A stretch of DNA of 64,000 bases from a bacterium. GTDB taxonomy: Bacteria; Zixibacteria; MSB-5A5; WJJR01. The notes below the pieces were generated by a model. The model was given only the letters and a program-made list of their open reading frames with translations, was not told where the DNA came from and ran no database searches. The translations under genes and the position numbers were made by a program. Positions within the stretch are counted from its first letter, which is position 1; every line of letters begins with the position of its first letter. The stretch is taken from the NCBI GenBank assembly GCA_021813505.1, contig JAKAKI010000001.1, positions 1 to 64,000 on the forward strand. The letters run 5' to 3'. Below, in pieces: positions 1 through 64,000 of the stretch.

Positions 1-176
1 TCCCGGTTCCCAGCGCCTCGTATCCGGTTTTTGTTCATCGGCCCACGGTTGCGTTCCACGCTTCCTCCAGACGAACGGTCACCCGTCCGCCCTTGCGTTT
101 CCCTTGTGTCGCTGTGACCTGCTTCACGGAGGACTTACACCTCCAAGTCAGTGCCCATGCCGGGCGCACATGCAAA
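1..176. other. Non-coding left edge of window
   Basis: No supportable gene is visible. Short reading frames here lack a ribosome binding site and recognisable protein features. The stretch may be the flank or relic of something lying outside the window. Confidence 0.3.
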
Positions 177-204
177 CCCCCGGCGCGATCAACTGCGCCG
201 GGGG
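177..204 (-). terminator. Hairpin terminator of the first cold-shock gene
   Basis: A 10-bp perfect G+C stem (CCCCCGGCGC with its complement) and an 8-nt loop lie 23 bp past the stop codon at 228. On the minus strand the stem is followed by TTT. This is the form of an intrinsic terminator with a short T tract. Confidence 0.6.
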
Positions 205-227
205 CCTCGTGATTGCCTGGAAGTCAG

Positions 228-431
228 TTACGACTTGCTGACGTTCTCTGCCTGGGGACCTTTGGGACCCTGGGTGACCTCGTACCGGACACGGTCGCCC
301 TCTTGCAAGGACTTGAATCCCTCACCGGCGATCGCGGTGTGATGGACAAACACATCCTTGCTGCCATCGGCCGGCGTGATGAAGCCAAACCCCTTGGCAT
401 CGTTGAACCACTTGACGGTACCTTCCGCCAT
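228..431 (-). CDS. CspA-family cold-shock protein (copy 1)
   Basis: A 67-residue single cold-shock domain, the normal length for CspA proteins, which are cytoplasmic single-stranded nucleic-acid chaperones. RNP1 is GFGFITP and RNP2 is DVFVHHTAI, both intact, with the N-terminal KWFND signature. The start is set by AAAGGA about 8 nt upstream, and by alignment with the second copy at 1930-2133, where sequence similarity runs through the same ATG. A longer in-frame extension upstream is leader sequence, not protein. The gene has its own promoter-like boxes (584-612), a 139-nt leader (432-570) and a terminator (177-204), so it is a monocistron. The leader suggests post-transcriptional, possibly temperature-dependent control, as for E. 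coli cspA; this is inferred. Confidence 0.95.
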
Positions 432-570
432 CTTACACTTCCTTTGTTCTCGGGAACGAGTCGGCGTCCCCATCCGTTGGCCCCGACGGCCGTTGAAACC
501 CGTCAAGCTCTTCCGTGAACGCCGTCGGTCGTTAGCCCTGCGGACAGTCTGAGAAAAGTCGAAGGTTTCG
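432..570 (-). promoter_or_regulatory. Conserved 139-nt cold-shock leader (copy 1)
   Basis: This leader aligns with 1791-1929 ahead of the second csp gene over its whole length, with equal length and roughly 80% identity by eye. Blocks such as GACTTTTCTCAGACTGTCCG and GCCGTCGGGGCCAACGG are identical. The conservation is of RNA, not of a shared reading frame, and ends at the ATG. It is probably a structured 5' UTR. Confidence 0.7.
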
Positions 571-583
571 TCTTCTGCACAGA

Positions 584-612
584 AGCATACGAAAAGGCGA
601 TCAGAAAGTCGA
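584..612 (-). promoter_or_regulatory. Promoter of csp copy 1
   Basis: On the minus strand, TCGACT (607-612) is 17 bp from TATGCT (584-589). The second csp gene has TCGACA and TATAGC at the same distance (13 nt) before the shared leader, which supports both calls. Confidence 0.55.
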
Positions 613-1129
613 GAACCGAATCGAAGGGGGGGACCGCAGGGGGACACCGTTGCCTTGGCCTCCGAAGGTGCCCCTCCCGCATTGACGGTAACGACTTAGG
701 GTCTACGGCCTGGATTTTCGGGGGATTGAACACTCGCCTGTCGGCTCACGAGGGAGTGGTAATCGACTAAATGACATCAAAGCGGCCGGCATAAGGACCA
801 TCATCAATGTTTGCAGGATAGGGACAATTGCCGCTTCGAACGGCACACGCTTCAGGTTCGTGACCTGCCAGGTCGCAGTTGCGCCGCGACCCGGTGTTAA
901 GTCTTCATCAAGCAAAGCACAGATTTGAGCGTCCGAGGACGGGGAGAGCCTCCGCGAAAAGAGATGATAGAATCCGGAACACGTGGTGAAGATCGAAGTC
1001 CTGCAAAACCTGAACGGCGGTTGGGTTCGCCGCACAAAATGATTCTGCTGATTTCGGAAACCATCCGTATAATCTCCTGATTCTGCAGATCACAATCGAT
1101 TTGCGCATAGACTTCACAGGAGACACAAG
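613..1129. other. Intergenic space without a recognisable gene
   Basis: The region lies between the divergent csp and dinB-like genes. Reading frames of 76-211 codons on the minus strand lack ribosome binding sites and recognisable protein features; the longest runs antisense through the DinB gene. Nothing else is identified. Confidence 0.4.
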
Positions 1130-1630
1130 ATGAATCCAAATCCCAAACAGCAGTTTCTGGATGCCTATGGCAAAGAGCACGCGACCACGATGCGCGTGCT
1201 TCGTGCGTTCCCTACAAACAAACGCAACCTGCAGCCCCATCCCAAGTGCAAGAGCGCGGCGGAACTGGCGTGGATGTTCGTGATGGAGCAGGGTATGGCC
1301 GAGAAGGCGCTTACGACAGGTTTCGATTGGACCAAGCCGCCGTCCATGCCTCCTGCGCCCGATTCCATGGAAGCGATTATCGGCGCACTCGATGATGGAT
1401 ACAGCCGAATCGTCGGCCTGGTCCAGACGCAGAGCGAGACGCAACTCACCGAAACCGTCAAGTTCCCGGTCGCTCCCAAGACACTCGGCGATGTCCCCAG
1501 ACTCCAGCTTCTCTGGTTCATGCTTTGCGATCAGATTCACCATCGTGGGCAGTTCTCGATCTACTTGCGAATGGCGGACGGCAAGGTCCCATCGATTTAC
1601 GGTCCCTCTGCTGATGAACCGTGGATGTAA
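1130..1630 (+). CDS. DinB/YfiT-like four-helix bundle protein
   Basis: The 166-residue protein fits the DinB superfamily (about 150-170 residues), metal-binding four-helix bundles that include thiol transferases and DNA-damage-induced proteins. His17 (KEHATTM) and the C-terminal motif DQIHHRGQFSIYLR (His137/138) are the usual first and last metal ligands. The middle motif usually reads like ELAWHL; here it is ELAWMF, so the central His appears to be missing and metal binding may be altered. The start follows AGGAG with good spacing. It stands alone between the two csp genes. Substrate and role are unknown. Confidence 0.8.
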   Translation: MNPNPKQQFLDAYGKEHATTMRVLRAFPTNKRNLQPHPKCKSAAELAWMFVMEQGMAEKALTTGFDWTKPPSMPPAPDSMEAIIGALDDGYSRIVGLVQTQSETQLTETVKFPVAPKTLGDVPRLQLLWFMLCDQIHHRGQFSIYLRMADGKVPSIYGPSADEPWM

Positions 1631-1747
1631 ATCGGCTGACCACCACCGGTAGCGGTCAAACTCAGGTTTCCGATGCGATTCGAGCGAGAAGCCGGGTGGA
1701 GCAACGTCCGCCCGGTTTTCTTCAATCGCGAGGCAGCGAACTTAGCA

Positions 1748-1777
1748 TCGACATTCTGAGAGGACACGACGTATAGC
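1748..1777 (+). promoter_or_regulatory. Promoter of csp copy 2
   Basis: TCGACA (1748-1753), an 18-bp spacer and TATAGC (1772-1777). It matches the promoter of csp copy 1 in box sequence and in its 13-nt distance to the conserved leader. Confidence 0.55.
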
Positions 1778-1790
1778 TCCCTGTAAGTAA

Positions 1791-1929
1791 CGAAACCTCC
1801 GACTTTTCTCAGACTGTCCGCAAGGCTTATCACCGACGGCGTACACTGAAGAGATTGACGGGTTTCACGGGCCGTCGGGGCCAACGGCGGGAACGCCGAT
1901 TCGTTTCCGAGTAGCAAAGGATGTGTAAG
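1791..1929 (+). promoter_or_regulatory. Conserved 139-nt cold-shock leader (copy 2)
   Basis: Counterpart of 432-570, beginning CGAAACCTCC and ending with AAAGGATGTGTAAG just before the start codon. Equal length and high identity across a duplicated locus suggest a functional RNA leader. Confidence 0.7.
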
Positions 1930-2133
1930 ATGGCGGATGGTACCGTCAAGTGGTTCAACGATTCCAAGGGGTACGGATTCATCACCCCGGAAGACAACAG
2001 CAAGGACGTGTTCGTACATCATGGCGCGATCCAATCCGAGGGATTCCGCAGCTTGCAGGAGGGTGATCGCGTGAAGTACGATGTCACCCAAGGCCCCAAG
2101 GGTCCGCAGGCAGCCAACGTGCTGAAAGTCTAA
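1930..2133 (+). CDS. CspA-family cold-shock protein (copy 2)
   Basis: A 67-residue cold-shock domain protein, about 80% identical by eye to the copy at 228-431. It has the KWFND, GYGFITP and DVFVHH motifs typical of RNA-chaperone Csp proteins. An upstream in-frame ATG at 1921 would add three residues, but it lies directly against the AAAGGA element. The ATG at 1930 has normal spacing and matches copy 1, so it is preferred. Promoter, leader and terminator (2155-2190) define a monocistronic unit. The two copies sit on opposite strands about 1.5 kb apart with the DinB gene between, so the duplication was not a simple direct tandem event. Confidence 0.95.
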
Positions 2134-2154
2134 CCCAGAAAACTGGACAAGAAC

Positions 2155-2190
2155 AAGCCCCGTCGGGAGTCAATCCTGGCGGGGCTTTTC
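2155..2190 (+). terminator. Terminator of csp copy 2
   Basis: AAGCCCC at 2155-2161 pairs with GGGGCTT at 2181-2187, with further partial pairing inside, followed by TTC. It lies 21 bp past the csp stop codon and also ahead of the convergent RRM gene. Confidence 0.6.
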
Positions 2191-2225
2191 ATTTGCGAAA
2201 CGAGTAAGCCCGCAAGCTTCGGGAA

Positions 2226-2540
2226 CTAATTGGTCTTGCCCTGATTCCCCCGCCGCGTTCCCTTGGTGTGGTTGTAGATCTGGCCGGGAAGGCGCTTTGG
2301 GGGGATGCGGACTTCCATCACTTCCAGAATCTGACCCTTCAGCTTGTGGCCGTGAAGAGCGGCAGTGGCCTCCAATGCGGCGGATCTGGAGGGCATGAAC
2401 ACCAGGCCGCTTCCTCTGTCATTCCCAACAACGCTGTCGGGGAGAACTCTGGCGGATTCGACACGCCCGTGCGGAGCGAACAGCTTGCGCAAGTCCGCGT
2501 CCGTGATCTCAGGCGACAAGTTACCGATGTAGATCTTCAT
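2226..2540 (-). CDS. RRM-domain RNA-binding protein
   Basis: The 104-residue protein has one RNA-recognition motif in residues 1-80: RNP2 is IYIGNL at residues 3-8 and the RNP1 position reads GSGLVFM. A basic, polar tail follows (KGTRRGNQGKTN). Small bacterial RRM proteins of this type (Rbp family) bind single-stranded RNA and are often cold-inducible, which fits its place beside the csp genes. The canonical RNP1 aromatic residues are only partly kept (LVFM in place of FGFV). A strong GGAGGAA lies 8 nt before the ATG. It is convergent with csp copy 2. Confidence 0.88.
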   Translation of the reverse strand: MKIYIGNLSPEITDADLRKLFAPHGRVESARVLPDSVVGNDRGSGLVFMPSRSAALEATAALHGHKLKGQILEVMEVRIPPKRLPGQIYNHTKGTRRGNQGKTN

Positions 2541-2585
2541 TCCAGTTCCTCCAGGTTCGAAATAGGCGCTGCGGGCAGGGATGAA

Positions 2586-4181
2586 TCACACTGCCACTGA
2601 CTTTGCCTCCTGCGGGCCCGCATCCTCGGTCACCTGCGGCAGTGCCCGCAACTGAGATTCGATCGAATTCAGATACGCGTAGGGGTCGTGATGAAGCGCA
2701 CCCTCGGGCAAAGCGTTCCAGAATGGCCCCAACGCGTGACGGATTCGATCTGAATAGAATGATGGAAGTTCAGTTGAATCCTGCTCAAAGTAAGCACGGA
2801 AACCGGGTTCGTGGTTCAACCGATGGAGTACTTCGCGGAAGAACTTGATACGTCCCGCGCCTTCTGATGACATGGCCCGGACAACATTGAGCCATCCCGC
2901 GATTCCGACACCGTTGACGCGCAGGCGATTGGCGATCATGCCCGGCGAGCAGGCATGCCGCGTGAGGTCAATCATGCGGGTGTAGAAGTCGGTCCAGGCA
3001 TAGTTCTTCACCCGCACATTCATCGCGTGATTGTTGTTCAGCAGATGGAACGGGAAGGGCAGAAGACGGCCGGCGCGCTGGTACTCGAGGTTCGACGCCG
3101 CAGCCTGGCCAAACGCCGTCAAAAGTGAGAATGCGGGGAAGGCACCGGGAGTCATGGACAAGAACTTCTTGGTCAGCTCGAACGGCTCCGGCCCCTGATC
3201 ACCGTCCAGTCCCAGCACAAAATTGGTCTGCACATATGGCACGTGGCGAAGAATCATCGCCACCTGATCGGCGACCTTCCGGACCTTTTCCATGCCGACG
3301 GAATTCCCGGTCTTTGACTTTTCACCCATGCCGTACCAGGACTCGATTCCGGGCAGGAGCGCCTTGAACCCGTTCTTCTTCATCCGCACCACATGCGGCT
3401 CGGAGAGAACCGACAGCGTGCTCTCCGCGATAAAATCGATGCGGCCCTCCGGCACAGCTTCTTCAATTGTGTCCATCATCTCATTGAAACGCACACCGAA
3501 ATTGGGATCATGCCAGCCGACGTGGGGATGCCGATATTTCGTCAGCAGGAATTTCAGATCTTCCTTGATCGAGTCCGATTCGATCGGCTGGTACGGCACT
3601 GCGGCGTCGATGCAGAAGCTGCAGGTGTATGGGCACCCAAGACTGCCGAGCATGGGAATGATCTTGACGACCGGCGCCTTGCACAGCGTGGCCTCGACGA
3701 ATTTCCATCGTTCCCGGACACCCGGAATCGACGACGGCTGCCGCGCGGCCGAGAGTTGAACTCCGATCGGCCGATGGCGCGCACAGTCCTGCAGCACATT
3801 CTGAATCACCGTCTTGTCGGTGAACCCCAGAACATAATCGAAGTACTTCTGCGCGTCCTGCGGGTAACAGCGGGCGTGCGGGCCGCCGATTGCCGTGATC
3901 GCGCCCTGGGATTGAAACATTTTGCTGAGCGCGTAGGCCAGTTGTGCCGATTCGGTGAAGGAACCGATGAATAAGAGGTCCGGTTTTTGCGGCAATTCCT
4001 CCTGAAGATTCTCGAACCCGGTGTAACAAATGAGGGTGACCTCATGTCCCTCGGCTTCACACCAGCAGGCGATCACCTGGGGCATGATGCTGGCGAAATT
4101 CGCATTCATGACCCGCGACCAGAGACCCGGCCGGGCAGAGTGCGAGACGAGGTCGATAATGCCTATGCGGAGCTTACGCAT
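2586..4181 (-). CDS. B12-binding-domain radical SAM protein
   Basis: A 531-residue protein. The N-terminal ~150 residues form a Rossmann-like cobalamin-binding domain (LLFIGSFTESAQLAYALSKM, ITAIGGPHARCYP). The radical SAM core follows with C183-x3-C187-x2-C190 (CPYTCSFC) for the 4Fe-4S cluster and later the segment GIESWYGMGEK. The family includes B12-dependent methylases and cyclases; the substrate cannot be told. A frame extends 53 codons further upstream, but GGGG-rich sequence just before the ATG at 4181 and the family N-terminus (MRKLRIGIIDL) mark that start. It is not clearly co-transcribed with its neighbours. Confidence 0.88.
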   Translation of the reverse strand: MRKLRIGIIDLVSHSARPGLWSRVMNANFASIMPQVIACWCEAEGHEVTLICYTGFENLQEELPQKPDLLFIGSFTESAQLAYALSKMFQSQGAITAIGGPHARCYPQDAQKYFDYVLGFTDKTVIQNVLQDCARHRPIGVQLSAARQPSSIPGVRERWKFVEATLCKAPVVKIIPMLGSLGCPYTCSFCIDAAVPYQPIESDSIKEDLKFLLTKYRHPHVGWHDPNFGVRFNEMMDTIEEAVPEGRIDFIAESTLSVLSEPHVVRMKKNGFKALLPGIESWYGMGEKSKTGNSVGMEKVRKVADQVAMILRHVPYVQTNFVLGLDGDQGPEPFELTKKFLSMTPGAFPAFSLLTAFGQAAASNLEYQRAGRLLPFPFHLLNNNHAMNVRVKNYAWTDFYTRMIDLTRHACSPGMIANRLRVNGVGIAGWLNVVRAMSSEGAGRIKFFREVLHRLNHEPGFRAYFEQDSTELPSFYSDRIRHALGPFWNALPEGALHHDPYAYLNSIESQLRALPQVTEDAGPQEAKSVAV

Positions 4182-4442
4182 GCGTCCCCCCCTTGAACAG
4201 TACCGCGTTGAAGGCGCTCGGGTGCGGCGATATCGTCGTGTGCGCAAGCATATCGAGAGCCAAATCCGGCATAACCACACCCCGGGGCTGGATTGTTCGC
4301 TCCGTTCCAAACCAAGAACGGGGCCGTCCCCACACCTCAAGAGGATGAGTTACCACCCGATCTTGACCCAATTAATCTGAATTGGCCGTTAAGTCAATCG
4401 CTCAAACGATTGAATTGGCGAGTAGTCCTAAAGGATGAGTTT

Positions 4443-5132
4443 TTAGCCGTGCCTCTCGGAGGTCCGATCGGAAACGCGCTTTTTGGAACTGCCGCGTAGT
4501 GTGTAGCTGGCGAGCTCCAACCGCGTGTGGAGGGCGAGCTTCTCGAGGATGTTGTGGACGTGGCTTTTGACGGTATGGATGGCAATGTTGAACCTGGCCG
4601 CGATCTCCTTGTTGCTTTTTCCTTCCGCGATCAGGTCAACGACCTCCTGCTCGCGCCGGGTCATACGGGCCGCCTTGATGAGCCGATCCACCTTGCCGCT
4701 TTGGATCGCGTGGTCCACAATATGAGAGAACAAGGATCCCGTCAGCGGTGGCGGAAGCACCTTTGCCCCTTGGGCCACTGAACGAATCGTGTGCAGAAAA
4801 TCATCCAGACTCGCGTCCTTGAGAATGAACCCGGAGACGCCGGCCTTCACAAACTCGACAACATCAGCCTGTACGGGAATCAGGTCCATCACGACGATTT
4901 CCGTACGTGGGAACTCCGATCTAATCATCTCGACCACTCTTAGGCTGTTCTGACTCCGCAATCCCAAATCCAGAAGAACGACCTGTGGCTTCAGCTTCTT
5001 GGCCTTCTCGAAAGCGTCGCCATTGCCGGTCGTGGACACGGCCTTGATGTCCGGCTGCTCATTTAACATCGCGGTGATTCCCTCCCGCAGCAGCCGGTTG
5101 TCTTCAATCAATAGCACACGGATTTCTTGCAT
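4443..5132 (-). CDS. NarL/LuxR-type response regulator
   Basis: A 229-residue regulator. The receiver domain (1-120) has acidic residues in LLIEDN, phosphoacceptor Asp55 in VVLLDLG and the conserved Lys in GFILKDA. A C-terminal LuxR helix-turn-helix follows (MTRREQEVVDLIAEGKSNKEIA), ending in a basic tail. The start is the ATG with GGAGG 8 nt upstream; a 58-codon extension has no such site. No histidine kinase is adjacent, so it is an orphan regulator here. Confidence 0.92.
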   Translation of the reverse strand: MQEIRVLLIEDNRLLREGITAMLNEQPDIKAVSTTGNGDAFEKAKKLKPQVVLLDLGLRSQNSLRVVEMIRSEFPRTEIVVMDLIPVQADVVEFVKAGVSGFILKDASLDDFLHTIRSVAQGAKVLPPPLTGSLFSHIVDHAIQSGKVDRLIKAARMTRREQEVVDLIAEGKSNKEIAARFNIAIHTVKSHVHNILEKLALHTRLELASYTLRGSSKKRVSDRTSERHG

Positions 5133-5504
5133 TGGGATAACCTCCATCACCCACAGTCGCTTATGGTTCCAGCGGGCGAAATGCCGGTCATCAAAGCAAC
5201 CCCCACCGAGAATTGAATCTAAGAAAATGGGGCGGTTTCTTTCAACACCAACTTCGATTCGATGTAGCGCTTTTGCGGAGTCCTCGTTGGAAACCGGCGC
5301 CCACACGACTCAAGCAAGTCGTTTTCCCCGTGGCGGTTATTGGGATAGATTCCATGCCCGTAAGGTCGGTCGGACACGAATGGTTGAGCGGAATACTGAG
5401 GAGAAACAGGGCTGGAATGCCAAGTGCGTTACGTGCCCCCCCAGAATTTGAAGCAGCGGCCGACAGACGGTCTCATCCAACGATTTCAGGATGATTCGGC
5501 GTGC
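5133..5504. other. Intergenic space, nothing recognised
   Basis: About 370 bp between two minus-strand genes. Short open frames lack ribosome binding sites and domain features. The promoter of the LuxR-type regulator should lie here, but no convincing boxes were seen. Confidence 0.35.
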
Positions 5505-6236
5505 CTACAGCCCCCCAAACCCGATGCCGATTCGTCGCGGGTCTCGGGGGGCAGCTTCATCGAGAACCTGCTGGTCGATCACGTTGATGACACGCCAGCC
5601 CTCAGGACGGGATGCACCCCGGACGTACCAGATCCAGGGCCGGAAGTAGTCGGGGATCGACTGAACCTCCGTCGTTAGTCCCTGAGCGGCAAGACTGCGC
5701 CGGGTGTACTCTTCGGCGCGTACTTTGCCCGCCCATCGTATGATCACAACTGAGGCGAACAGGCCGAGTCCGATAAGCGCGGTGGATTGCAGAGTGCGCC
5801 GGCGCCAACGCCACGCGAGCAGCGCCGGCCAGAGGGCGAAGATGTAGACATCGAACATCGGCAGGATACCGGCCGACCAGTCGATTCGGACAAAGGGCTA
5901 CGCGGGGTTGTAGCGATAACAGGTCAGCAAGTCGAGCACCGAATGCGTGGCGATCACGGCAGCGAAGGCGATCCACAACCGCACGAGCTTCACTTGCGGC
6001 CGACCGCTGAAGCGCCGTGCGGCGAAGGCGAAGATGCCGGCCAAAAGCGGCAGCGCGTAGAGCGAGTGCATCACGCCGCGATGGGCCTCCCCGAGGGAGT
6101 GCACCATGAATCCCAGCCAGTCGGGTGCCAGGGTCGCCGCCACCCACCACACGGGTGCGCGGCGTGGACGTTCGTCCGGCGGAAGAATCGCGTTGCCGAC
6201 AAGAACCCCTGTGACTCCGTGGCTGATCCATTCCAT
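5505..6236 (-). pseudogene. YdjM-like membrane metal-hydrolase, interrupted by an in-frame TAG
   Basis: One continuous frame of 244 codons is broken by a single TAG at 5898-5900. The N-terminal part (MEWISHGVTGVLVGNAI...HRGVMHSL...ATHSVLDLLT) matches the YdjM/DUF457 family of inner-membrane metal-dependent hydrolases, including the HRGxxHS motif. After the TAG the same frame continues PFVRIDWSAGILPMFDVYIF and a transmembrane helix (TALIGLGLFASVVIIRW), so both halves belong to one protein. The stop could come from TGG or CAG by one change. It is most simply a nonsense-mutated gene or a base error; two separate genes are unlikely, since the second half lacks its own start signal. Confidence 0.7.
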
Positions 6237-6380
6237 CGGTGCCTCTCAACGGGAGTGCCAGCTTGCCGAATTCCCGCGATACGGCCAAGATAATCGCCCT
6301 CAGGTTGTGGTTCACTTATTGAGTATGATGATAGAGTGCAGGAGATGAAAGGCGCCGTTTGGTGCGGCCCAGGTTGCCGC

Positions 6381-6818
6381 TCACGGCCACCGAGGTGTAC
6401 GGTCGTTTGTCGCCGTCACCGCGTGAACTGACTGACGTTGCCCGATGAGCCATTTCACCGCCTCCTCGAAGGAGCGGAGCACGGCGATCTTCTTCTTGCT
6501 GGAGGGTTGCAGTCCCCGATACGTTTGATACATTCGGGCCAGGCCAAACGCGCCATAGCTGGGCGCGACGATCGCCAGCCGGCCAGTCATGGAGTTATCC
6601 AGCGCCGCGGAGCGTTCAGCGAGCTCGCCGACTTTCTTATGGGATTTATAATCGATGCTCTCAACCTCACTAATGTCGAAGATCTCATCGTAGCCGTGGA
6701 GCTCCGGCTTGGAAAGAACCTCGGTCTGGTAGCCGGAGATATCGTCGTACGTGAAGACGCCCCGCACTCTGGCGATGATCAAGCGGCGTTCGGTATCAAC
6801 TTCGATTGCCAGTGGCAT
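6381..6818 (-). CDS. STAS/SpoIIAA-like domain protein
   Basis: A 145-residue cytosolic protein of alternating strands and helices: MPLAIEVDTERRLIIARVRGVFTYDDI, then a central helix, a YDEIFDISEVESIDY strand-turn, and GRLAIVAPSYGAFGLARMY. The pattern resembles the SpoIIAA-like/STAS fold (UspA-unrelated STAS/SEC14 hypothetical proteins). It may be a regulatory or scaffold protein; no partner is identified. GGAGG lies 4 nt before the ATG at 6818. The upstream in-frame extension to 6920 lacks support. Confidence 0.6.
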   Translation of the reverse strand: MPLAIEVDTERRLIIARVRGVFTYDDISGYQTEVLSKPELHGYDEIFDISEVESIDYKSHKKVGELAERSAALDNSMTGRLAIVAPSYGAFGLARMYQTYRGLQPSSKKKIAVLRSFEEAVKWLIGQRQSVHAVTATNDRTPRWP

Positions 6819-7264
6819 CCCACCTCCACTCTGTTGGACCGCAATGGTTTGCGGCCACAGGCTTCCGTGCCCCAGAACCTCGGATTCAAGCCCACCTCCA
6901 TGGACTTGGTTGCCCGTCACTTACTTATCGGCATGAATTCCTGAACGGGTGAGGGATGGGAGGAACCGGAGTTTACCCATGGCCCGACGGAGCTACCCTA
7001 TTCGCACAATCGAGCGAATCAGGTTCCCGGCACAACTGAGTCTCACAGTAGCCAAGCCCGTATTGGACAATCCGGTATGTCATCCCGGCAAGGAGATTGC
7101 GGGCTCTCGTGGAAACTGAAGACGCCCAACCAGGTCGCTTGTCAACTTCGCTGCCCAAGACGCGGTGAGGGCTTGATTGGTCTCTCCTGATTCCTGAGGT
7201 TTCCTCACGGAATTCGGCATCAATCGAGAAGCTGCGACCACCTTGACTCAGGAGGGTTTGCGAC
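6819..7264. other. Intergenic space, nothing recognised
   Basis: No supportable gene, repeat or RNA was recognised in these ~450 bp. The only open frames are short and lack ribosome binding sites. Confidence 0.35.
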
Positions 7265-7529
7265 GTGGCTCACAAACGGTAAGCACAGTGTCCGGCACGG
7301 ACTGATACTTGTATTGGGCGGCCTCACGTTTTGGAGCGGCGGAGTCGAAGTGGCATCGGGCCAGACAGCGTCCGCGGTGACGGACACCAATCTGGTCATT
7401 ATCCCCACGCGGCAGGAGGATTCAATCCAGAGCGATCTGGACAAGGCCCGCAAGCTGAAGGCCGAATCTGATCGAGGCACACCGCCTCGAATCGGGCGCG
7501 ATCGGCCGACATCGGAATCCTGGAGTTGA
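7265..7529 (+). pseudogene. Small exported protein remnant with frameshift near 7280
   Basis: AGGAGGG at 7250-7256 is 8 nt from a GTG at 7265 that encodes MAHKR and then stops. Skipping one base at about 7280 joins it to a frame reading KHSVRHGLILVLGGLTFWSGG, which with the first residues forms a credible signal peptide, followed by a polar ~60-residue region ending at 7529. No family is recognised. It is either a decayed gene or a one-base sequence error. Confidence 0.35.
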
Positions 7530-7760
7530 ACCCGCCCCACCCGTGAGACTGTTCTGGTTAGGTATTATTCCACTACAGTTTCCCCCTGATAGTACTTCAT
7601 CTTGACTTTCCCTTTGGCTCTCCGTTATGAATACCATCGGAGTGTGATTTGCAGTCGACCTTGATGACACATTTGGGAACCGCTGATCCGGATCCGGCCG
7701 GCAAGTGCTGACTTGTGAGTGTGATCCGGATTCGCGGCGTAGTTCGAAGGGAGGTTCGCA

Positions 7761-8185
7761 ATGTGTGGGAACCGGGTTAGGCAGTGTGCTGCCCGAGGCT
7801 GGCTGGCCGCATTTCTGGTTCTGGCTTGTGGCCCTGTACGGGCCTCCACGGTGTTCCCTGTTCAGGACCGTTGTCTCGGGGCAGTGGAAGTCGGTGAAGA
7901 CGAAGAAATCGATCGGAATCTCGTACGGATTCGCTTTGGTCCCATCGTTGTGGGCGATCACGGTCTTGGCCGTGTACAGGCCTTCGGTGAGACCTGTGGC
8001 ATTCATGAGGACTGAGTACTGGATGTCCGCCCCTCCTGCCAGAGCTGTGAAGCTGCCAGTGCTCATGGTCAGCCATGAGCCGGTTGGCGGGCTTATGTGC
8101 TGTTCGCTGACCGTGCCGGACAGTGTGCAGTTGCCGAGATTCTTGATGTCAAAGTTGCCACGATGCCGGTATTCGGTAACCAGAT
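7761..8185. pseudogene. Rearranged surface-protein relic (signal peptide plus inverted fragment)
   Basis: On the plus strand GGGAGG (7750-7755) precedes an ATG at 7761 encoding MCGNRVRQCAARGWLAAFLV and a complete signal peptide to about residue 32 (7856). From 7856 to 8185 the plus frame loses sense, but the minus strand reads GNFDIKNLGNCTLSGTVSE, then a beta-rich stretch with NATGLTEGLYTAKTVIAHND and PYEIPIDFFVFTDFHCPE, typical of extracellular Ig-like/BACON-type repeats of large secreted proteins. The body seems to have been inverted relative to its signal peptide, or two relics lie tail to tail. Confidence 0.5.
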
Positions 8186-8506
8186 ACGCAAGTGCCCCTG
8201 GCCGCGGTCACCACGAATGTACTCCAACAGGTGTCCGGGGGAAGGACTCTGAACTCAGCGAATTACTGTAACAAACTCGCGTGCTCCGACACTTATGAGG
8301 CGGGCAAAAAGGCGACTCGATAAGGCGCTGCCCGCCCCATTCCTGCGCCAGGGAGCGTGGAGTCATGGATGTCACAGCCCCATGGAAAACGATGAACGAA
8401 GGCCACTGGAATGCGCGTCTCCTATCGATTTCCCCGAACGTCTCAAAATCAGGCGAGGTAATGGATCCGTCAAAGTAGGGCTTTGCGGAACCAGTCCAAG
8501 GGGAAC
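8186..8506. other. Intergenic space, nothing recognised
   Basis: No gene with a start signal or recognisable domain. The stretch may hold further decayed sequence of the neighbouring surface-protein relic. Confidence 0.3.
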
Positions 8507-8538
8507 AGCCCCGGAGGGTTTGCTCACCTTCCGGGGCT
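8507..8538. terminator. Hairpin downstream of the CHAT operon
   Basis: AGCCCCGGAGGG pairs with CCTTCCGGGGCT with one mismatch and an 8-nt loop. It lies just past the stop of the CHAT gene (8571, minus strand) and may terminate transcription from either side. The T tract is weak. Confidence 0.45.
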
Positions 8539-8570
8539 TCATGACTTTCTATAGATAGATGGTGCCGGAA

Positions 8571-11483
8571 TCATCTTGCGGATTGCTGCATGATTCCGCT
8601 GATATACGGTACAAAAGCTGCCCAAAGGAACGGATGATCCGCGAGACCTAGGGTGCGAAGACGGGAAAGATACTGCAGTTGGGCCTCTCGAGCCGCCCGC
8701 CACAGAGGTCTGTCCAAACGGGAGTATATATCCGGCATCAATGCCGCTGTTGCGGCGTCCGGCACCTGCCACACAGATGCCAGGACATCGCGCGCACCTG
8801 CGATCGAGAACGCGCGCCGCAAACCGTACATTCCTTCGACCGAGTGGACCGCGCCCAATCCCGATTCGCACGAGGACAGGGTGACCAGTTGGGTTCCTCG
8901 GAGATCCATGTCGGTCACCTCCAGTGCCGAGAGGATCCCGTCATCGCGTTGTTGCGAGGATGGTTCATTCCCGATAATGGCCTGCCGGGCTCCGGCGAAA
9001 AGCAATCCCGATCTGAGCAGCGGGTTCATCGGGACGGACTTGCGCGTTAATTCGGGAGAGCCACTCCGACTGGATTCACAGTTTTCGCGCAGACAGAATC
9101 CATGTGTGGCCAGATGAACGATCCGATGTCCGGGAGCGCGAGATTTGAATTCCTCCTCACTGGCTTCCGCTCCGGTGAGGGCCTCGAATTCTTCACCCTG
9201 CGCTGGCCATGTCCCCTGGATCCCTGCGAGTTCCATTCTGCTTCCCGGGAGCGGTATGAGCAGGGAGTCCAGATGTCGTGAGCAACTCCCGCGCACAACA
9301 AACGGTGGCGCGGCAGCGACTTCACCGGAGCCATCACTGGCGTGGTCTGGCGCACGTTCGTTGGCGCGACTGTCGAAGTCGGGATCTCCGACGGCGAGAA
9401 GCCCGCGGCCAAACGGCTGCGCAATTGGCGGAGCAGCGAGCTGCCGGACGGCATCGAGGTGCGCCACATCATGTGTCTCCACGAGGTATTGACCTTGCCC
9501 GCTCCACAGCCCGGAGAACGAGACGGATCCGAGTTGGCCCGCCGGCGAAATCAGGAGCAGTCCTTTCCCGATGAGTTCCGGGAGGACGGGGCCGAGAACG
9601 GCATGGTACAGGGCTTCGGAGGTGTGACGAAACGCTTCGACATCCGACCCGGTGGGGAAATGAGCCTGCGACGCCACTTTCTGCATTTCACCGGCGTACG
9701 CCATGACCACGCTGTCGATGTGGCCCGGAGCCGATATCCAATACAAGCGTGTATTCTCCCGGCTGACAGCCACTATCGCGTAATCGGTCAAGCCGGTGCT
9801 GTCATCAGCGGGGAACTGGTAGTAGTCCAGGGCGAGGGCGTTTGCGGGGATCACGCTCTGCAATTGCCGCCCGGTGACTTTCCACGACTGCACCCGCCGA
9901 TTGAAGGTGGGGTCCGTACGTTCCAGCGCGTCGCTCGACTGATGGTATACCTCGTCGAGGGAATCGATCTTCATTGCATGGGCCGCCGAATCGACCAATC
10001 CACGACCGGCCAGAATGGCATCGGTCAGCGATTTTGCGGCCCACGCCCGCTGTTCACGGAGTTCGCGGCTGTGGCGGTCCTGCCGGCTCGAAATATCCTG
10101 ATGGCGCGTCAGGAGAACTTCTGAAGTCACTCCTTTGGTGCGAAGGATCAGATCAGCGGCAAAGGCGAGGTCTTGCTGTGATGGGTGGGGCGATTGCTTC
10201 AGTGCGCGGAGGGTCAGCGCGACGGCATCGGCCAGTTGGGTGGCGTACATCAAGGCGTCGTCATCGGGTACCGTCGCGATCAGCGCTTGCAGATTTTCGT
10301 AGAGGTTGCCTGCGGTTAACCTGGCCTCACGGTAAGCGTCGTCCGGGTGTCCCATCCGAAGGTATGTCTCTGCGAGCGCCTGGTGGGAGGAGGCAAGATC
10401 GGGATGACTCGAACCGAGTATTGAATCACCATAGCTGATCGCGGCACGAAAATGTTCTGCGGCGTTCTGCAACTGCCTTCGATCATACGCCAGCTTGCCG
10501 CGCTGATATAAGGACAGGTAACGAATCCGAAAGTCCGGAGGTGAGAGGCTTGCCGCTGAGGAGTCAGCCAGCACCAACAGTGAATCCGCCATAGAGAACT
10601 GTTTGAGTTCACGTTTGGTCTGTGCACCATCTATCAGGAAGGAAAGATATGCCGACCTGAGGTACCATTCAGATCTCACGGCTGAGGCAGTGTCGAAGTA
10701 TTGGTAGATCAATCCAAAGAGCGAATCAGCGGCAAGATCGTTTCCCAAGTGCGTGAGCGCGACCGCGAGGTTGTGGACCGTTCTCACTATTCCGGGGCCA
10801 TGATGACTCCTCAGGCAAGCACGCAAAGCAATCTGGGCGGCTTCGGCTGCATCGTGGTAACGAAATTGATGGAGGTACAGCGCGCCAAGGTTAATGTAGT
10901 ATAGCCCAGAATCAACCGGCAGTTTCAGTAACGAGATCTCACCGGCCTTGTGGAGCTCCCGGTCAGCGTCTGCATAGCGCCCCCTATCAATGTCAAGCAC
11001 CGCCAGGTTGTTGTAGGCAATTGCAATGTCAGGATCGTTTGGGGGCAACGTGGAGCGTTTCAGATCCAATGACCGCCGAAGCAAACTGTCAGCTTCATAA
11101 TAGCGACCTCTTCGCTGAGATAGCACTCCCAATGCGTTCAAAGTCCGTGCGTGAAGCCGCGGATTTGCCCCCGGATTCGATTCCCAAACTTTGAGGGCAT
11201 CTCGGAAGGTCTGTTCTGCCTTACTGGGATCGAGCTGGACCCGGATGAGTCCCAGTTTGGTTAACACCAGCGCCACATTGGTGTCGCGAGGACCGTAGAT
11301 TGAGTCGACAACCTTCAGCGCGGCCAAGGCGTAACTGCTGGCGGAATCCTCCCTTTGGACGGTATGAAAATGATCCGATCTTGCCAGCAGGCTGTCCCAA
11401 GATAATTCCCCGGCCCACGCTAAGTTGGTCCACAGGACGACCTGAAGTGAGATCGCGAAAAGAGGACGCCACCGCCTAGACAC
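8571..11483 (-). CDS. Exported TPR-CHAT protease (caspase-fold)
   Basis: A 970-residue protein. Starting at a GTG with GGAG 7 nt upstream gives a textbook signal peptide (MSRRWRPLFAISLQ...AWAGE). The upstream alternative at 11585 would overlap the previous gene and spoil the signal. Residues ~50-450 are tetratricopeptide repeats (for example ALNALGVLSQRRGRYYEADS). The last ~300 residues are a CHAT domain, a caspase/separase-like peptidase, with the catalytic His in VHLATHG (about His794) and Cys in TLSSCESGLG (about Cys872), then GMYGLRRAFSIAGARDVLASVW. It should act outside the cytoplasm. It is the last gene of a unit with a sigma-like and an anti-sigma-like protein (43-bp gap), so its substrate may be the anti-sigma; this is inferred. 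Confidence 0.88.
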   Translation of the reverse strand: MSRRWRPLFAISLQVVLWTNLAWAGELSWDSLLARSDHFHTVQREDSASSYALAALKVVDSIYGPRDTNVALVLTKLGLIRVQLDPSKAEQTFRDALKVWESNPGANPRLHARTLNALGVLSQRRGRYYEADSLLRRSLDLKRSTLPPNDPDIAIAYNNLAVLDIDRGRYADADRELHKAGEISLLKLPVDSGLYYINLGALYLHQFRYHDAAEAAQIALRACLRSHHGPGIVRTVHNLAVALTHLGNDLAADSLFGLIYQYFDTASAVRSEWYLRSAYLSFLIDGAQTKRELKQFSMADSLLVLADSSAASLSPPDFRIRYLSLYQRGKLAYDRRQLQNAAEHFRAAISYGDSILGSSHPDLASSHQALAETYLRMGHPDDAYREARLTAGNLYENLQALIATVPDDDALMYATQLADAVALTLRALKQSPHPSQQDLAFAADLILRTKGVTSEVLLTRHQDISSRQDRHSRELREQRAWAAKSLTDAILAGRGLVDSAAHAMKIDSLDEVYHQSSDALERTDPTFNRRVQSWKVTGRQLQSVIPANALALDYYQFPADDSTGLTDYAIVAVSRENTRLYWISAPGHIDSVVMAYAGEMQKVASQAHFPTGSDVEAFRHTSEALYHAVLGPVLPELIGKGLLLISPAGQLGSVSFSGLWSGQGQYLVETHDVAHLDAVRQLAAPPIAQPFGRGLLAVGDPDFDSRANERAPDHASDGSGEVAAAPPFVVRGSCSRHLDSLLIPLPGSRMELAGIQGTWPAQGEEFEALTGAEASEEEFKSRAPGHRIVHLATHGFCLRENCESSRSGSPELTRKSVPMNPLLRSGLLFAGARQAIIGNEPSSQQRDDGILSALEVTDMDLRGTQLVTLSSCESGLGAVHSVEGMYGLRRAFSIAGARDVLASVWQVPDAATAALMPDIYSRLDRPLWRAAREAQLQYLSRLRTLGLADHPFLWAAFVPYISGIMQQSAR

Positions 11484-11526
11484 GCGAACACTCCGCTGAA
11501 CCGCCGAAGGTGGAATCGATGAGAAG

Positions 11527-12447
11527 TCAAAACGCAAAATAGCGCACCGCCGTTGCGTGAAACTTCGAATCGTGTTCATAGACACAGGTCAGGCAGCCCC
11601 GCCGGCCCCACTCGGGATTCCAAACCAAGGTCCTTGATCCGGGATCATATTCGGTCTTACGCAGCACTCTATTCGGGAGAGACAGAACCCAGATGTGAAT
11701 TGGGGCGGTGTTCGGGATGCTCATGCCGGCCGTGGCAATTTCAACGCCAGCGGGGTTTGTCAGCGTTACCGTCTGAATGCGTGAGGAGTCCGCAGGTTCA
11801 AGACCAGCAGGCGGCTGATACACGAATTCGCCATCATCGAATCGTAAGGCGGTGCGAAAGGCCGCCACCGCGGCGTCGCGTTCACTTCCCGACGATGACT
11901 TTTCGCCGGGGCTGTTGGATCGTGTCGACATGGCGATGAGCTCTTCGGCCGGCACTACCGGCGTCACGACTGCCCACGAACCTTCGCTACGCCTCTGCTG
12001 TGGCGCACGGGCCACAAGCAGGATGACGATCAGCGCGGCAATTGCCAACGGAGCCAGAATCGGCATCTGCCATCTTCCCCACATGCGAGACCAGCCACTC
12101 TCACTCGGGGCCGGGCGTTCGTGAACTGCGGAATGACCGCCAGAAACCGACACCTGCGCCTCGACCCAATCGGGGAGCGGTAGCGGTGATGCCTCGCGTC
12201 CGGCGGTGGGGATGAGATGCTCGGATGCCACAGCGTGGTCCACTGCTTCGGCATACTCCAGGACTTTGCGGCGCAGGTCCGCCGAGTGTTCCAACGCCTC
12301 ACGTACCTGATGGCGTTCGGCCGGGTTGGCGGTTCCGAGCAGATAGCGCCGTATTACAGACTCTGATAGGGTCGGCACAGGCGCATCTGCCCCGCCCTTT
12401 TGCGATGCACGGATGAGCCGATCAAGCGATTGGTCGTCGAGACTCAT
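11527..12447 (-). CDS. Single-pass membrane anti-sigma-like protein
   Basis: A 306-residue protein. The N-terminal ~125 residues resemble the cytoplasmic part of anti-sigma factors (SESVIRRYLLGTANPAERHQ, helical, adjacent to the sigma gene), but there is no clear HxxxCxxC zinc motif. One transmembrane helix lies at about 128-146 (PILAPLAIAALIVILLV). The C-terminal ~155 residues are a predicted periplasmic beta domain with a late CLTC pair. It is transcribed between the sigma-like gene (99-bp gap) and the CHAT protease gene. Membrane-anchored inhibitors of this layout release sigma when their outer domain is cut. Role inferred from context and topology. Confidence 0.65.
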   Translation of the reverse strand: MSLDDQSLDRLIRASQKGGADAPVPTLSESVIRRYLLGTANPAERHQVREALEHSADLRRKVLEYAEAVDHAVASEHLIPTAGREASPLPLPDWVEAQVSVSGGHSAVHERPAPSESGWSRMWGRWQMPILAPLAIAALIVILLVARAPQQRRSEGSWAVVTPVVPAEELIAMSTRSNSPGEKSSSGSERDAAVAAFRTALRFDDGEFVYQPPAGLEPADSSRIQTVTLTNPAGVEIATAGMSIPNTAPIHIWVLSLPNRVLRKTEYDPGSRTLVWNPEWGRRGCLTCVYEHDSKFHATAVRYFAF

Positions 12448-12546
12448 TATCCACCCGGTCTTCCACTGAACATTCTACGACTGGCGATTCGGATTTCGGA
12501 AAGCAGGTGATGAAAACCACCTAAATGCACTCCACATGCGTGAGAT

Positions 12547-13152
12547 TTACTCAACATGGCGCTCCGTCAACAGTTGGCGCAGTTTCTCCCGGCAGTACCG
12601 AAGATCATCCGAGACTTTTTTGGCTTTGTTCTGGGGCCAGCGCAACACCCGCACCATCTCCCGTGGTTTGAATTCCTCGGCCGCCATGCGGACCAAGAGG
12701 CGGCAGTAGTGGTCCAAACGGCCGATACACTCGCGGACAATCCGCAATTTCTCTCCGCTCTCGACAGTCAGATCAGGTGAGTGCGCATCGGCGCGCGGAT
12801 TTGACGTGTAGTCATGTGGTTCATGGTCTCCCGCCGAAACGACTGTTTCGCGGTACCGGCCGAGCTCCTTCAGGTAATCCTTCGTCTTATTGAGACACAG
12901 AATGGCAAACCATCCGGCAAAAGTACCCTCCGCCTCCCGGTATTCGTTCAGCACACGGCAGTTGTCGCGGATGCAGTGAAGAACAATCCGGCTGCGAACC
13001 TCTTCCGCGTCATGCGGCTCCAACGACTTAAGCAGGCGCGGCGCCGCGGTCTCGAAGAAACCCATGGCGTACCGGTAGAACGACGCGGCACACGCAAGTG
13101 GGTCCGTTTCGATCAAATCCAAAAAGTGCGGCTGTGTGTGTGCCATTGCCAT
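12547..13152 (-). CDS. ECF-type RNA polymerase sigma factor-like protein
   Basis: A 201-residue protein with region-2-like helices (FYRYAMGFFETAAPRLLKS, EGTFAGWFAILCLNKTKDYLKE) and a C-terminal helical region (REMVRVLRWPQNKAKKVSDDLRYCREKLR) in place of a region-4 helix-turn-helix. Such divergent ECF sigmas bind core polymerase and target promoters and are usually held by a co-encoded membrane anti-sigma, as here. The ATG at 13152 follows weak ribosome-binding sequence; GTG at 13185 or ATG at 13146 are alternatives. First gene of the sigma/anti-sigma/CHAT unit. Confidence 0.72.
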   Translation of the reverse strand: MAMAHTQPHFLDLIETDPLACAASFYRYAMGFFETAAPRLLKSLEPHDAEEVRSRIVLHCIRDNCRVLNEYREAEGTFAGWFAILCLNKTKDYLKELGRYRETVVSAGDHEPHDYTSNPRADAHSPDLTVESGEKLRIVRECIGRLDHYCRLLVRMAAEEFKPREMVRVLRWPQNKAKKVSDDLRYCREKLRQLLTERHVE

Positions 13153-13185
13153 GATGTCGATGCCGCGTCCGCGTCGAGCGGACAC

Positions 13186-13927
13186 GTGATGCCAACTTCA
13201 GGAAAAGAGCGTCCGCCAACGCCTCGTGTCAAGGTATGTGCCTGGTATTGCAGGTTAACGGCAGGCGACCGTCCGAATTCCCTGGCCGCAGTCGTTGTGA
13301 CTTGTAAGGGAGTGAGGGCTCCCCGGTCGGATAGTATGTGTGTCGGCGTTGCGCCAATGATCCGTGTCGTGCTCACCAACGGCCGGCCCACACCCTCCGG
13401 GACCGGTGCCGGCCGTTGGCTCGCTCCCGGGGGGCGCGCTGAAGGAGCCAGGGGGGGGAGTGGAGACCCCGAACGCAAGAGATTGCTTCGGCGCAAAGAG
13501 CCGCGCCTCGCAATGACACAGTCATGGAATCGGCGGTGTGAAACGTCATTGCGAGGAACGTCCCCGCCGAAGGCGGGGGGAGTATGGAATCGGCGGTGTG
13601 AAACGTCATTGCGAGGAACGTCCCCGCCGAAGGCGGGGGGAGTGACGAAGCAATCTCCCACTCTCCGGATGGAAGGACTTCGTTTGAGGGGTTTCTCAAC
13701 ACGCCCCAAGGTCGGGATTTTGACTGCACGTCGAATCTGGGAAGAGACGATTGATGATGTCCACGCGAGTCTTACGCCTGGGGGAACAGGCAAGCCGTGA
13801 CGGTGCGCAAGTGTCGTCATGCGCAAAACCCGGTGGCGGAGTGTGCTTCCGCCGCCGGGGAGATGCTGATCAGAGCACCGTTTCATATATGGGGTCGCAC
13901 CGCAAGCCGATTCGTCATCATTGATAC
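13186..13927. other. Long intergenic space with dispersed repeats
   Basis: About 740 bp between divergent transcription units. It holds the repeat cluster at 13474-13662 and the promoter at 13928-13955 follows. A 328-codon plus frame across it is antisense to the sigma gene and reads repeat DNA (twice CETSLRGTSPPKAGG), so it is not taken as a gene. Confidence 0.5.
13474..13662. repeat. REP-like dispersed repeats with exact 60-bp tandem duplication
   Basis: Units built on CATTGCGAGG...CGAAGCAATCTCCC, which flank a small palindrome (CCCCGCCGAAGGCGGGG). Within it 13524-13583 is repeated as 13584-13643 at the same 60-bp period, apparently without a mismatch. Related copies occur at 51131-51370 and 62228-62262 in this window, so this is a genome-wide palindromic family. 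Confidence 0.8.
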
Positions 13928-13955
13928 TTGACAAATACTCCCAGGATGGTATCTT
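13928..13955 (+). promoter_or_regulatory. Promoter of the first dockerin module
   Basis: TTGACA (13928-13933), a 16-bp spacer and TATCTT (13950-13955), about 100 bp before the start codon at 14057. The -35 box is a perfect sigma-70 consensus. Confidence 0.6.
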
Positions 13956-14056
13956 AACATGCGAAGTAGGTGCCTGAGCCACCAGGCATTCAAGAATTAC
14001 CGCAAAATCTGTCTGTTCGGTTTTCCGGGCAGACCAGAATTCAAAGGAGGATTGGC

Positions 14057-15010
14057 ATGTCCAATCGCGTTTGTTCTGCGATCGTCATGGTCGTCGGCAT
14101 ATTAATCGCCGCGACCGCATCGGTTTCCGCCGCCGTCCCCACGCGGATGACAGTCCAGGGGAAGCTCACCAACGCCGCCGGTGATCCCGTACCGGCAGGG
14201 ATCAAGAGCTTCACCTTCAAGATCTACGATGCCGCAGCGGGCGGGATGGAAGTCTGGCCTGCCGGACCGGGAGAAGTGCAACCTCTGAGCACTGATGCCG
14301 ACGGGCTTTGGACCGCCGAGGTTGGCGCAGTGGTGGCTCTTACTGATCCCGTATTTTCTGGTGACACGCGCTGGCTGGAGGTGACGGTGAATGACGGCGT
14401 CAATCCAGCGGAGACACTGCCACGGATCAAGCTCAACACCAGTCCGTATACGTTCCGGTCAGAACAAAGCAATAATGCGGCCAACGCGGGCAATGCCGAC
14501 AATTTGGGTGGCCTGCCCCCTTCGGGGTATGCGCTAAACGTGCACACGCATGACGCGGCGACAGTGACGGACGAACCGGGGATCGCGTCGAGGGCCGTAT
14601 CAAGTCTCATCTTCCTTCCACAAGGAGCCACGACAATGCAGGATCTGGTTACCTGCACACTGACGATCGCGCAAGCCGGGTACATCCATGTCCAGGCGCG
14701 ATGCGGTATGACGGCCTATGGCACGACCGGTGCCAACCGAGGGTTCTTTCAGGTGGATGAGACGGCAGGCGGCTCAGAAGATCCTTTGCACTACGTGTTT
14801 GTAGGCGACCCTGCGCATGTCAACACCGGAGGCGCCTATGGTCATTCCGTATATGTCGACCGCATCTACAGCAAACCGGCGGGTGCCTATGTGTTCCGGT
14901 TAGAGGCGGTTGCTCTGCCCTCAAACGGGTCCGGCGCAACGACTCAGATTGACAACGCTGTCATCACAGCAGCCTTCTACCCGAAAGCCTACGGCACGGT
15001 CGCACCGTAG
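14057..15010 (+). CDS. Exported protein of duplicated module, copy 1
   Basis: A 317-residue secreted protein. The signal peptide ends ...SVSAA, then comes VPTRMTVQGKLTNAAGDPVP, a beta-sandwich opening with FTFKIYDAAAGG, typical of large families of surface proteins in uncultured bacteria. Residues ~30-160 are almost identical to the protein at 16980-17930; the C-terminal half differs in sequence but keeps the plan (FFQVDETAGG, AYVFRLEA, ITAAFYPKAYG). AAAGGAGG lies 6 nt before the ATG. The dockerin protein gene follows 13 bp downstream, so the two are co-expressed. No enzymatic motif; probably cell-surface or structural. Confidence 0.75.
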   Translation: MSNRVCSAIVMVVGILIAATASVSAAVPTRMTVQGKLTNAAGDPVPAGIKSFTFKIYDAAAGGMEVWPAGPGEVQPLSTDADGLWTAEVGAVVALTDPVFSGDTRWLEVTVNDGVNPAETLPRIKLNTSPYTFRSEQSNNAANAGNADNLGGLPPSGYALNVHTHDAATVTDEPGIASRAVSSLIFLPQGATTMQDLVTCTLTIAQAGYIHVQARCGMTAYGTTGANRGFFQVDETAGGSEDPLHYVFVGDPAHVNTGGAYGHSVYVDRIYSKPAGAYVFRLEAVALPSNGSGATTQIDNAVITAAFYPKAYGTVAP

Positions 15011-15023
15011 AGAGGAGACAGGC

Positions 15024-15482
15024 ATGAAACAACTGCTGATTACCCTCCTCGGACTGCTGCTCCTCCCCATAGCGGCGCTGGCCGGGTCGAACTACAATCT
15101 TAACTGGTATATCGTGGACGGCGGCGGCGACAACGCGGCAGCGTCCGCGAGTTTCAAGATGGGAGTGTCCGCGGCGCAGTCGGCGGCCGGCGAAGTGTCG
15201 TCGCCGTCGTTCCGCCTGAAGATGGGATTCTGGTACGGCGCGCACACATGCCACTGCCTGCACCAGGGGGATATCACCGGCGACGCGGCAATCGACGTGT
15301 TTGACGTCATTGGCGAGATCGGAATCGCCTTCAGTGGCGAGCCGGATCCACAGGATCCCGCATGCCCGAAGACCCGCGGCGACGTCGACAACAACGGCGT
15401 CACCGACGTCTTCGACGTGATCTACCTGATCGCCACTTCGTTCAGCGGCGGGCCGGGTCCGGTGAATCCGTGCGGTGGGTAG
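15024..15482 (+). CDS. Dockerin-type repeat exported protein, copy 1
   Basis: A 152-residue protein: signal peptide (LLITLLGLLLLPIAALAG), a short beta region (YNLNWYIVDGGGDNAAAS, FRLKMGFWYGAHTCHCLHQ), then two dockerin-like calcium loops, GDITGDAAIDVFDVIGEI and GDVDNNGVTDVFDVIYLI. Dockerin type I repeats bind cohesins in cellulosomes, but in FCB-group bacteria such C-terminal repeats are common on secreted proteins without known cohesins. The stop codon TAG at 15480-15482 lies at the very edge of the 139-bp repeat element, so the element may supply it. Ribosome binding site GAGGAGACAGGC. Confidence 0.8.
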   Translation: MKQLLITLLGLLLLPIAALAGSNYNLNWYIVDGGGDNAAASASFKMGVSAAQSAAGEVSSPSFRLKMGFWYGAHTCHCLHQGDITGDAAIDVFDVIGEIGIAFSGEPDPQDPACPKTRGDVDNNGVTDVFDVIYLIATSFSGGPGPVNPCGG

Positions 15483-15617
15483 GGTGCGTTATTAACGCAC
15501 CATTTTGGCGACCGGGCACGATGGCGGTTGTTGATGAAACGGGGAGGTCTCAGGGATACGTTCCGGACGGGGCGAGGCAGTTGTGCTATCGCGAGGGTAG
15601 GTGCGTCAATGACGCAC
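15479..15617. repeat. REPIN-like 139-bp element, copy 1
   Basis: Two palindromes, GGTGCGTTATTAACGCACC near the left end and GGTGCGTCAATGACGCACC at the right end, enclose about 90 bp of conserved non-coding DNA. Copy 2 (16760-16898) has the same length and roughly 90% identity. This matches the plan of REPIN elements, short non-autonomous repeats mobilised in trans by RAYT (IS200-like) transposases; no RAYT gene is in the window. Confidence 0.75.
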
Positions 15618-15642
15618 CTGCTGCTCGTCTTGAGGAGCTGAC

Positions 15643-16542
15643 ATGAAAGAAGGTAGTTCGAACCCAAGTAGTTCGGAGTTCCTCAGGGATTCGCTTCTGG
15701 ACGCCTATGTTGCCGCTATGAAGCGCAGCCGATGGGCTCTGCTGACGTCAACGCTGCTCGCCGCCATGCTGGTGACCACGGTCCTCCTCCAAGAGTGGGG
15801 CTTCATGCGGAACCAACTCGAGGGGCTTCTCGCAAATCGTGTGGCGCAGAAGACACCGTCTGCGGAACGGCTGGACACGCTGGCACACTGGACAGGTTAC
15901 TTGCTTGCAAACCGGGAATCCGCTGGATTGCAGGCACAGACGCTCCGGGATTCACTGAACAGGTTGTCCAAGAAGTGGTGGCACCGCCGCGAAACCGACA
16001 ACACGCTGGCTGCTCGATACATTGGCGACCGCCACGTCCCGCTGCTCGGGCTCGATGCCCCGGAGGCGGATTATCCGACGTTGTTGAGCATCATGCTTGC
16101 CGTGCTAATGGTCGTGGTTGCACTGAATGCGAGAGCGATCTATGGTCAGGTTCAGCGGCTGACAGACCTTCGCCAGAATCCGCATGTTCCCCCAGAAGTG
16201 ATTCGAGTGCATTTCACCTTTACGGGCCTGCCCAGCGACCACCTTCCCGACGACGGCCGCACTAACCTCACCCGGCGGATCGAATACGCAGCGTACGCGC
16301 TACCGGCAGCGGCGATCCTAATCGCCTCGGCCATCCACCTCGGCATGCCCCAAGTGGAGCGGTGGCTCGATCACCAGTACTATTTTGGCTCCAAGGCGGC
16401 AATCGTGCTTCTGGTGATCGTTCATTCTGTCTGCTTTATCGTCGCTGTGCTTTCAGCGATGTCTGCCACTTCGCGGTCGCGCGCTACTGATTGGCTGTTA
16501 CATGATGCGGAAATGGCTGAGAGAATCGGGATGAACGCATGA
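15643..16542 (+). CDS. Membrane protein of unknown function, four predicted TM helices
   Basis: A 299-residue protein with hydrophobic segments at about 30-50, 146-165, 218-238 and 256-280. Between the first two is a ~95-residue polar region (AERLDTLAHWTGYLLANRES, SLNRLSKKWWHRRE) that would lie outside the membrane. No family was recognised. GAGGAG precedes the ATG. The stop overlaps the start of the next small gene (ATGA), so the two are translationally coupled. The gene sits between two copies of the dockerin module, inside the duplicated region. Confidence 0.7.
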   Translation: MKEGSSNPSSSEFLRDSLLDAYVAAMKRSRWALLTSTLLAAMLVTTVLLQEWGFMRNQLEGLLANRVAQKTPSAERLDTLAHWTGYLLANRESAGLQAQTLRDSLNRLSKKWWHRRETDNTLAARYIGDRHVPLLGLDAPEADYPTLLSIMLAVLMVVVALNARAIYGQVQRLTDLRQNPHVPPEVIRVHFTFTGLPSDHLPDDGRTNLTRRIEYAAYALPAAAILIASAIHLGMPQVERWLDHQYYFGSKAAIVLLVIVHSVCFIVAVLSAMSATSRSRATDWLLHDAEMAERIGMNA

Positions 16543-16763
16543 GGAAGTTCGGCATAGCCCTCATACTCCTGGCGACGGTTGTTTGCGTTGCCGAAGTGCG
16601 CGCCCAGTGCGACTGCCCGAATCCCGGCAATCCAGATGCTGATGGCGTCTTGGACGTGTCTGATCTTGTCGCAATCCGTAACCGCGCGTTCAATGACACG
16701 ACTTGCGTTACTGATCCCTTGTGCCCTGTCGAGCGGTGTGATTTCAACGCAGACAGTGGGTAG
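16539..16763 (+). pseudogene. Truncated dockerin-type exported protein
   Basis: Signal peptide (MRKFGIALILLATVVCVAEVRAQ), then one complete dockerin loop (NPDADGVLDVSDLVAIRNRAF) and the opening of a second (VERCDFNADSG), where the frame ends in TAG. That point is exactly the left end of the 139-bp repeat (16760). A normal member would continue through a full second calcium loop, so the element truncated the gene. Translational coupling to the upstream membrane-protein gene is intact, so a 74-residue product may still be made. Confidence 0.6.
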
Positions 16764-16898
16764 GGTGCGTGGTTCACGCACCACTTCTGCGACCGGGCAC
16801 GATGGCGGTTGTTGATGAAACAGGGAGGTCCCAGGGATACGTTCCGGACGGGGCGAAGCAGTCGTGCTATCGCGAGGGTAGGTGCGTCGATGACGCAC
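16760..16898. repeat. REPIN-like 139-bp element, copy 2
   Basis: Left palindrome GGTGCGTGGTTCACGCACC (imperfect), right palindrome GGTGCGTCGATGACGCAC, same spacing and core as copy 1 (15479-15617). It disrupts the dockerin gene at 16539-16763. Confidence 0.75.
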
Positions 16899-16979
16899 GA
16901 GCTCAAGATGATCTGGAACAAATGATAAACGAAAGTTGCGGATTGCGAATTCTCTCACCCATGTTTGAGGAGGCCCACC

Positions 16980-17930
16980 ATGCCGAAGTGTTACCGATCT
17001 GCGATCCTCACGATTGCCGGGATGCTGCTCATTGCGGCGGGAACCAGCTTTGCAGCCGTTCCCACCCGCATGACAGTCCAAGGGAAGCTCACCAACGCCG
17101 CCGGTGATCCCGTACCGGCAGGGCTCAAGAGCTTCACCTTCAAGATCTACGATGCCGCAGCGGGCGGGATGGAAATCTGGCCGGCCGGTCCGGGAGAAGT
17201 GCAACCTCTGAGCACTGATGCCGACGGGCTCTGGACCGCCGAAGTTGGCGCCCTGGTGGCTCTTACTGACCCGGTCTTCTCAGGTGACACGCGCTGGCTG
17301 GAGGTGACGGTGAATGACGGCGTCAATCCGGCGGAGACACTGCCACGGATCAAGCTCAACACCAGTCCGTATACGTTTCAGGCTGAGCAGAGCAACAATG
17401 CTGCGAACGCGGCGCACGCCACAGATGCCGACAACCTGGGTGGTCTCGCGCCTTCCGGGTATGCACTAAACGTGCATTCCCATGATGCCACGACAGTCAC
17501 GGACGAGCCGGGGATCGCGTCCAACACATCGTACGACTTCCTCACGCTCACACAGGGTACGACTGTCATGGTTGATATGATCACGACATCCATCACAATC
17601 CCTGTTGGCGGATACATCGTCGTCCGGGCAAAAACCCAGTTCCGTACCTACGGTAACTCGGCCGGGAAATACGCCTTCTTTCAGATCGATGAAACGGCGG
17701 GTGGGGACAGACTTGGAGGGGCCTACGAGGTAGAAGTCGGCAGTGGCGCGGACGGTTTCTATCTGCCTGTTGTGGTTGAGCGGGTGTATTTCAAGCCCGC
17801 AGGTACTTATGCATTTCGTCTGGAGGGACGGGCGTATGAGGCGAACCCGGGAGGAACCGTAACCCAGGCATGGGCGCATGTCATTACAGCAACCTTCTAT
17901 CCAACAGCGTATGGTCCGGTTACACCCTGA
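16980..17930 (+). CDS. Exported protein of duplicated module, copy 2
   Basis: A 316-residue paralogue of 14057-15010. The signal peptide differs, but VPTRMTVQGKLTNAAGDPVP and the following ~130 residues are nearly identical at the DNA level, and the C-terminal half diverges (VGSGADGFYLPVVVERVYFK). A recent duplication of the N-terminal half, or gene conversion, is likely. GAGGAGG lies before the ATG. A dockerin protein gene follows 15 bp downstream. Probably surface-exposed; function unknown. Confidence 0.75.
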   Translation: MPKCYRSAILTIAGMLLIAAGTSFAAVPTRMTVQGKLTNAAGDPVPAGLKSFTFKIYDAAAGGMEIWPAGPGEVQPLSTDADGLWTAEVGALVALTDPVFSGDTRWLEVTVNDGVNPAETLPRIKLNTSPYTFQAEQSNNAANAAHATDADNLGGLAPSGYALNVHSHDATTVTDEPGIASNTSYDFLTLTQGTTVMVDMITTSITIPVGGYIVVRAKTQFRTYGNSAGKYAFFQIDETAGGDRLGGAYEVEVGSGADGFYLPVVVERVYFKPAGTYAFRLEGRAYEANPGGTVTQAWAHVITATFYPTAYGPVTP

Positions 17931-17945
17931 GCGAGGAGGTCTGAC

Positions 17946-18404
17946 ATGAGACGAATCCCGATTGCCTTTTTCGCACTACTGGCCATCCCCATCTTGGCGC
18001 TGGCCGGGCCAAACTACAATCTCAACTGGTATGTCGTGGACGGCGGCGGTGACAATGCGGTCGCGTCCGCGAGTTTCAAACTTGGTATGTCCGCGGCGCA
18101 GCCGGTAGCCGGGGAAGTGTCCTCGGCGTCGTACCGCATGAAGATGGGATTCTGGTATGGCGCGCACACTTGCCACTGCCTGCACCAGGGCGACGTCACC
18201 GGCGATGGGCTGATTGACGTGTTTGACGTCATTGGCGTGATTGGAATCGCCTTCAGCGGTGAGCCGGATCCGCAAGATCCCGCATGTCCGAAGACCCGGG
18301 GAGACGTCGACAACAACGGCGTCACCGACGTCTTCGACGTCATCTACCTGATCGCGACAGCCTTCAGCGGGGGATCCAATCCAATCAATCCGTGCGGGGC
18401 GTAG
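17946..18404 (+). CDS. Dockerin-type repeat exported protein, copy 2
   Basis: A 152-residue paralogue of 15024-15482 with the same length: signal peptide, YNLNWYVVDGGGDNAVAS, MKMGFWYGAHTCHCLHQ, then calcium loops GDVTGDGLIDVFDVIGVI and GDVDNNGVTDVFDVIYLI. GAGGAGG precedes the ATG. The stop is followed by a different 30-bp palindrome instead of the 139-bp element. Confidence 0.8.
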   Translation: MRRIPIAFFALLAIPILALAGPNYNLNWYVVDGGGDNAVASASFKLGMSAAQPVAGEVSSASYRMKMGFWYGAHTCHCLHQGDVTGDGLIDVFDVIGVIGIAFSGEPDPQDPACPKTRGDVDNNGVTDVFDVIYLIATAFSGGSNPINPCGA

Positions 18405-18421
18405 GGCGCGTGCGTGCGATT

Positions 18422-18451
18422 GGGAGTGCGGCGACGCGTCGCCGCACTCCC
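18422..18451. repeat. 30-bp perfect palindrome after the dockerin gene
   Basis: GGGAGTGCGGCGACG followed by its exact complement, 17 bp past the stop at 18404. It may act as a terminator-like hairpin for the dockerin module. Its position just after a TAG mirrors the other repeat families here. Confidence 0.7.
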
Positions 18452-18593
18452 ATTCACTGCGACCATAGCCCCCTGCCCGATTCCCATTACTCTCGAAACT
18501 GAAGATACAGAGGACGGGATCGATCTCGATCCTCGGGTGGTGTTTGCATCTTTGCGACTGCCTCGATATCTTCTGCCGAGGCATGAGCCTGCG

Positions 18594-20315
18594 ATGAAAA
18601 ACTCCGTCACACTGTTCGACCGAGGACGCTTCTCCGGAGCGGACCAGTTCATCCAGTTGGGGACCGGTTCACTGGGCGCCAAGGCCAATGGCCTGGTGCG
18701 TGTTGCTCGGGTTCTGAGTGAAGAGGTGGCCCCTCAGTTCCGCCCTGCCATCGAGATCGACATCCCCCGCCTGGGCGTCATCGCCACCGACTGGTTCGAG
18801 CTGTTCATGAAACGGAACGGCTTGCATGCCACGGTTCGCGGAATGGACGATGACAACCGGATTGCCGCCGCGTTTCGCGAGGCGGCGTTTCCCGACGAAT
18901 TGATTTCCGATCTTCGCGTGTTCCTGGCGCACTTTCAGTGTCCGCTCGCCGTGCGTTCGTCCAGCCGGCTCGAGGATGCCATCCACGAACCGCTGGCCGG
19001 CGTGTATGCGACCCGGTTCGTCCCGAATACTGATGCGGACGAAGAATCACGTCTCGCGATGCTCATGATCGCGATCAAACAAGTCTACGCTTCGGCCTTC
19101 ATGGCGAAAGCACGGCTTCTGCTGCAGAACCTGCCGTATCGGTCCGTGGACGAGAAGATGGCCGTGATGATCCAGGAGGCAGTGGGCACTCAACGTGGCC
19201 ATCGATTCTATCCCCACATATCAGGGATCGCACGATCGTTCAATTTCTATCCTCTGGGGCTGTCCAGGCCCGAGGATGGCATGGCGCAACTGGCTCTGGG
19301 CTTCGGAAAGATTATTGGCGAGGATGGGATCGGCCGGTCGTTTTCCCTGTCGTGTCCCCAGGCAAGTCCACCATACGGGGAACTCAGCGAATTGGTGGAG
19401 CAATCGCAGCGCGAATTCTGGGCGATGGATCTCCGGCCACCGGGAGCGTCGGGCGAGGCGGAGCACCTTCAGAAATTCTCACTCAGCCAGGCCGAAGAAG
19501 ACGGGACCTTAGCATTCACCGCCTCCACCTACAAAGCCGAGGACGACAAGGTGGTGATGGGAATCGTCGGCCACGATCCCCGTATCCTGGACTTCGGGCA
19601 GATACTGAGAGCCGGCCTGCTGCCGCTGCCGGAATTGCTGCGTGAGTGCCTGGATCGTTGCGAGGAGGAACTGGGCGCCATGGTGGAGATCGAATTCGCT
19701 GTGACATTTCCGGATCCTGACCCCACTCCGGCGCGCTTCAGATTCTTGCAGGTTCGCCCAATGGTCGCGACCTCGGACAAGATCGAAGTAGCCGCGGAGG
19801 AATTTGAGCGCAGGGATGTTGTGGTGGCCTCAGATTCGGCGCTGGGCAATGGGAAAGATGAAACGATCCGCGACATTATATATGTAAGACCGGAATCGTT
19901 CGACCCGTCGAGGACGCGGGAGATCGTCCACGAGTTGGAGATCCTGAATCGAAGATTGAAGGATGCGGATATCCCGTATGTGCTGATCGGATTTGGCCGT
20001 TGGGGAAGTTCTGATCCCAGCGCCGGAATTCCGGTCAATTTTGGCCAAGTGGCCGGCGCCCGAGTCATCGTTGAATCAACTCTGCCATGCGTCGACTTCA
20101 TGCCGAGCCAGGGCTCGCATTTCTTCCACAATATCACCTGTTCGCGCGTGCTCTATTTTTCGGTGCGGCACGGTGGCGCGCATCAGATCGACTGGACCTG
20201 GCTTGACCAATGCCCGTCCGCAGCCGAAACGAAGTTCCTCCGCCACATCCGGTTGCCATCGAATCTCACCGTGAAAGTCGATGGCCGGACCAATCGCGGT
20301 GTGATACTCAGATAA
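18594..20315 (+). CDS. PEP/pyruvate-binding (PPDK N-terminal-like) protein A
   Basis: A 573-residue protein. Residues ~15-390 are the ATP-grasp-like nucleotide-binding half of PEP synthase/PPDK: GTGSLGAKANGL, then LAVRSSSRLEDAIHEPLAGVY, and later VEIEFAV with LQVRPM, so the catalytic Glu, Gln and Arg positions look intact. Residues ~430-570 are a distinct C-terminal domain (GFGRWGSSDPSAGIPVNFGQ, then QGSHFFHNI) shared with the two paralogues at 21827 and 30934. There is no phosphohistidine swivel domain and no TIM barrel, so it cannot perform the normal PEP synthase reaction alone. The start is the ATG before MKNSVTLFDRGRF, with weak GAGG upstream. It converges on the receiver-like gene. Confidence 0.78.
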   Translation: MKNSVTLFDRGRFSGADQFIQLGTGSLGAKANGLVRVARVLSEEVAPQFRPAIEIDIPRLGVIATDWFELFMKRNGLHATVRGMDDDNRIAAAFREAAFPDELISDLRVFLAHFQCPLAVRSSSRLEDAIHEPLAGVYATRFVPNTDADEESRLAMLMIAIKQVYASAFMAKARLLLQNLPYRSVDEKMAVMIQEAVGTQRGHRFYPHISGIARSFNFYPLGLSRPEDGMAQLALGFGKIIGEDGIGRSFSLSCPQASPPYGELSELVEQSQREFWAMDLRPPGASGEAEHLQKFSLSQAEEDGTLAFTASTYKAEDDKVVMGIVGHDPRILDFGQILRAGLLPLPELLRECLDRCEEELGAMVEIEFAVTFPDPDPTPARFRFLQVRPMVATSDKIEVAAEEFERRDVVVASDSALGNGKDETIRDIIYVRPESFDPSRTREIVHELEILNRRLKDADIPYVLIGFGRWGSSDPSAGIPVNFGQVAGARVIVESTLPCVDFMPSQGSHFFHNITCSRVLYFSVRHGGAHQIDWTWLDQCPSAAETKFLRHIRLPSNLTVKVDGRTNRGVILR

Positions 20316-20334
20316 GCCAACAAATCGCGAACTC

Positions 20335-20355
20335 GTAGGGTGGGCTTTGCCCACC
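20335..20355. repeat. Short palindrome GTGGGC/GCCCAC between convergent genes
   Basis: GTAGGGTGGGCTTTGCCCAC belongs to a family with copies at 47128-47149 and 55049-55112. It sits between two converging genes and may serve as their terminator. Confidence 0.6.
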
Positions 20356-20374
20356 TGCTTTACGGGACACGTCC

Positions 20375-21820
20375 TCAGTGCCTGGGCGTGCCTTGTGCAA
20401 TCATTCGGATGAGCGCATCGCGCAATGCCGGACCTTCACCGTGGACGGGGCGCAACGCTTCCGCCAGCTCTGAGTAGCCTCGCTGGTCCAGCCAGGACGA
20501 GAGGATGTCGTCCCTTGATATGGCGTCAACCTCTGCGATGGAAGCGGCCAGCAATGCTTCCGTCAGATCTTGAAGATTCCGGACCTTCGTGCCGCCCACA
20601 ACCAGCGGAATTCTCTGCATGCGTTCTATGGCGGCCTTTACAGTTTTCTTCAAGAATGAGATCATCTGCCGTCCACGGAGCCGGCGTGGCCGCAATGTGT
20701 CGCCCAGCGATTGAAAGCCGTGCATATAAAACCAAGTGGAGAACTTGTCTTTCTCGCCGTACGCTTCGAGCAATGAACGCAAGCGCTGCGCGTGATTATC
20801 CGTGCCATCGGCCGCGATGAGCAGCCGGTAGATCCCGCCGATGTCGCAGGCGCGGTACACCTCGGAGCCGCTTTCATCGTAGATGACGAAGTCTCCCATA
20901 CCGGTTCGGTCGCGAATGAATGAATCCAACGCCGCCAGGCTGGCCGGATCTCCCTTGGTGAGCATAAATCCGCGGTCCGACAGGTTCGTGGAATCCTTCG
21001 CCTGCGTCGCGATCACAATCGGGATGCGGGCATACAACCTGTCGACAAGATCGATGAGTTTCTCGCCGGCTCTCGCATCCATCTGGCCGTCCAACGGGAA
21101 CAGGACGTCCGTAATCAGGCACACGACCTGATCGCCATGGCCGTGCTCGTGGTAATCGGTCATGATCTCTGCTTCGCGATCGGTGCCGAACAGGAATTGC
21201 AGGGCATCCTCGTATGTGCGGGTGATCTTTACGTCGGCCCGCTGGCCGATGATCCGGTACAACACCGGCAGAAACTGCGACGGCCAGCTTGGCTCATCGT
21301 CGACGATCAGGAGAATAAAGCGGCTGACCTCCGAACGTTTTTTGATGTTCAGATAATCCTCTGCCGCTCGGACGACGGACGCTATGATCCTGGCCGGCGC
21401 GAAGTCACTGCGATTCACCGCGAAGACCAGATCGGCATGCGCGGTATAGGGAAACTCACGCTGGGCGACATGGGGCGGGGAGCACTGGATCAATTTGCTG
21501 GACGTCAGGAGCACGATCACGGCACTGCTGCTATTCTTCTTCAATAATTCGGTGTCGACGAGGTTGAGCGCGACATCATCGAACAGAAACACGGTCGCTT
21601 CATTCGATGCGATCTCGGCCACGGCCTTGGGGCTGGTCAGACTCTCGACAACGACCCACGGCATTTGGGTTTCCAGTGCGCGACGGGCATGGCGGGTCGA
21701 CTCATCAGCGGCAAACAGACAGGCCTTGCGCACGCGAATGGGATTGATGATCCGCGGCACAAACGGAATCTCGCCCGGTGCCGATTGGTCAGGGGAATTG
21801 ATTGGTTCCGGCTTGCTCAT
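20375..21820 (-). CDS. Double receiver-like protein, partner of PEP-binding protein B
   Basis: A 481-residue protein. Residues ~30-150 are a degenerate receiver-like domain; ~165-315 are a second receiver with RFILLIVDDEPS, candidate phosphoacceptor Asp in ITDVLFPLDG, then IVIATQ and LTKGD. Residues ~320-481 (GMGDFVIYDESGSEV onward) correspond to the linker of the fused protein at 30934-33921, which has GFGDFVFQNPDGSV at the same place. The order of domains shows this gene is the front part of that fusion as a separate polypeptide. It starts 6 bp after the PEP-binding gene ends and has no own ribosome binding site, suggesting translational coupling. Signalling role inferred. Confidence 0.75.
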   Translation of the reverse strand: MSKPEPINSPDQSAPGEIPFVPRIINPIRVRKACLFAADESTRHARRALETQMPWVVVESLTSPKAVAEIASNEATVFLFDDVALNLVDTELLKKNSSSAVIVLLTSSKLIQCSPPHVAQREFPYTAHADLVFAVNRSDFAPARIIASVVRAAEDYLNIKKRSEVSRFILLIVDDEPSWPSQFLPVLYRIIGQRADVKITRTYEDALQFLFGTDREAEIMTDYHEHGHGDQVVCLITDVLFPLDGQMDARAGEKLIDLVDRLYARIPIVIATQAKDSTNLSDRGFMLTKGDPASLAALDSFIRDRTGMGDFVIYDESGSEVYRACDIGGIYRLLIAADGTDNHAQRLRSLLEAYGEKDKFSTWFYMHGFQSLGDTLRPRRLRGRQMISFLKKTVKAAIERMQRIPLVVGGTKVRNLQDLTEALLAASIAEVDAISRDDILSSWLDQRGYSELAEALRPVHGEGPALRDALIRMIAQGTPRH

Positions 21821-21826
21821 TGACGG

Positions 21827-23494
21827 CTACTTGTTTTCCGCGACGACGACGCAGCGTTGGTTGACCGAGTCGGCGAAGATCGTTGCCGGCTGGGGGAATT
21901 GCAGAACATAGAAGCAGGAATTCGAATCTGCCGGAGAGAAGAACCATGGGTCGAGCTTGTCCAGAGTGGGGGCGATGAAGCCATAGAATGTATTCGTGCT
22001 CATGATGTTCGTGAGAAAGTGGGTGCCCTGCGTTCCGTACATTCGGGTCTGCATCCGCTTCTGGTCCTCGGAATATCCTCCCATGATCATGTAAAGAAAA
22101 TGGCTCCCGTAGACGCCGCCGGTCTGGCTCCCCTCTTCGGGCAGGGGATCGGCGCGGCCGGACACATCCACGCCGTATTCGAAGATTGCCGCGGCCTGAT
22201 CAACCTCACCGTAGTCGACATAGATTCCCCAGTCGGGATTCTTGCTGCCGAGCCTCCCCGGCACGATCATCAGATAGCGTTCATGGCTCTCCCGCATCCG
22301 GCGATTGAAGTCCGCGATTCCCGTCCGCACCTCGTCATGCCGGTCCTTGGAATACAGAAATGGCGAAACGACCAGCGCGTGTTTGATTCCCCGGCGAATG
22401 CCATGCCCCTGCAGGCTACCGATTGACAAGTACGTGTGCGCCGGCTCGGCGGGGATCTCGAGCGCTTCGTAAATCATTTCCGGAAGCAGAGTCAACTGCA
22501 CAACATGAAAGACGCCGTCCTTGTAAGGCTTCTGTTTGAAATCGATGTTGAACACAAATTCAATCTGGAAGTGCGCCGCGATGCGCGCCGCAATCGTCTC
22601 CATGATCCGTTCCAGACCGGTCTTGAATCCGAAGTGGTCGTTCTGAACCAGCTCCTCGATCGTGATAATCTGTCCTTTGAGTCCGAGGAGTTTGATCTTG
22701 TGGAAGTTCGCGAACCGGACATGCAGTTTCTTCATCGTCTCGAGTTCGTCGCCGTGCAACTCCCGGTTTCGGGTCATGTCCAGCGCGTAGAAGAACTGCT
22801 GGCCGGGGCCGAATTGCATGTATTTGACCGGAATCGGATTGCGAATCGTGGCCATCGAGATCACCGGGAAATCGTCGAGCACCGTGGCGTATCCATGTCC
22901 AAACGCAATCCGTGCAAACCCCTCTTTCGGGTCCTGTGTCTTCAGCGCATGCGGGAAAAACGAGTTCGCCACCCCCGACACATACGGGTAATAGACCGGC
23001 CCCGCCAGCGTGTCATCGAGAATCCCGGGAATGGGATTGATGACGATCGCCATCTTGTCCTCGGGTCCATGCGCGGGGTTGGCGGCGAAGTGATCGTAGA
23101 TATGTCCGATGGCCGACATCAACTGTTTGAGACGGACTGCGGGATCGGGATGATTGTTGGGCAGCATGAAGGAGATGTTCTCGCCGGCGTGAATGGCCCA
23201 CGCCGTGTGTGTGGCGATGCCGGCCTCGTTGGTGGCCGACGACCGCACGCCGATTGGGGCATCTCCCAGGTTCAGCAGAATCGAGCGAATCAGTTCGAGG
23301 TCTTGCGGCCCGAAAGATCGTCCCAATTCCCGATAGCGGTCATAGAAATCGGTGGCAAGGACGCGCGTCGGAATTCGGTTGGCGCGCGGCAGGTCGCATT
23401 CATTAATGCGGATGAGTCCGGCGCCTTTGCCGCCGGGTTCTCCCTGGCCATAGATCGTCACTTCACTGACTTGCCGTACGCTGCTGATCCCCAT
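21827..23494 (-). CDS. PEP/pyruvate-binding protein B, active-site variant
   Basis: A 555-residue paralogue of 18594-20315 and the C-terminal part of 30934-33921: GEPGGKGAGLIRI, PIGVRSSATNEAG, YYPYVSGVANSFFPH, then VPGRLGSKNPDWGIYVDYGE and QGTHFLTNI. The motif that reads LQxRP in its paralogues is VQLTLLP here, so the catalytic Arg is missing, while HFQIEFVF keeps the Glu. It may bind nucleotide or PEP without turning over. It is the first of two coupled genes with the receiver-like protein. GGAGG lies 11 nt before the chosen ATG; a GTG at 23560 is less likely. Confidence 0.75.
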   Translation of the reverse strand: MGISSVRQVSEVTIYGQGEPGGKGAGLIRINECDLPRANRIPTRVLATDFYDRYRELGRSFGPQDLELIRSILLNLGDAPIGVRSSATNEAGIATHTAWAIHAGENISFMLPNNHPDPAVRLKQLMSAIGHIYDHFAANPAHGPEDKMAIVINPIPGILDDTLAGPVYYPYVSGVANSFFPHALKTQDPKEGFARIAFGHGYATVLDDFPVISMATIRNPIPVKYMQFGPGQQFFYALDMTRNRELHGDELETMKKLHVRFANFHKIKLLGLKGQIITIEELVQNDHFGFKTGLERIMETIAARIAAHFQIEFVFNIDFKQKPYKDGVFHVVQLTLLPEMIYEALEIPAEPAHTYLSIGSLQGHGIRRGIKHALVVSPFLYSKDRHDEVRTGIADFNRRMRESHERYLMIVPGRLGSKNPDWGIYVDYGEVDQAAAIFEYGVDVSGRADPLPEEGSQTGGVYGSHFLYMIMGGYSEDQKRMQTRMYGTQGTHFLTNIMSTNTFYGFIAPTLDKLDPWFFSPADSNSCFYVLQFPQPATIFADSVNQRCVVVAENK

Positions 23495-23868
23495 CGGTCG
23501 GTCCACCTCCAAGGGGGCCACAGGACCCTGGCCGTCACGAGCCGGGTCGCGTGCTTTCACACAAGTTAATCAACACTTCCGGCGGCGGTAAAGACTGTTA
23601 GCAACCATCGGGATTTCTTGACAATCTCTGGAGCAGTTTCTTTCTCCGAGAATCATCAGGGAGGTGGCAACGAATGTCATGCTGAGCGACCGAAGGGAGC
23701 GAAGCATCTGCAGTGCGATCCCGGGAGTGAACACACATGAGGGATGGCGGGCAATATGCGACAGACGGACTAATAGCAAAGGGGAAACAGGACATCAGAC
23801 CCTTCCCTCAACCGCCTGCGGCGGTATCGTTCAGGGTGACAGGGTCGGGGCTTCGCGATTCGATTGGC
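23495..23868. other. Intergenic space with one dispersed repeat
   Basis: Contains TCATGCTGAGCGACC...GGGAGCGAAGCATC (about 23674-23712), a dispersed inverted-repeat type related in style to the CGAAGCAATCT family. No gene is recognised; the promoter of the PEP-binding protein B operon should lie here. Confidence 0.45.
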
Positions 23869-25218
23869 TCAGTCTTCGGACTGCGTGTCGCCGGTCTGGC
23901 GGAGCTTTTCCCGCAGTGTCTTGCGGTTGATGCCCAGTATCTCCGCCGCGCGGGTTTTGTTGCCGCCGACTGCGGCAATCACCCGGCGAATGTGCTCAGC
24001 CTCCAAGTCGGCGAGCGAGCGATTGACTGCCGATGCATCAGCCGCTGCCAGGCGCATGTGGGGCGGGAAATCCGGGACATCGATCCAGTCGCGTTCAGTT
24101 GTGAGCAGCAACTGGTAGATCACATTCTGAAGTTCGCTGATGTTCCCTGGCCAGGAGTACGATTTGATGATCGAAAGCGCGGCGTCGGTCATACGGGGAA
24201 TCGGCCGGCCCAGGAGCTTGGAGGATTCGTTCAGGAAATGACGCGCGAGCACCGCGACGTCGTTGCCGCGCTCGCGAAGCGCCGGCAGCGGGATGACGTT
24301 CATGCTCAGCCGGACAAAGAGGTCCTCGCGAAACGCCCCTTCGTTGACCAGTTGCCGCAAATCCATTCGCGTATCGGCGATGACTCGGAAGGAGACGGGA
24401 TGAGTTTCCTCCGAGCCGATCATGCGAAATTGCTTCTCTTCCAGCACGCGGAGGAGAACATCCTGAATGTGCTCCGGCAACGCCGCAACGCCTTTGAGAA
24501 AGAGAGTCCCGCCATCAACAAGCTGGAAGAAACCTGCCTGCATATCCATGGGACCCTTGCCGGCAAAACCCAGAAGCTGGCGGTCGAACAGGTCTTCGGG
24601 GATACCGTCACAATTAGCAGTTACGAATGGAGCCTTGCGCCGGGCGCTCCCATAGTGAATCGCCCGCGCCAGCAGCCCCCGGCCAGTGCCATTCTCGCCG
24701 GTGATAAGAACGGGAGTGGTCGCTGATGCGGCCTTGAGCGCGGCTTTGAACACGGCCTGCATCGGCTCGGATTCACCCACGATTCCCAGTGGCGTGGACG
24801 CGGCCTTGCCGGAGGCCAGCCGATCCGATTTGCGCAGGCTGAGCTTCTCCAGCGCCCGATGTACCGCCGTGAGGAGTTCGTTTTTCGTGAACGGCTTCGA
24901 AAGATAATCCCCGGCGCCCGACTTGAGCGCATTGACCGCGCCTTCGACGCTCGGGTATCCGGTGATGATCATGATCTCGGTTCCGGCCAGATTCTCGCGG
25001 ACATGGCGTACCAAATCCAGCCCCGATGCGCCCGGCATCTTGAAGTCAGTGACCACCAGATCGATGGGATGCGAACCCAGAATCCGCAATGCCTCGGCAG
25101 CGTCGCCGGCGGTGCGCAGATCGAATCCCTCCGCGGAGAGATGCCGCTGAATCAGCTCCCGTGTGTCGGGCGAGTCGTCGACGATCAGAAGCGACGTCTT
25201 CGAGGATTGGGCCGTCAC
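23869..25218 (-). CDS. NtrC-family response regulator with degenerate AAA+ domain
   Basis: A 449-residue regulator: receiver (1-120) with Asp58 in LVVTDFKMPG and Lys in YLSKPF; AAA+ domain ~145-380; Fis-type helix-turn-helix at the end (HIRRVIAAVGGNKTRAAEIL). The AAA+ core is altered: Walker A reads GENGTGRG (Arg180 for Lys), the GAFTGA loop that contacts sigma-54 is absent (LLGFAGKGPMDMQ instead), Walker B is GGTLFLKGV in place of GGTLFLDEI, and the sensor-II motif is WPGNISEL instead of WPGNVREL. It can probably still receive phosphate and bind DNA but not act as a sigma-54 ATPase. It overlaps the histidine kinase gene by 4 bp (ATGA). Confidence 0.85.
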   Translation of the reverse strand: MTAQSSKTSLLIVDDSPDTRELIQRHLSAEGFDLRTAGDAAEALRILGSHPIDLVVTDFKMPGASGLDLVRHVRENLAGTEIMIITGYPSVEGAVNALKSGAGDYLSKPFTKNELLTAVHRALEKLSLRKSDRLASGKAASTPLGIVGESEPMQAVFKAALKAASATTPVLITGENGTGRGLLARAIHYGSARRKAPFVTANCDGIPEDLFDRQLLGFAGKGPMDMQAGFFQLVDGGTLFLKGVAALPEHIQDVLLRVLEEKQFRMIGSEETHPVSFRVIADTRMDLRQLVNEGAFREDLFVRLSMNVIPLPALRERGNDVAVLARHFLNESSKLLGRPIPRMTDAALSIIKSYSWPGNISELQNVIYQLLLTTERDWIDVPDFPPHMRLAAADASAVNRSLADLEAEHIRRVIAAVGGNKTRAAEILGINRKTLREKLRQTGDTQSED

Positions 25219-27314
25219 GAGGCTCCTCCGGCCGGACTGCCGCCACCGAGGGGAATTCGAACCTCAAAGGCGGATCCCCGGCCCTCTTCACTGTTCACGC
25301 GGATCGTCCCTCCGTGGCCGGTCACAATTCCCTGCACAACCGCCAGTCCCAGTCCGGTTCCCTGGCCGACTTCCTTGGTGGTGAAGAAGGGAGTGAACAA
25401 CTGCTTCTGAACTTCGGGTGACATGCCGATTCCGGTGTCCGCAACTTTCAGATACACGTTGGCTTTGTCGGACCGGGTACTGATGGTGAGCGTGCCGCCT
25501 TTCGGCATGGCCTGGATCGCGTTGACGACGAGATTGACCAGCACCTGGTACAACTGGGACCGGTCGGCAATAATCGCGGGGAGGCCGTCTTCGACGTCAC
25601 GTTTGATCGTGATGTTTTCTTTGGCGCAGCGCGATTCCAGAAAATACAACCCCTCTTTGACCAGTTGGCCAAGATCGCATTCGCATTTCTGGGCCGGCAT
25701 CTGCCGTGTAAAGATCATCAGCTTGCGGATGACCTCGCGCGCGTGCAGTGCGGCATTCACGATCTTGTCGGCGTCACGCTGGGCTTGGGCCGGTAGGCTC
25801 GGCGACTCCTTGAGCAATTGAGCGAATCCCAGCATGGCGGCCATCGGTTCGTTCAATTCATGGGCAACACCGGCCGACAGTTCACCAATTGTGGCGAGCC
25901 GATCGGCATGGCGAAGCTGCTCCTGCAGCCGGGCTGTTTCCTGTTCTGCTTCCCAGCGCTCGATGGCGAATCCCACCTGACGCGCGATCTCGTTGATCAG
26001 CGCGCGCTCCTCTTTCAGAAATGGCCCCTCAGCCGCGTCGGGCATCTTGTGGGTGTAGAGCACCTCGATCGTGCCGCGTTCGGCCTGATCGACCACAATG
26101 GGCGCCTGTTGGGAGTAAGAACTCTTCTGCCAGCCGGGTGTCGCGTAGGAGTGGCCATCGAATGTCACACGGGCTTCGGTGATCCCAGGATACTGCCAGC
26201 CCGGCGGGAGAAGGCGTGACACCTCCTCGAAGAACCTGTCGAGATGGAACGGATGGCGGCTGGCGGCTTGCGCAATGCCGTAAAGGCAGGTCAGTTCCTT
26301 GACCCGTTCGCGCAGTGCCCATTGGGCCTCATGATGCGCGACGCGCCGGCCGATTATCTCGGCAATCGCATTAAGCAGATTTCGTTCTTCCTGGAGGAAC
26401 GGGCCTTCGAATGCTTCGGGCATTCGTTGCGAATAGAAGACTTCGATAGTTCCGCGCTGTTGGTCTGCGACTCCAATATCGGCGGATTGCGATTGCGGCC
26501 CCGCTTTGAATCCTTTGCTGGAGTATTCACGTCCGTCGAGAGTGATGCGGGCGCTGGTCAGCTCCGGGTATTGCCATCCGGGCGGAAGCAGTTCAACGAT
26601 TTCCACCAGGGACTCGTCAAGGTTCAACCCCGGGCGCCCGGCTACGCTGGCGATGCCGTAAAGGCATGTCAGTTCCTTGACCCGTTCGCGCAACGCCCAC
26701 TGGGTTCCCTGATGATCGAGCGCGAACCCCAGTGTCTCGGCGATTGCTTCATACGCCTGGATATCTTCCTTGGTGAAGAAATCGTGGCGGCGGCTTGCCA
26801 AAAACAAGACGCCACGGGACGTATTGCTCAATGGAATCAGGACCACGGCCAGCGACGCGAACTCTCCGCCAATCACGACCGTCCGGTTGGCTGGGTCGGC
26901 TTCCGGTTCCTTGTGAAGCAGGATCGGGCGCGCCGAGTCGCTCGTCCAGAAGCTCCGTCCGGTCGTGAACGACTGCGCGGCAGCGGAGAAACTTCCGGAC
27001 AGGATGGCTTCGAGAATCGGCTCGGAGATCGGGTCGTGCGCCGCGGAGCCTTCGGGCGCCGAACCCTCACGGGAATTGAAGATTTCCACGTGATCGGTGC
27101 CATCGGGGTTGATGGTCGCCCGGCAGCGTGTTGTCGCACCGTTCTCGTCGATCCGAATGCTGAGGACATCGGATCCGGAAAAGCGCAACAGCGAGGCACA
27201 GATGCGCTTGAGCATCTCCGAGCGCGAGTAATCGCGCACCGAATGGGACAGCATTTCATGCAGCAACTCGCGGAATCCGAGCGGGACATTCCCCCTCAGA
27301 TGACGAATACTCAT
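25215..27314 (-). CDS. Sensor histidine kinase with tandem GAF-like sensor units
   Basis: A 699-residue kinase without transmembrane helices. Residues ~30-210 are a GAF-like domain; two ~150-residue repeats follow, each starting ERVKELTCLYGIA and containing LLPPGWQYP and RGTIEV. The kinase core has H-box AGVAHELNEP, N-box LVNLVVNAIQAM, VADTGIGMS and GTGLGLAVV, all intact. It senses an intracellular signal, unknown from sequence, and should phosphorylate the NtrC-like regulator with which it overlaps. GGAAGG lies about 9 nt before the ATG at 27314. It is 93 bp downstream of gdhA on the same strand, so nitrogen status is a reasonable guess for its signal. Confidence 0.88.
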   Translation of the reverse strand: MSIRHLRGNVPLGFRELLHEMLSHSVRDYSRSEMLKRICASLLRFSGSDVLSIRIDENGATTRCRATINPDGTDHVEIFNSREGSAPEGSAAHDPISEPILEAILSGSFSAAAQSFTTGRSFWTSDSARPILLHKEPEADPANRTVVIGGEFASLAVVLIPLSNTSRGVLFLASRRHDFFTKEDIQAYEAIAETLGFALDHQGTQWALRERVKELTCLYGIASVAGRPGLNLDESLVEIVELLPPGWQYPELTSARITLDGREYSSKGFKAGPQSQSADIGVADQQRGTIEVFYSQRMPEAFEGPFLQEERNLLNAIAEIIGRRVAHHEAQWALRERVKELTCLYGIAQAASRHPFHLDRFFEEVSRLLPPGWQYPGITEARVTFDGHSYATPGWQKSSYSQQAPIVVDQAERGTIEVLYTHKMPDAAEGPFLKEERALINEIARQVGFAIERWEAEQETARLQEQLRHADRLATIGELSAGVAHELNEPMAAMLGFAQLLKESPSLPAQAQRDADKIVNAALHAREVIRKLMIFTRQMPAQKCECDLGQLVKEGLYFLESRCAKENITIKRDVEDGLPAIIADRSQLYQVLVNLVVNAIQAMPKGGTLTISTRSDKANVYLKVADTGIGMSPEVQKQLFTPFFTTKEVGQGTGLGLAVVQGIVTGHGGTIRVNSEEGRGSAFEVRIPLGGGSPAGGAS

Positions 27315-27407
27315 CGTTCCCGTCCTTCCTGCGAGTGTGCTTGCGGCAAGTGGGGGAGAATCTCGCGATTCCCCCCCGTAATCATGCATTCAGCGATTCC
27401 GTCCAGG

Positions 27408-29312
<1,905 letters not shown>

Positions 29313-30446
29313 TCATGGCCTAACTCCGACGGCTATGGCACCCCCCAACGGACCCGAGAACGGAGACTGGTCTCTGACGACCGACAGAGTTCCGAGATCG
29401 ATGATCCGCAAAGCGCCGCCAGTGTCGGTGCGATTCCGCGGCCCACTCAGCAACCGCCGATTGTCGGGATAAAACCGAATCTGCGCCGAAAACATATTGA
29501 ACCGTTTCAAGCGGTTCATGGCTTTGAGATCAAAGATGTCGAGGGTCGGTTGGTGCCCTTCACTCATGAGAAATTGTCCAGGATCGCTGACCGCCGCCCA
29601 ATTCCCGTCACTGCTAATGGCGACCTCACCAAACGGGGACTGTAGTTCGTGTTGAAAGACAGTTTCCCCAGTAAGGACGTCGCCAATGACAAACCACGCT
29701 TTGTGACCGCCCCCGGGAGCAATTGCCAAGACTCGTACGCCATCCGGGTGAACAATCGCATCATACGGGAAGGCCAGTGGCCCGCCCGACATGAGATGCG
29801 GCCGATAAGAACCATACACGTTTCCGCTTTCGACGTCTACCACGCGCAATATCGAGTCGGACAATGTGAACGGTGTCGACCCACGGTCGGCAGCAGCGGC
29901 AATCGTAAGGGCGGCAACTTTGCTGCCGTTCGTCGGTCCCCGCCTGCGGCAAAGCGTATCAGTGACCTCGTTAAGGACAGTCAGACTGACGGGATCGATC
30001 ACCTCATCGTTGCACAATGGGTCCCCGTGCAACAGCCGGGCGCCGTTCTTGACGACCGCGACATCTGAGTATGAGTCGCTGGGAAGTACTTTGGTCACCG
30101 TCCCCGTCATGACGTCGATTCTCGAGAGGGTGGATTGCCGAAGTTCAGAATGGGACTGCACGTACAACCAGCGGCCATCTGGGGAGGGCTCGATCTTGTT
30201 CACCTCTCGCATGCCGGGGATGGAGTCGAGAATTGTCAGGCTGTCGCCGTCCAGGACATAGATCATTCCGGTCGACGCACATCCTGCGTAGACGTTCCAC
30301 TTTGTCTGGGCGCTGTCACTCCCCTTATGACTGCACGACAGCATCAATCCCAGCAGAGTCGGGAGCATGAAATATCCGACAAGGGATCGCGTGCTCAGGT
30401 GTCGACGGCACTGACTAATGAGAGTCTGGCTAATGTTCCCAATCAT
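29313..30446 (-). CDS. Putative lipoprotein with beta-propeller-like repeats
   Basis: A 377-residue protein. A hydrophobic N-terminal stretch ends in a lipobox-like LGLMLSC, followed by a polar linker. The rest has YncE/WD-like elements: MIYVLDGDSLTILDS, IEPSPDGRWLYVQS, SRIDVMTGTV, EVAISSDGNWAAVSD, LRIIDLGTLSVV. It is probably periplasmic or surface-anchored and of unknown role. The start is uncertain: ATG at 30446 gives a long n-region, while ATG at 30368 (MLPTLLGLMLSC) gives a normal lipoprotein signal; neither has a strong ribosome binding site. Confidence 0.6.
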   Translation of the reverse strand: MIGNISQTLISQCRRHLSTRSLVGYFMLPTLLGLMLSCSHKGSDSAQTKWNVYAGCASTGMIYVLDGDSLTILDSIPGMREVNKIEPSPDGRWLYVQSHSELRQSTLSRIDVMTGTVTKVLPSDSYSDVAVVKNGARLLHGDPLCNDEVIDPVSLTVLNEVTDTLCRRRGPTNGSKVAALTIAAAADRGSTPFTLSDSILRVVDVESGNVYGSYRPHLMSGGPLAFPYDAIVHPDGVRVLAIAPGGGHKAWFVIGDVLTGETVFQHELQSPFGEVAISSDGNWAAVSDPGQFLMSEGHQPTLDIFDLKAMNRLKRFNMFSAQIRFYPDNRRLLSGPRNRTDTGGALRIIDLGTLSVVRDQSPFSGPLGGAIAVGVRP

Positions 30447-30630
30447 CGAATACGGCTGCGGACTCGATTGGTGCGCCACTGTTATCTTCGATCACACTTC
30501 CTGAAACCACCACGATCTTCCCCTTTGCGGTACTCAACGTGCGCTTCCTCGGATCGTTGCCACGGTCAGCACTCCGAATACCCATGGAACAAGCGAATAT
30601 TCCATATGTCGTAATGCACCTTCGCAACAC
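30430..30630 (-). other. Possible relic of a carboxypeptidase-regulatory-like domain
   Basis: A short frame reads GKIVVVSGSVIEDNSGAPIE and SAAVFDD, resembling the opening of CarboxypepD_reg-like domains of TonB-type or surface proteins. It stops after about 30 such residues, has no signal peptide, and overlaps the start of the lipoprotein gene. It may be a gene fragment or chance. Confidence 0.2.
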
Positions 30631-30679
30631 CCCCGTCCTCTATCAAAGCAACTCGGTCAATTGTTGGAAGAGCCACAAC

Positions 30680-30796
30680 TGTGGCGCGGCCGCCCTCGGC
30701 CGCGTTCGCCGCGAAGCGGCGAATCTGTTCGCGGGAGAAACTCCCAAAAGTGCACAGGCTTCGCCTGTGCACGCGGCCGAGGGCGGCCGCGCCACA
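30680..30796. repeat. 117-bp cruciform-forming repeat
   Basis: Perfect 26-bp inverted arms (30680-30705 and 30771-30796, TGTGGCGCGGCCGCCCTCGG...) flank two further small hairpins, one CCGCGAAGCGG and one TGCACAGGCTTCGCCTGTGCA-like. It lies between the divergent lipoprotein and PEP-binding fusion genes. It is another dispersed palindromic type. Confidence 0.8.
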
Positions 30797-30933
30797 TCTT
30801 CCGGTCGCGGAGCCATCAACGTTGTTCCTGCTTCCGCTATTGCCACCGTTGGCACCCTTGATTTGGTCATTCCTCCCTCCGTAATTGCTTGCGGAACAAG
30901 CGGTTTTGTGCTTGGATGGGCTTGGAGAGATCG

Positions 30934-33921
30934 ATGCAGGATCGCATTCTTGATGACATTCTGGGGTCTCCGGGGAACGCCGATCCGCCCTATGGCGCGC
31001 TCATGCCGCGCCGGGTCAGCAACCTGCTTCTGGTCAGCAGCTCCTACGATTGCTTCACCATCATCGAGGACGGCAAGCTCTCGGAGATGCTTCTCTCCGA
31101 GTATCTCGATCTCGATTTGCGATTCACCCCTTCGGTCGAGCGGGTCTCAACGGCGCAGGAGGCGCTGGAGATGCTGCGCTCCGAATCGTTCGACCTGGTG
31201 ATCTCGATGGCCCGGGTCGGCGGGATGAATGTCCGCGAATTCGGCGAGGCGGTCCACGCGATTCATCCCGATCTGCCGATCGTGATACTCGCTTCCAGTG
31301 CCCGCGAGCTCAGCATGCTGCCGCGTCTCGAGGACTTGCGTGAAATCGACACGGTGTTTGTCTGGTCCGGTGATGTGCGCCTGTTCCTCGCGATTATCAA
31401 ATACATCGAGGATCGTTACAACGCCCTGCACGACGCCCAGACAGCGGGGGTGAGGAGCATCATCCTCGTGGAGGATTCGGTCGTCTTCTATTCCTCGTTC
31501 CTCCCGATGCTCTATACCGAAATCTGGAATCAGGCCCACGCTCTGACTGATCAAAGCGCCAATCGTGCGCAAAAGATCATGCGGATGCGGGCGCGTCCCA
31601 AGGTGCTCCTGGCACGGACATACGAGGAAGCGATCAGCCTCTGCGAGCAATACCAGAAGCATCTGCTCGGCGCAATCCTGGATGCGGCCTTTCCCCGTGA
31701 TGGGAAGATCGATCCCTCTGCCGGATTCAGTGTCGCACTCTGGCTCAAAGAACATGTTCCGGGTCTGCCGCTTTTGATGCAATCCGAGGGGATGAATGCG
31801 CCGCCGGCACGGTCGCTCGGGTTGAAGTTCATTAGCAAGAACTCGGCGACGCTGCTCGCCGATGCGCGCGACTTCATTCAGCATGACCTGGGGTTCGGGG
31901 ATTTTGTGTTTCAGAACCCCGACGGTTCGGTCATCAGCCGGGCGCCGGACCTGCGTACACTCGAGTGGGCGCTCCAGGCCTTGCCCGAGGAGAATATCCT
32001 GGCCAATCTTTCGCGCGATGATTTCCACTCGTGGCTGATGGCGCGCACGGAATTCGATCTGGCAGAGCAAATTCGCACTATTCTGCGTGCGACAGTCGAA
32101 GACCGTGGCGCCCTGCGTCGCGATCTCATCGGCGCCTTGCGTTCGGTGCGGCAGCGTGCCATGTCGGGAGTGGTGGCGGAGTACTCCAGCCGCACGTTCG
32201 AGGGTGGATCTGGATTCGTTCGGATCGGCGAGGGCTCGCTCGGCGGCAAGGGGCGCGGCCTGGCGTTCATCAATTCACTGATCAACTACTACAGTCTGGA
32301 GAAGCGCTTTCCCGGCGTGCGCATATTCGTTCCCGCCACCGTAGTCCTGACCTCAGGTGTCTTCGACCGGTTCATGGAATACTCCGGACTGTCGAGCTAC
32401 GCTTTGAAGGAGCGCGAGGACACCCAGATCGCGCAGACGTTTCTGGCCGCGGCATTCCCTCCCGACGTGCTGGAAAACCTGTGGGATTTCCTGCAGTGGG
32501 TGCGCTATCCGCTCGCGGTGCGATCCTCCAGCCTGCTCGAGGATGCATCGTACCAGCCATTCGCGGGAATCTACCGGACGTACATCATCCCCAACAACCA
32601 CGATGATCCCGAGATCCGTCTCGAGGAATTGTGCAATGCGATCAAAATGGTGTACGCCTCGACTTACTACGCCGACGCCAAAGCGTACATGGATTCGCTT
32701 CCGAACCGGCTGGAAGAGGAGAAGATGGCGATCGTGATCCAGCAGGTCGTGGGCAATCGCCATGAGTCGTACCTCTACCCCGACTTCGCCGGTGTGGCGC
32801 GCTCCACCAACTACTACCCGGTGCCGGGTGTGAAGCCCGAGGATGGTGTGGTTTCGGTGGCGCTGGGGATGGGCAAGATGGTGGTGGATGGAGGGCGGTG
32901 TGTCCGTTTCTGCCCTGAATATCCCACCAAGCCGATTCAATCGTTCTCGCCGGAAGAGTATGTCGAGAACTCCCAGGCGAATTTCCTCGCGCTCGATTTG
33001 TCCTGTACGAAGTACGAATGGGGACGCGGCGGGGGTGTCTACCCGGATCTGGCGTTGCTGGGCCTCGATATCGCCGCGAAGCACGGCACCCTGGGACCGG
33101 TCGGCGCAATCTACTCGCCCGACAATGACGCGGTCTACGACGGCATTTCGCGGGAGGGCGTTCGCCTGGTCACGATGGCCGGCGTGCTCAAGGGGGACGT
33201 ATTCCCGCTGGCGGAGATCTCCAAGTTCCTCTTGAAGATCGGGACGGCCGCTTCATCGTGTCCGGTGGAAATCGAGTTTGCGGTCAGTCTGTCAGGCAAA
33301 CCCGACACGCCGCACGATTTCGCGTTTCTGCAGATCCGTCCTCTGGTCCTTGGCTCGGAACTACAGGAGATCAAAACCGATCACGCCGATGCCAACCACG
33401 CGATCTGCATTTCCCACCGGGCGCTCGGCAACGGGTTGATCAACGGCGTTTGCGATTTGATCTATGTGCGCCGCGACAACTTCGACCGCTCGCGAACGCC
33501 GCATATCGCCGAGGAGATCGGCGCAATCAACGCCCGGCTGCGGCAGCAGAAACGGCCGTATATTCTGATTGGCCCCGGTCGCTGGGGCAGCACCGATGCC
33601 TGGCTCGGAGTACCCGTGAAATGGGCGCACATTTCCGGTGTGCGATGCATCGTCGAGACCGGATTCGAAGACATGCAGGTCGATCCTTCCCAGGGATCGC
33701 ACTTCTTCCAGAACATCATCTCCTTCGGAATCGGCTACCTCACTGTCAACCTGCGCGAGCCGGAGGGGGACTTCCTCGATATGGCCTGGCTCGACTCGCA
33801 GACAGCGTGCGCCGAAGGCCAGTATCTCCGCCATATTTGCTTCGATGGGCCCGTGCGGATCGCGTTGAACGGCCGCAAGAACTTCGGCGTCGTCATGAAA
33901 CCCAAGACCACTGACGAATAA
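30934..33921 (+). CDS. Receiver-receiver-PEP/pyruvate-binding fusion protein C
   Basis: A 995-residue protein. Residues ~28-165 are a degenerate receiver (the phosphoacceptor position reads VISMARVGG). Residues ~175-345 are a second receiver with SIILVEDS, candidate Asp in AILDAAFPRDG and Lys in FISKNS. A linker (GFGDFVFQNPDGSV) follows. From ~430 comes the PPDK N-terminal-like domain: GEGSLGGKGRGLAFI, LAVRSSSLLEDASYQPFAGIY, VEIEFAV and LQIRPL. The C-terminal domain has GPGRWGSTDAWLGVPVKW and QGSHFFQNI. Swivel and TIM-barrel domains are absent. It is the fused form of the two genes at 20375-23494. GGAGAG precedes the ATG. A signalling kinase or metabolite sensor driven by PEP/pyruvate is inferred, not shown. 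Confidence 0.8.
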   Translation: MQDRILDDILGSPGNADPPYGALMPRRVSNLLLVSSSYDCFTIIEDGKLSEMLLSEYLDLDLRFTPSVERVSTAQEALEMLRSESFDLVISMARVGGMNVREFGEAVHAIHPDLPIVILASSARELSMLPRLEDLREIDTVFVWSGDVRLFLAIIKYIEDRYNALHDAQTAGVRSIILVEDSVVFYSSFLPMLYTEIWNQAHALTDQSANRAQKIMRMRARPKVLLARTYEEAISLCEQYQKHLLGAILDAAFPRDGKIDPSAGFSVALWLKEHVPGLPLLMQSEGMNAPPARSLGLKFISKNSATLLADARDFIQHDLGFGDFVFQNPDGSVISRAPDLRTLEWALQALPEENILANLSRDDFHSWLMARTEFDLAEQIRTILRATVEDRGALRRDLIGALRSVRQRAMSGVVAEYSSRTFEGGSGFVRIGEGSLGGKGRGLAFINSLINYYSLEKRFPGVRIFVPATVVLTSGVFDRFMEYSGLSSYALKEREDTQIAQTFLAAAFPPDVLENLWDFLQWVRYPLAVRSSSLLEDASYQPFAGIYRTYIIPNNHDDPEIRLEELCNAIKMVYASTYYADAKAYMDSLPNRLEEEKMAIVIQQVVGNRHESYLYPDFAGVARSTNYYPVPGVKPEDGVVSVALGMGKMVVDGGRCVRFCPEYPTKPIQSFSPEEYVENSQANFLALDLSCTKYEWGRGGGVYPDLALLGLDIAAKHGTLGPVGAIYSPDNDAVYDGISREGVRLVTMAGVLKGDVFPLAEISKFLLKIGTAASSCPVEIEFAVSLSGKPDTPHDFAFLQIRPLVLGSELQEIKTDHADANHAICISHRALGNGLINGVCDLIYVRRDNFDRSRTPHIAEEIGAINARLRQQKRPYILIGPGRWGSTDAWLGVPVKWAHISGVRCIVETGFEDMQVDPSQGSHFFQNIISFGIGYLTVNLREPEGDFLDMAWLDSQTACAEGQYLRHICFDGPVRIALNGRKNFGVVMKPKTTDE

Positions 33922-34067
33922 CGCCGATTCAGGAACTGCACCTTGTACCAGATTCTCTCCCGTTAGGGCATTGGGCACAAACAATTGTGTTGACTTGATT
34001 GTCATCTAGTCAGTAGTTAGTCCACGTAAGCGAAATTGAGCAGCGCCGGAAATCGGACGGAGGGATT

Positions 34068-35665
34068 GTGCTGCATCCAGTCGATATCGTGGGCCGGGTT
34101 ATACCTCACCGGACAAAGGCAAGTCTCGTGCGGCGGACCGTTGCGACTCTTGCATTGCTCGTGGCGGTTGGTGTTATCGCCAACTGCGCTGTGCAATCAC
34201 AGAGGCGCGCCCTGGTCACGCCAGACAAGGCGAGTACACTAAACCCGAAATCGGAGTTTCTGAAGGCGCATCTGCGAAATGGGAAAGTCTGTGTTCTCAG
34301 CCAGTGGGTGGTGAGTCCGGATGGCCGCATGGTTGCCGGCTCGGGAACGGTGCTGGGAATCAACCGAGAGATTCTCAGCGAAGGGCACTTCACGGTGCCG
34401 ATCGACTCGGTGGCCATCTTTGAAACCAACGTGGTCCGTCTGTCCGGGGAAGTGGGGGCATTGTCGGTTGTGACCGGCGCATCGGTTATTATGTCCATCT
34501 TTTGCGCCGCCAATCCCAAAGCGTGCTTTGGTTCTTGCCCTACATTCTATGTGAGTGACGGTGAAACGGATCGCCTTCAAGCTGAGGGTTTTTCTGCGAG
34601 TATCGCACCCTCGCTGGAGGCCCGTGACATCGATGCCCTGTACCGGGCGCGCCCGGCGGCGCCGGCATTTAAGATTCATATGCGCAACGAAGCGCTCGAG
34701 ACTCATGTCGTCCGGTATGTTGATGTTCTCGCCGCGCCACGTCAGCCGGGCGAACGGGTCTTTGCGTCGATTGATGGGAGCTTCCGCCAGGCGTCGCGCG
34801 TTCTTGAGCCTGTACACTGCACCGGGCCGGACGGTGAGTCTCGCGATCTGGTCCGCGAATGCGACGGCATCGAGAGAGTGAGCCTTGCTGACTCAATCCA
34901 GCTCGATGCGAAGGAAACAATCGAGCTGACATTCGATCAAGTTCCGGATTCGACGGTGGGGTTGGTAATCGGGTGCCGCCAATCGCTGCTCTCGACCTAC
35001 CTATTTTATCAGTCGCTGGCCTATATGGGAAGATTCGCCGGCCAGTGGCTGGCCCAATTGGAGCGAGGAGGCCCGGAGGCGCGCCGTTCGGCGGGAGGTA
35101 TCGGGCAGCGCCTGGGTGGGATCGAGGTACTCGTACCAACGCGTGACGGGAATGGGTATGCGCGGAAGAAGTGCGGGAGACGGGACCTCTGGCGACTGAT
35201 GTGCATCTGATTCCGTTGAACGGGAAGACACCCGGCGTAACACGAGTCCGGCTCGTTCTTACCAAAGGGTACTGGCGTATCGATTACATCGGACTTGCGG
35301 TGATTGACAGGCTGGTTGAACCCACGAGAATTCTGCCGTCACAAGTACTTCGTGATTCCATCCCGGTCCCGGAGGCAGTTGAAGCTCTTCGCAATCGCAC
35401 CAGCCCATTGACAACGTTTCCCGGTGATAATTACACCTTCGTATACAATCTGCCTGACAACTATGCCGGTTACGAGCTCTTTCTGGAAAGCCGCGGGTAC
35501 TATCTGGAATGGATGCGCGATGAATGGCTGTCCGAGGAGAATCCCATGCGTTTGGCGATGATGCATCGCGACCCTGACCAGGCACTGCGTTTCTTGGCGC
35601 CACAGTTCAAGTCGGTAGAGCCACAATTGGAGAGTTTCTTCTGGAGCAGCCGTTATGCGCGCTAA
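34068..35665 (+). pseudogene. Hypothetical exported/lipoprotein with a frameshift near 35168
   Basis: The first frame (34068-35210) starts with a hydrophobic N-terminus (LALLVAVGVIANCAV) and runs ~365 sensible residues to RDGNGYARKK. A second frame resumes VRETGPLATDVHLIPL and continues ~160 residues to 35665. The joining point is near the run GAAGAAGTG at 35165-35172, where one lost base would restore a ~530-residue protein. The family is unrecognised; a segment reads CFGSCPTFYVSDGETDRLQA. The 3' end overlaps the next lipoprotein gene, as in an operon. Inactivation or a sequencing indel are both possible. The start (GTG 34068) is uncertain. Confidence 0.6.
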
Positions 35666-36218
35666 AGCCACCTATCGGTTTCTGATTGTCCTTGCCGTGG
35701 TAGCGACGATTGGATGCACGTCAACCGGAGCTCCTCGAAAGTGGCTGCCTGATGCCGGCGAGGCTCAACAGCAGGCTTACGGTGGCTGGATTACGGTCCG
35801 TATGTTTGCCAATCCGAACGGGTCGCATGTTCAAGGCGAACTGATCGCAATCCAGGAAGATTCCGTCTTCGTGCTGGCCGGTGATACTCTTGTCATTGTC
35901 CCCAAGAGTGGCGTACATTCAGCACGAGTGGCAGCTTATGATTCATACGCCGGAAGACTGATGACTTGGACGCTGCTCGGTGCACTGTCGACCGCCTCGC
36001 ATGGTGTGGCAGCAATTGTCAGCTTTCCGGTTTGGATTGCCGTGGGAAGCCTAAGCGCAGCGTCTCAGTCCTCCCGACCCATTCATAATCTTCCGGCCAA
36101 CGCTTTCGATGAAATAAGGCCTGCCGAGACCTGGGATGCATTGAAACCTTTCGCTCGTTTCCCTGCCGGTCTGCCGGCTGGTGTAGACCGGTCCGTACTG
36201 AGAGCTAAACGGCAATGA
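35655..36218 (+). CDS. Putative lipoprotein of unknown function
   Basis: A 187-residue protein with a clear lipoprotein signal (FLIVLAVVATIGCTS). Then a small beta domain (VQGELIAIQEDSVFVLAGDTLVIVPKSGVHSARV), one hydrophobic hairpin (LMTWTLLGALSTASHGVAAI, IVSFPVWIAVG) and a C-terminal segment with FDEIRPAETWDALKPFARFP. It overlaps the preceding gene by 11 bp and the following methyltransferase gene by 4 bp (ATGA), so all three are probably co-transcribed. No enzymatic motif seen. Confidence 0.7.
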   Translation: MRAKATYRFLIVLAVVATIGCTSTGAPRKWLPDAGEAQQQAYGGWITVRMFANPNGSHVQGELIAIQEDSVFVLAGDTLVIVPKSGVHSARVAAYDSYAGRLMTWTLLGALSTASHGVAAIVSFPVWIAVGSLSAASQSSRPIHNLPANAFDEIRPAETWDALKPFARFPAGLPAGVDRSVLRAKRQ

Positions 36219-36799
36219 TTGCGGGAGCGAGTGGAAGCGCCGCGCATGTCTGCCCGTGGTGGGTGGGATATCTGCTGGCCAGTCCACTCCGCCGGATGAT
36301 CCAGAATCCGGATCGGATTCTCCGGCCGTACGTACAACCCGGGATGAGGGTGCTCGATGTCGGCAGCGCGATGGGCTTCTTTACATTGCCGATGGCCCGA
36401 CTAGTCGGAGAGCAGGGAAGCGTCGTGGCGGTGGACTTGCAGGAGAGGATGATCCGATCGCTCCGGCGCCGTGCCATCAAAGCGGGACTCGAGGGGCGAA
36501 TTGAGACGCGTGTTTGCGCGAGTGCCTCGCTGGGAGTCGATGATCTGAACGGAAGCATCGATTTCGCGCTCGCGTTCGCGGTGCTGCACGAGATGCCCGA
36601 CATTCGTTCGGCGCTGAGCAGCATCACACGAACACTTCGGACCGGCACCTACCTTCTGATTGCCGAGCCGGCCGGGCATGTTTCTCGTGAGGATTTTGGC
36701 CGCACATTGGAGATTGCCTCGGCATGTGGATTGGAACCCGCTGGCTCACCCACGATTCGGCGGTCCCACTCAACTTTGTTACACAAGCCCGTCCCGTGA
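36215..36799 (+). CDS. Class I SAM-dependent methyltransferase
   Basis: A 194-residue protein with a Rossmann methyltransferase core: motif I VLDVGSAMGFFTLPMA (residues ~46-61), acidic motif II VVAVDLQERM, and motif IV-like IDFALAFAVLHEMPD. The length and motif spacing suit a small-molecule (UbiE/COQ5-like, methyltransf_25) type. The substrate is unknown. Its ATG overlaps the stop of the lipoprotein gene. Confidence 0.85.
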   Translation: MIAGASGSAAHVCPWWVGYLLASPLRRMIQNPDRILRPYVQPGMRVLDVGSAMGFFTLPMARLVGEQGSVVAVDLQERMIRSLRRRAIKAGLEGRIETRVCASASLGVDDLNGSIDFALAFAVLHEMPDIRSALSSITRTLRTGTYLLIAEPAGHVSREDFGRTLEIASACGLEPAGSPTIRRSHSTLLHKPVP

Positions 36800-37000
36800 T
36801 CCATGTGCGACCGGGCCGGTTGCGGAGGAGCCCGTCCGCATATCTTGGATGACGGGATGTGAACGGGTGGTCGATTTCACCCGGCCGGTCTTCATCATTG
36901 CATTCCGCCGCCGATTCCGTAGTATTGTGCGACACACATCATCTGTGGATGGCTGGCGAACCCACGGAGATACTTTGAATCTGCCAAGCGGAGGCCCGCG

Positions 37001-38833
37001 ATGAGACTGCCGTCCTTTGAAAAGGTTCTACGGGAAGCTGATCGTACACTGCGGCGTTTCCCGTTCGTTCTGGGTTGTGCAGCGCTCGGAACCGCCGCCA
37101 TACTGATACTCATCGACCACGAAGGGCCTTCAGAGCCCTCGATTCTCTTCAAGGCCCTGTTCGGGGCGATTCTCGGGCTGCCCCTCCTGACCGCACTCAC
37201 GCTGGTCTCAGAGAGGCGTGGCTGGTCCAGAGGCGTAGCACCGGCCGTGCAAATCGCGGGTGTGCTGGCGCTCGTGGCGTATGGTTTCACGGTGCCGCGG
37301 GAGTTGGACGGAGCCCCGATCTATCATGTGCAGCGCCTGGCCATGCTGGTCATCGCTCTGTGCGGATTCCTTGTTGTCGGCCCGTACCTGAGACGGGGAC
37401 AAATCAATGGATTCTGGCAGTATGGCAAGGTGCTGGTTTTCAGAGTGCTTCTCGCGGGCCTGTATTCCGGAACACTGTTTGCCGGACTGGCGATTGCACT
37501 CGCCGCGCTGGATAATTTGTTCGGAATCAACATTCCGGGAAAGCGATTCCCCGAATTGTGGTGCTTGATTGTCGGCATCTTCGCGACCTGGTTCTTCCTC
37601 GCGGGCGTTCCGGAGAATCTGGATGAACTCGACAGTCATGAGGATTACCCGAAAGGGCTGAAGGTCTTTGCCCAGTATGTGCTGCTGCCATTGATGTTTG
37701 TGTATTTGGCCATCCTCTACGCATACCTCGGCAAGATTGTCATCCAATGGAGCTGGCCGCATGGGTGGGTCAGCATGCTCACGCTTTGCTTCGCAGCGGC
37801 AGGCGTGGTGACGATCCTGCTTTTGCACCCCATTCGCGAGAAGACCGAGAACATGTGGATCAAGGCCGCCATGCGCTGGTTTTGGGTGATCATGATTCCA
37901 CCAATCGTGATGCTGCTTCTCGCGATCACCCGCCGCGTCTCCGAGTACGGAGTCACGGAGGGCCGCTACACCGGTTACGCGTTGGGGATCTGGCTGGCAA
38001 TGATGGCGGTGTATTTCATCTTCAGCCGATCAAAGAGCATCAAGGCCATTCCGGGTACCCTGGCCGCCATATCGATGTTGATCGGTTTTGGACCCTGGGG
38101 AGCTTTCCATGTATCTGAAACCAGCCAGATTAACCGGCTGCACACGATACTGGTCCAGAACGGAATTCTCATCAATGCAAGGGTGCAGAAGGCACCGGGA
38201 ATCGTTTCAAGCCGGGATGCCGTCCAGATCAGTTCAATCCTCAGGTATTTGAGCGAGATTCATGGTTACGGCGGGATAAAGGGTTGGTTCACCGAATCGC
38301 TCGCGTTAGACACAACTGTATCCGGGGGACGCCCCAAGCATCCCTCAGACATCACGAAAATGATGGGCGTCGAATACCGGCTGGAAGTCAGAGTGACCGG
38401 CGCGAGGTACCTTGAAATCGCCGCCGACCCGTACGAGGCCCTGGATGTTCGCGGGTATGAACACATGCTGATCGGCCAGCGGTCCAATCCCGGGAAACCG
38501 GATCTAGCCGAGAGCAGCAGTAATCTGACTTGCAGTTTCGACACCGGGACGAATGTCCTGACGTTGGTCTTCAAGTCGGTTGACAGCACGGGAGACTCAC
38601 TGCGATTGCCACTTGAGCCACTGGCTGACACTCTGCTCAGCCACTACGATGAAGGCAGCGGCAAGCGGATTCCGGCAGAACAGATGACCATCGTTGCGGC
38701 GGGGAATCGCCTGAGAGTCAAAGTCTGCTTCCGCAGTATCCATTTCCGAAGCGAGCAGGACATCCTGCATCCATTCGCATTCGATGCCGACATCCTCTAC
38801 TCATTCGGTGAGTCCAAGGCACCGGCCGAGTGA
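37001..38833 (+). CDS. DUF4153 membrane protein
   Basis: A 610-residue protein with about ten predicted transmembrane helices in residues 20-370 (for example FPFVLGCAALGTAAILILI, VFRVLLAGLYSGTLFAGLAI, WCLIVGIFATWFFLAGVPEN) and a ~240-residue soluble C-terminal part. The GVPENLDEL and YVLLPLMFVYLAILYAYLGKI segments and overall layout match the DUF4153 family, whose function is unknown. The C-terminal half (KMMGVEYRLEVRVTGARYL) may be periplasmic. GGAGG precedes the ATG. Confidence 0.82.
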   Translation: MRLPSFEKVLREADRTLRRFPFVLGCAALGTAAILILIDHEGPSEPSILFKALFGAILGLPLLTALTLVSERRGWSRGVAPAVQIAGVLALVAYGFTVPRELDGAPIYHVQRLAMLVIALCGFLVVGPYLRRGQINGFWQYGKVLVFRVLLAGLYSGTLFAGLAIALAALDNLFGINIPGKRFPELWCLIVGIFATWFFLAGVPENLDELDSHEDYPKGLKVFAQYVLLPLMFVYLAILYAYLGKIVIQWSWPHGWVSMLTLCFAAAGVVTILLLHPIREKTENMWIKAAMRWFWVIMIPPIVMLLLAITRRVSEYGVTEGRYTGYALGIWLAMMAVYFIFSRSKSIKAIPGTLAAISMLIGFGPWGAFHVSETSQINRLHTILVQNGILINARVQKAPGIVSSRDAVQISSILRYLSEIHGYGGIKGWFTESLALDTTVSGGRPKHPSDITKMMGVEYRLEVRVTGARYLEIAADPYEALDVRGYEHMLIGQRSNPGKPDLAESSSNLTCSFDTGTNVLTLVFKSVDSTGDSLRLPLEPLADTLLSHYDEGSGKRIPAEQMTIVAAGNRLRVKVCFRSIHFRSEQDILHPFAFDADILYSFGESKAPAE

Positions 38834-38854
38834 TCGAGGTTTTCTGAATATCGT

Positions 38855-39685
38855 ATGACCGTCAGGAAATACGGACAACCACCGTTCAGAGTCGCTGTAC
38901 TGCACGGCGGTCCTGGGGCACCGGGTTACATGGCCCCGGTGGCGCGCGAACTCGCTGCCACATCGGGCGTCATCGAGCCGCTTCAGTCGAAAGACTCCCT
39001 CGAAAGCCAGATCGAGGAACTCTACCGACAACTTCTGGATACTGCGGATGCCCCGGTCACGTTGATCGGTTCGTCGTGGGGGGCAGTCCTTGCAGTGTTT
39101 CTGGCAGCCCGGCATGCCGCAGTCGTGCGAAGGCTGGTCCTAATTGGCTGCGCCGTCTTTGATGCGGGCAGTGCCGCCAAAGTCGAAGCGACCCGGATGG
39201 AGCGGCTCAGCCCTGAGGCGCGCCGGGAATACGAATCGATCAGGAAACAGTTGGAAACCGCTGGGCCGGCGGATGCCCAAAGGCTGATGGATGCGTGGGG
39301 AGCGGTTCTGTTCGATGCCGACGTTTTCGACCCCTTGACACGTGACCTGGAGATCATTGAGACTCAGTACGAGCTGCACCGCAGGGTCTGGCAGGACTTC
39401 GTTCGCCTGCGCGACGATCCCGGACGCCTCGAGCGGGAATTCTCCAAAATTCGTGTCCCCACACTCGTAATACATGGTGAATTTGATCCGCATTCCTTGG
39501 AGGGAATCCGGCCGTTGCTCACCCATTGTCTGCCCCAGGTCCGTTTTCAAATTCTGCCCCAGTGCGGCCACTACCCATGGATCGAGCGGATGGCGAAGGA
39601 CCGATTCTTCGCGATACTGCGGGACGAACTCAGCGAGGCAAACGTGCCGACTCACCCATTGCACGATAGTACGCGCGATGTATAA
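38855..39685 (+). CDS. Alpha/beta hydrolase
   Basis: A 276-residue alpha/beta-hydrolase fold enzyme. The oxyanion motif HGGPGAPG is near residue 18, the nucleophile elbow GSSWG gives the catalytic Ser, the acid is Asp in IHGEFDPHS and the base His in LPQCGHYPW. The HGGPG motif is typical of proline iminopeptidase-like and related family members; the true substrate is unknown. Only 21 bp follows the DUF4153 gene, so it may be co-transcribed. Confidence 0.9.
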   Translation: MTVRKYGQPPFRVAVLHGGPGAPGYMAPVARELAATSGVIEPLQSKDSLESQIEELYRQLLDTADAPVTLIGSSWGAVLAVFLAARHAAVVRRLVLIGCAVFDAGSAAKVEATRMERLSPEARREYESIRKQLETAGPADAQRLMDAWGAVLFDADVFDPLTRDLEIIETQYELHRRVWQDFVRLRDDPGRLEREFSKIRVPTLVIHGEFDPHSLEGIRPLLTHCLPQVRFQILPQCGHYPWIERMAKDRFFAILRDELSEANVPTHPLHDSTRDV

Positions 39686-39714
39686 TCATTGTATTCCGGA
39701 AGGGAAGGTGCCTA

Positions 39715-40395
39715 ATGCCAGGGAAGAAGCCGGTTAGGAAAGCTGCCAGGAAACCGTCGAAGGCCGAGTCGGCGAAGCGCGGAGCCGCGAAAGCGGCCAC
39801 TCGGTCCAGGTCGGCGCCAGCGAAGAAGCTGAGTGCCAAAGCCCGTATGGAAGCATTGGAGAAACGAATCCGTAAGGACAAACTGGCACTCGTTGCGTTG
39901 CGCCGCAGCATTGCGCCGGAGCCGGTCAGCGATTACACGCTTCTGGCACACGATGGGTCGCCGGTGAAGCTGTCGGAAATGTTCGGGTCGCGCGATGACC
40001 TGATTCTGGTCCATAACATGGGCAAGGGTTGCGCTTATTGCACGATGTGGGCGGATGGCTTCACCGGACTGGTGAAACACTTGGAGAATCGTGCCGGATT
40101 CGTGGTGGTGTCGAAAGACCCGGTCGATGTTCAGCGCACTTTCTATCAAGGACGCGGCTGGAATTTCAAGATGTACTCCAGCTATGGGACCGACTTCAAT
40201 CGCGACATGGGATACGAAACCGAAACCGGTTCGCAGCAGCCCGGTGTCTCCGCGTTCCACCGGGACGCCGATGGGACGATTCGGCGCACGGGATATACCG
40301 GCTTTGGCCCAGGCGATGATTTCTGTGCCGTCTGGCCCATGCTTGATCTCTTGCCGGGTGGCCCCGCCGGCTGGGGACCGAAATTCACTTATTGA
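39715..40395 (+). CDS. DUF899 (thioredoxin-like) protein with basic N-terminal tail
   Basis: A 226-residue protein. From residue ~70 it is a DUF899-type thioredoxin-fold domain: YTLLAHDGSPVKLSEMFG, HNMGKGCAYCTMWADGF (single CxxC: CAYC), FVVVSKDPVDVQRTF, YGTDFNRDMGYE and FCAVWPMLDLLPGG. The first ~65 residues are Lys/Ala/Arg-rich like histone H1 tails (KKPVRKAARKPSKAESAKRG). DUF899 proteins are redox-type proteins of unclear function. The tail is unusual and suggests nucleic-acid or polyanion binding; inferred. Confidence 0.85.
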   Translation: MPGKKPVRKAARKPSKAESAKRGAAKAATRSRSAPAKKLSAKARMEALEKRIRKDKLALVALRRSIAPEPVSDYTLLAHDGSPVKLSEMFGSRDDLILVHNMGKGCAYCTMWADGFTGLVKHLENRAGFVVVSKDPVDVQRTFYQGRGWNFKMYSSYGTDFNRDMGYETETGSQQPGVSAFHRDADGTIRRTGYTGFGPGDDFCAVWPMLDLLPGGPAGWGPKFTY

Positions 40396-40602
40396 TAGGC
40401 ACGGTTGATAGTTACCGTCCCTCCGTCTGTGCACATCGCAGGTCTGCGGCTCGCCAGTTGCTGTCCAGCCACGTGGGTATCGGTGTTCCCGGCAATCCAG
40501 AAAAGGATTGACAATCAGTGGCCGGCACGCGAGCATTGCATCCTGTTCAGTATGGATTTCAACTTATCAGGGAACCGGATTTCCAGAGAGGATGGAAGCA
40601 TC

Positions 40603-41058
40603 GTGAAGCGAGTCATCGTAGGTCTGTGCCTGGTGGTGGTGTTCACGGCGGCCGGACTTGCCCAGGATCAGAAGGCGGCGGATTCGACTGCCACATCAGA
40701 GAAGAAGGTCCCGGCCCCGTTGGCCGCTACGCTGGCCGCCGAAGTCCAGATATGCACCAGCATCACCGACCGCATGCCAACCGGCGCGGCAACCAGCTTT
40801 GCCGCCGAAGTCGGCACACTGTATTGCTGGAGCAAGATCACAGGCGCCACGGGCGAAACTGCGGTCAAGCACATCTGGTCGCATGAGGGCAAAGAGATGC
40901 TCTCTGTGGATCTGTCCGTGAAGAGCATTTCGTGGAGAACCTTCAGCCACAAGTCGATTCTGCCGTCTTGGACGGGGAATTGGGAAGTGAAGGTGGTCGA
41001 TGCCGGCGGTGCCACGCTCGCGTCCGCCGCGTTCACTGTTGGCCAGGTGTCCAGGTAA
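40603..41058 (+). CDS. DUF2914 exported protein
   Basis: A 151-residue protein: signal peptide (VIVGLCLVVVFTAAGLAQ), a short low-complexity linker, then the DUF2914 domain with ICTSITDRMPTGAATSF, VGTLYCWSKITGA, HIWSHEGKEML and SISWRTFSHKSILPSWTGNW. DUF2914 is a small beta domain of unknown role often found in periplasmic proteins. The GTG at 40603 follows GAGAGGATGGAAG; an ATG at 40552 would only lengthen the n-region. Confidence 0.8.
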   Translation: MKRVIVGLCLVVVFTAAGLAQDQKAADSTATSEKKVPAPLAATLAAEVQICTSITDRMPTGAATSFAAEVGTLYCWSKITGATGETAVKHIWSHEGKEMLSVDLSVKSISWRTFSHKSILPSWTGNWEVKVVDAGGATLASAAFTVGQVSR

Positions 41059-41139
41059 CCCATCGCAACGGTTCGTCGCAAGATTGGCTGGACCAACTCG
41101 CTGCGATTGGGCGGCGGGTAGATAGTGGGCTCCGATGGT

Positions 41140-41532
41140 TTAGCGAGAACGGGAAGTGCCGGCCAGTGCGGATTGGACGGCTCGGGCGCAATCATCGAGG
41201 CTGACGGGTTTCGCCAGAAAATCACACGAACCCATCGCCAGTGCGGCATTGACCCGGTCGCTGGCTGCGAAGCCAGAGAAGATGATCGCCGGCAACTTCG
41301 CGATGTATCCTTGGGCGATCGTAAACGATTCGTGCCGGCGCCAACCCTCGCCAATCCAGGCGAGAACCGGTTCGATCACCTCCACCAGCAGGCGCTCCGG
41401 GCGATGTGCTGCCGCCCAGGTGCGGAGCAAGGCTTGGGCGCCGGTACGGTCCGCGCGCTCGATTGCGTCGAGCAGGGCCATTTGGATTTCGACAAAATCC
41501 TTTGGCATGTCACGATTGGTGAGATTTGCCAT
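41140..41532 (-). pseudogene. B12-binding/receiver chimera, probably an internal deletion product
   Basis: A 130-residue frame. Its first ~77 residues resemble the helical cap of cobalamin-binding sensors (B12-binding-2 type: RPERLLVEVIEPVLAWIGEGW, then RRHESFTIAQGYIAK). At about residue 78 it switches to the C-terminal end of a response-regulator receiver (LPAIIFSGFAASDRVNAALA, then CDFLAKPVSLDD). The B12 Rossmann domain and the receiver N-terminus with its phosphoacceptor Asp are both missing. A deletion joining two parts of a larger multidomain gene is the simplest explanation. Confidence 0.5.
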
Positions 41533-41922
41533 TTGACCCTCGATAGCTGGCCTGACTGTTCAGATAGTCAACATCGTTTTGCCGACACTTCGGCGCCTGC
41601 TGTCACGGCTTTGGCATGGACCGCCGGCCCGCATCCAATCGCTGGTGCTATGTCCAAACTTGAGGCGCTAAAGATAACTCCGAGCAAGAGCCAGCTGGGA
41701 GAATATCCCGGTCTCCGCTGGCAACACGCTGGCTCATCATGGCTTATCGGCTTCCGGCCTCGGACCTTGATTTGCCCTATAAATCGCTTCTCGGCCCGTT
41801 TTCTCATTGGCAGAGTGGGCGATGCTCCCTATGTTTGCCGCCAGACCATGGAACTCCTCTGCGGAAATGCGTATCATCCTCAGTGGAGTCACGCCAAATT
41901 TGTGTGAACGGAGCTGTCTGTG

Positions 41923-42366
41923 ATGAATCATTCCATGCCTGCCAACAGCGGCAGTGGTACCCGGGGTGGAAAAGGGAAACCGGCCAAGACCAAAGGCGGT
42001 GCCAAATCCCACTCCAAGACCAAGCCGAAGAAGTCCACCCGGACACGCATGACGCGTGAAGCGGACGAACGTATTCGCGCGGCGACGTCAAGACGTCTCG
42101 GCACATCAAATACGAAGAAATCCGCGACGTTTATGATCGATGCCCCCGAGAGCCTTGAGGTTGCCATCGCTGGATCGTTCAGCAATTGGGAAGCACAGCC
42201 GATGATCAAAGGCCGCGATGGTGTCTGGCGCGTCACGATCCAGTTGATGCCGGGGACCCACCAGTACAAGTTCCTGGTCGATTCCCTGTGGCGCGAGGAT
42301 CCCAATAACCCGCGCAAAGTCCCCAATGAATTCGGCGGGATGAATTCGATCTGCGAAGTGCTCTAG
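41923..42366 (+). CDS. CBM48/isoamylase-N-like protein with basic N-terminal tail
   Basis: A 147-residue protein. Residues ~70-147 form a CBM48 (AMPK/glycogen-binding, isoamylase N-terminal-like) domain: ATFMIDAPESLEVAIAGSFS, NWEAQPMIKGRDGVWRVTI, MPGTHQYKFLVDSLWREDP. The first ~65 residues are a Lys/Arg/Thr-rich tail without structure (KGKPAKTKGGAKSHSKTKPK). No catalytic domain is attached, so it is likely a glycogen-binding or regulatory protein. GGAG lies 9 nt before the ATG at 41923. Confidence 0.82.
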   Translation: MNHSMPANSGSGTRGGKGKPAKTKGGAKSHSKTKPKKSTRTRMTREADERIRAATSRRLGTSNTKKSATFMIDAPESLEVAIAGSFSNWEAQPMIKGRDGVWRVTIQLMPGTHQYKFLVDSLWREDPNNPRKVPNEFGGMNSICEVL

Positions 42367-42584
42367 CGTTGATCATCTTGTGGGACGCGTCAGTGTGCCT
42401 CCCCGGCGCCTGCGCGTGACCGGGCATTGATTCCGGCCTGGCGGTTTTGCGGTCCGTAATTCCGTAGGGCACACGGTCTCCGAAAATCGCCTTGGAACGT
42501 CTGAAACATTCCGGCGCGTGGTCTGGTTACTGGTGTTACGAGCCTGTCAACCGGCCAACAGGGGAAAGGCGTGTGCGTCAAATC

Positions 42585-43181
42585 ATGAGTAAATCCATCC
42601 TTATTATAGCTTGGGGAATCGTCTCCGCGGCAGCGGCCAGCGCCGGGGAGTACCATGTGGACACCACGGCCGCGCGCATGGTCAAATTCATCTCCGACGC
42701 CCCGCTGGAGAACTTCGACGGGACGACCAGCCGCATCGATGGCTTTGCCATTATCCCGTTCGATACGCTTCAGGCCGGCACCGGCTACGACAGCAGCAAA
42801 TTCTACTTTGAGGTTGATCTCAATGCGCTGGACACCGGCATCGGCCTGCGCAACCGGCACATGCGGGAGAACTACCTCGAAACCGGCCAGTTCCCGTTCG
42901 CCCAATTCGCCGGACGAATCTCTGACGCCGTCCGGGAGGCGGACAGCGCATTTCATCTGACGATCGCCGGTGGCATGACAATTCACGGCGTCAAACAGCC
43001 CAAGTCCGCCGCGATCCTGGCCGCCAAAGAGGGTTCGCGATACCATGTCCGCGGCCAGTTTCCTGTTGCCCTGCCCGACTATAAGATTAAGGTTCCCAAG
43101 TTGATGTTCATGAAGATCAGTGACACGGTCCAGGTGCAGTTGGATTTCTATTTGCTGCCCGCAGCCGCTGCAAAGGATTGA
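42585..43181 (+). CDS. YceI-family periplasmic protein
   Basis: A 198-residue protein: signal peptide (ILIIAWGIVSAAAASAG) then a YceI lipocalin-like beta barrel (YHVDTTAARMVKFISDAPLE, FYFEVDLNALDTGIGLRNRH, MRENYLETGQFPFAQF, ITIHGVKQPK-like). YceI proteins bind isoprenoid or fatty ligands in the periplasm. The chosen ATG has no strong ribosome binding site; GTG at 42573 has a better one and would add four residues. The TGA stop is 2 bp before the next gene. Confidence 0.88.
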   Translation: MSKSILIIAWGIVSAAAASAGEYHVDTTAARMVKFISDAPLENFDGTTSRIDGFAIIPFDTLQAGTGYDSSKFYFEVDLNALDTGIGLRNRHMRENYLETGQFPFAQFAGRISDAVREADSAFHLTIAGGMTIHGVKQPKSAAILAAKEGSRYHVRGQFPVALPDYKIKVPKLMFMKISDTVQVQLDFYLLPAAAAKD

Positions 43182-43183
43182 CG

Positions 43184-44038
43184 ATGAGAAAGCTGATTGT
43201 GATTTCAGCCTTGGCCGCCTTGCTCGCAAGTTCCGCCTCGGCACAGGATACCGGAGCCGGCTGGAAACGTGCCAGCCCGCCGACCCAGCCGCCGCTGCGT
43301 CTGTTCCATTCGACCCAGGCGATCAGTTTGCCCACAGCGGAGACACTGGGCAGGAACGTCCTCCAATTCGAAATCTCCCATCGGTTCTACCCGAGGTTCT
43401 CGGACGGTTTCGACTATCTGTACGGGTTGGATGGACCGGCGCTAATGCGTCTCGGCCTGGGATTCTCACCGACCGACCGGTTGGTGATCACCCTGGCGCG
43501 CAGCAATTTCGGCGGCAATGTCGATTTGCAGGGGAAGTATGAACTGTTGCGCCTGCGCAGCACACCGTTGCCGCTCAAGGCCGCCGTCCAGGCCGGCGGA
43601 GCGTGGAACACGCAGAAACAGGCCGACCGTGCGCGCGGCGATTCACGGAATTTCCAGTGCTATATCCAGGGGATCGTCAACACGATGATCGGCAAACGCG
43701 TCGCCCTCGGTGTTGTGCCGTCGTATCTCCACAACAGCTCGGTGAACACCGAGAAGAAAGAGAATCTCTTCGCAGTGGGTCTGCATGGCCAGGTGTACCT
43801 CAATCAGGTCCTCAGTGTCATTGCCGAGTGGACTCCGCAAGTGTCCGGTACCGAGGTCATGCGGCACCGTCCAGCGTCATTCGGACTCGAACTCGAAACC
43901 GGCGGCCACTTCTTCAAGCTCGTGGCAACCAATTCGGTCTATCTCAATCCCGCCCAGTACCTCGCCGGCACGGAGAACGTCTTTGGGGCGAGGGAATTGC
44001 GCTTTGGTTTCTTGATCACACGCCTCCTGCGAACTTAA
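43184..44038 (+). CDS. DUF5777-type beta-barrel exported protein
   Basis: A 284-residue exported protein: signal peptide (KLIVISALAALLASSASAQ), then alternating beta strands (VLQFEISHRFYPRFSDGFDY, MRLGLGFSPTDRLVITLARS, and a terminal RELRFGFLITRLLR strand ending near the C-terminus). The match is to the DUF5777 family of outer-membrane barrel-like proteins. It is 2 bp after the YceI gene, a pairing seen in other FCB bacteria by my recollection. AAAGGA lies 6 nt before the ATG. Role unknown. Confidence 0.78.
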   Translation: MRKLIVISALAALLASSASAQDTGAGWKRASPPTQPPLRLFHSTQAISLPTAETLGRNVLQFEISHRFYPRFSDGFDYLYGLDGPALMRLGLGFSPTDRLVITLARSNFGGNVDLQGKYELLRLRSTPLPLKAAVQAGGAWNTQKQADRARGDSRNFQCYIQGIVNTMIGKRVALGVVPSYLHNSSVNTEKKENLFAVGLHGQVYLNQVLSVIAEWTPQVSGTEVMRHRPASFGLELETGGHFFKLVATNSVYLNPAQYLAGTENVFGARELRFGFLITRLLRT

Positions 44039-44090
44039 CGGCTGGTCCTCTCCGTTTCTGTAGGAATCAAACGGGCTAAATAAGATAAAG

Positions 44091-44116
44091 TCCGCCCTGT
44101 CTTGCGACAGGGCGGG
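44091..44116 (+). terminator. Terminator of the YceI-DUF5777 operon
   Basis: CCGCCCTGTC (44092-44101), a TTGC loop and GACAGGGCGG (44106-44115). It lies between two convergent genes. Confidence 0.65.
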
Positions 44117-44141
44117 CGATTCTTCACTCTAACACCAGGTC

Positions 44142-45764
44142 TCAGGGCCACTGGCATATGATCATGGATGTGCCGTCGCGCTCATACATCGTCTCGACTC
44201 CCGAGCCGTCCGAATTCCATTGGATCTCCATGTTCATCCAGAAAGTCCCAGGAGGAGTTTCATCCCACTCGTAGGACCGGTAGTAACCGGAAGTTCCGTC
44301 GGCCGATTCGTGTGTCACCGCCTTCGAACGGCTGCTTCCAAAATACTCAGTTGTTATATCCGTCGAACCGTCCCCTGCGACCGACCAGTCGTATTGCGTG
44401 GACTTGGTTTCCTCCGAGACCGCTCCGGTGTACATGGTCAAAGTTCCGGACTTGCCGTCAGCCGCAGTCGTCCAAACCGTAGTACTCGCGACCGTTGCGC
44501 TTCCTAATTCATAGATAATAACGGTCGCAGACCTGCCGTCCTCACTAAACGAGCCTTCGGCCTCAACCCAGTTGGAGAACGTGCCACCGGGGCAATTCCC
44601 GTCTTCTTTGAACGACCAATGATAACCGCCGGAGATCGGGCAGAGATCCCAAGTCTCATTGCAGGAGAGGAACGACTCATTCCAGGTCCAGCACCCTCCG
44701 ACCTGATTACCGAGTGGTAGTGAATCGAAAATGTGCAGGAAGCTGCCGCCCAGCATCGACAGCGCATGAACAGCCACGATTTGAGACTGGACTGTTGAAT
44801 AGGCGAGGGACGCACACTCCATCGTCGTATTGAAGACAACGTCATGTCCGATTTCGGGAATCACCACGTTCGGGACCGTCGCCGGCCAGCTCGTGATTGT
44901 GCTGTCCCCTTGAACTGTGTATTGCGTCCACGCTCCGCTCGAGTCAGGACTCCACGCGATACGATCGCTGAGCCAGAAAGACGCGGCACCGGCCGAGGAG
45001 CCCGCCGACCACGAATAGATGTCCATCGTTCCGGTCTTGGCATCGGAACTCGCGGTCAGCGTCCACTTTGCCGGAGTGGCCGTCGATGCGCCGGCGGACA
45101 GCGTGAATGAGCCCAATTGTTGGAACGACCAGTTGCTGGAATTGCCCGCGCCCTTGGTCCACTGCAGTTGGGCGGCCAGATTCGCCGGGGCCTCCGCTCC
45201 GGCGTAGATCTTCCAGTTCTTGGTGTTATTGTCTGCGGAGGTCGACCAGGTCCACAGCGAATCGACGTCGGTCGAGTTGTTCCTGTAAGTCCGGATCGTA
45301 CCTGTTCCGCCATTGGCGGTACGTGTGCCGGCCGCGTCCACCCAATTGGCATGGTCGACGCCGCTGCAGTTTCCGTTCAGGGTCCGGGTGAAGTCATACG
45401 AACCGGCACTCGCGTCGCACAACTTCATCGTCGTCGTGCAATTCGATTGGGACGAGCTTTTGGACCAGCATCCTTCGGCCTTCGCTCCCCACTGGCCGGC
45501 GTTCAGGGCGGCCGCGATTGCCCGTGGCGTGGCGATCCAGGGAGCGACCAGCGCGATCTCGGACTGGACTTTGTCCTTGGCGCCTTGCATCGCGGCATCA
45601 CTGCCGACAAAGGTCACCGCCTGGCTGAACTGGGGGAAGGCCAGGGTCGGGGCGCCGCTGTTGTCGGGAGTAGTGCCCTTGTCCTTCTTACTGCAAGATG
45701 CGATCAATAGAAGCGGGATCGCGAGGAGGGCGGCTACAAGGCCGCGCATCAGATGGGACTTCAT
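44142..45764 (-). CDS. Lipoprotein with internally duplicated Cys-containing domain
   Basis: A 540-residue lipoprotein with signal GLVAALLAIPLLLIASC. Two homologous halves follow: one contains GCWSKSSSQSNCTTTMKLCD and NGNCSGVDHANWVDAAGTRT, the other GCWTWNESFLSCNETWDLC and DGNCPGGTFSNWVEAEGSF. Four Cys per half are conserved, suggesting two disulfide-linked pairs per domain. Between and after are Ser/Thr/Gly-rich beta strands. No family recognised; probably outer-membrane or periplasmic. AAAGGAG lies 5 nt before the ATG at 45764. Confidence 0.75.
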   Translation of the reverse strand: MKSHLMRGLVAALLAIPLLLIASCSKKDKGTTPDNSGAPTLAFPQFSQAVTFVGSDAAMQGAKDKVQSEIALVAPWIATPRAIAAALNAGQWGAKAEGCWSKSSSQSNCTTTMKLCDASAGSYDFTRTLNGNCSGVDHANWVDAAGTRTANGGTGTIRTYRNNSTDVDSLWTWSTSADNNTKNWKIYAGAEAPANLAAQLQWTKGAGNSSNWSFQQLGSFTLSAGASTATPAKWTLTASSDAKTGTMDIYSWSAGSSAGAASFWLSDRIAWSPDSSGAWTQYTVQGDSTITSWPATVPNVVIPEIGHDVVFNTTMECASLAYSTVQSQIVAVHALSMLGGSFLHIFDSLPLGNQVGGCWTWNESFLSCNETWDLCPISGGYHWSFKEDGNCPGGTFSNWVEAEGSFSEDGRSATVIIYELGSATVASTTVWTTAADGKSGTLTMYTGAVSEETKSTQYDWSVAGDGSTDITTEYFGSSRSKAVTHESADGTSGYYRSYEWDETPPGTFWMNMEIQWNSDGSGVETMYERDGTSMIICQWP

Positions 45765-46183
45765 TGGTACTCCTTTCGGGGTGTTATTGCCTGAGACATC
45801 ATCGCCCGCGTGAACTCCATCACGGCGTCCGCTGCCGTCGGGGGAGACATGAAGCGAGTTGTCCACGATAACATTGTGCCATCAAACTGATCATGATGTG
45901 CAATTTCAACGAACGCGATACCGCACTCGACCTGAACGGAAAATAGAACTCCGCGCGTTCGCGCAAATCCGTTGGTCAACTTCACGTCTCTTTAGTCTAG
46001 CCGTTTGGCGCGGCCGGTACAAGCACAATCAATACATAATTCATCCCGATCTGGCCCACACGCCCAATTCCATGGGCGCAAACAAGTTGCGCTCCCGGAG
46101 TGGCGTCCCGGCATTGGACTGGATCAGGCGTTGCCGGAAATGTATCGTCTGATCGCGAGGCCGGGATTGGCCGGGGAGGATGC
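45765..46183. other. Intergenic space, nothing recognised
   Basis: About 420 bp between divergent genes. It should hold both promoters but none is convincing. No repeat or RNA is recognised. Confidence 0.35.
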
Positions 46184-47092
46184 ATGCTGACCGGGATTCA
46201 CTTCCTGTTGACCTACACGTGTACCAGCGAATGCGATCATTGCTTCCTCTACTGCAGCCCCGATGCCAAGGGCACTTTCACCAAAAGCCGCATAGCGGAT
46301 GCACTCGATCAGGCCGCCCAGATTCCATCCGTTGAGTGGGCTTACTTCGAGGGTGGCGAGCCGTTCATGTTTTATCCGCTCATGCTCGATGGAATCCGGA
46401 TGGCGCGCGGCCACGGTTTCCAGACAGGAGTTGTGACCAACAGCTACTGGGCCACCTCGATGGAAAACGCGCTTCTCTGGCTCGAACCGTTGGGTGATCT
46501 GGGCGTGGCCGATCTGAGTCTGAGCGATGACGCGTTGCACTACGGCGAGGGAAACGACACTCCGGCGAAGATTGCACTCGCGGCCGCGCAGGTGCTCGGA
46601 ATTCCCGCGTCAGCGATTTGTATCACGGCGCCGGGAGTGGCATCGAATGCGGATAATCCTGGAGTCAAAGGCGCCCCCGTGACCGGTGGAAATGTCCGGT
46701 TTCGCGGACGGGCGGTGGAGAAGCTGTCGGCTGGCCAGCCACGCCGGCCATGGCAGGACTTCCGGGAGTGTACGCACGAGGAGCTGCAAAGTCCCGAGCG
46801 TGTTCACATCGATCCATTCGGCAATGTACATATCTGCCAGGGGTTGCTCATGGGCAACATGTGGGAAGTCCCTCTCGCGAAATTGATCGCCGCGTACAAG
46901 GCGGACCGTCACCCGATTTGCGGGCCATTGCTTCGCGGCGGGCCGGCGGAATTGGCGCGGCATCACGGCGTCATACCCCAAAACGGGTATGTCGATGAAT
47001 GTCACTTGTGCTGGGAGACGCGCAAAGTTCTGATGGAGCAGTTCCCGCAATACCTCGCGCCCAAGCTGGTGTACGGAATCACCGAAGGTTAG
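46184..47092 (+). CDS. Radical SAM protein with C-terminal Cys cluster
   Basis: A 302-residue enzyme. The N-terminal cluster motif is C-x3-C-x2-C in YTCTSECDHCFLYC, followed by the SAM-binding EGGEPFMFYPLM segment. The C-terminal part resembles a SPASM/twitch auxiliary iron-sulfur domain: HIDPFGNVHICQGLLMGN and later VDECHLCWETRK. Such proteins modify peptides or cofactors; the target is unknown and no precursor peptide was seen nearby. GGGGAGGATGC precedes the ATG. Confidence 0.85.
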   Translation: MLTGIHFLLTYTCTSECDHCFLYCSPDAKGTFTKSRIADALDQAAQIPSVEWAYFEGGEPFMFYPLMLDGIRMARGHGFQTGVVTNSYWATSMENALLWLEPLGDLGVADLSLSDDALHYGEGNDTPAKIALAAAQVLGIPASAICITAPGVASNADNPGVKGAPVTGGNVRFRGRAVEKLSAGQPRRPWQDFRECTHEELQSPERVHIDPFGNVHICQGLLMGNMWEVPLAKLIAAYKADRHPICGPLLRGGPAELARHHGVIPQNGYVDECHLCWETRKVLMEQFPQYLAPKLVYGITEG

Positions 47093-47348
47093 GATTTCTC
47101 GCGTAGTGGTATTGTTCGCCTGCGAATAGGTGGGCGGAGCCCACCCTACCAGCGGCTGAAGAACCGCCATCGATCAAGTCGAAAGCCTGATTATTGGGTG
47201 CCACGGACAAGGAAGACCGAGCGGCTCTTCTGCTCGGTCTTCCTTGTCCGTGTCTTTCTTCTGTCTGCGAGAAGAAGACACGGACACGCAGGTTCTCCAA
47301 AGAGCCGGAGAATCTGCTTGTCCGTGGCACCCCGCTTTGAGTGGACTG
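47093..47348. repeat. Repeat cluster between radical SAM and cysE-like genes
   Basis: Holds a GGTGGGC/GCCCACC palindrome (47128-47149) and an element bounded by GTGCCACGGACAAG and its complement CTTGTCCGTGGCAC (about 47199-47330) with nested hairpins (GACCGAGC...GCTCGGTC). The second family recurs at 58757-58884. The hairpins probably also end transcription of the convergent genes. Confidence 0.7.
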
Positions 47349-48290
47349 CTAAATCCCTGCGCCCGCGTGGAACTGCTCGTTCAACACCATTGCCTGCGTG
47401 ATGCGGGCTCCCGGCGGGACGCTGTGGGTCAGCCAGACATTGCCTCCGATTGAGGAGCCGCGTCCGATCGTGACCCGTCCCAGGATTGTGGCGCCGGAGT
47501 AGATGATCACATCATCCTCAACGATTGGATGCCGGGGAATCCCTTTGATGGGGTTGCCGTCGGCGTCGAGCGGGAAGCTTTTGGCGCCCAGGGTCACACC
47601 TTGATAGAGCCGCACGCGATTACCGATTACGCAGGTTTCGCCGATCACCACGCCGGTGCCATGGTCAATGAAGAATTCCTCGCCGATGGCCGCACCGGGA
47701 TGGATGTCGATTCCGGTGATGCTATGCGCATGCTCCGTGATCATGCGTGGCAGAAGTGGCACATTGAGGCGGTAGAGTTCATGAGCAATCCGCAGATTCG
47801 CGATGGCTTGAATGCCCGGATAGCAGAAGATCGCTTCGTCGGGGGACGTGGCCGCGGGGTCGCCTTCATAGGCGGCCTTGACATCGGTCGCCAAAAGGCG
47901 CCGAACCTCGGGAAGGCGCGCGAGAAACGCCTTAATGATCTCTCCTGTTTGTTCCTCGGGCACCGTGCCGCTTCCCGGATACTGCTCGTTGACAAACAAC
48001 AGGCAGCGTTCCACCTGTTCGCGTAGCGTGCGCAGCACACGGTCCAACGTCGCGCCGACGTGGTAACGCAGGCTTTCGGCCGCCAATTCCGACGTGCCGA
48101 AATAGCCGGGGAAGAGGACCGCTCTCAACCCTTCGACCACTTCAACCACTGCGTCTCGTGAGGGGAGCTTGTGGTCGCCGCCATTGGCGGCTTTCGTGTG
48201 CGCCAGGTGATCACTGGTCGAGCAAAGACGATCAACCACGCTTTCCAGCGAGGCGGGATCGATGACGGGTGAGGAATCTTGCGATTTCAT
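47349..48290 (-). CDS. cysE: Serine O-acetyltransferase (EpsC type)
   Basis: A 313-residue enzyme making O-acetylserine from serine and acetyl-CoA, the first step of cysteine synthesis. The C-terminal half is a left-handed parallel beta-helix of hexapeptide repeats (IHPGAAIGEEFFIDHGTGVVIGETCVIGN...GATILGRVTIGRGSSIGGNVW). The long helical N-terminal half (LRAVLFPGYFGT) marks the plant-like EpsC subgroup. The ATG at 48290 is chosen; a TTG at 48338 has a better Shine-Dalgarno (AGGAG) and would add 16 residues. Confidence 0.9.
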   Translation of the reverse strand: MKSQDSSPVIDPASLESVVDRLCSTSDHLAHTKAANGGDHKLPSRDAVVEVVEGLRAVLFPGYFGTSELAAESLRYHVGATLDRVLRTLREQVERCLLFVNEQYPGSGTVPEEQTGEIIKAFLARLPEVRRLLATDVKAAYEGDPAATSPDEAIFCYPGIQAIANLRIAHELYRLNVPLLPRMITEHAHSITGIDIHPGAAIGEEFFIDHGTGVVIGETCVIGNRVRLYQGVTLGAKSFPLDADGNPIKGIPRHPIVEDDVIIYSGATILGRVTIGRGSSIGGNVWLTHSVPPGARITQAMVLNEQFHAGAGI

Positions 48291-48460
48291 TCGAAAAACC
48301 TGCCTGAGATCGGTTGGGTCGATCAGGCGGTCGGACAATTAGAACCGCCTCTCCTTAATATAACTTCGGCGTTTCGGGAGTGTTCCTGACTCGAACACCA
48401 ACGATCCGACCGTGTGGAATGCCGTTTGGCGAACCTTATTGGATATGGGGAGGGCAAAAT

Positions 48461-48557
48461 GGGAGGGCGAGGCTCCTGCCGGTCCTCTTCACGGGGGATA
48501 GTCATCTGGCCCCGACAAGAGGCTCGGCAGTCCGCCGTGGCGGATCGCCCTCCCTCC
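48461..48557. repeat. Dispersed palindromic element, GAGGGCGAGGCTCCTGCC family, degenerate copy
   Basis: Left arm GGGAGGGCGAGGCTCCTGCC at 48461-48480, right arm GCTCGGCAG...CGCCCTCCC ending near 48557, with insertions. Better preserved copies are at 58941-59010, 60160-60229 and 62071-62144. Confidence 0.6.
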
Positions 48558-48566
48558 CAGTAGCCG

Positions 48567-50846
48567 TCAGGTTTGGAAGAGGTATTGAATCTTCAGGAAG
48601 TACTGCCGTGCCGAGAGACGAGTAGTGGCCTTCTGGATTTGGTTGTCAAGGACCGTGAGACGGTCGTAATCGTACGTGGCTCCTGCATAGAAGGTCGAGA
48701 ATGAATTGAGCCGGTACGTGAGCAACGGATCAACGCTCCATTTCTTTCCAAACTGGTTGTACTCGCCCACGAGGCGCGCCGAGAATTCCCGGCTGAATTG
48801 ATAGCCAACCCTGGTCCGGGCGATGTACCCATCATAGAACAGTTGCCCGGTTTGGGCGTCACGGCTGTGTGTCCAGTCGACTGTGGGTTCGATGATCAGA
48901 CGCTCGACAGGCCGAAGCTCCGCCCAAAGACTGAGACTCGTTTGTCTGCCCACTCTTTGGTAGTCGTAGGCCACCTGATTGCCGTGCGATAGATATCCAC
49001 CAAATTGAAGGATGGCGTTCGGCCGTATGTTGAGGTTTTCTGAGACATTCCAAATATTGTTGAACTGCACACCCGAGAATCGTTCGCGGCTCGCCTGGTA
49101 GGAAGTCCACATCGAAAGCTGGGCGAAACGGAAATTGTTGCCCAACTGCAGGCTCACCCAGTCATTCTTGCGGGTACCGTCCCAATTCCAGATTCGTCCG
49201 GCATCCCCATAAGTTTGTATTGCGGAGAGGATAGTGCCGGAGGGCCGGAAGGTATGGTTGAAGGAGGCGATGGTGCGGCGGTCGGCATTGCGTGGCTGGA
49301 ATCCGTTGGCCGCCCGGTAGGTCGGCGTGCGTTGGTATGCTTGCAGCGATGCACCCGTGTTATGCGAATTGTAGAGCAGCGCCGACAGAAATCCGGTTCC
49401 CCAGAACTTCTCGCCATCAAACGCGGCCGTGTGCCGGCCCCGGTCAAACACATTGCCATTCAGATCCGCGGTCATGCTGGAATCGTGCGGTTCCGCCGTG
49501 TGCGTGGCGATGAACTGTCCGCGCAAATCGATGCTCTTGGTCAGGCGCAGGGCCGCGTCGAGGCTGGTAATTGTTCCGGAGCCGCCTTTGTCGATTCGCT
49601 GATCTGTCACGATGGCGCGGACGTGATTATTCGTGCCGAATGTCCTGCGCACGGCGAACAGGTTGTCAAACGTCTTTCCCAACGGCACATAGGCGGAGTA
49701 CTCCTCAAACGGCAGGATGCCGAGGCTCTGCCGGTCGTGGGCGGAGACCAATGAAAAGGCGGTGCGGCCGAAGTTCGCCGAAGCTTTCGCTGCGAAGTCC
49801 GGGCTGTTGATCGATCGGGTGTAGATGGCCGAGAAGTCGGTTCGGAAGAGATCCATCCCTTCCTGGAAGAACGGCCGCTTCTCCGGGTAGGAAAGGGCGA
49901 ACGTCGAGTTGACATCCACCTGTGAGGCGTCGGATTCAATCTGGCTGAAGTCCGGATTGTATGTCCCCTCGACGACGATATCCGAAGTGACGGCGTACTT
50001 GCCGCCGATGGACAGATCGCCGAATACGTCGCCGTTGGAAAACGTCGTCTTGGATCCCGTGTCCTGCAACGTGCCCGATTGATGCGCCACGAAGCTGGGG
50101 AGAATCTCCACGCCCCGTCCTGGTTTGACATTCTCAATTCCGGTCACGCTCCCCCATTTGCAGGGCCAGCACGATTCCTTCTTGTCGTAGCCCGCCCACG
50201 ACATCGAGTAATGCACCTCGCGCTGATGATGCCGGTAGAAGTCGAACTTCCAATTCTGCACGGCCTTGTCAGGGAATCTCAGGCCGGAAAGCGGGATCGC
50301 CATTTCCACCTGGTATCCCGAATCGGTGACTATCCCCGATGAGGCGAACATCAGATCGAAGTTCTGATCCTCCCCGTGTTCGGGTGTCCAAAGGGCATCA
50401 TATGGAATGCCATACGGGTTGAGATTAATGATGTATGCGCGCGAAGCGTCGCCGTAGGTGTCGAAGAAGAACCCGATATTATCATCGGAGAAGATGCGTT
50501 CCCGTTCGCAGTGAGAGGCGCGCACCGTCCCCTGAGGCGCGTAGCACACGGCCGAAAGATAGAGATGGTCGTCATCATAGGTGACAAATGCCTCGGTACG
50601 AACCGGAGGCCGCACTTCGTCCCCGGGAGAATGCTCAGTGAAGTCGGTGGCGGGTTGCAGCCCCTGCCAGCCGGCGTCACTCAAGTCACCATCGATCTTG
50701 ATCGCACTGGCGGCGCGATGGACTTGCAGTGTGGGGTGAATGTGTGGGACAAAAGAATCGGCCGGTGCATCGGCTGCAGTCGCGGAGCTGGAAACGGCTG
50801 CGACTACCAGTCCGAACAGTGCTAGTGTCAGTCTCGCTCGTGTCAT
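48567..50846 (-). CDS. DUF5916 outer-membrane-type protein with carbohydrate-binding family 9 domain
   Basis: A 759-residue protein: signal peptide (LTLALFGLVVAAVSSSATA), a CBM9-like domain in residues ~45-240 (IKIDGDLSDAGWQGLQPATD, then FVTYDDDHLYLSAVCY) and a long C-terminal beta-barrel region (GGKYAVTSDIVVEGTYNPDF, KRPFFQEGMDLFRTDF), ending in an aromatic strand (YFLKIQYLFQT). DUF5916 proteins are predicted outer-membrane proteins of FCB bacteria and relatives with unknown substrate. AAGGAG lies 5 nt before the ATG. Its length suits the family. Confidence 0.9.
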   Translation of the reverse strand: MTRARLTLALFGLVVAAVSSSATAADAPADSFVPHIHPTLQVHRAASAIKIDGDLSDAGWQGLQPATDFTEHSPGDEVRPPVRTEAFVTYDDDHLYLSAVCYAPQGTVRASHCERERIFSDDNIGFFFDTYGDASRAYIINLNPYGIPYDALWTPEHGEDQNFDLMFASSGIVTDSGYQVEMAIPLSGLRFPDKAVQNWKFDFYRHHQREVHYSMSWAGYDKKESCWPCKWGSVTGIENVKPGRGVEILPSFVAHQSGTLQDTGSKTTFSNGDVFGDLSIGGKYAVTSDIVVEGTYNPDFSQIESDASQVDVNSTFALSYPEKRPFFQEGMDLFRTDFSAIYTRSINSPDFAAKASANFGRTAFSLVSAHDRQSLGILPFEEYSAYVPLGKTFDNLFAVRRTFGTNNHVRAIVTDQRIDKGGSGTITSLDAALRLTKSIDLRGQFIATHTAEPHDSSMTADLNGNVFDRGRHTAAFDGEKFWGTGFLSALLYNSHNTGASLQAYQRTPTYRAANGFQPRNADRRTIASFNHTFRPSGTILSAIQTYGDAGRIWNWDGTRKNDWVSLQLGNNFRFAQLSMWTSYQASRERFSGVQFNNIWNVSENLNIRPNAILQFGGYLSHGNQVAYDYQRVGRQTSLSLWAELRPVERLIIEPTVDWTHSRDAQTGQLFYDGYIARTRVGYQFSREFSARLVGEYNQFGKKWSVDPLLTYRLNSFSTFYAGATYDYDRLTVLDNQIQKATTRLSARQYFLKIQYLFQT

Positions 50847-51478
50847 TGTAACTCCTTGTTCACCGCTGCCATCCTCCGATGGCAAAACTTCACCCTCGCC
50901 GCCGCCGATACTCCTCCGCGCCGGCCCGTGGGTCCCAGGCATTATTGGGACGCACTCCGCATTATCACATGGCACGGGCGGCAAGATCGCCGAGCTTCGA
51001 GTGACCTCAGGCGGCCCACTCGGCCGCTATCGCCCGCGCATTCGTATGACGTGATTTGTGCAGGAAAGGTTACACTTGGAGTGAGTATGATGGTGGCCAC
51101 GACACCGTGCGCACCCTCCGGCGAACCATGACTTCCGGGCCTGTTGAAGAACTTGTCCCCAACGTCGCGGTAGTTGCGCCGGGGGGAGGTTGCTTCGTCG
51201 CTCCCTCCGCCTTCGGCGGAGACGCTCCTCGCAACGACAACTGTGCCTTTGCATTGCCAACGACATGTGAGATGTCGTTGCGAGGCGCGGCTCTTTGCGC
51301 CGAAGCAATCTCCCCCTTACATAACTCCCGCTGATCTTCAGGGGACTTCTTCAACACGCCCTTCCGGGTTGGGGAAGCTTGAATCTGCCCAGGTTCGGAA
51401 GTCGCGAGATTCATTGAACACAGTTCAATTGTCGATTAGATTGACGCGACGAGAATCATGGCTGGATACGGGGAACGA
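50847..51478. other. Intergenic space with a dispersed element
   Basis: About 630 bp between divergent units. The core is the repeat at 51131-51370. Nothing else is recognised; the promoters are unclear. Confidence 0.4.
51131..51370. repeat. Composite repeat with terminal inverted repeats
   Basis: Outer arms TGTTGAAGAA...GTCCCC and its complement frame two inner palindromic units of the CGAAGCAATCT family (CTCCGCCTTCGGCGGAG and CGCGGCTCTTTGCGCCG). It resembles a small MITE-like or REPIN-like element. Related to the cluster at 13474-13662. Confidence 0.6.
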
Positions 51479-52165
51479 ATGGAACACTCGATCCTGATTG
51501 TTGAAGACGACAGGAGAATTGCGACCCTCATCGCCAAGAATCTGGAGGCGGCGGGCTTTCAATGCCACCAATCCTACGATGGCCCGCAAGCGCTGGCGGA
51601 ATTCGACCGGCTGCAGCCATCGCTGCTGGTTCTGGACATCATGCTTCCCGGCCTTGATGGTCTCGAAGTCACCCGTCGCATCCGGCGCAAAAGCAAGGTG
51701 CCGATCCTGATGCTCACAGCACGTAGCGGCGAAGGGGACAAGGTTCTGGGATTCGAGATCGGAGCCGACGATTATCTGACCAAACCATTCAGTACACTGG
51801 AATTGGTGGCCCGCGTGCGTGCTCTCTTGCGCCGGTCGGAGCCGCGGGAGCGGCAGGAGACCCTGGCCTTCCCCGGTCTGCTGATCGATCCCACCAAACG
51901 TGAGGCCGAGCGCGATGGCCAGAAGATCGCATTGACCACGCTGGAATTCGATGTTCTTCATTTTCTGGCGTTGCATCCGGGCCGGGTCTACACGCGTGAG
52001 GCATTAATGGGATATGTGTGGGGCGATGGCCGTGTGGTCGATGGCCGTTCCATCGACAGTGTCATCAGCCGCTTGCGCCGCAAGATCGAGGCCGACCCCG
52101 GGCATCCACGTTATGTGCAAACTGTGTGGGGCGCGGGATACCGTTTCGCGGAGACGTTCGAATGA
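51479..52165 (+). CDS. OmpR-type response regulator
   Basis: A 228-residue regulator: receiver domain with ILIVEDDRR, Asp51-like acceptor in LLVLDIMLPGLDG, Thr in LMLTAR and Lys in YLTKPF; then an OmpR/PhoB winged helix (ALTTLEFDVLHFLALHPGRV, VDGRSIDSVISRLRRKIE, VQTVWGAGYRF). It overlaps the histidine kinase gene by 4 bp (ATGA). The ATG at 51479 (GGGGA upstream) is chosen; 51458 is an alternative. The adjacent CpxP/Spy-like lipoprotein and exporter suggest an envelope-stress regulon. Confidence 0.93.
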   Translation: MEHSILIVEDDRRIATLIAKNLEAAGFQCHQSYDGPQALAEFDRLQPSLLVLDIMLPGLDGLEVTRRIRRKSKVPILMLTARSGEGDKVLGFEIGADDYLTKPFSTLELVARVRALLRRSEPRERQETLAFPGLLIDPTKREAERDGQKIALTTLEFDVLHFLALHPGRVYTREALMGYVWGDGRVVDGRSIDSVISRLRRKIEADPGHPRYVQTVWGAGYRFAETFE

Positions 52166-53628
52166 CACCGGCCCTTCGGCGCAGGAGTCTTTTCTGGACC
52201 TTCGCCGGTTCGTTCCTCGCTGTTCTGCTCATTGCCGCGATCATCCAGGGCATCATCGTGATCACGATCCTGAGACCGTTGTCGGCGCGGCTGGCCGAGT
52301 CGCGCGCCAATTTGCTGGCGGAACAGGCCGCAGAACGCGTGAGTTGGGCGCTCGGTGATTCGATTCATACCGACGTAGGATCGGTTCTAAGGGATTTTGG
52401 CCGGGAAAACCGTGGCGTCGCGGTCTTCTATCGTTCGAAGGATGGCCACGTCGTATCCGACCGCCAGATTCCACCTGGCGCCGACGATCGATTTCGTTCC
52501 CGATGGGACTCCATGTCAAGCCAGCGCATGGAGGAGTTCACACAGCGCAGTCCTCAGGGACCGGATCGCGGCCGGCGGCGGGTCGTCGTGCAGCAACCGG
52601 TCGTTGTCGGGGATGACACATCGGGACATGTGATGGTCGTTGCGTTCAATCGTGCCGGCGGGGGTTTCCGTGAACCCGCTCCCGGCTCGGGCTTGCTCCT
52701 GCTTTTGCCGGTGGCGATCCTGGTGGCCGGGATTGCCGGATTGATCATGTTCCGGGCAGTGGTGCGCCGGCTCCGGGCGCTCGAGGATCTGGCGCGCGAG
52801 GTGTCCGGTGGAAACCTCGGTGCTCGTGTGTCCGACCCTAGCTCCGATGAAATCGGGCGTCTGGCGCTTTCGCTCAATAGCATGACCGCATCGCTGGCGG
52901 AGGCGCGGGAGAGAATCCTGGCCAGTGACAGTCAGCGCCGCCAGTTGCTGGCCGACATCACCCACGAACTCGCCACGCCGCTGACCTCCATTCGCGGTTA
53001 CGCCGAGACATTGCTGCAACCTTCGATGCCGATCACCGAGGCGGAGCGCGATACCTATCTGAGCGACATCCTTCAGGAATCAGAGCGCATGGATCTTTTG
53101 ATCAATGATCTGCTCGAACTCACACGGCTGGAAGCCGGCGCTGTCGCGCTGGCAAAGGAACGCATCGACTGGGTGGCATTGGCGCGCAATATGGTGGTCC
53201 GGTTTCAATCGAAGTTCCGCGATGCCGCACTGACCCTGGCGTTTGCTGAGAGCGCCACAGAGGCATGGATCGACGCCGACGGCAGACGCTTGGAACAAGT
53301 CATTGAGAATATCCTGCTAAACGCCATCCGTTATGTGCCACAGGGTGGGAAAGTTTCCGTCGCCGTCGCTCGCAATGCCGCCCCCGGTGCGGAATCGTGG
53401 CAGATGATTGTAGCCGACGATGGCCCGGGGTTTGAGGCCGCTGATCTGCCGCACGTCTTTGATCGTTTCTACCGCGCGTCGACGGCGCGTTCGACCAGCG
53501 GCAGTGGCCTGGGTCTGGCGATTGTGCAGGAGATCGTCCGGCGGCACGGCGGCCAGGTGCGCGCCGAAAACGCCGAACCACATGGCGCGCGAATCGTTGT
53601 CGACCTGCCGGCAGCCGGCATTCCATAA
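52162..53628 (+). CDS. Sensor histidine kinase (envelope type)
   Basis: A 488-residue membrane kinase: transmembrane helix at ~9-37, a ~135-residue periplasmic domain (AERVSWALGDSIHTDVGSVL), second helix at ~175-200 (GLLLLLPVAILVAGIAGLIM), HAMP-like region, H-box LLADITHELATPLTSIRGY, then ATPase motifs N-box IENILLNAIR, VADDGPGF and GSGLGLAIVQ. It should phosphorylate the OmpR-type regulator in the same operon. Start overlaps the regulator stop (ATGA). Confidence 0.93.
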   Translation: MTPALRRRSLFWTFAGSFLAVLLIAAIIQGIIVITILRPLSARLAESRANLLAEQAAERVSWALGDSIHTDVGSVLRDFGRENRGVAVFYRSKDGHVVSDRQIPPGADDRFRSRWDSMSSQRMEEFTQRSPQGPDRGRRRVVVQQPVVVGDDTSGHVMVVAFNRAGGGFREPAPGSGLLLLLPVAILVAGIAGLIMFRAVVRRLRALEDLAREVSGGNLGARVSDPSSDEIGRLALSLNSMTASLAEARERILASDSQRRQLLADITHELATPLTSIRGYAETLLQPSMPITEAERDTYLSDILQESERMDLLINDLLELTRLEAGAVALAKERIDWVALARNMVVRFQSKFRDAALTLAFAESATEAWIDADGRRLEQVIENILLNAIRYVPQGGKVSVAVARNAAPGAESWQMIVADDGPGFEAADLPHVFDRFYRASTARSTSGSGLGLAIVQEIVRRHGGQVRAENAEPHGARIVVDLPAAGIP

Positions 53629-53930
53629 CAACTTCACCGATTCATCGGCGCAAGTTCCAATGACAGAGTGCGGTCCGCCTGGGTGGACGGTCAATCGTTC
53701 GTCGCCGCACGCCTTTCAGCGATAATGACTTATGGACAAGCCCAATCCCGCAGTCAAATACCCAATCTCTGCCACATCTCTGCAACATCGCAAGAGTATT
53801 AGTTTCTGTGAACAAAGGACATCCGAGAAGATTGCGAACGCAGCTTGGGGAAATGGACGCCACGGCACGCCGGATTGGGTGCATGGGACTGGCTGTGACG
53901 GCGAGTTTGGATTTCACGAAGGGAGGCAAT
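53629..53930. other. Intergenic space, nothing recognised
   Basis: About 300 bp after the kinase gene. An ATG at 53808 opens a frame into the next gene but lacks a ribosome binding site. No terminator is evident, so read-through into the lipoprotein gene is possible. Confidence 0.35.
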
Positions 53931-54950
53931 ATGAAGACACGGAACATGGGCCGGATGGCGGTTGCGACTCTCGGAATCGCGGTGCTCGCACTGGCCGGAT
54001 GTAACTCGGGAGGTTCATCGGCGGGTTCTTCCAACGCGGGGCTGGCAGTTGCATCCTCGCCGGCGGATTTCACAGCGGCGGCCGATTGGATCCCCACGAT
54101 TGCGGATCTTCGGGCGCATGTGCAGATGACCGATGCTCAAGCGGCGTCGGTCGATGCCGCACTGACAAACTGGCGTACCGCCGTCGCCGATCTCAGCCAG
54201 AGAATGCATGACGGTGAACGGCCCGATTTCAAGGCCCCAGGAGGCATCTTTCCGCCCGTGGCTGCATTCCTTTCCGAAGCGGGGAAAGCGCTCCAGACCG
54301 ATCAGTTTGTGGCCCTCGCCGGTTATCTGAAGACGATCAGGGATCAGCACAAAACAGAGATGGGCCAGATGCGTCAGCAGGCGGGTGATATGATGGCCGA
54401 CCGCAGGGTTCGCCGCATGGTGCGCCAGTTGAATTTGAGCGCCGATCAGGAGAAGCAAGTCCAGCAGATTTTGCAGGATTTCCGCACGGCGCGGATGCAG
54501 GCGTTCCAGGCACATCCGGGTGTACCTCCGGACTCGGCGGAGGTCCGCCGGGTGCGCGGGGAGCTTATGTCCCGGCTGGGTAGTGTTCTGACGGCCGATC
54601 AACTGGCGAAGTTCAAGAGCTTCCAGGAGAAGCGCCGGCACAGATGGAATGCCAACCAAGACGATCGGCGGAATATGGCCATTGATCACGGCGTCGCGAA
54701 GCTCCAAGGTGTGCTTCAGCTCAGCGAAGGACAGACGGCGCAGATTCGGCAGATTTTCGCTTCGATTCCACCGCTGGCGCCGGATGGTTGTGGGGAACCG
54801 ATGATGGGAGGTTTTCGGGGTGGCATGATTCCCGGGGGAGGGCCGTTGCTGAAGGCCCAAACGCAGATTCGTGAGATCCTTTCGCCGGATCAGGCCAGGC
54901 GATTCGATGCGGTGTTACAGTTGCTACCCGGTCGTCGGGCGAAGCCCTGA
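53931..54950 (+). CDS. Spy/CpxP-like lipoprotein with LTxxQ motifs
   Basis: A 339-residue lipoprotein with signal MAVATLGIAVLALAGC. It is helical with several LTxxQ-type motifs: MTDAQAASVD, LSADQEKQVQQIL, LTADQLAKFKSF, LSEGQTAQI, LSPDQARRF. Spy and CpxP of E. coli have such motifs and serve as periplasmic chaperones or feedback inhibitors of CpxA. The length here is about double that of Spy (~140). GGGAGG precedes the ATG. It lies 302 bp after a two-component pair and ahead of a MacAB-type exporter, so a stress-feedback role is plausible; inferred. Confidence 0.78.
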   Translation: MKTRNMGRMAVATLGIAVLALAGCNSGGSSAGSSNAGLAVASSPADFTAAADWIPTIADLRAHVQMTDAQAASVDAALTNWRTAVADLSQRMHDGERPDFKAPGGIFPPVAAFLSEAGKALQTDQFVALAGYLKTIRDQHKTEMGQMRQQAGDMMADRRVRRMVRQLNLSADQEKQVQQILQDFRTARMQAFQAHPGVPPDSAEVRRVRGELMSRLGSVLTADQLAKFKSFQEKRRHRWNANQDDRRNMAIDHGVAKLQGVLQLSEGQTAQIRQIFASIPPLAPDGCGEPMMGGFRGGMIPGGGPLLKAQTQIREILSPDQARRFDAVLQLLPGRRAKP

Positions 54951-55332
54951 CGCGAATCCAGGTCCGGCAATGGCACGTAATCGCAGAGGTGGCACCGGCT
55001 TGCAGGGGGTGTTGAAAGGCCTGCGAATCCGCGACGGGGGAACAGAGAGGTGGGCAAAGCCCACCCAGAGGGCAATTGTAGGGTGGGCCCGGCGGGTGGG
55101 CTCGGCCCACCGGTTCTCGCGGGAACGACCCAACGGCGGTATCTCAAAACGCTCTTACCAGCCTGCGCCATCCGCCACCTCCAATGTCGGGCAGAGAAAG
55201 CTTGCGCTCAGAGGTGAAATGGGGGAATACTGTCTATCGTACATCAAGCGGGTTGCGCTAATCATATAACAGCATAGGCGAAAGCGAGAATCGGTTCATG
55301 AGCTTTGTGTTGGCGGGAAGAGGCAGTTCCAG
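54951..55332. other. Intergenic space with GTGGGC palindromes
   Basis: Two GGTGGGC/GCCCACC units at 55049-55112, family of 20335-20355. A promoter for macA is not evident. Otherwise nothing. Confidence 0.45.
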
Positions 55333-56733
55333 ATGAAGAAATCCATAATCTCAGTGGCAGGGGTGTTGATCCTCGCAGTCGCGGTCTACCTGTTATTCCT
55401 GCGAAGTGCCCCTCACAAGTATGACTTCCGTTTCGATCAAGCGTCGAAGGGCGACATCTCGCAGACGGTCACGGCCACCGGCACGATCAATGCCGTGGTG
55501 TCAGTCGACGTCGGCACTCAGGTGTCGGGCATCATTTCGAAACTCTACGCCGACTTCAATTCGATCGTGAAAGAAGGGCAGATCATCGCGCAGATCGATT
55601 CCACGTTCTTGGTGCAGGCGGTCCACGACGCTGAGGCCAATCTCGCCCGGTCGCAGGCGCAATTGGGGGACACCAAGAGAACGTTGGATCGCGAGAAGAT
55701 TCTGGTCAGCAAGGGGCTGGATCCGCAGGTGAATCTCGATGCCGCGCTGACCGCGTTCGAATCCAACAGTGCAGCACTCAAGCAGGCCGAAGCGAACCTC
55801 GAGCGCGCCAGGATCAACCTGGCCTACTCGACAATCTACGCGCCGATCAGCGGTGTCGTCATCGACCGCAAGGTCAACGTGGGGCAGACGGTGGCCGCGA
55901 GCTTTTCTTCGCCCACGCTGTACACGATCGTCAACGATCTCACCAAAATGCAGGTCCAGGCCACGGTCGGCGAGGTTGACATCGGCAGCATCAGCGCCGG
56001 CCAAATGGCGACATTCACTGTGGACGCGTATCCCGACGAATCATTCAATGGCACTGTTTCGCAGATTCGACTGGCCCCGGTGACGGTTCAGAACGTGGTC
56101 AATTACACGGTCGTCATTGACGTCAACAACGACCAGTTGAAGCTGATGCCCGGAATGACCGCCAATGTCAAGGTGCTTGTCGCCAGCGCCCAGGATGTGC
56201 TGCGTGTTCCCAATATGGCGTTGCGTTTTCAGCCTCCGGGTGACCTCATCGACTCCGCAGGCGGCGAAGCGCCGCGCTTCGCCCACGGCGGTGGTGATTC
56301 GACGCGGCCGTCCCATGGCGGCGATTCCGCCGCCGGACGATGGGGCGGTGAACACAGGCGCCGATTCGCGGCGGATTCCGCTGCTGCCAAACCCGGGCCG
56401 GCGGAGATCGTCGTGCAGCCGGCGGTGGCATCCGAAGGGACCAAGTTCGGAATCACGCAGAGCTTTCCGGAATTCGTCAAGAGCACCAATGCGCCGCTTC
56501 ATCAGGCCGCACGGGCGCGCGTCTGGGTATTGAACGCCCAAGGGAAGCTGCGGGCGGTGCCGGTGATGACGGGAATCACCGATGGCCGGTACACAGAAGT
56601 GACCAGCATGGCGCTCAAAGCCGGGGACCAACTGGTGCTGGGAATCATCAACTCATCGGGCAATGCGGTTCAGACACGCAGCCCGCTCACCGGCGGGCCG
56701 GGGCGCATGGGCGGATTCCCCGGAGGGCATTGA
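55333..56733 (+). CDS. macA: MacA-like membrane fusion protein
   Basis: A 466-residue periplasmic adaptor: N-terminal anchor (VAGVLILAVAVYLLFL), barrel-sandwich and coiled-coil hairpin (AQLGDTKRTLDREKILVSKG, EANLERARINLAYSTIYAPI), then beta-barrel (ATVGEVDIGSISAGQMATFT). It closely follows the HlyD/MacA pattern. An unusual Gly/Asp/His/Ser/Pro-rich insert lies at about 305-370 (GGDSTRPSHGGDSAAGRWGG), and the C-terminus is Gly-rich. Overlapped by the ATPase gene (TGATG). It would link MacB to an outer-membrane TolC-type channel not present here. Confidence 0.9.
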   Translation: MKKSIISVAGVLILAVAVYLLFLRSAPHKYDFRFDQASKGDISQTVTATGTINAVVSVDVGTQVSGIISKLYADFNSIVKEGQIIAQIDSTFLVQAVHDAEANLARSQAQLGDTKRTLDREKILVSKGLDPQVNLDAALTAFESNSAALKQAEANLERARINLAYSTIYAPISGVVIDRKVNVGQTVAASFSSPTLYTIVNDLTKMQVQATVGEVDIGSISAGQMATFTVDAYPDESFNGTVSQIRLAPVTVQNVVNYTVVIDVNNDQLKLMPGMTANVKVLVASAQDVLRVPNMALRFQPPGDLIDSAGGEAPRFAHGGGDSTRPSHGGDSAAGRWGGEHRRRFAADSAAAKPGPAEIVVQPAVASEGTKFGITQSFPEFVKSTNAPLHQAARARVWVLNAQGKLRAVPVMTGITDGRYTEVTSMALKAGDQLVLGIINSSGNAVQTRSPLTGGPGRMGGFPGGH

Positions 56734-57521
56734 TGATGGCCGGCGGTACTGCCTCCGGGAACGCGAATGGCCATTTCATCACGATCGAACATCTGGTCAA
56801 GACGTACATTCTCGGAGAAGTTGAAGTCCACGCCCTGCGCGGCGTCACGCTCTCGATTTCCCAGGGGGAATTCGTCGCGATTATGGGCGCATCGGGCTCG
56901 GGGAAATCGACCTTCATGAATATCCTCGGTTGTCTCGACAAACCCACACGCGGCACATACCACCTCGAGGATATCGACGTCGGACAACTGTCCCGCAATG
57001 ATCTGGCACGCATACGGAACCGGAAGATCGGGTTTGTCTTCCAAGGGTTCAACCTGCTCTCCCGCACGACCGCGATTGAAAATGTCGAACTCCCGCTCCT
57101 CTACGGACCTTCCACCAACAAGGAGCGTGTTCAGCGCGCCCGGGAAGCCCTGAATCTGGTGGGCCTCGCGGATCGTGCCCACCATCATCCCTCCCAGTTG
57201 TCCGGTGGCCAGCAACAACGGGTCGCGATCGCACGCGCTCTGGTCAATGCCCCACGCATTGTTCTGGCGGATGAACCGACCGGAAATCTCGACAGCCGGA
57301 CAAGCGTCGAAGTCATGGAAGTGTTCCAGCAATTGAACGAGAACGGCATCACGATCATCCTGGTGACACATGAATCCGATATCGCCGAATTCGCCAAGCG
57401 CCAGATCGTGTTCCGCGACGGCAAGATTCGTTCGGACAAACAGGTCACGGCGCGGCGCTGGGCTGCGGACGTGATCAAGCAGATGCCGCTTCTGGAAGAC
57501 GACGACGAGGATGCCGCATGA
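56733..57521 (+). CDS. MacB-type ABC exporter, ATPase subunit
   Basis: A 262-residue ATPase: Walker A GASGSGKS, Q-loop FVFQGFNLL, signature LSGGQQQRVAIARAL, Walker B IVLADEPTGNLDS, H-loop LVTHE. It matches the LolD/MacB N-terminal type; in E. coli MacB this domain is fused to the permease, here it is separate. It has a short Ala/Asp-rich C-terminal tail. The ATG overlaps the macA stop, and its own stop overlaps the permease start, so all three are translationally coupled. Confidence 0.94.
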   Translation: MMAGGTASGNANGHFITIEHLVKTYILGEVEVHALRGVTLSISQGEFVAIMGASGSGKSTFMNILGCLDKPTRGTYHLEDIDVGQLSRNDLARIRNRKIGFVFQGFNLLSRTTAIENVELPLLYGPSTNKERVQRAREALNLVGLADRAHHHPSQLSGGQQQRVAIARALVNAPRIVLADEPTGNLDSRTSVEVMEVFQQLNENGITIILVTHESDIAEFAKRQIVFRDGKIRSDKQVTARRWAADVIKQMPLLEDDDEDAA

Positions 57522-58735
57522 AAGTCCTTAACACTGTCCTGTCGGCGTTTCGTGCGCTCAAACGCAATAAGATGCGTTCGTTCCTCACCATGCTTGGGAT
57601 CATCATCGGAGTCAGTGCGGTCATCGTCATGCTGGCCATCGGCCAGGGCGCCAAATTCTCGGTCGAGCAGCAAATCAACGCTCTGGGCACAAACGTCTTG
57701 ATCGTCCTGCCCGGCAGCCAGCAGCAGGGCGGAATACGCATGGGCGCCGGATCGATGACCACCCTCAGCGAGGATGATGCGTTCGCGATTCAGAAGGAGT
57801 GCCCGGCGGTGGCCCTGGTCTCTCCCGGGACCCGGGGTGGCGGGCAGGTGATCGCGGGCAGCCAGAACTGGGCGACCGGTGTCGAGGGAACGGGCATCGA
57901 CTATCTGGAAATCAGGAAGTGGAGCGTGGAGTACGGCGAATTTTACACCGAACAGGACATCCGATCCGCCGCCAAAGTCTGTGTGCTCGGCAAGACGGTT
58001 GCGGATAATCTGTTTCCCGATGCCAGCCCGGTCGGCCAGACCATCCGCATCCGTAGCGTGCCATTCAAGGTGGTCGGTGTGCTGAAGGCGAAGGGGCAGA
58101 ACGCCATGGGGCAGGATCAGGATGACCTGATTCTGGCGCCTTATACAACGGTGGCTCGCCGGCTCAGTTGGTGGCCCAACCTCCGCCAGATTCTGGTCTC
58201 GGCCACCAGTTCGTCGGGGATCGCAGCGGCGCAAAACCAAATCACAGAATTGCTGCGCATGCGGCACAAGATCGCCCCCTATGATGCGGATGACTTCACC
58301 ATTCGCAATCAGGCCGATCTCGCCACCGCCGCCACCGCCACCACCGACATCCTCACGTACCTGCTGGCTTCGGTCGCCGGTGTCTCGCTGTTGGTCGGTG
58401 GGATCGGGATCATGAATATCATGCTGGTTTCCGTCACCGAGCGGACACGGGAGATCGGCATCCGCATGTCGGTGGGCGCGCGGTCGCGCGATATTCTAAC
58501 TCAATTCCTGATCGAGGCGCTGGTGCTCAGCCTGCTGGGCGGAACAACAGGCATCATTCTGGGAATTGTCGGATCGCGGGTGATTACCGGCATCGTGAAC
58601 TGGCCGACGATCATTTCGGTGTTCTCGATCCTGCTCGCATTCGGTTTCTCAATCGGCATCGGGATCTTCTTCGGGTTCTATCCGGCACGCAAAGCCGCGC
58701 TGTTGAATCCGATCGACGCGTTGCGGTACGAGTAA
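57518..58735 (+). CDS. macB: MacB-type ABC exporter, permease subunit
   Basis: A 405-residue permease of the FtsX/MacB family: N-terminal helix (MRSFLTMLGIIIGVSAVIVML), large periplasmic MacB-PCD domain (~45-260, with TGVEGTGIDYLEIRKW), then three helices in residues ~280-395 (LLASVAGVSLLVGGIGIMNI, LVLSLLGGTTGIILGIVG, FSILLAFGFSIGIGIFFGFY) and the end motif ARKAALLNPIDALRYE. It forms, with the ATPase and MacA-like genes, an efflux or lipoprotein/peptide exporter; substrate unknown. Confidence 0.94.
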   Translation: MKVLNTVLSAFRALKRNKMRSFLTMLGIIIGVSAVIVMLAIGQGAKFSVEQQINALGTNVLIVLPGSQQQGGIRMGAGSMTTLSEDDAFAIQKECPAVALVSPGTRGGGQVIAGSQNWATGVEGTGIDYLEIRKWSVEYGEFYTEQDIRSAAKVCVLGKTVADNLFPDASPVGQTIRIRSVPFKVVGVLKAKGQNAMGQDQDDLILAPYTTVARRLSWWPNLRQILVSATSSSGIAAAQNQITELLRMRHKIAPYDADDFTIRNQADLATAATATTDILTYLLASVAGVSLLVGGIGIMNIMLVSVTERTREIGIRMSVGARSRDILTQFLIEALVLSLLGGTTGIILGIVGSRVITGIVNWPTIISVFSILLAFGFSIGIGIFFGFYPARKAALLNPIDALRYE

Positions 58736-58756
58736 GTCAGGGCGTCGCATCGTGAT

Positions 58757-58884
58757 GTGCCACGGACAAACCTTCACCGGCTATTAGGTGAAGGTTTGTC
58801 CGTGTCCACTTCCACGCTCACGAGAAAGACACGAACAAGGAGGACCGAGCAATAGAGCCGCTCGGTCCTCCTTGTCCGTGGCAC
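58757..58884. repeat. GTGCCACGGACAA family element
   Basis: Bounded by GTGCCACGGACAA and its complement CTTGTCCGTGGCAC, with nested hairpins. Same family as 47199-47330. It lies directly after macB and ends where the MacB relic begins. Confidence 0.7.
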
Positions 58885-58885
58885 C

Positions 58886-58930
58886 GATTCCGCGCTGTTG
58901 AATCCGATCATAGCGCTGCAGTACGAGTAA
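58886..58930 (+). pseudogene. Relic of a second MacB permease gene (3' end)
   Basis: The last codons read SALLNPIIALQYE followed by TAA, against KAALLNPIDALRYE and TAA of the intact permease at 58735. About 40 bp are nearly identical in DNA. This is the end of a lost tandem macB-type gene; the rest appears to have been deleted and the repeat element at 58757-58884 now abuts it. Confidence 0.6.
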
Positions 58931-58940
58931 TTTGAGCGGA

Positions 58941-59010
58941 GGGAGGGCGAGGCTCCTGCCGAGCCTTTCTCCCGGTCGTGAAATAGGCTCGGCAGGAGCC
59001 TCGCCCTCCC
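58941..59010. repeat. Palindromic element, GAGGGCGAGGCTCCTGCC family
   Basis: Perfect 25-bp inverted arms (58941-58965 and 58986-59010) around a 20-nt loop. Other copies at 60160-60229 and 62071-62144 keep arms and vary loops. Confidence 0.8.
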
Positions 59011-59021
59011 TCAACCGCACT

Positions 59022-60137
59022 CTATGACTTTCCCGAATCGCCGAATCCCATCTTGCCCTTCACATCCTCCTGCAGTTCCCGCAGCTTCTTGAGCTTTGAT
59101 GACTGGCGGTTGCGAATGTCGGGAGGTGCAGGATAGGCGAGACCCTTGTGGCAGTCGTCGAGCGTCTGCCGCCAACGGCCCGAGTAGTAGTCGCAAAGCG
59201 CACAAAAGTAAGCACAGTCGATCAGATTGTAGTAATTCCCCGAACCTTCGGCGAGCAGGCGCCGTTCCAGCTCGGTGTAGAGCCGCCGTGACTCATCCCA
59301 CTGGTACAATCCGAACTTCGCGAGTGCCTCGATCCACAACGGTCCTTTCCCTTGGGGGAATTCAATGGCCAAAGTCTCCGCACAGGCGTACGCCTCGGCG
59401 TACCGGCGCTCATTGACCAGCGCCCAGCCCAGCGAGACACGCGCTGGCGCCCGGCAGAGCACTCCGCCGGTGGCCGCCTTCGCGAGCTGCGCCAAACCCT
59501 TGGTGCGATCGTCGGCGATAATCCCGGTCCAATTGATGAAGTCGGTCTTCGCCGATTTCCAGTAGTTGAAGTTTCCGATTCCGAGCAGCGCATCGGTCAG
59601 GGTCGAATCTTTCTTCAGGGCGTCGGCGAAACGGTTCTTGGATCGCATTCCCTGCTTGAGCGCGGCAAACCATCCACCCCAGCGGGACTCGTAGACCGCC
59701 TGATACCCCAGCGCCGCCCCCAGGACAAATTCGGGTTCGCCACTCTTGGGGTCGGCGTCGCGCCAGCGCTCTGCGAGGATCTTGGTGCGGTTGAGCCAAG
59801 CGAAAAACTCATCGCTCCGCTTTGGCGATTCCCCGTCGAGCAATTGCGCGTGCACGGCCGCCGCGGCGAACAGCGGCCCGACCGGAGAAACCGGGTACTC
59901 GTTCGCCACTCGGGCGAAGAGCGATTCCGCCGCGATGAACTGGTCGTTGAACGTCAGTTCGATTCCCCGCTGGACAATCTGCCTCAGCGAATCGTTACGG
60001 AAGACCGAGGGGTAGAGATTCGGATCGATTGTGCCGCCACGGATGGGGATTGCGAAAAGGAGTAGCGATGCCGCGAAGACGATCAATACGGTCTCAAGTT
60101 TGTAGATCGTGCGCGGAAGCCGATAGATCGTTTTCAT
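59022..60137 (-). CDS. Exported TPR-like protein
   Basis: A 371-residue protein with a signal peptide or N-terminal anchor (LETVLIVFAASLLLFAIPIRG). The remainder is helical with TPR-like pairs (IQFIAAESLFARVANEYP-like, LGWALVNERRYAEAYACAET, QWDESRRLYTELERRLL). No catalytic motif. It may be a periplasmic scaffold. The ribosome binding site is weak. It lies between palindromic elements and is probably a single-gene unit. Confidence 0.65.
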   Translation of the reverse strand: MKTIYRLPRTIYKLETVLIVFAASLLLFAIPIRGGTIDPNLYPSVFRNDSLRQIVQRGIELTFNDQFIAAESLFARVANEYPVSPVGPLFAAAAVHAQLLDGESPKRSDEFFAWLNRTKILAERWRDADPKSGEPEFVLGAALGYQAVYESRWGGWFAALKQGMRSKNRFADALKKDSTLTDALLGIGNFNYWKSAKTDFINWTGIIADDRTKGLAQLAKAATGGVLCRAPARVSLGWALVNERRYAEAYACAETLAIEFPQGKGPLWIEALAKFGLYQWDESRRLYTELERRLLAEGSGNYYNLIDCAYFCALCDYYSGRWRQTLDDCHKGLAYPAPPDIRNRQSSKLKKLRELQEDVKGKMGFGDSGKS

Positions 60138-60159
60138 TTTCGGTACTCGAGCGTTCGAC

Positions 60160-60229
60160 GGGAGGGCGAGGCTCCTGCCGAGCCATGTTTCCGCGCGGGA
60201 TCATGGCTCGGCAGGAGCCTCGCCCTCCC
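60160..60229. repeat. Palindromic element, GAGGGCGAGGCTCCTGCC family
   Basis: 28-bp perfect arms (60160-60187 and 60202-60229). It lies between the TPR-like gene and the IlvC-family gene. Confidence 0.8.
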
Positions 60230-60249
60230 AAGGCGTTCTCCGTATCAGA

Positions 60250-61233
60250 TCATCTATTCTTCTGCGGTAAGTCGAGAAGTCTTCGTGTGTCTCTTTCACC
60301 GCGCGCAAATGCTGGAGGCACATTGGGCGTGAGGCGCGCACGGGACTTCCGCGGACTGTTGTGCTTCACCCAGTCTTTGAAGAACTTGCCGGAGGCGATA
60401 TCCGCATACAGCCGTTCCATCGCCCGGCGCGCTTCGACCCCGATGACCTTTGGACCGGCCACCTTGGCGCCGTACGCCGCTGTGGGTGAGATCAAATCGT
60501 ACATCCCTGCGAGTCCTTCAGATTTAATCAAGTCGACGATCAGATCGATCTGATACACACACTCCAGATAGGCCGCTTGCGGGCTCAGGCCGTGCCGCAC
60601 CAGCGTACCAACGCCTGCCGTGAGTAGTTCGCCCAAACCGCCGCATAAGACGGCTTGTTCGCCGAACAAGTCGCCCACAGCCTCGTCGGCAAATGTGGTC
60701 TGGATCGCACCGGCGGGAAGGCAGCCGATCGCCCGCGCCAGTGCCAGCGCCGTTTGTTGCGCACCGCGGGACGGATTTTGATCGACCGCCCAGAAACAGG
60801 GAACGCCATCGGCGCGTCCGCGAAGTTCCCTCAAGCGCTTGCCGGGGCCAAGCGGCGCGACCAGGATCACGTCAACGAAAACCGGCGGCCGTAACACACC
60901 AAAGTGAACCGAGGACGCATGCGCGAAAACCAGCGTCTGTCCAGCGTACAAACGCGGCGCGATCTCGGCATCGAACAGCACTCCGTGGACATGATCCGGG
61001 GCCAGAACAAAGACGATGTCGGATTTCGCGACCGCCTCGGCGGGAGTGAGGACCGTAAGCCGGTCGGCTCTGGCTTTTCGGCGCGACGCACTTCTTGTGG
61101 GGAGGCCGATGACGGGCACGAATCCTGCATCACGGAGATTGAGCGCCTGGGCACGCCCTTGCGAACCGTAGCCGAGGACTGCGATCTTTCTTCCGGCCAG
61201 CGGCCGCAGTGTGGCGGAACGGATCACACGCAT
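60250..61233 (-). CDS. ilvC: IlvC-family (ketol-acid reductoisomerase-like) protein with altered active site
   Basis: A 327-residue protein with the class I IlvC layout: NADP fold GYGSQGRAQALNLRDAG (21-37), FAHASSVHFG, GDLFGEQAVLCGGLGE (Asp188, Glu192), helical knot with ECVY (Glu224) and ISPTAAYG (Ser249). Residues essential in true enzymes are changed: the catalytic Lys of VAPKGPG is Leu128 (VAPLGPG), and the second helix-knot Glu of ECLHEL is Gln228 (ECVYQI). It stands alone without ilvB, ilvN or ilvD and is 34 bp downstream of a BshB1-like gene on the same strand. Branched-chain amino-acid synthesis is doubtful. Confidence 0.82.
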   Translation of the reverse strand: MRVIRSATLRPLAGRKIAVLGYGSQGRAQALNLRDAGFVPVIGLPTRSASRRKARADRLTVLTPAEAVAKSDIVFVLAPDHVHGVLFDAEIAPRLYAGQTLVFAHASSVHFGVLRPPVFVDVILVAPLGPGKRLRELRGRADGVPCFWAVDQNPSRGAQQTALALARAIGCLPAGAIQTTFADEAVGDLFGEQAVLCGGLGELLTAGVGTLVRHGLSPQAAYLECVYQIDLIVDLIKSEGLAGMYDLISPTAAYGAKVAGPKVIGVEARRAMERLYADIASGKFFKDWVKHNSPRKSRARLTPNVPPAFARGERDTRRLLDLPQKNR

Positions 61234-61267
61234 GGCTCAATTCTCCTGGGCGACGCGAACCGCAGGC

Positions 61268-62020
61268 TCAAGGCATCTGATCGCTCTGCACGAGGCTCAT
61301 CGGGTTTTCAATACGCAACGGTTCAGCGGAGACAAATCCCTGGCCGTACCGGACCCCGATGCGCGACCCGAACGACCGCGCCATCGTCTCCAAAGCCCAC
61401 AGGTAGTCGCGCGACTTTTTCGGATTGAGAAACTGCGACTTGTGCGCCGACAACGCGGCGATCCAACGCTCAAACTGCGGTGTGATGTCGACCACAAACG
61501 ACGGGTTGACGCCCGACGGCGCAAAGTAGTGGTAGAGCGCGCCGATCCGGTGCACTTCGTGCGGACCACCCAGTTTGACCAGCGACGCCAGATTGGCGGC
61601 ATTCATCACGATTCTTCCGGTCGCCAGATGATCCGGATGTGACTGGCGGCGTCCGGTGAATCCATCCCAGTGAGGCGCGAAGATGATGCGCGGTTTGTAA
61701 CGCCGGATCATTCGCGCAATCTGCACGCGATACTGGTAGACGTCGGTCAGTTTGGTGTCGCCCCAGTCGAATCGTTTCAGGATCTGGGCGCCCATGATGC
61801 CGGCGGCATTGTCGGCCTCGCGGCGGCGGATGGCACGGTTGCCGCCGGTGCCCATTTCCCCTTCGGTCAGGTAGATGATGCCGGTCTTGTATCCCAAATC
61901 ATGCAATTTGCAGAGGACACCACCGGTCCCAACCTCGACGTCGTCGGGGTGGGCGCCGATGGAGATTACATCAATGACGGATGACGACGCTTTGCCGGTT
62001 CTCTTTCTGGTTGCGGCCAT
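61268..62020 (-). CDS. bshB1: BshB1-like N-acetylglucosaminyl-malate deacetylase (PIG-L family)
   Basis: A 250-residue zinc deacetylase: metal motif SIGAHPDDVEVGTGG with HPDD and the late HPDH in GRRQSHPDHLATG, plus YLTEGEMGTGG, VVDITPQFERWI and ARSFGSRIGVRYGQGF. The match to the bacillithiol-pathway BshB1 subgroup is good; bacillithiol synthesis cannot be confirmed, as bshA and bshC are outside the window. First gene of a likely two-gene operon with the IlvC-like gene. No strong ribosome binding site. Confidence 0.85.
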   Translation of the reverse strand: MAATRKRTGKASSSVIDVISIGAHPDDVEVGTGGVLCKLHDLGYKTGIIYLTEGEMGTGGNRAIRRREADNAAGIMGAQILKRFDWGDTKLTDVYQYRVQIARMIRRYKPRIIFAPHWDGFTGRRQSHPDHLATGRIVMNAANLASLVKLGGPHEVHRIGALYHYFAPSGVNPSFVVDITPQFERWIAALSAHKSQFLNPKKSRDYLWALETMARSFGSRIGVRYGQGFVSAEPLRIENPMSLVQSDQMP

Positions 62021-62070
62021 GGCGCTATTGTATGCCAGACGGAATCCGGTGCCAAGCAGGAATTGCGGGT

Positions 62071-62144
62071 GAGGGAAGGCGAGGCTCCTGCCGAGCCATG
62101 TCTCCGCGCGGAAACATGGCCCGGCAGGAGCCTCGCCCTCCCTC
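62071..62144. repeat. Palindromic element, GAGGGCGAGGCTCCTGCC family
   Basis: 30-bp arms with two mismatches (62071-62100 and 62115-62144). Next to it, a CGAAGCAATCT-family fragment lies at about 62228-62262. Confidence 0.75.
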
Positions 62145-62227
62145 GTGCAATCCAGAATTTTTCAAAACGGCGATCAACACAATCAGCGGTCAATGACTGG
62201 GGTGATTTCTGTCTCGATGAGGCAAAG

Positions 62228-62262
62228 GGCCGTCGTTGCGAGCGAAGCGAAGCAATCTCAAC
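62228..62262. repeat. CGAAGCAATCT-family repeat fragment
   Basis: CGTTGCGAGCGAAGCGAAGC followed by AATCTC: one half-unit of the family seen at 13474-13662 and 51131-51370. Confidence 0.6.
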
Positions 62263-62342
62263 GCTCGGAAAGCGCGATGCTCGCTGATCGCGGGCGTTTC
62301 AAGAAACGCCATCAGAGACGGCACAGAAACTGTCGAACGGGT

Positions 62343-62828
62343 TTAGTTCATCAGCCGAACCAGCTTGAAATACGACATCTTGGCTGGTTCGTACTCGGGG
62401 GACAGATCCAAGGCGAGTTTGTACTCCGTCATGGCCCGGGAGAAGTCGCGTTTGCGCTCCCATGCCCGGCCCAGATTGTAGTGCGCGAAATGTGGCTTGT
62501 CGTAGCGGTGTGCCTTGGCGGCCCGGGCGAGATAGGGAATCGCCTGATCGACATCGCCGAGTTCCAGCAGGTAGGCGCCGATATCGTTGTAAGCGTTGCC
62601 GAAATCCGGATCCAGCGAGATCGCCACCTTGCAGTACTCCACCGCCTGGGTGAAGTCGCCGGTGAACGAGTGCACCCACGCGAGGTAGGTGTACGCCTCG
62701 GCCGTGGGGTACATCTTGATCGATTTGCGGTAGTAATGGGCAGCGTCCCGATAGAACCCGGAATTCTGGAAATCGTGACCCATCACCAGAAACTTCTCCG
62801 CATTCTGCAATCGTTTTCGCCGTGTCAT
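62343..62828 (-). CDS. Small TPR-repeat protein
   Basis: A 161-residue cytosolic protein built of about four tetratricopeptide repeats: RDAAHYYRKSIKMYPTAEAY, AVEYCKVAISLDPDFGNAYN, QAIPYLARAAKAHRYDKPHF, RAMTEYKLALDLSPEYEPAK. It should be a protein-interaction scaffold. No partner is evident; the HflX gene is 120 bp upstream on the same strand. Confidence 0.78.
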   Translation of the reverse strand: MTRRKRLQNAEKFLVMGHDFQNSGFYRDAAHYYRKSIKMYPTAEAYTYLAWVHSFTGDFTQAVEYCKVAISLDPDFGNAYNDIGAYLLELGDVDQAIPYLARAAKAHRYDKPHFAHYNLGRAWERKRDFSRAMTEYKLALDLSPEYEPAKMSYFKLVRLMN

Positions 62829-62950
62829 CGTTGCACCGCCCGTGCAACACCATTATACCAATTCTGACGGGTTTTTGCAAGGGAGAACTGGGGAATCCTT
62901 GAATTGGTGCTCAGCTGCAGGCCGTGGTCACTTGTCTGCATGATGCCCGT

Positions 62951-64000
62951 CTACTCCCAATGCACGCGCGCTCTCGCCGTGCGGGCACGCCGGACAGTCG
63001 CCGGGCGGCCCGACTGCTCGGCGCGTTCCGCGATGGCCGCGACTAGACGTTCCAGCCCGATCCCGGTTTGCGCCGAGACGGCCACGACGTCTGCCGCGTG
63101 GGACGGCTGGTAGGGTTCCATTGCGCGGCCGTTGAGCAAATCGAGTTTGTTGAGAACGACCAGCCTTGGAATCTGGTCAGCCTTGATGTGCACGAGGGTG
63201 TCGTCCACTTCCATCGCCTCATGCCGGCAAGCGGGGCTCGCGTAATCGAGGACATGCAACAACAGATCGGCATCGGTGACTTCGCTCAATGTCGCGCGGA
63301 ACGCGGCGAACAGGGAGGCGGGCAATTTGCGAATGAATCCGATAGTGTCGGTCAGCAGGATGTGACGTCCGCCCTCGAACGACATGACACGGGCCGTTGG
63401 GTCGAGCGTACAGAAGAGCCGGTCGGCCGCCCAGACTTTAGCGCGCGTGAGTGCATTGAACAGTGTCGATTTGCCGGCGTTAGTGTAGCCGACCATCACG
63501 ACTTTGAATAATCCTTCGCGGCCGTGTCGTTGCACGGCACGCTCGCGGTCGATCTTGGTCAGCTCACGTTTGAGCCGCTGGATACGTTGGCCGACAATCC
63601 GCCGGTCAACCTCGAGCTGGGTTTCGCCGGGGCCCTTCGAGCCGAGTCCGCCCCATTGTTTGGACAGGTGCGTCCATTGGCCGACAAGACGGGGATAGAG
63701 ATACTCGTACTGAGCGAGCTCCACCTGCGTCTTGGCTTCCTTGGTTGTGGCATGACGGGCAAAGATGGCCAGGATCAGCATGGAACGGTCAATTACCTTG
63801 CAGGAAAGCTGTTCTTCGAGATTGCGCAATTGCGATGGGGAGAGTTCATCGTCGAAGATGACGAGGTTGGCCTTAGTTTCGGCAACCAGTGCGTCGACCT
63901 CACCCAGCTTGCCAGTCCCCACAACATAAGCGGCGCTGGGACGTTCAGCGCGCTGAGTCACGCGTCCGATGACCACGCCCCCGGCGGAATCGACCAGACG
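62951..64000 (-). CDS. hflX: GTPase HflX (5' end beyond window)
   Basis: The frame runs to the window edge, so the N-terminus is missing. Visible ~350 residues contain the HflX N-terminal domain (YVVGTGKLGEVDAL, VIFDDELSPSQLRNLEEQL, DRSMLILAIFARHATTKEAK), the linker (GLGSKGPGETQLEVDRRI) and the GTPase domain with G1 GYTNAGKST, G3 DTIGFI, G4 NKLD and G5 SAQTG. HflX binds the ribosome and rescues stalled or heat-damaged ribosomes. The C-terminal end is short and Arg-rich. Confidence 0.94.
   Translation of the reverse strand, partial: RLVDSAGGVVIGRVTQRAERPSAAYVVGTGKLGEVDALVAETKANLVIFDDELSPSQLRNLEEQLSCKVIDRSMLILAIFARHATTKEAKTQVELAQYEYLYPRLVGQWTHLSKQWGGLGSKGPGETQLEVDRRIVGQRIQRLKRELTKIDRERAVQRHGREGLFKVVMVGYTNAGKSTLFNALTRAKVWAADRLFCTLDPTARVMSFEGGRHILLTDTIGFIRKLPASLFAAFRATLSEVTDADLLLHVLDYASPACRHEAMEVDDTLVHIKADQIPRLVVLNKLDLLNGRAMEPYQPSHAADVVAVSAQTGIGLERLVAAIAERAEQSGRPATVRRARTARARVHWE

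Follow-up and report, generated by a model that had tools for sequence, protein, structure and literature searches.

A predicted three-gene unit of an ECF-type sigma factor, a membrane anti-sigma-like protein and an exported TPR-CHAT protease in a Zixibacteria genome

Sigma, anti-sigma and TPR-CHAT genes of the locus

The window, a stretch of 64,000 nucleotides of contig JAKAKI010000001.1 (assembly GCA_021813505.1), carries between positions 8571 and 13152 three genes on the minus strand: a sigma-like gene, a single-pass anti-sigma-like gene and a TPR-CHAT gene, in this order. All the features described below lie on this strand. The gene order, the strand and the intergenic gaps reported in the first-pass annotation were borne out by the open reading frame coordinates, with 99 bp between sigma and anti-sigma and, when the CHAT start is placed at GTG 11483, 43 bp between anti-sigma and CHAT.

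The sigma reading frame is open to GTG 13185 (span 13185-12547). Since relatives start at the equivalent residue, the start is probably ATG 13152, which yields a protein of about 201 aa (12547..13152). Taken alone, this protein matched TIGR02937 with an E-value of 6.7e-5 and 22.6 bits, under the cut-off of 42.9, and its Pfam search gave no match. Its family contains seven members which all match TIGR02937 (best E 8.5e-10), and the protein is, as judged from sequence, probably a divergent ECF-type sigma factor.

The anti-sigma-like protein (306 aa, 11527..12447) has a predicted architecture, derived from hydropathy and an AF2 model, of a helical N-terminal domain, one transmembrane segment and then about 160 residues outside, mostly in beta structure. 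The membrane segment covers residues 128-146 (12010..12066), with a hydropathy of 2.79 over 19 residues and a helix at 131-146 in the AF2 model; the outer domain is placed at residues 189-306 (11530..11883), with a mean pLDDT of about 60-90 depending on the block. The large outer domain previously proposed for this protein is thus also predicted here. Against NCBIfam NF052375 the protein gave an E-value of 4e-4, under the cut-off. The zf-HC2 zinc ligands HxxxCxxC are absent from this protein and from its close family; they are present in most other anti-sigmas of the class. The family had no Pfam match and no sequence relative in the PDB, and Foldseek gave no fold match under 0.1 for the outer domain with the low-confidence model (pLDDT 66).

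The TPR-CHAT gene starts at GTG 11483, which is preceded by GGAG, and ends at 8571, coding for 970 aa (8571..11483); a longer CHAT reading frame opens within the anti-sigma gene. From GTG 11483 the N-terminus reads MSRRWRPLFAISLQVVLWTNLAWA followed by GEL, and is compatible with a signal peptide (11412..11483), equivalent N-termini being found in relatives. Pfam models TPR_12 (E 9e-29), TPR_10 and related ones cover the TPR region (10266..11348), and PF12770 (E 2.6e-58 to 2.4e-57) covers the CHAT caspase-like protease domain (8604..9623). On these profile matches the CHAT and TPR assignments are certain. The AF2 model of the CHAT domain (pTM 0.85) was submitted to Foldseek, which gave Csx29 as the best match (8eex, E 1.2e-13), followed by DdvA (8ROT) and then by separases. 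The predicted catalytic residues are His794 of the HLATHG motif (828 in the long reading frame; codon 9102..9104) and Cys872 of LSSCESG (906 in the long reading frame; codon 8868..8870), and both are invariant in the 95 CHATs compared (95/95). The signal peptide and the intact His and Cys motifs noticed at first reading therefore stand, the former as a plausible prediction.

Relatives of the window sigma were found in 7 of 133 genomes, the window's own being counted. The closest syntenic triplet, L036 in genome G012, has a sigma with 35% identity, an anti-sigma matching with an E-value of 2e-10 and a CHAT protein with 34% identity. In L081 the gene order is that of the window triplet, and in L066 it is CHAT, sigma, anti-sigma. 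L063 and L041 seem to be the two halves of one triplet divided by a contig break, L062 stops at a contig edge and L065 has no CHAT gene alongside on its short contig.

Association of CHAT genes with sigma/anti-sigma pairs in the class

When 58 relatives were searched for the CHAT protein, 26 further loci were obtained, most of them with a sigma and an anti-sigma gene adjoining the CHAT gene. In the whole class, CHAT domains occur in 89 of the 133 genomes. Loci were sampled across the class, comprising most of the long type and the medium type plus 20 of the short type, and a sigma/anti-sigma pair was found to adjoin the CHAT gene in 71 of 85 full-length cases. Among the remaining 14 are contig-end loci as well as genes that truly stand alone. 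With a sigma density of 15-38 per genome, a sigma gene is expected by chance within 5 kb on either side of a CHAT gene in roughly 5-9% of cases.

The association was also analyzed starting from the anti-sigmas. A profile built on 20 of them retrieved 49 near-full-length relatives, from which 3 were left out (contig ends or a masked stretch). A CHAT gene adjoins about 39 of the 46 main-family anti-sigmas, some of these being visible just as a truncated CHAT start where the contig stops, and 7 anti-sigmas have no adjoining CHAT. Conservation of the triplet had been named at the outset as a check on the proposal, and the triplet is strongly kept in the class in both directions. The gene grouping is not due to chance.

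Genomes G126, G128, G129 and G105 contain lone anti-sigmas and also lone long CHATs.

Among the 80 best CHAT relatives of a wider scan, mostly from other phyla, just 12 have a sigma gene in the stretch of sequence retrieved, some of them lacking an anti-sigma, so that the triplet layout is chiefly characteristic of this class. No conserved fourth gene adjoins the exported triplets. The secreted paralogues adjoining the window triplet were considered as a conserved fourth part and rejected, being present at just two other CHAT loci of the class. In the open-access literature searched, no CHAT genes adjoining sigma/anti-sigma pairs are described outside type III-E CRISPR.

The partners also diverge together. 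Sigma and anti-sigma distances correlate at 0.89, and in the exported set the CHAT distances co-vary with those of sigma (r 0.65) and of anti-sigma (r 0.64), values of r which still include species relatedness.

Two matched layouts were observed. In 52 loci, a CHAT protein with a predicted export signal is found with an anti-sigma carrying a membrane segment, and in 19 loci a CHAT protein without signal or transmembrane segment is found with a soluble anti-sigma-like protein. By predicted topology, the compartments of CHAT and anti-sigma are matched in 71 of 71 loci, with zero mismatches. The window's own genome also has a locus of the cytosolic/soluble type (L005), which is followed by a gene for a subtilisin-like peptidase. 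The CHAT tree needs just one change of compartment; the match is therefore no independent evolutionary support and was dropped as such, counting as one event and not as 71. A cytoplasmic CHAT protein would have contradicted the outer-side protease of the first-pass annotation, and export is predicted for the window protein as for all 52 long- and medium-type CHATs with a membrane anti-sigma (52/52), the location itself being a prediction.

The outer-side arginine and the proposed role of the CHAT protease

Across the 53 membrane anti-sigmas linked to a CHAT, no alignment column is as well conserved as one holding an arginine (52 sequences, Lys in the other); the zinc ligands follow with 48-49. 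In the window protein this residue is Arg176 (AMSTR/SNSP; codon 11920..11922). It forms an invariant column in the window's seven-member group, and the Arg is also seen in a low-gap alignment of the single-zinc-finger anti-sigmas. The residue sits 13-30 positions past the membrane segment in nearly all 53 proteins and is followed by S, G, A, N or T in 52 of them. A hydrophobic-xxx-R-small motif was detected in 33/53 CHAT-linked anti-sigmas versus 1/22 zf-HC2 anti-sigmas without adjoining CHAT from the same genomes. In the AF2 model, R176 begins a segment predicted to be disordered (residues 175-182, pLDDT <50) that links the membrane part to the outer domain. The Arg176-small position looks like a cut site and is retained as a candidate. 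Seven anti-sigmas keep the Arg though no CHAT adjoins, and the residue could therefore be structural.

The residue that reads the P1 Arg in separase is D2151 (ctSPD), which corresponds to K670 in Csx29 (PMC9729208). A separase-type Asp for Arg recognition was looked for in the window CHAT and discarded, the position being Ala947 (long reading frame) and Ala or Ser in most relatives.

We propose, at roughly even confidence, that the three genes form an envelope-signalling unit in which the exported TPR-CHAT protein is the site-1 protease that cuts the anti-sigma to free sigma. In this scheme the N-terminal cytoplasmic domain of the anti-sigma would keep the sigma factor at the inner membrane. 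After export, the TPR-CHAT protein would lie on the outer face of this membrane and stay inactive until a signal is sensed by its TPR part. The activated CHAT domain would then cut the exposed loop that the anti-sigma has just beyond the membrane, probably at the Arg176-Ser177 bond or close to it, and housekeeping site-2 (M50) and cytoplasmic proteases would complete the degradation, so that sigma is freed. What the sequences show are the genes, the membrane topology as predicted, the intact dyad, the kept gene association and the conserved Arg, while sigma binding, the signal, the cut and the order of the cuts are inferred. Speaking for cutting are the same-compartment pairing, the Arg-small motif in an exposed near-membrane loop, the intact dyads and the DdvA fusion considered below; speaking against it are the absence of the separase Arg-reading residue and the anti-sigmas that keep the Arg without an adjoining CHAT.

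The CHAT protein could instead be a sensor or cofactor which binds the outer domain of the anti-sigma and controls it without cutting, the locus being then a split DdvA architecture with CHAT as the sensory part of the anti-sigma. DdvA, which has TPR-CHAT in the chain of the anti-sigma itself, the co-divergence of the partners and the missing separase-type Arg pocket are all compatible with such a role. It is nevertheless considered rather unlikely: all 95 CHATs compared have the His and Cys, which the DdvA family also keeps, and this suggests that catalysis is used.

Sigma factors often regulate neighbouring genes, and the CHAT gene follows the anti-sigma gene in an operon-like arrangement in the window and at many loci. 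The sigma factor might thus control the CHAT gene, the exported protease being an output (a stress or death effector, or an envelope protease) and the anti-sigma answering to another site-1 protease. Such an arrangement, which we regard as unlikely, leaves the compartment match and the conserved Arg unexplained. It is also mildly disfavoured by the lack of a promoter-like sequence common to sigma and CHAT in 16 convergent loci; in this weak test for a common ECF promoter upstream of both genes, same-locus comparisons gave 9.94 matches of 12 versus 9.96 for cross-locus ones.

A third near-membrane protein, for example an outer-membrane or substrate sensor, could be the one cut by CHAT, with the anti-sigma responding to the product. 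Orphan CHATs and orphan anti-sigmas do exist and the outer beta domain could bind a ligand or a partner, but the lack of a conserved fourth gene alongside the exported triplets makes this scheme very improbable. Finally, a grouping by chance or annotation artefact, which could be invoked for the window sigma and anti-sigma as both fall alone under curated cut-offs, is hardly credible for a triplet that recurs, in both test directions, across many genera of the class and has invariant active-site residues.

CHAT proteases are common in bacteria and few have known substrates. If the pairing of one protease with one anti-sigma is true, dozens of CHATs would at once gain a named substrate and a candidate bond, and a caspase-type site-1 protease would be added to envelope signalling. 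Extended to the class, the proposal is more tentative and we consider it possible but doubtful: CHAT proteases would be dedicated, paired site-1 proteases for ECF anti-sigmas, exported CHATs acting on membrane anti-sigmas and cytosolic CHATs on soluble ones, with a cut at the conserved Arg beside the part that holds sigma, and type III-E Craspase would be a CRISPR-captured offshoot of this widespread CHAT/sigma switch. The pairing, if true, would also offer a background without CRISPR as a possible source of the Csx29/Csx30/sigma module.

Comparison with known systems

Regulated proteolysis of anti-sigmas is known from RseA/DegS/RseP and from RsiW, in which a single-pass anti-sigma carries a cytoplasmic sigma-binding domain. 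The window system resembles these by its single-pass anti-sigma and by the M50 site-2 protease encoded in the genome. It differs from them by the proposed site-1 protease: in place of DegS or PrsW, this would be a caspase relative of the CHAT type whose gene accompanies that of each anti-sigma. With separase, the CHAT domain shares the fold and the His/Cys dyad (9hm7 and 5fby, Foldseek E ~1e-9), but the Asp reading the P1 Arg is replaced by Ala or Ser in the window CHAT and most relatives.

Csx29 of type III-E CRISPR cleaves a small loop of a sigma inhibitor (PMC10028731). As in the Craspase Csx29-Csx30-CASP-sigma system (PMC10028731, PMC9729208), a TPR-CHAT protein with the His/Cys dyad and a predicted pair of sigma inhibitor and sigma factor are found together in the window. 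The inhibitor, unlike that of Craspase, is a membrane anti-sigma for which no likeness to Csx30 was detected by Pfam, PDB or Foldseek searches (the latter with a low-confidence model), and the CHAT protein is predicted to be exported from the signal peptide at GTG 11483, unlike the cytosolic effector-bound CHAT of Craspase. A PF03787 search of the whole genome gave no match to a Cas7-11/RAMP gene. The locus is therefore not a type III-E CRISPR system, in agreement with the CRISPR independence suggested earlier.

The nearest precedent is DdvS/DdvA of Myxococcus xanthus, whose genetics are cited in PMC4374960. DdvA (PDB 8ROT and 8RW5, titled transmembrane anti-sigma factor) comprises anti-sigma, transmembrane segment, TPR and CHAT in one chain. 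As in the window, where the topology is predicted, an ECF sigma gene adjoins that of a transmembrane anti-sigma, and TPR and CHAT lie on the far side of the membrane segment. The DdvA family also retains the His and Cys and has a basic motif right after the membrane segment, PQRT in DdvA and APTRS in the DdvA-type proteins of Pyxidicoccus, which are encoded directly behind a sigma gene. Unlike in DdvA, anti-sigma and TPR-CHAT are encoded by two genes, both in the window and in every triplet of the class that was examined; the window CHAT has a signal peptide of its own, and the anti-sigma its own beta outer domain. The fusion in DdvA of parts that are separate here strongly supports a single shared function for anti-sigma and CHAT. 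The novelty of the locus is lowered by this precedent, which the first-pass annotation does not mention, and what is notable beyond the known cases is the spread, the two matched compartments and a testable bond. With DdvA and Csx29 as its precedents, we regard the locus as a CHAT/anti-sigma system that is split, trans-acting and CRISPR-independent, and that gives the fused design of DdvA a split counterpart.

Additional CHAT loci and features of the window

Another set of CHAT protease, sigma and anti-sigma genes is present in the genome of the window (locus L004, G000:C45:13582-18206), in which the sigma and anti-sigma genes are convergent with the CHAT gene and the anti-sigma is a membrane protein with a double zinc finger. 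At the compared loci L074, L075 and L038, a single sigma/anti-sigma pair adjoins two or three tandem CHAT genes.

Upstream of the window sigma gene, a 60-bp unit containing a GC-rich palindrome (CCCCGCCGAAGGCGGGG) is repeated in tandem as two identical copies (13524-13643). Secreted-protein genes (14075-14589 and 16998-17521) and a 148-bp spacer (15475-15622 and 16756-16903) are duplicated, and relatives of this secreted protein are also found near the CHAT loci L079 and L042. The edge of a group II intron was highlighted at window positions 1-88, minus strand (Rfam RF02001, 5.4e-8).

The cytosolic layout

In the second layout (L005, G000:C83:4157-9567, and L087-L106), the sigma factor is accompanied by a soluble protein, anti-sigma-like and about 195 aa long, and by a cytosolic short CHAT protein. 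The soluble protein carries the conserved sequence FDSxLLPLPEGVRPA...TRRLKY and no covering Pfam family was found for the three proteins tested. An S8 peptidase with dockerin comes after the L005 triplet.

Anti-sigma fusion proteins

The L293 (1973-4267) and L294 (1912-4311) proteins, of a type (760-800 aa) numerous across the bacterial class of the window genome, join the same anti-sigma N-terminal domain and TM to FlgO-like and TPR parts without CHAT; they are a different sensor on the same anti-sigma domain. In Pyxidicoccus, fusions of the type of Myxococcus DdvA (L267:2955-5909, L268:3301-6273 and L272:3064-6087) combine zinc finger, TM, TPR and CHAT; a sigma gene directly precedes the fusion gene in L267 and L272, and APTRS follows the TM in L267 and L268.
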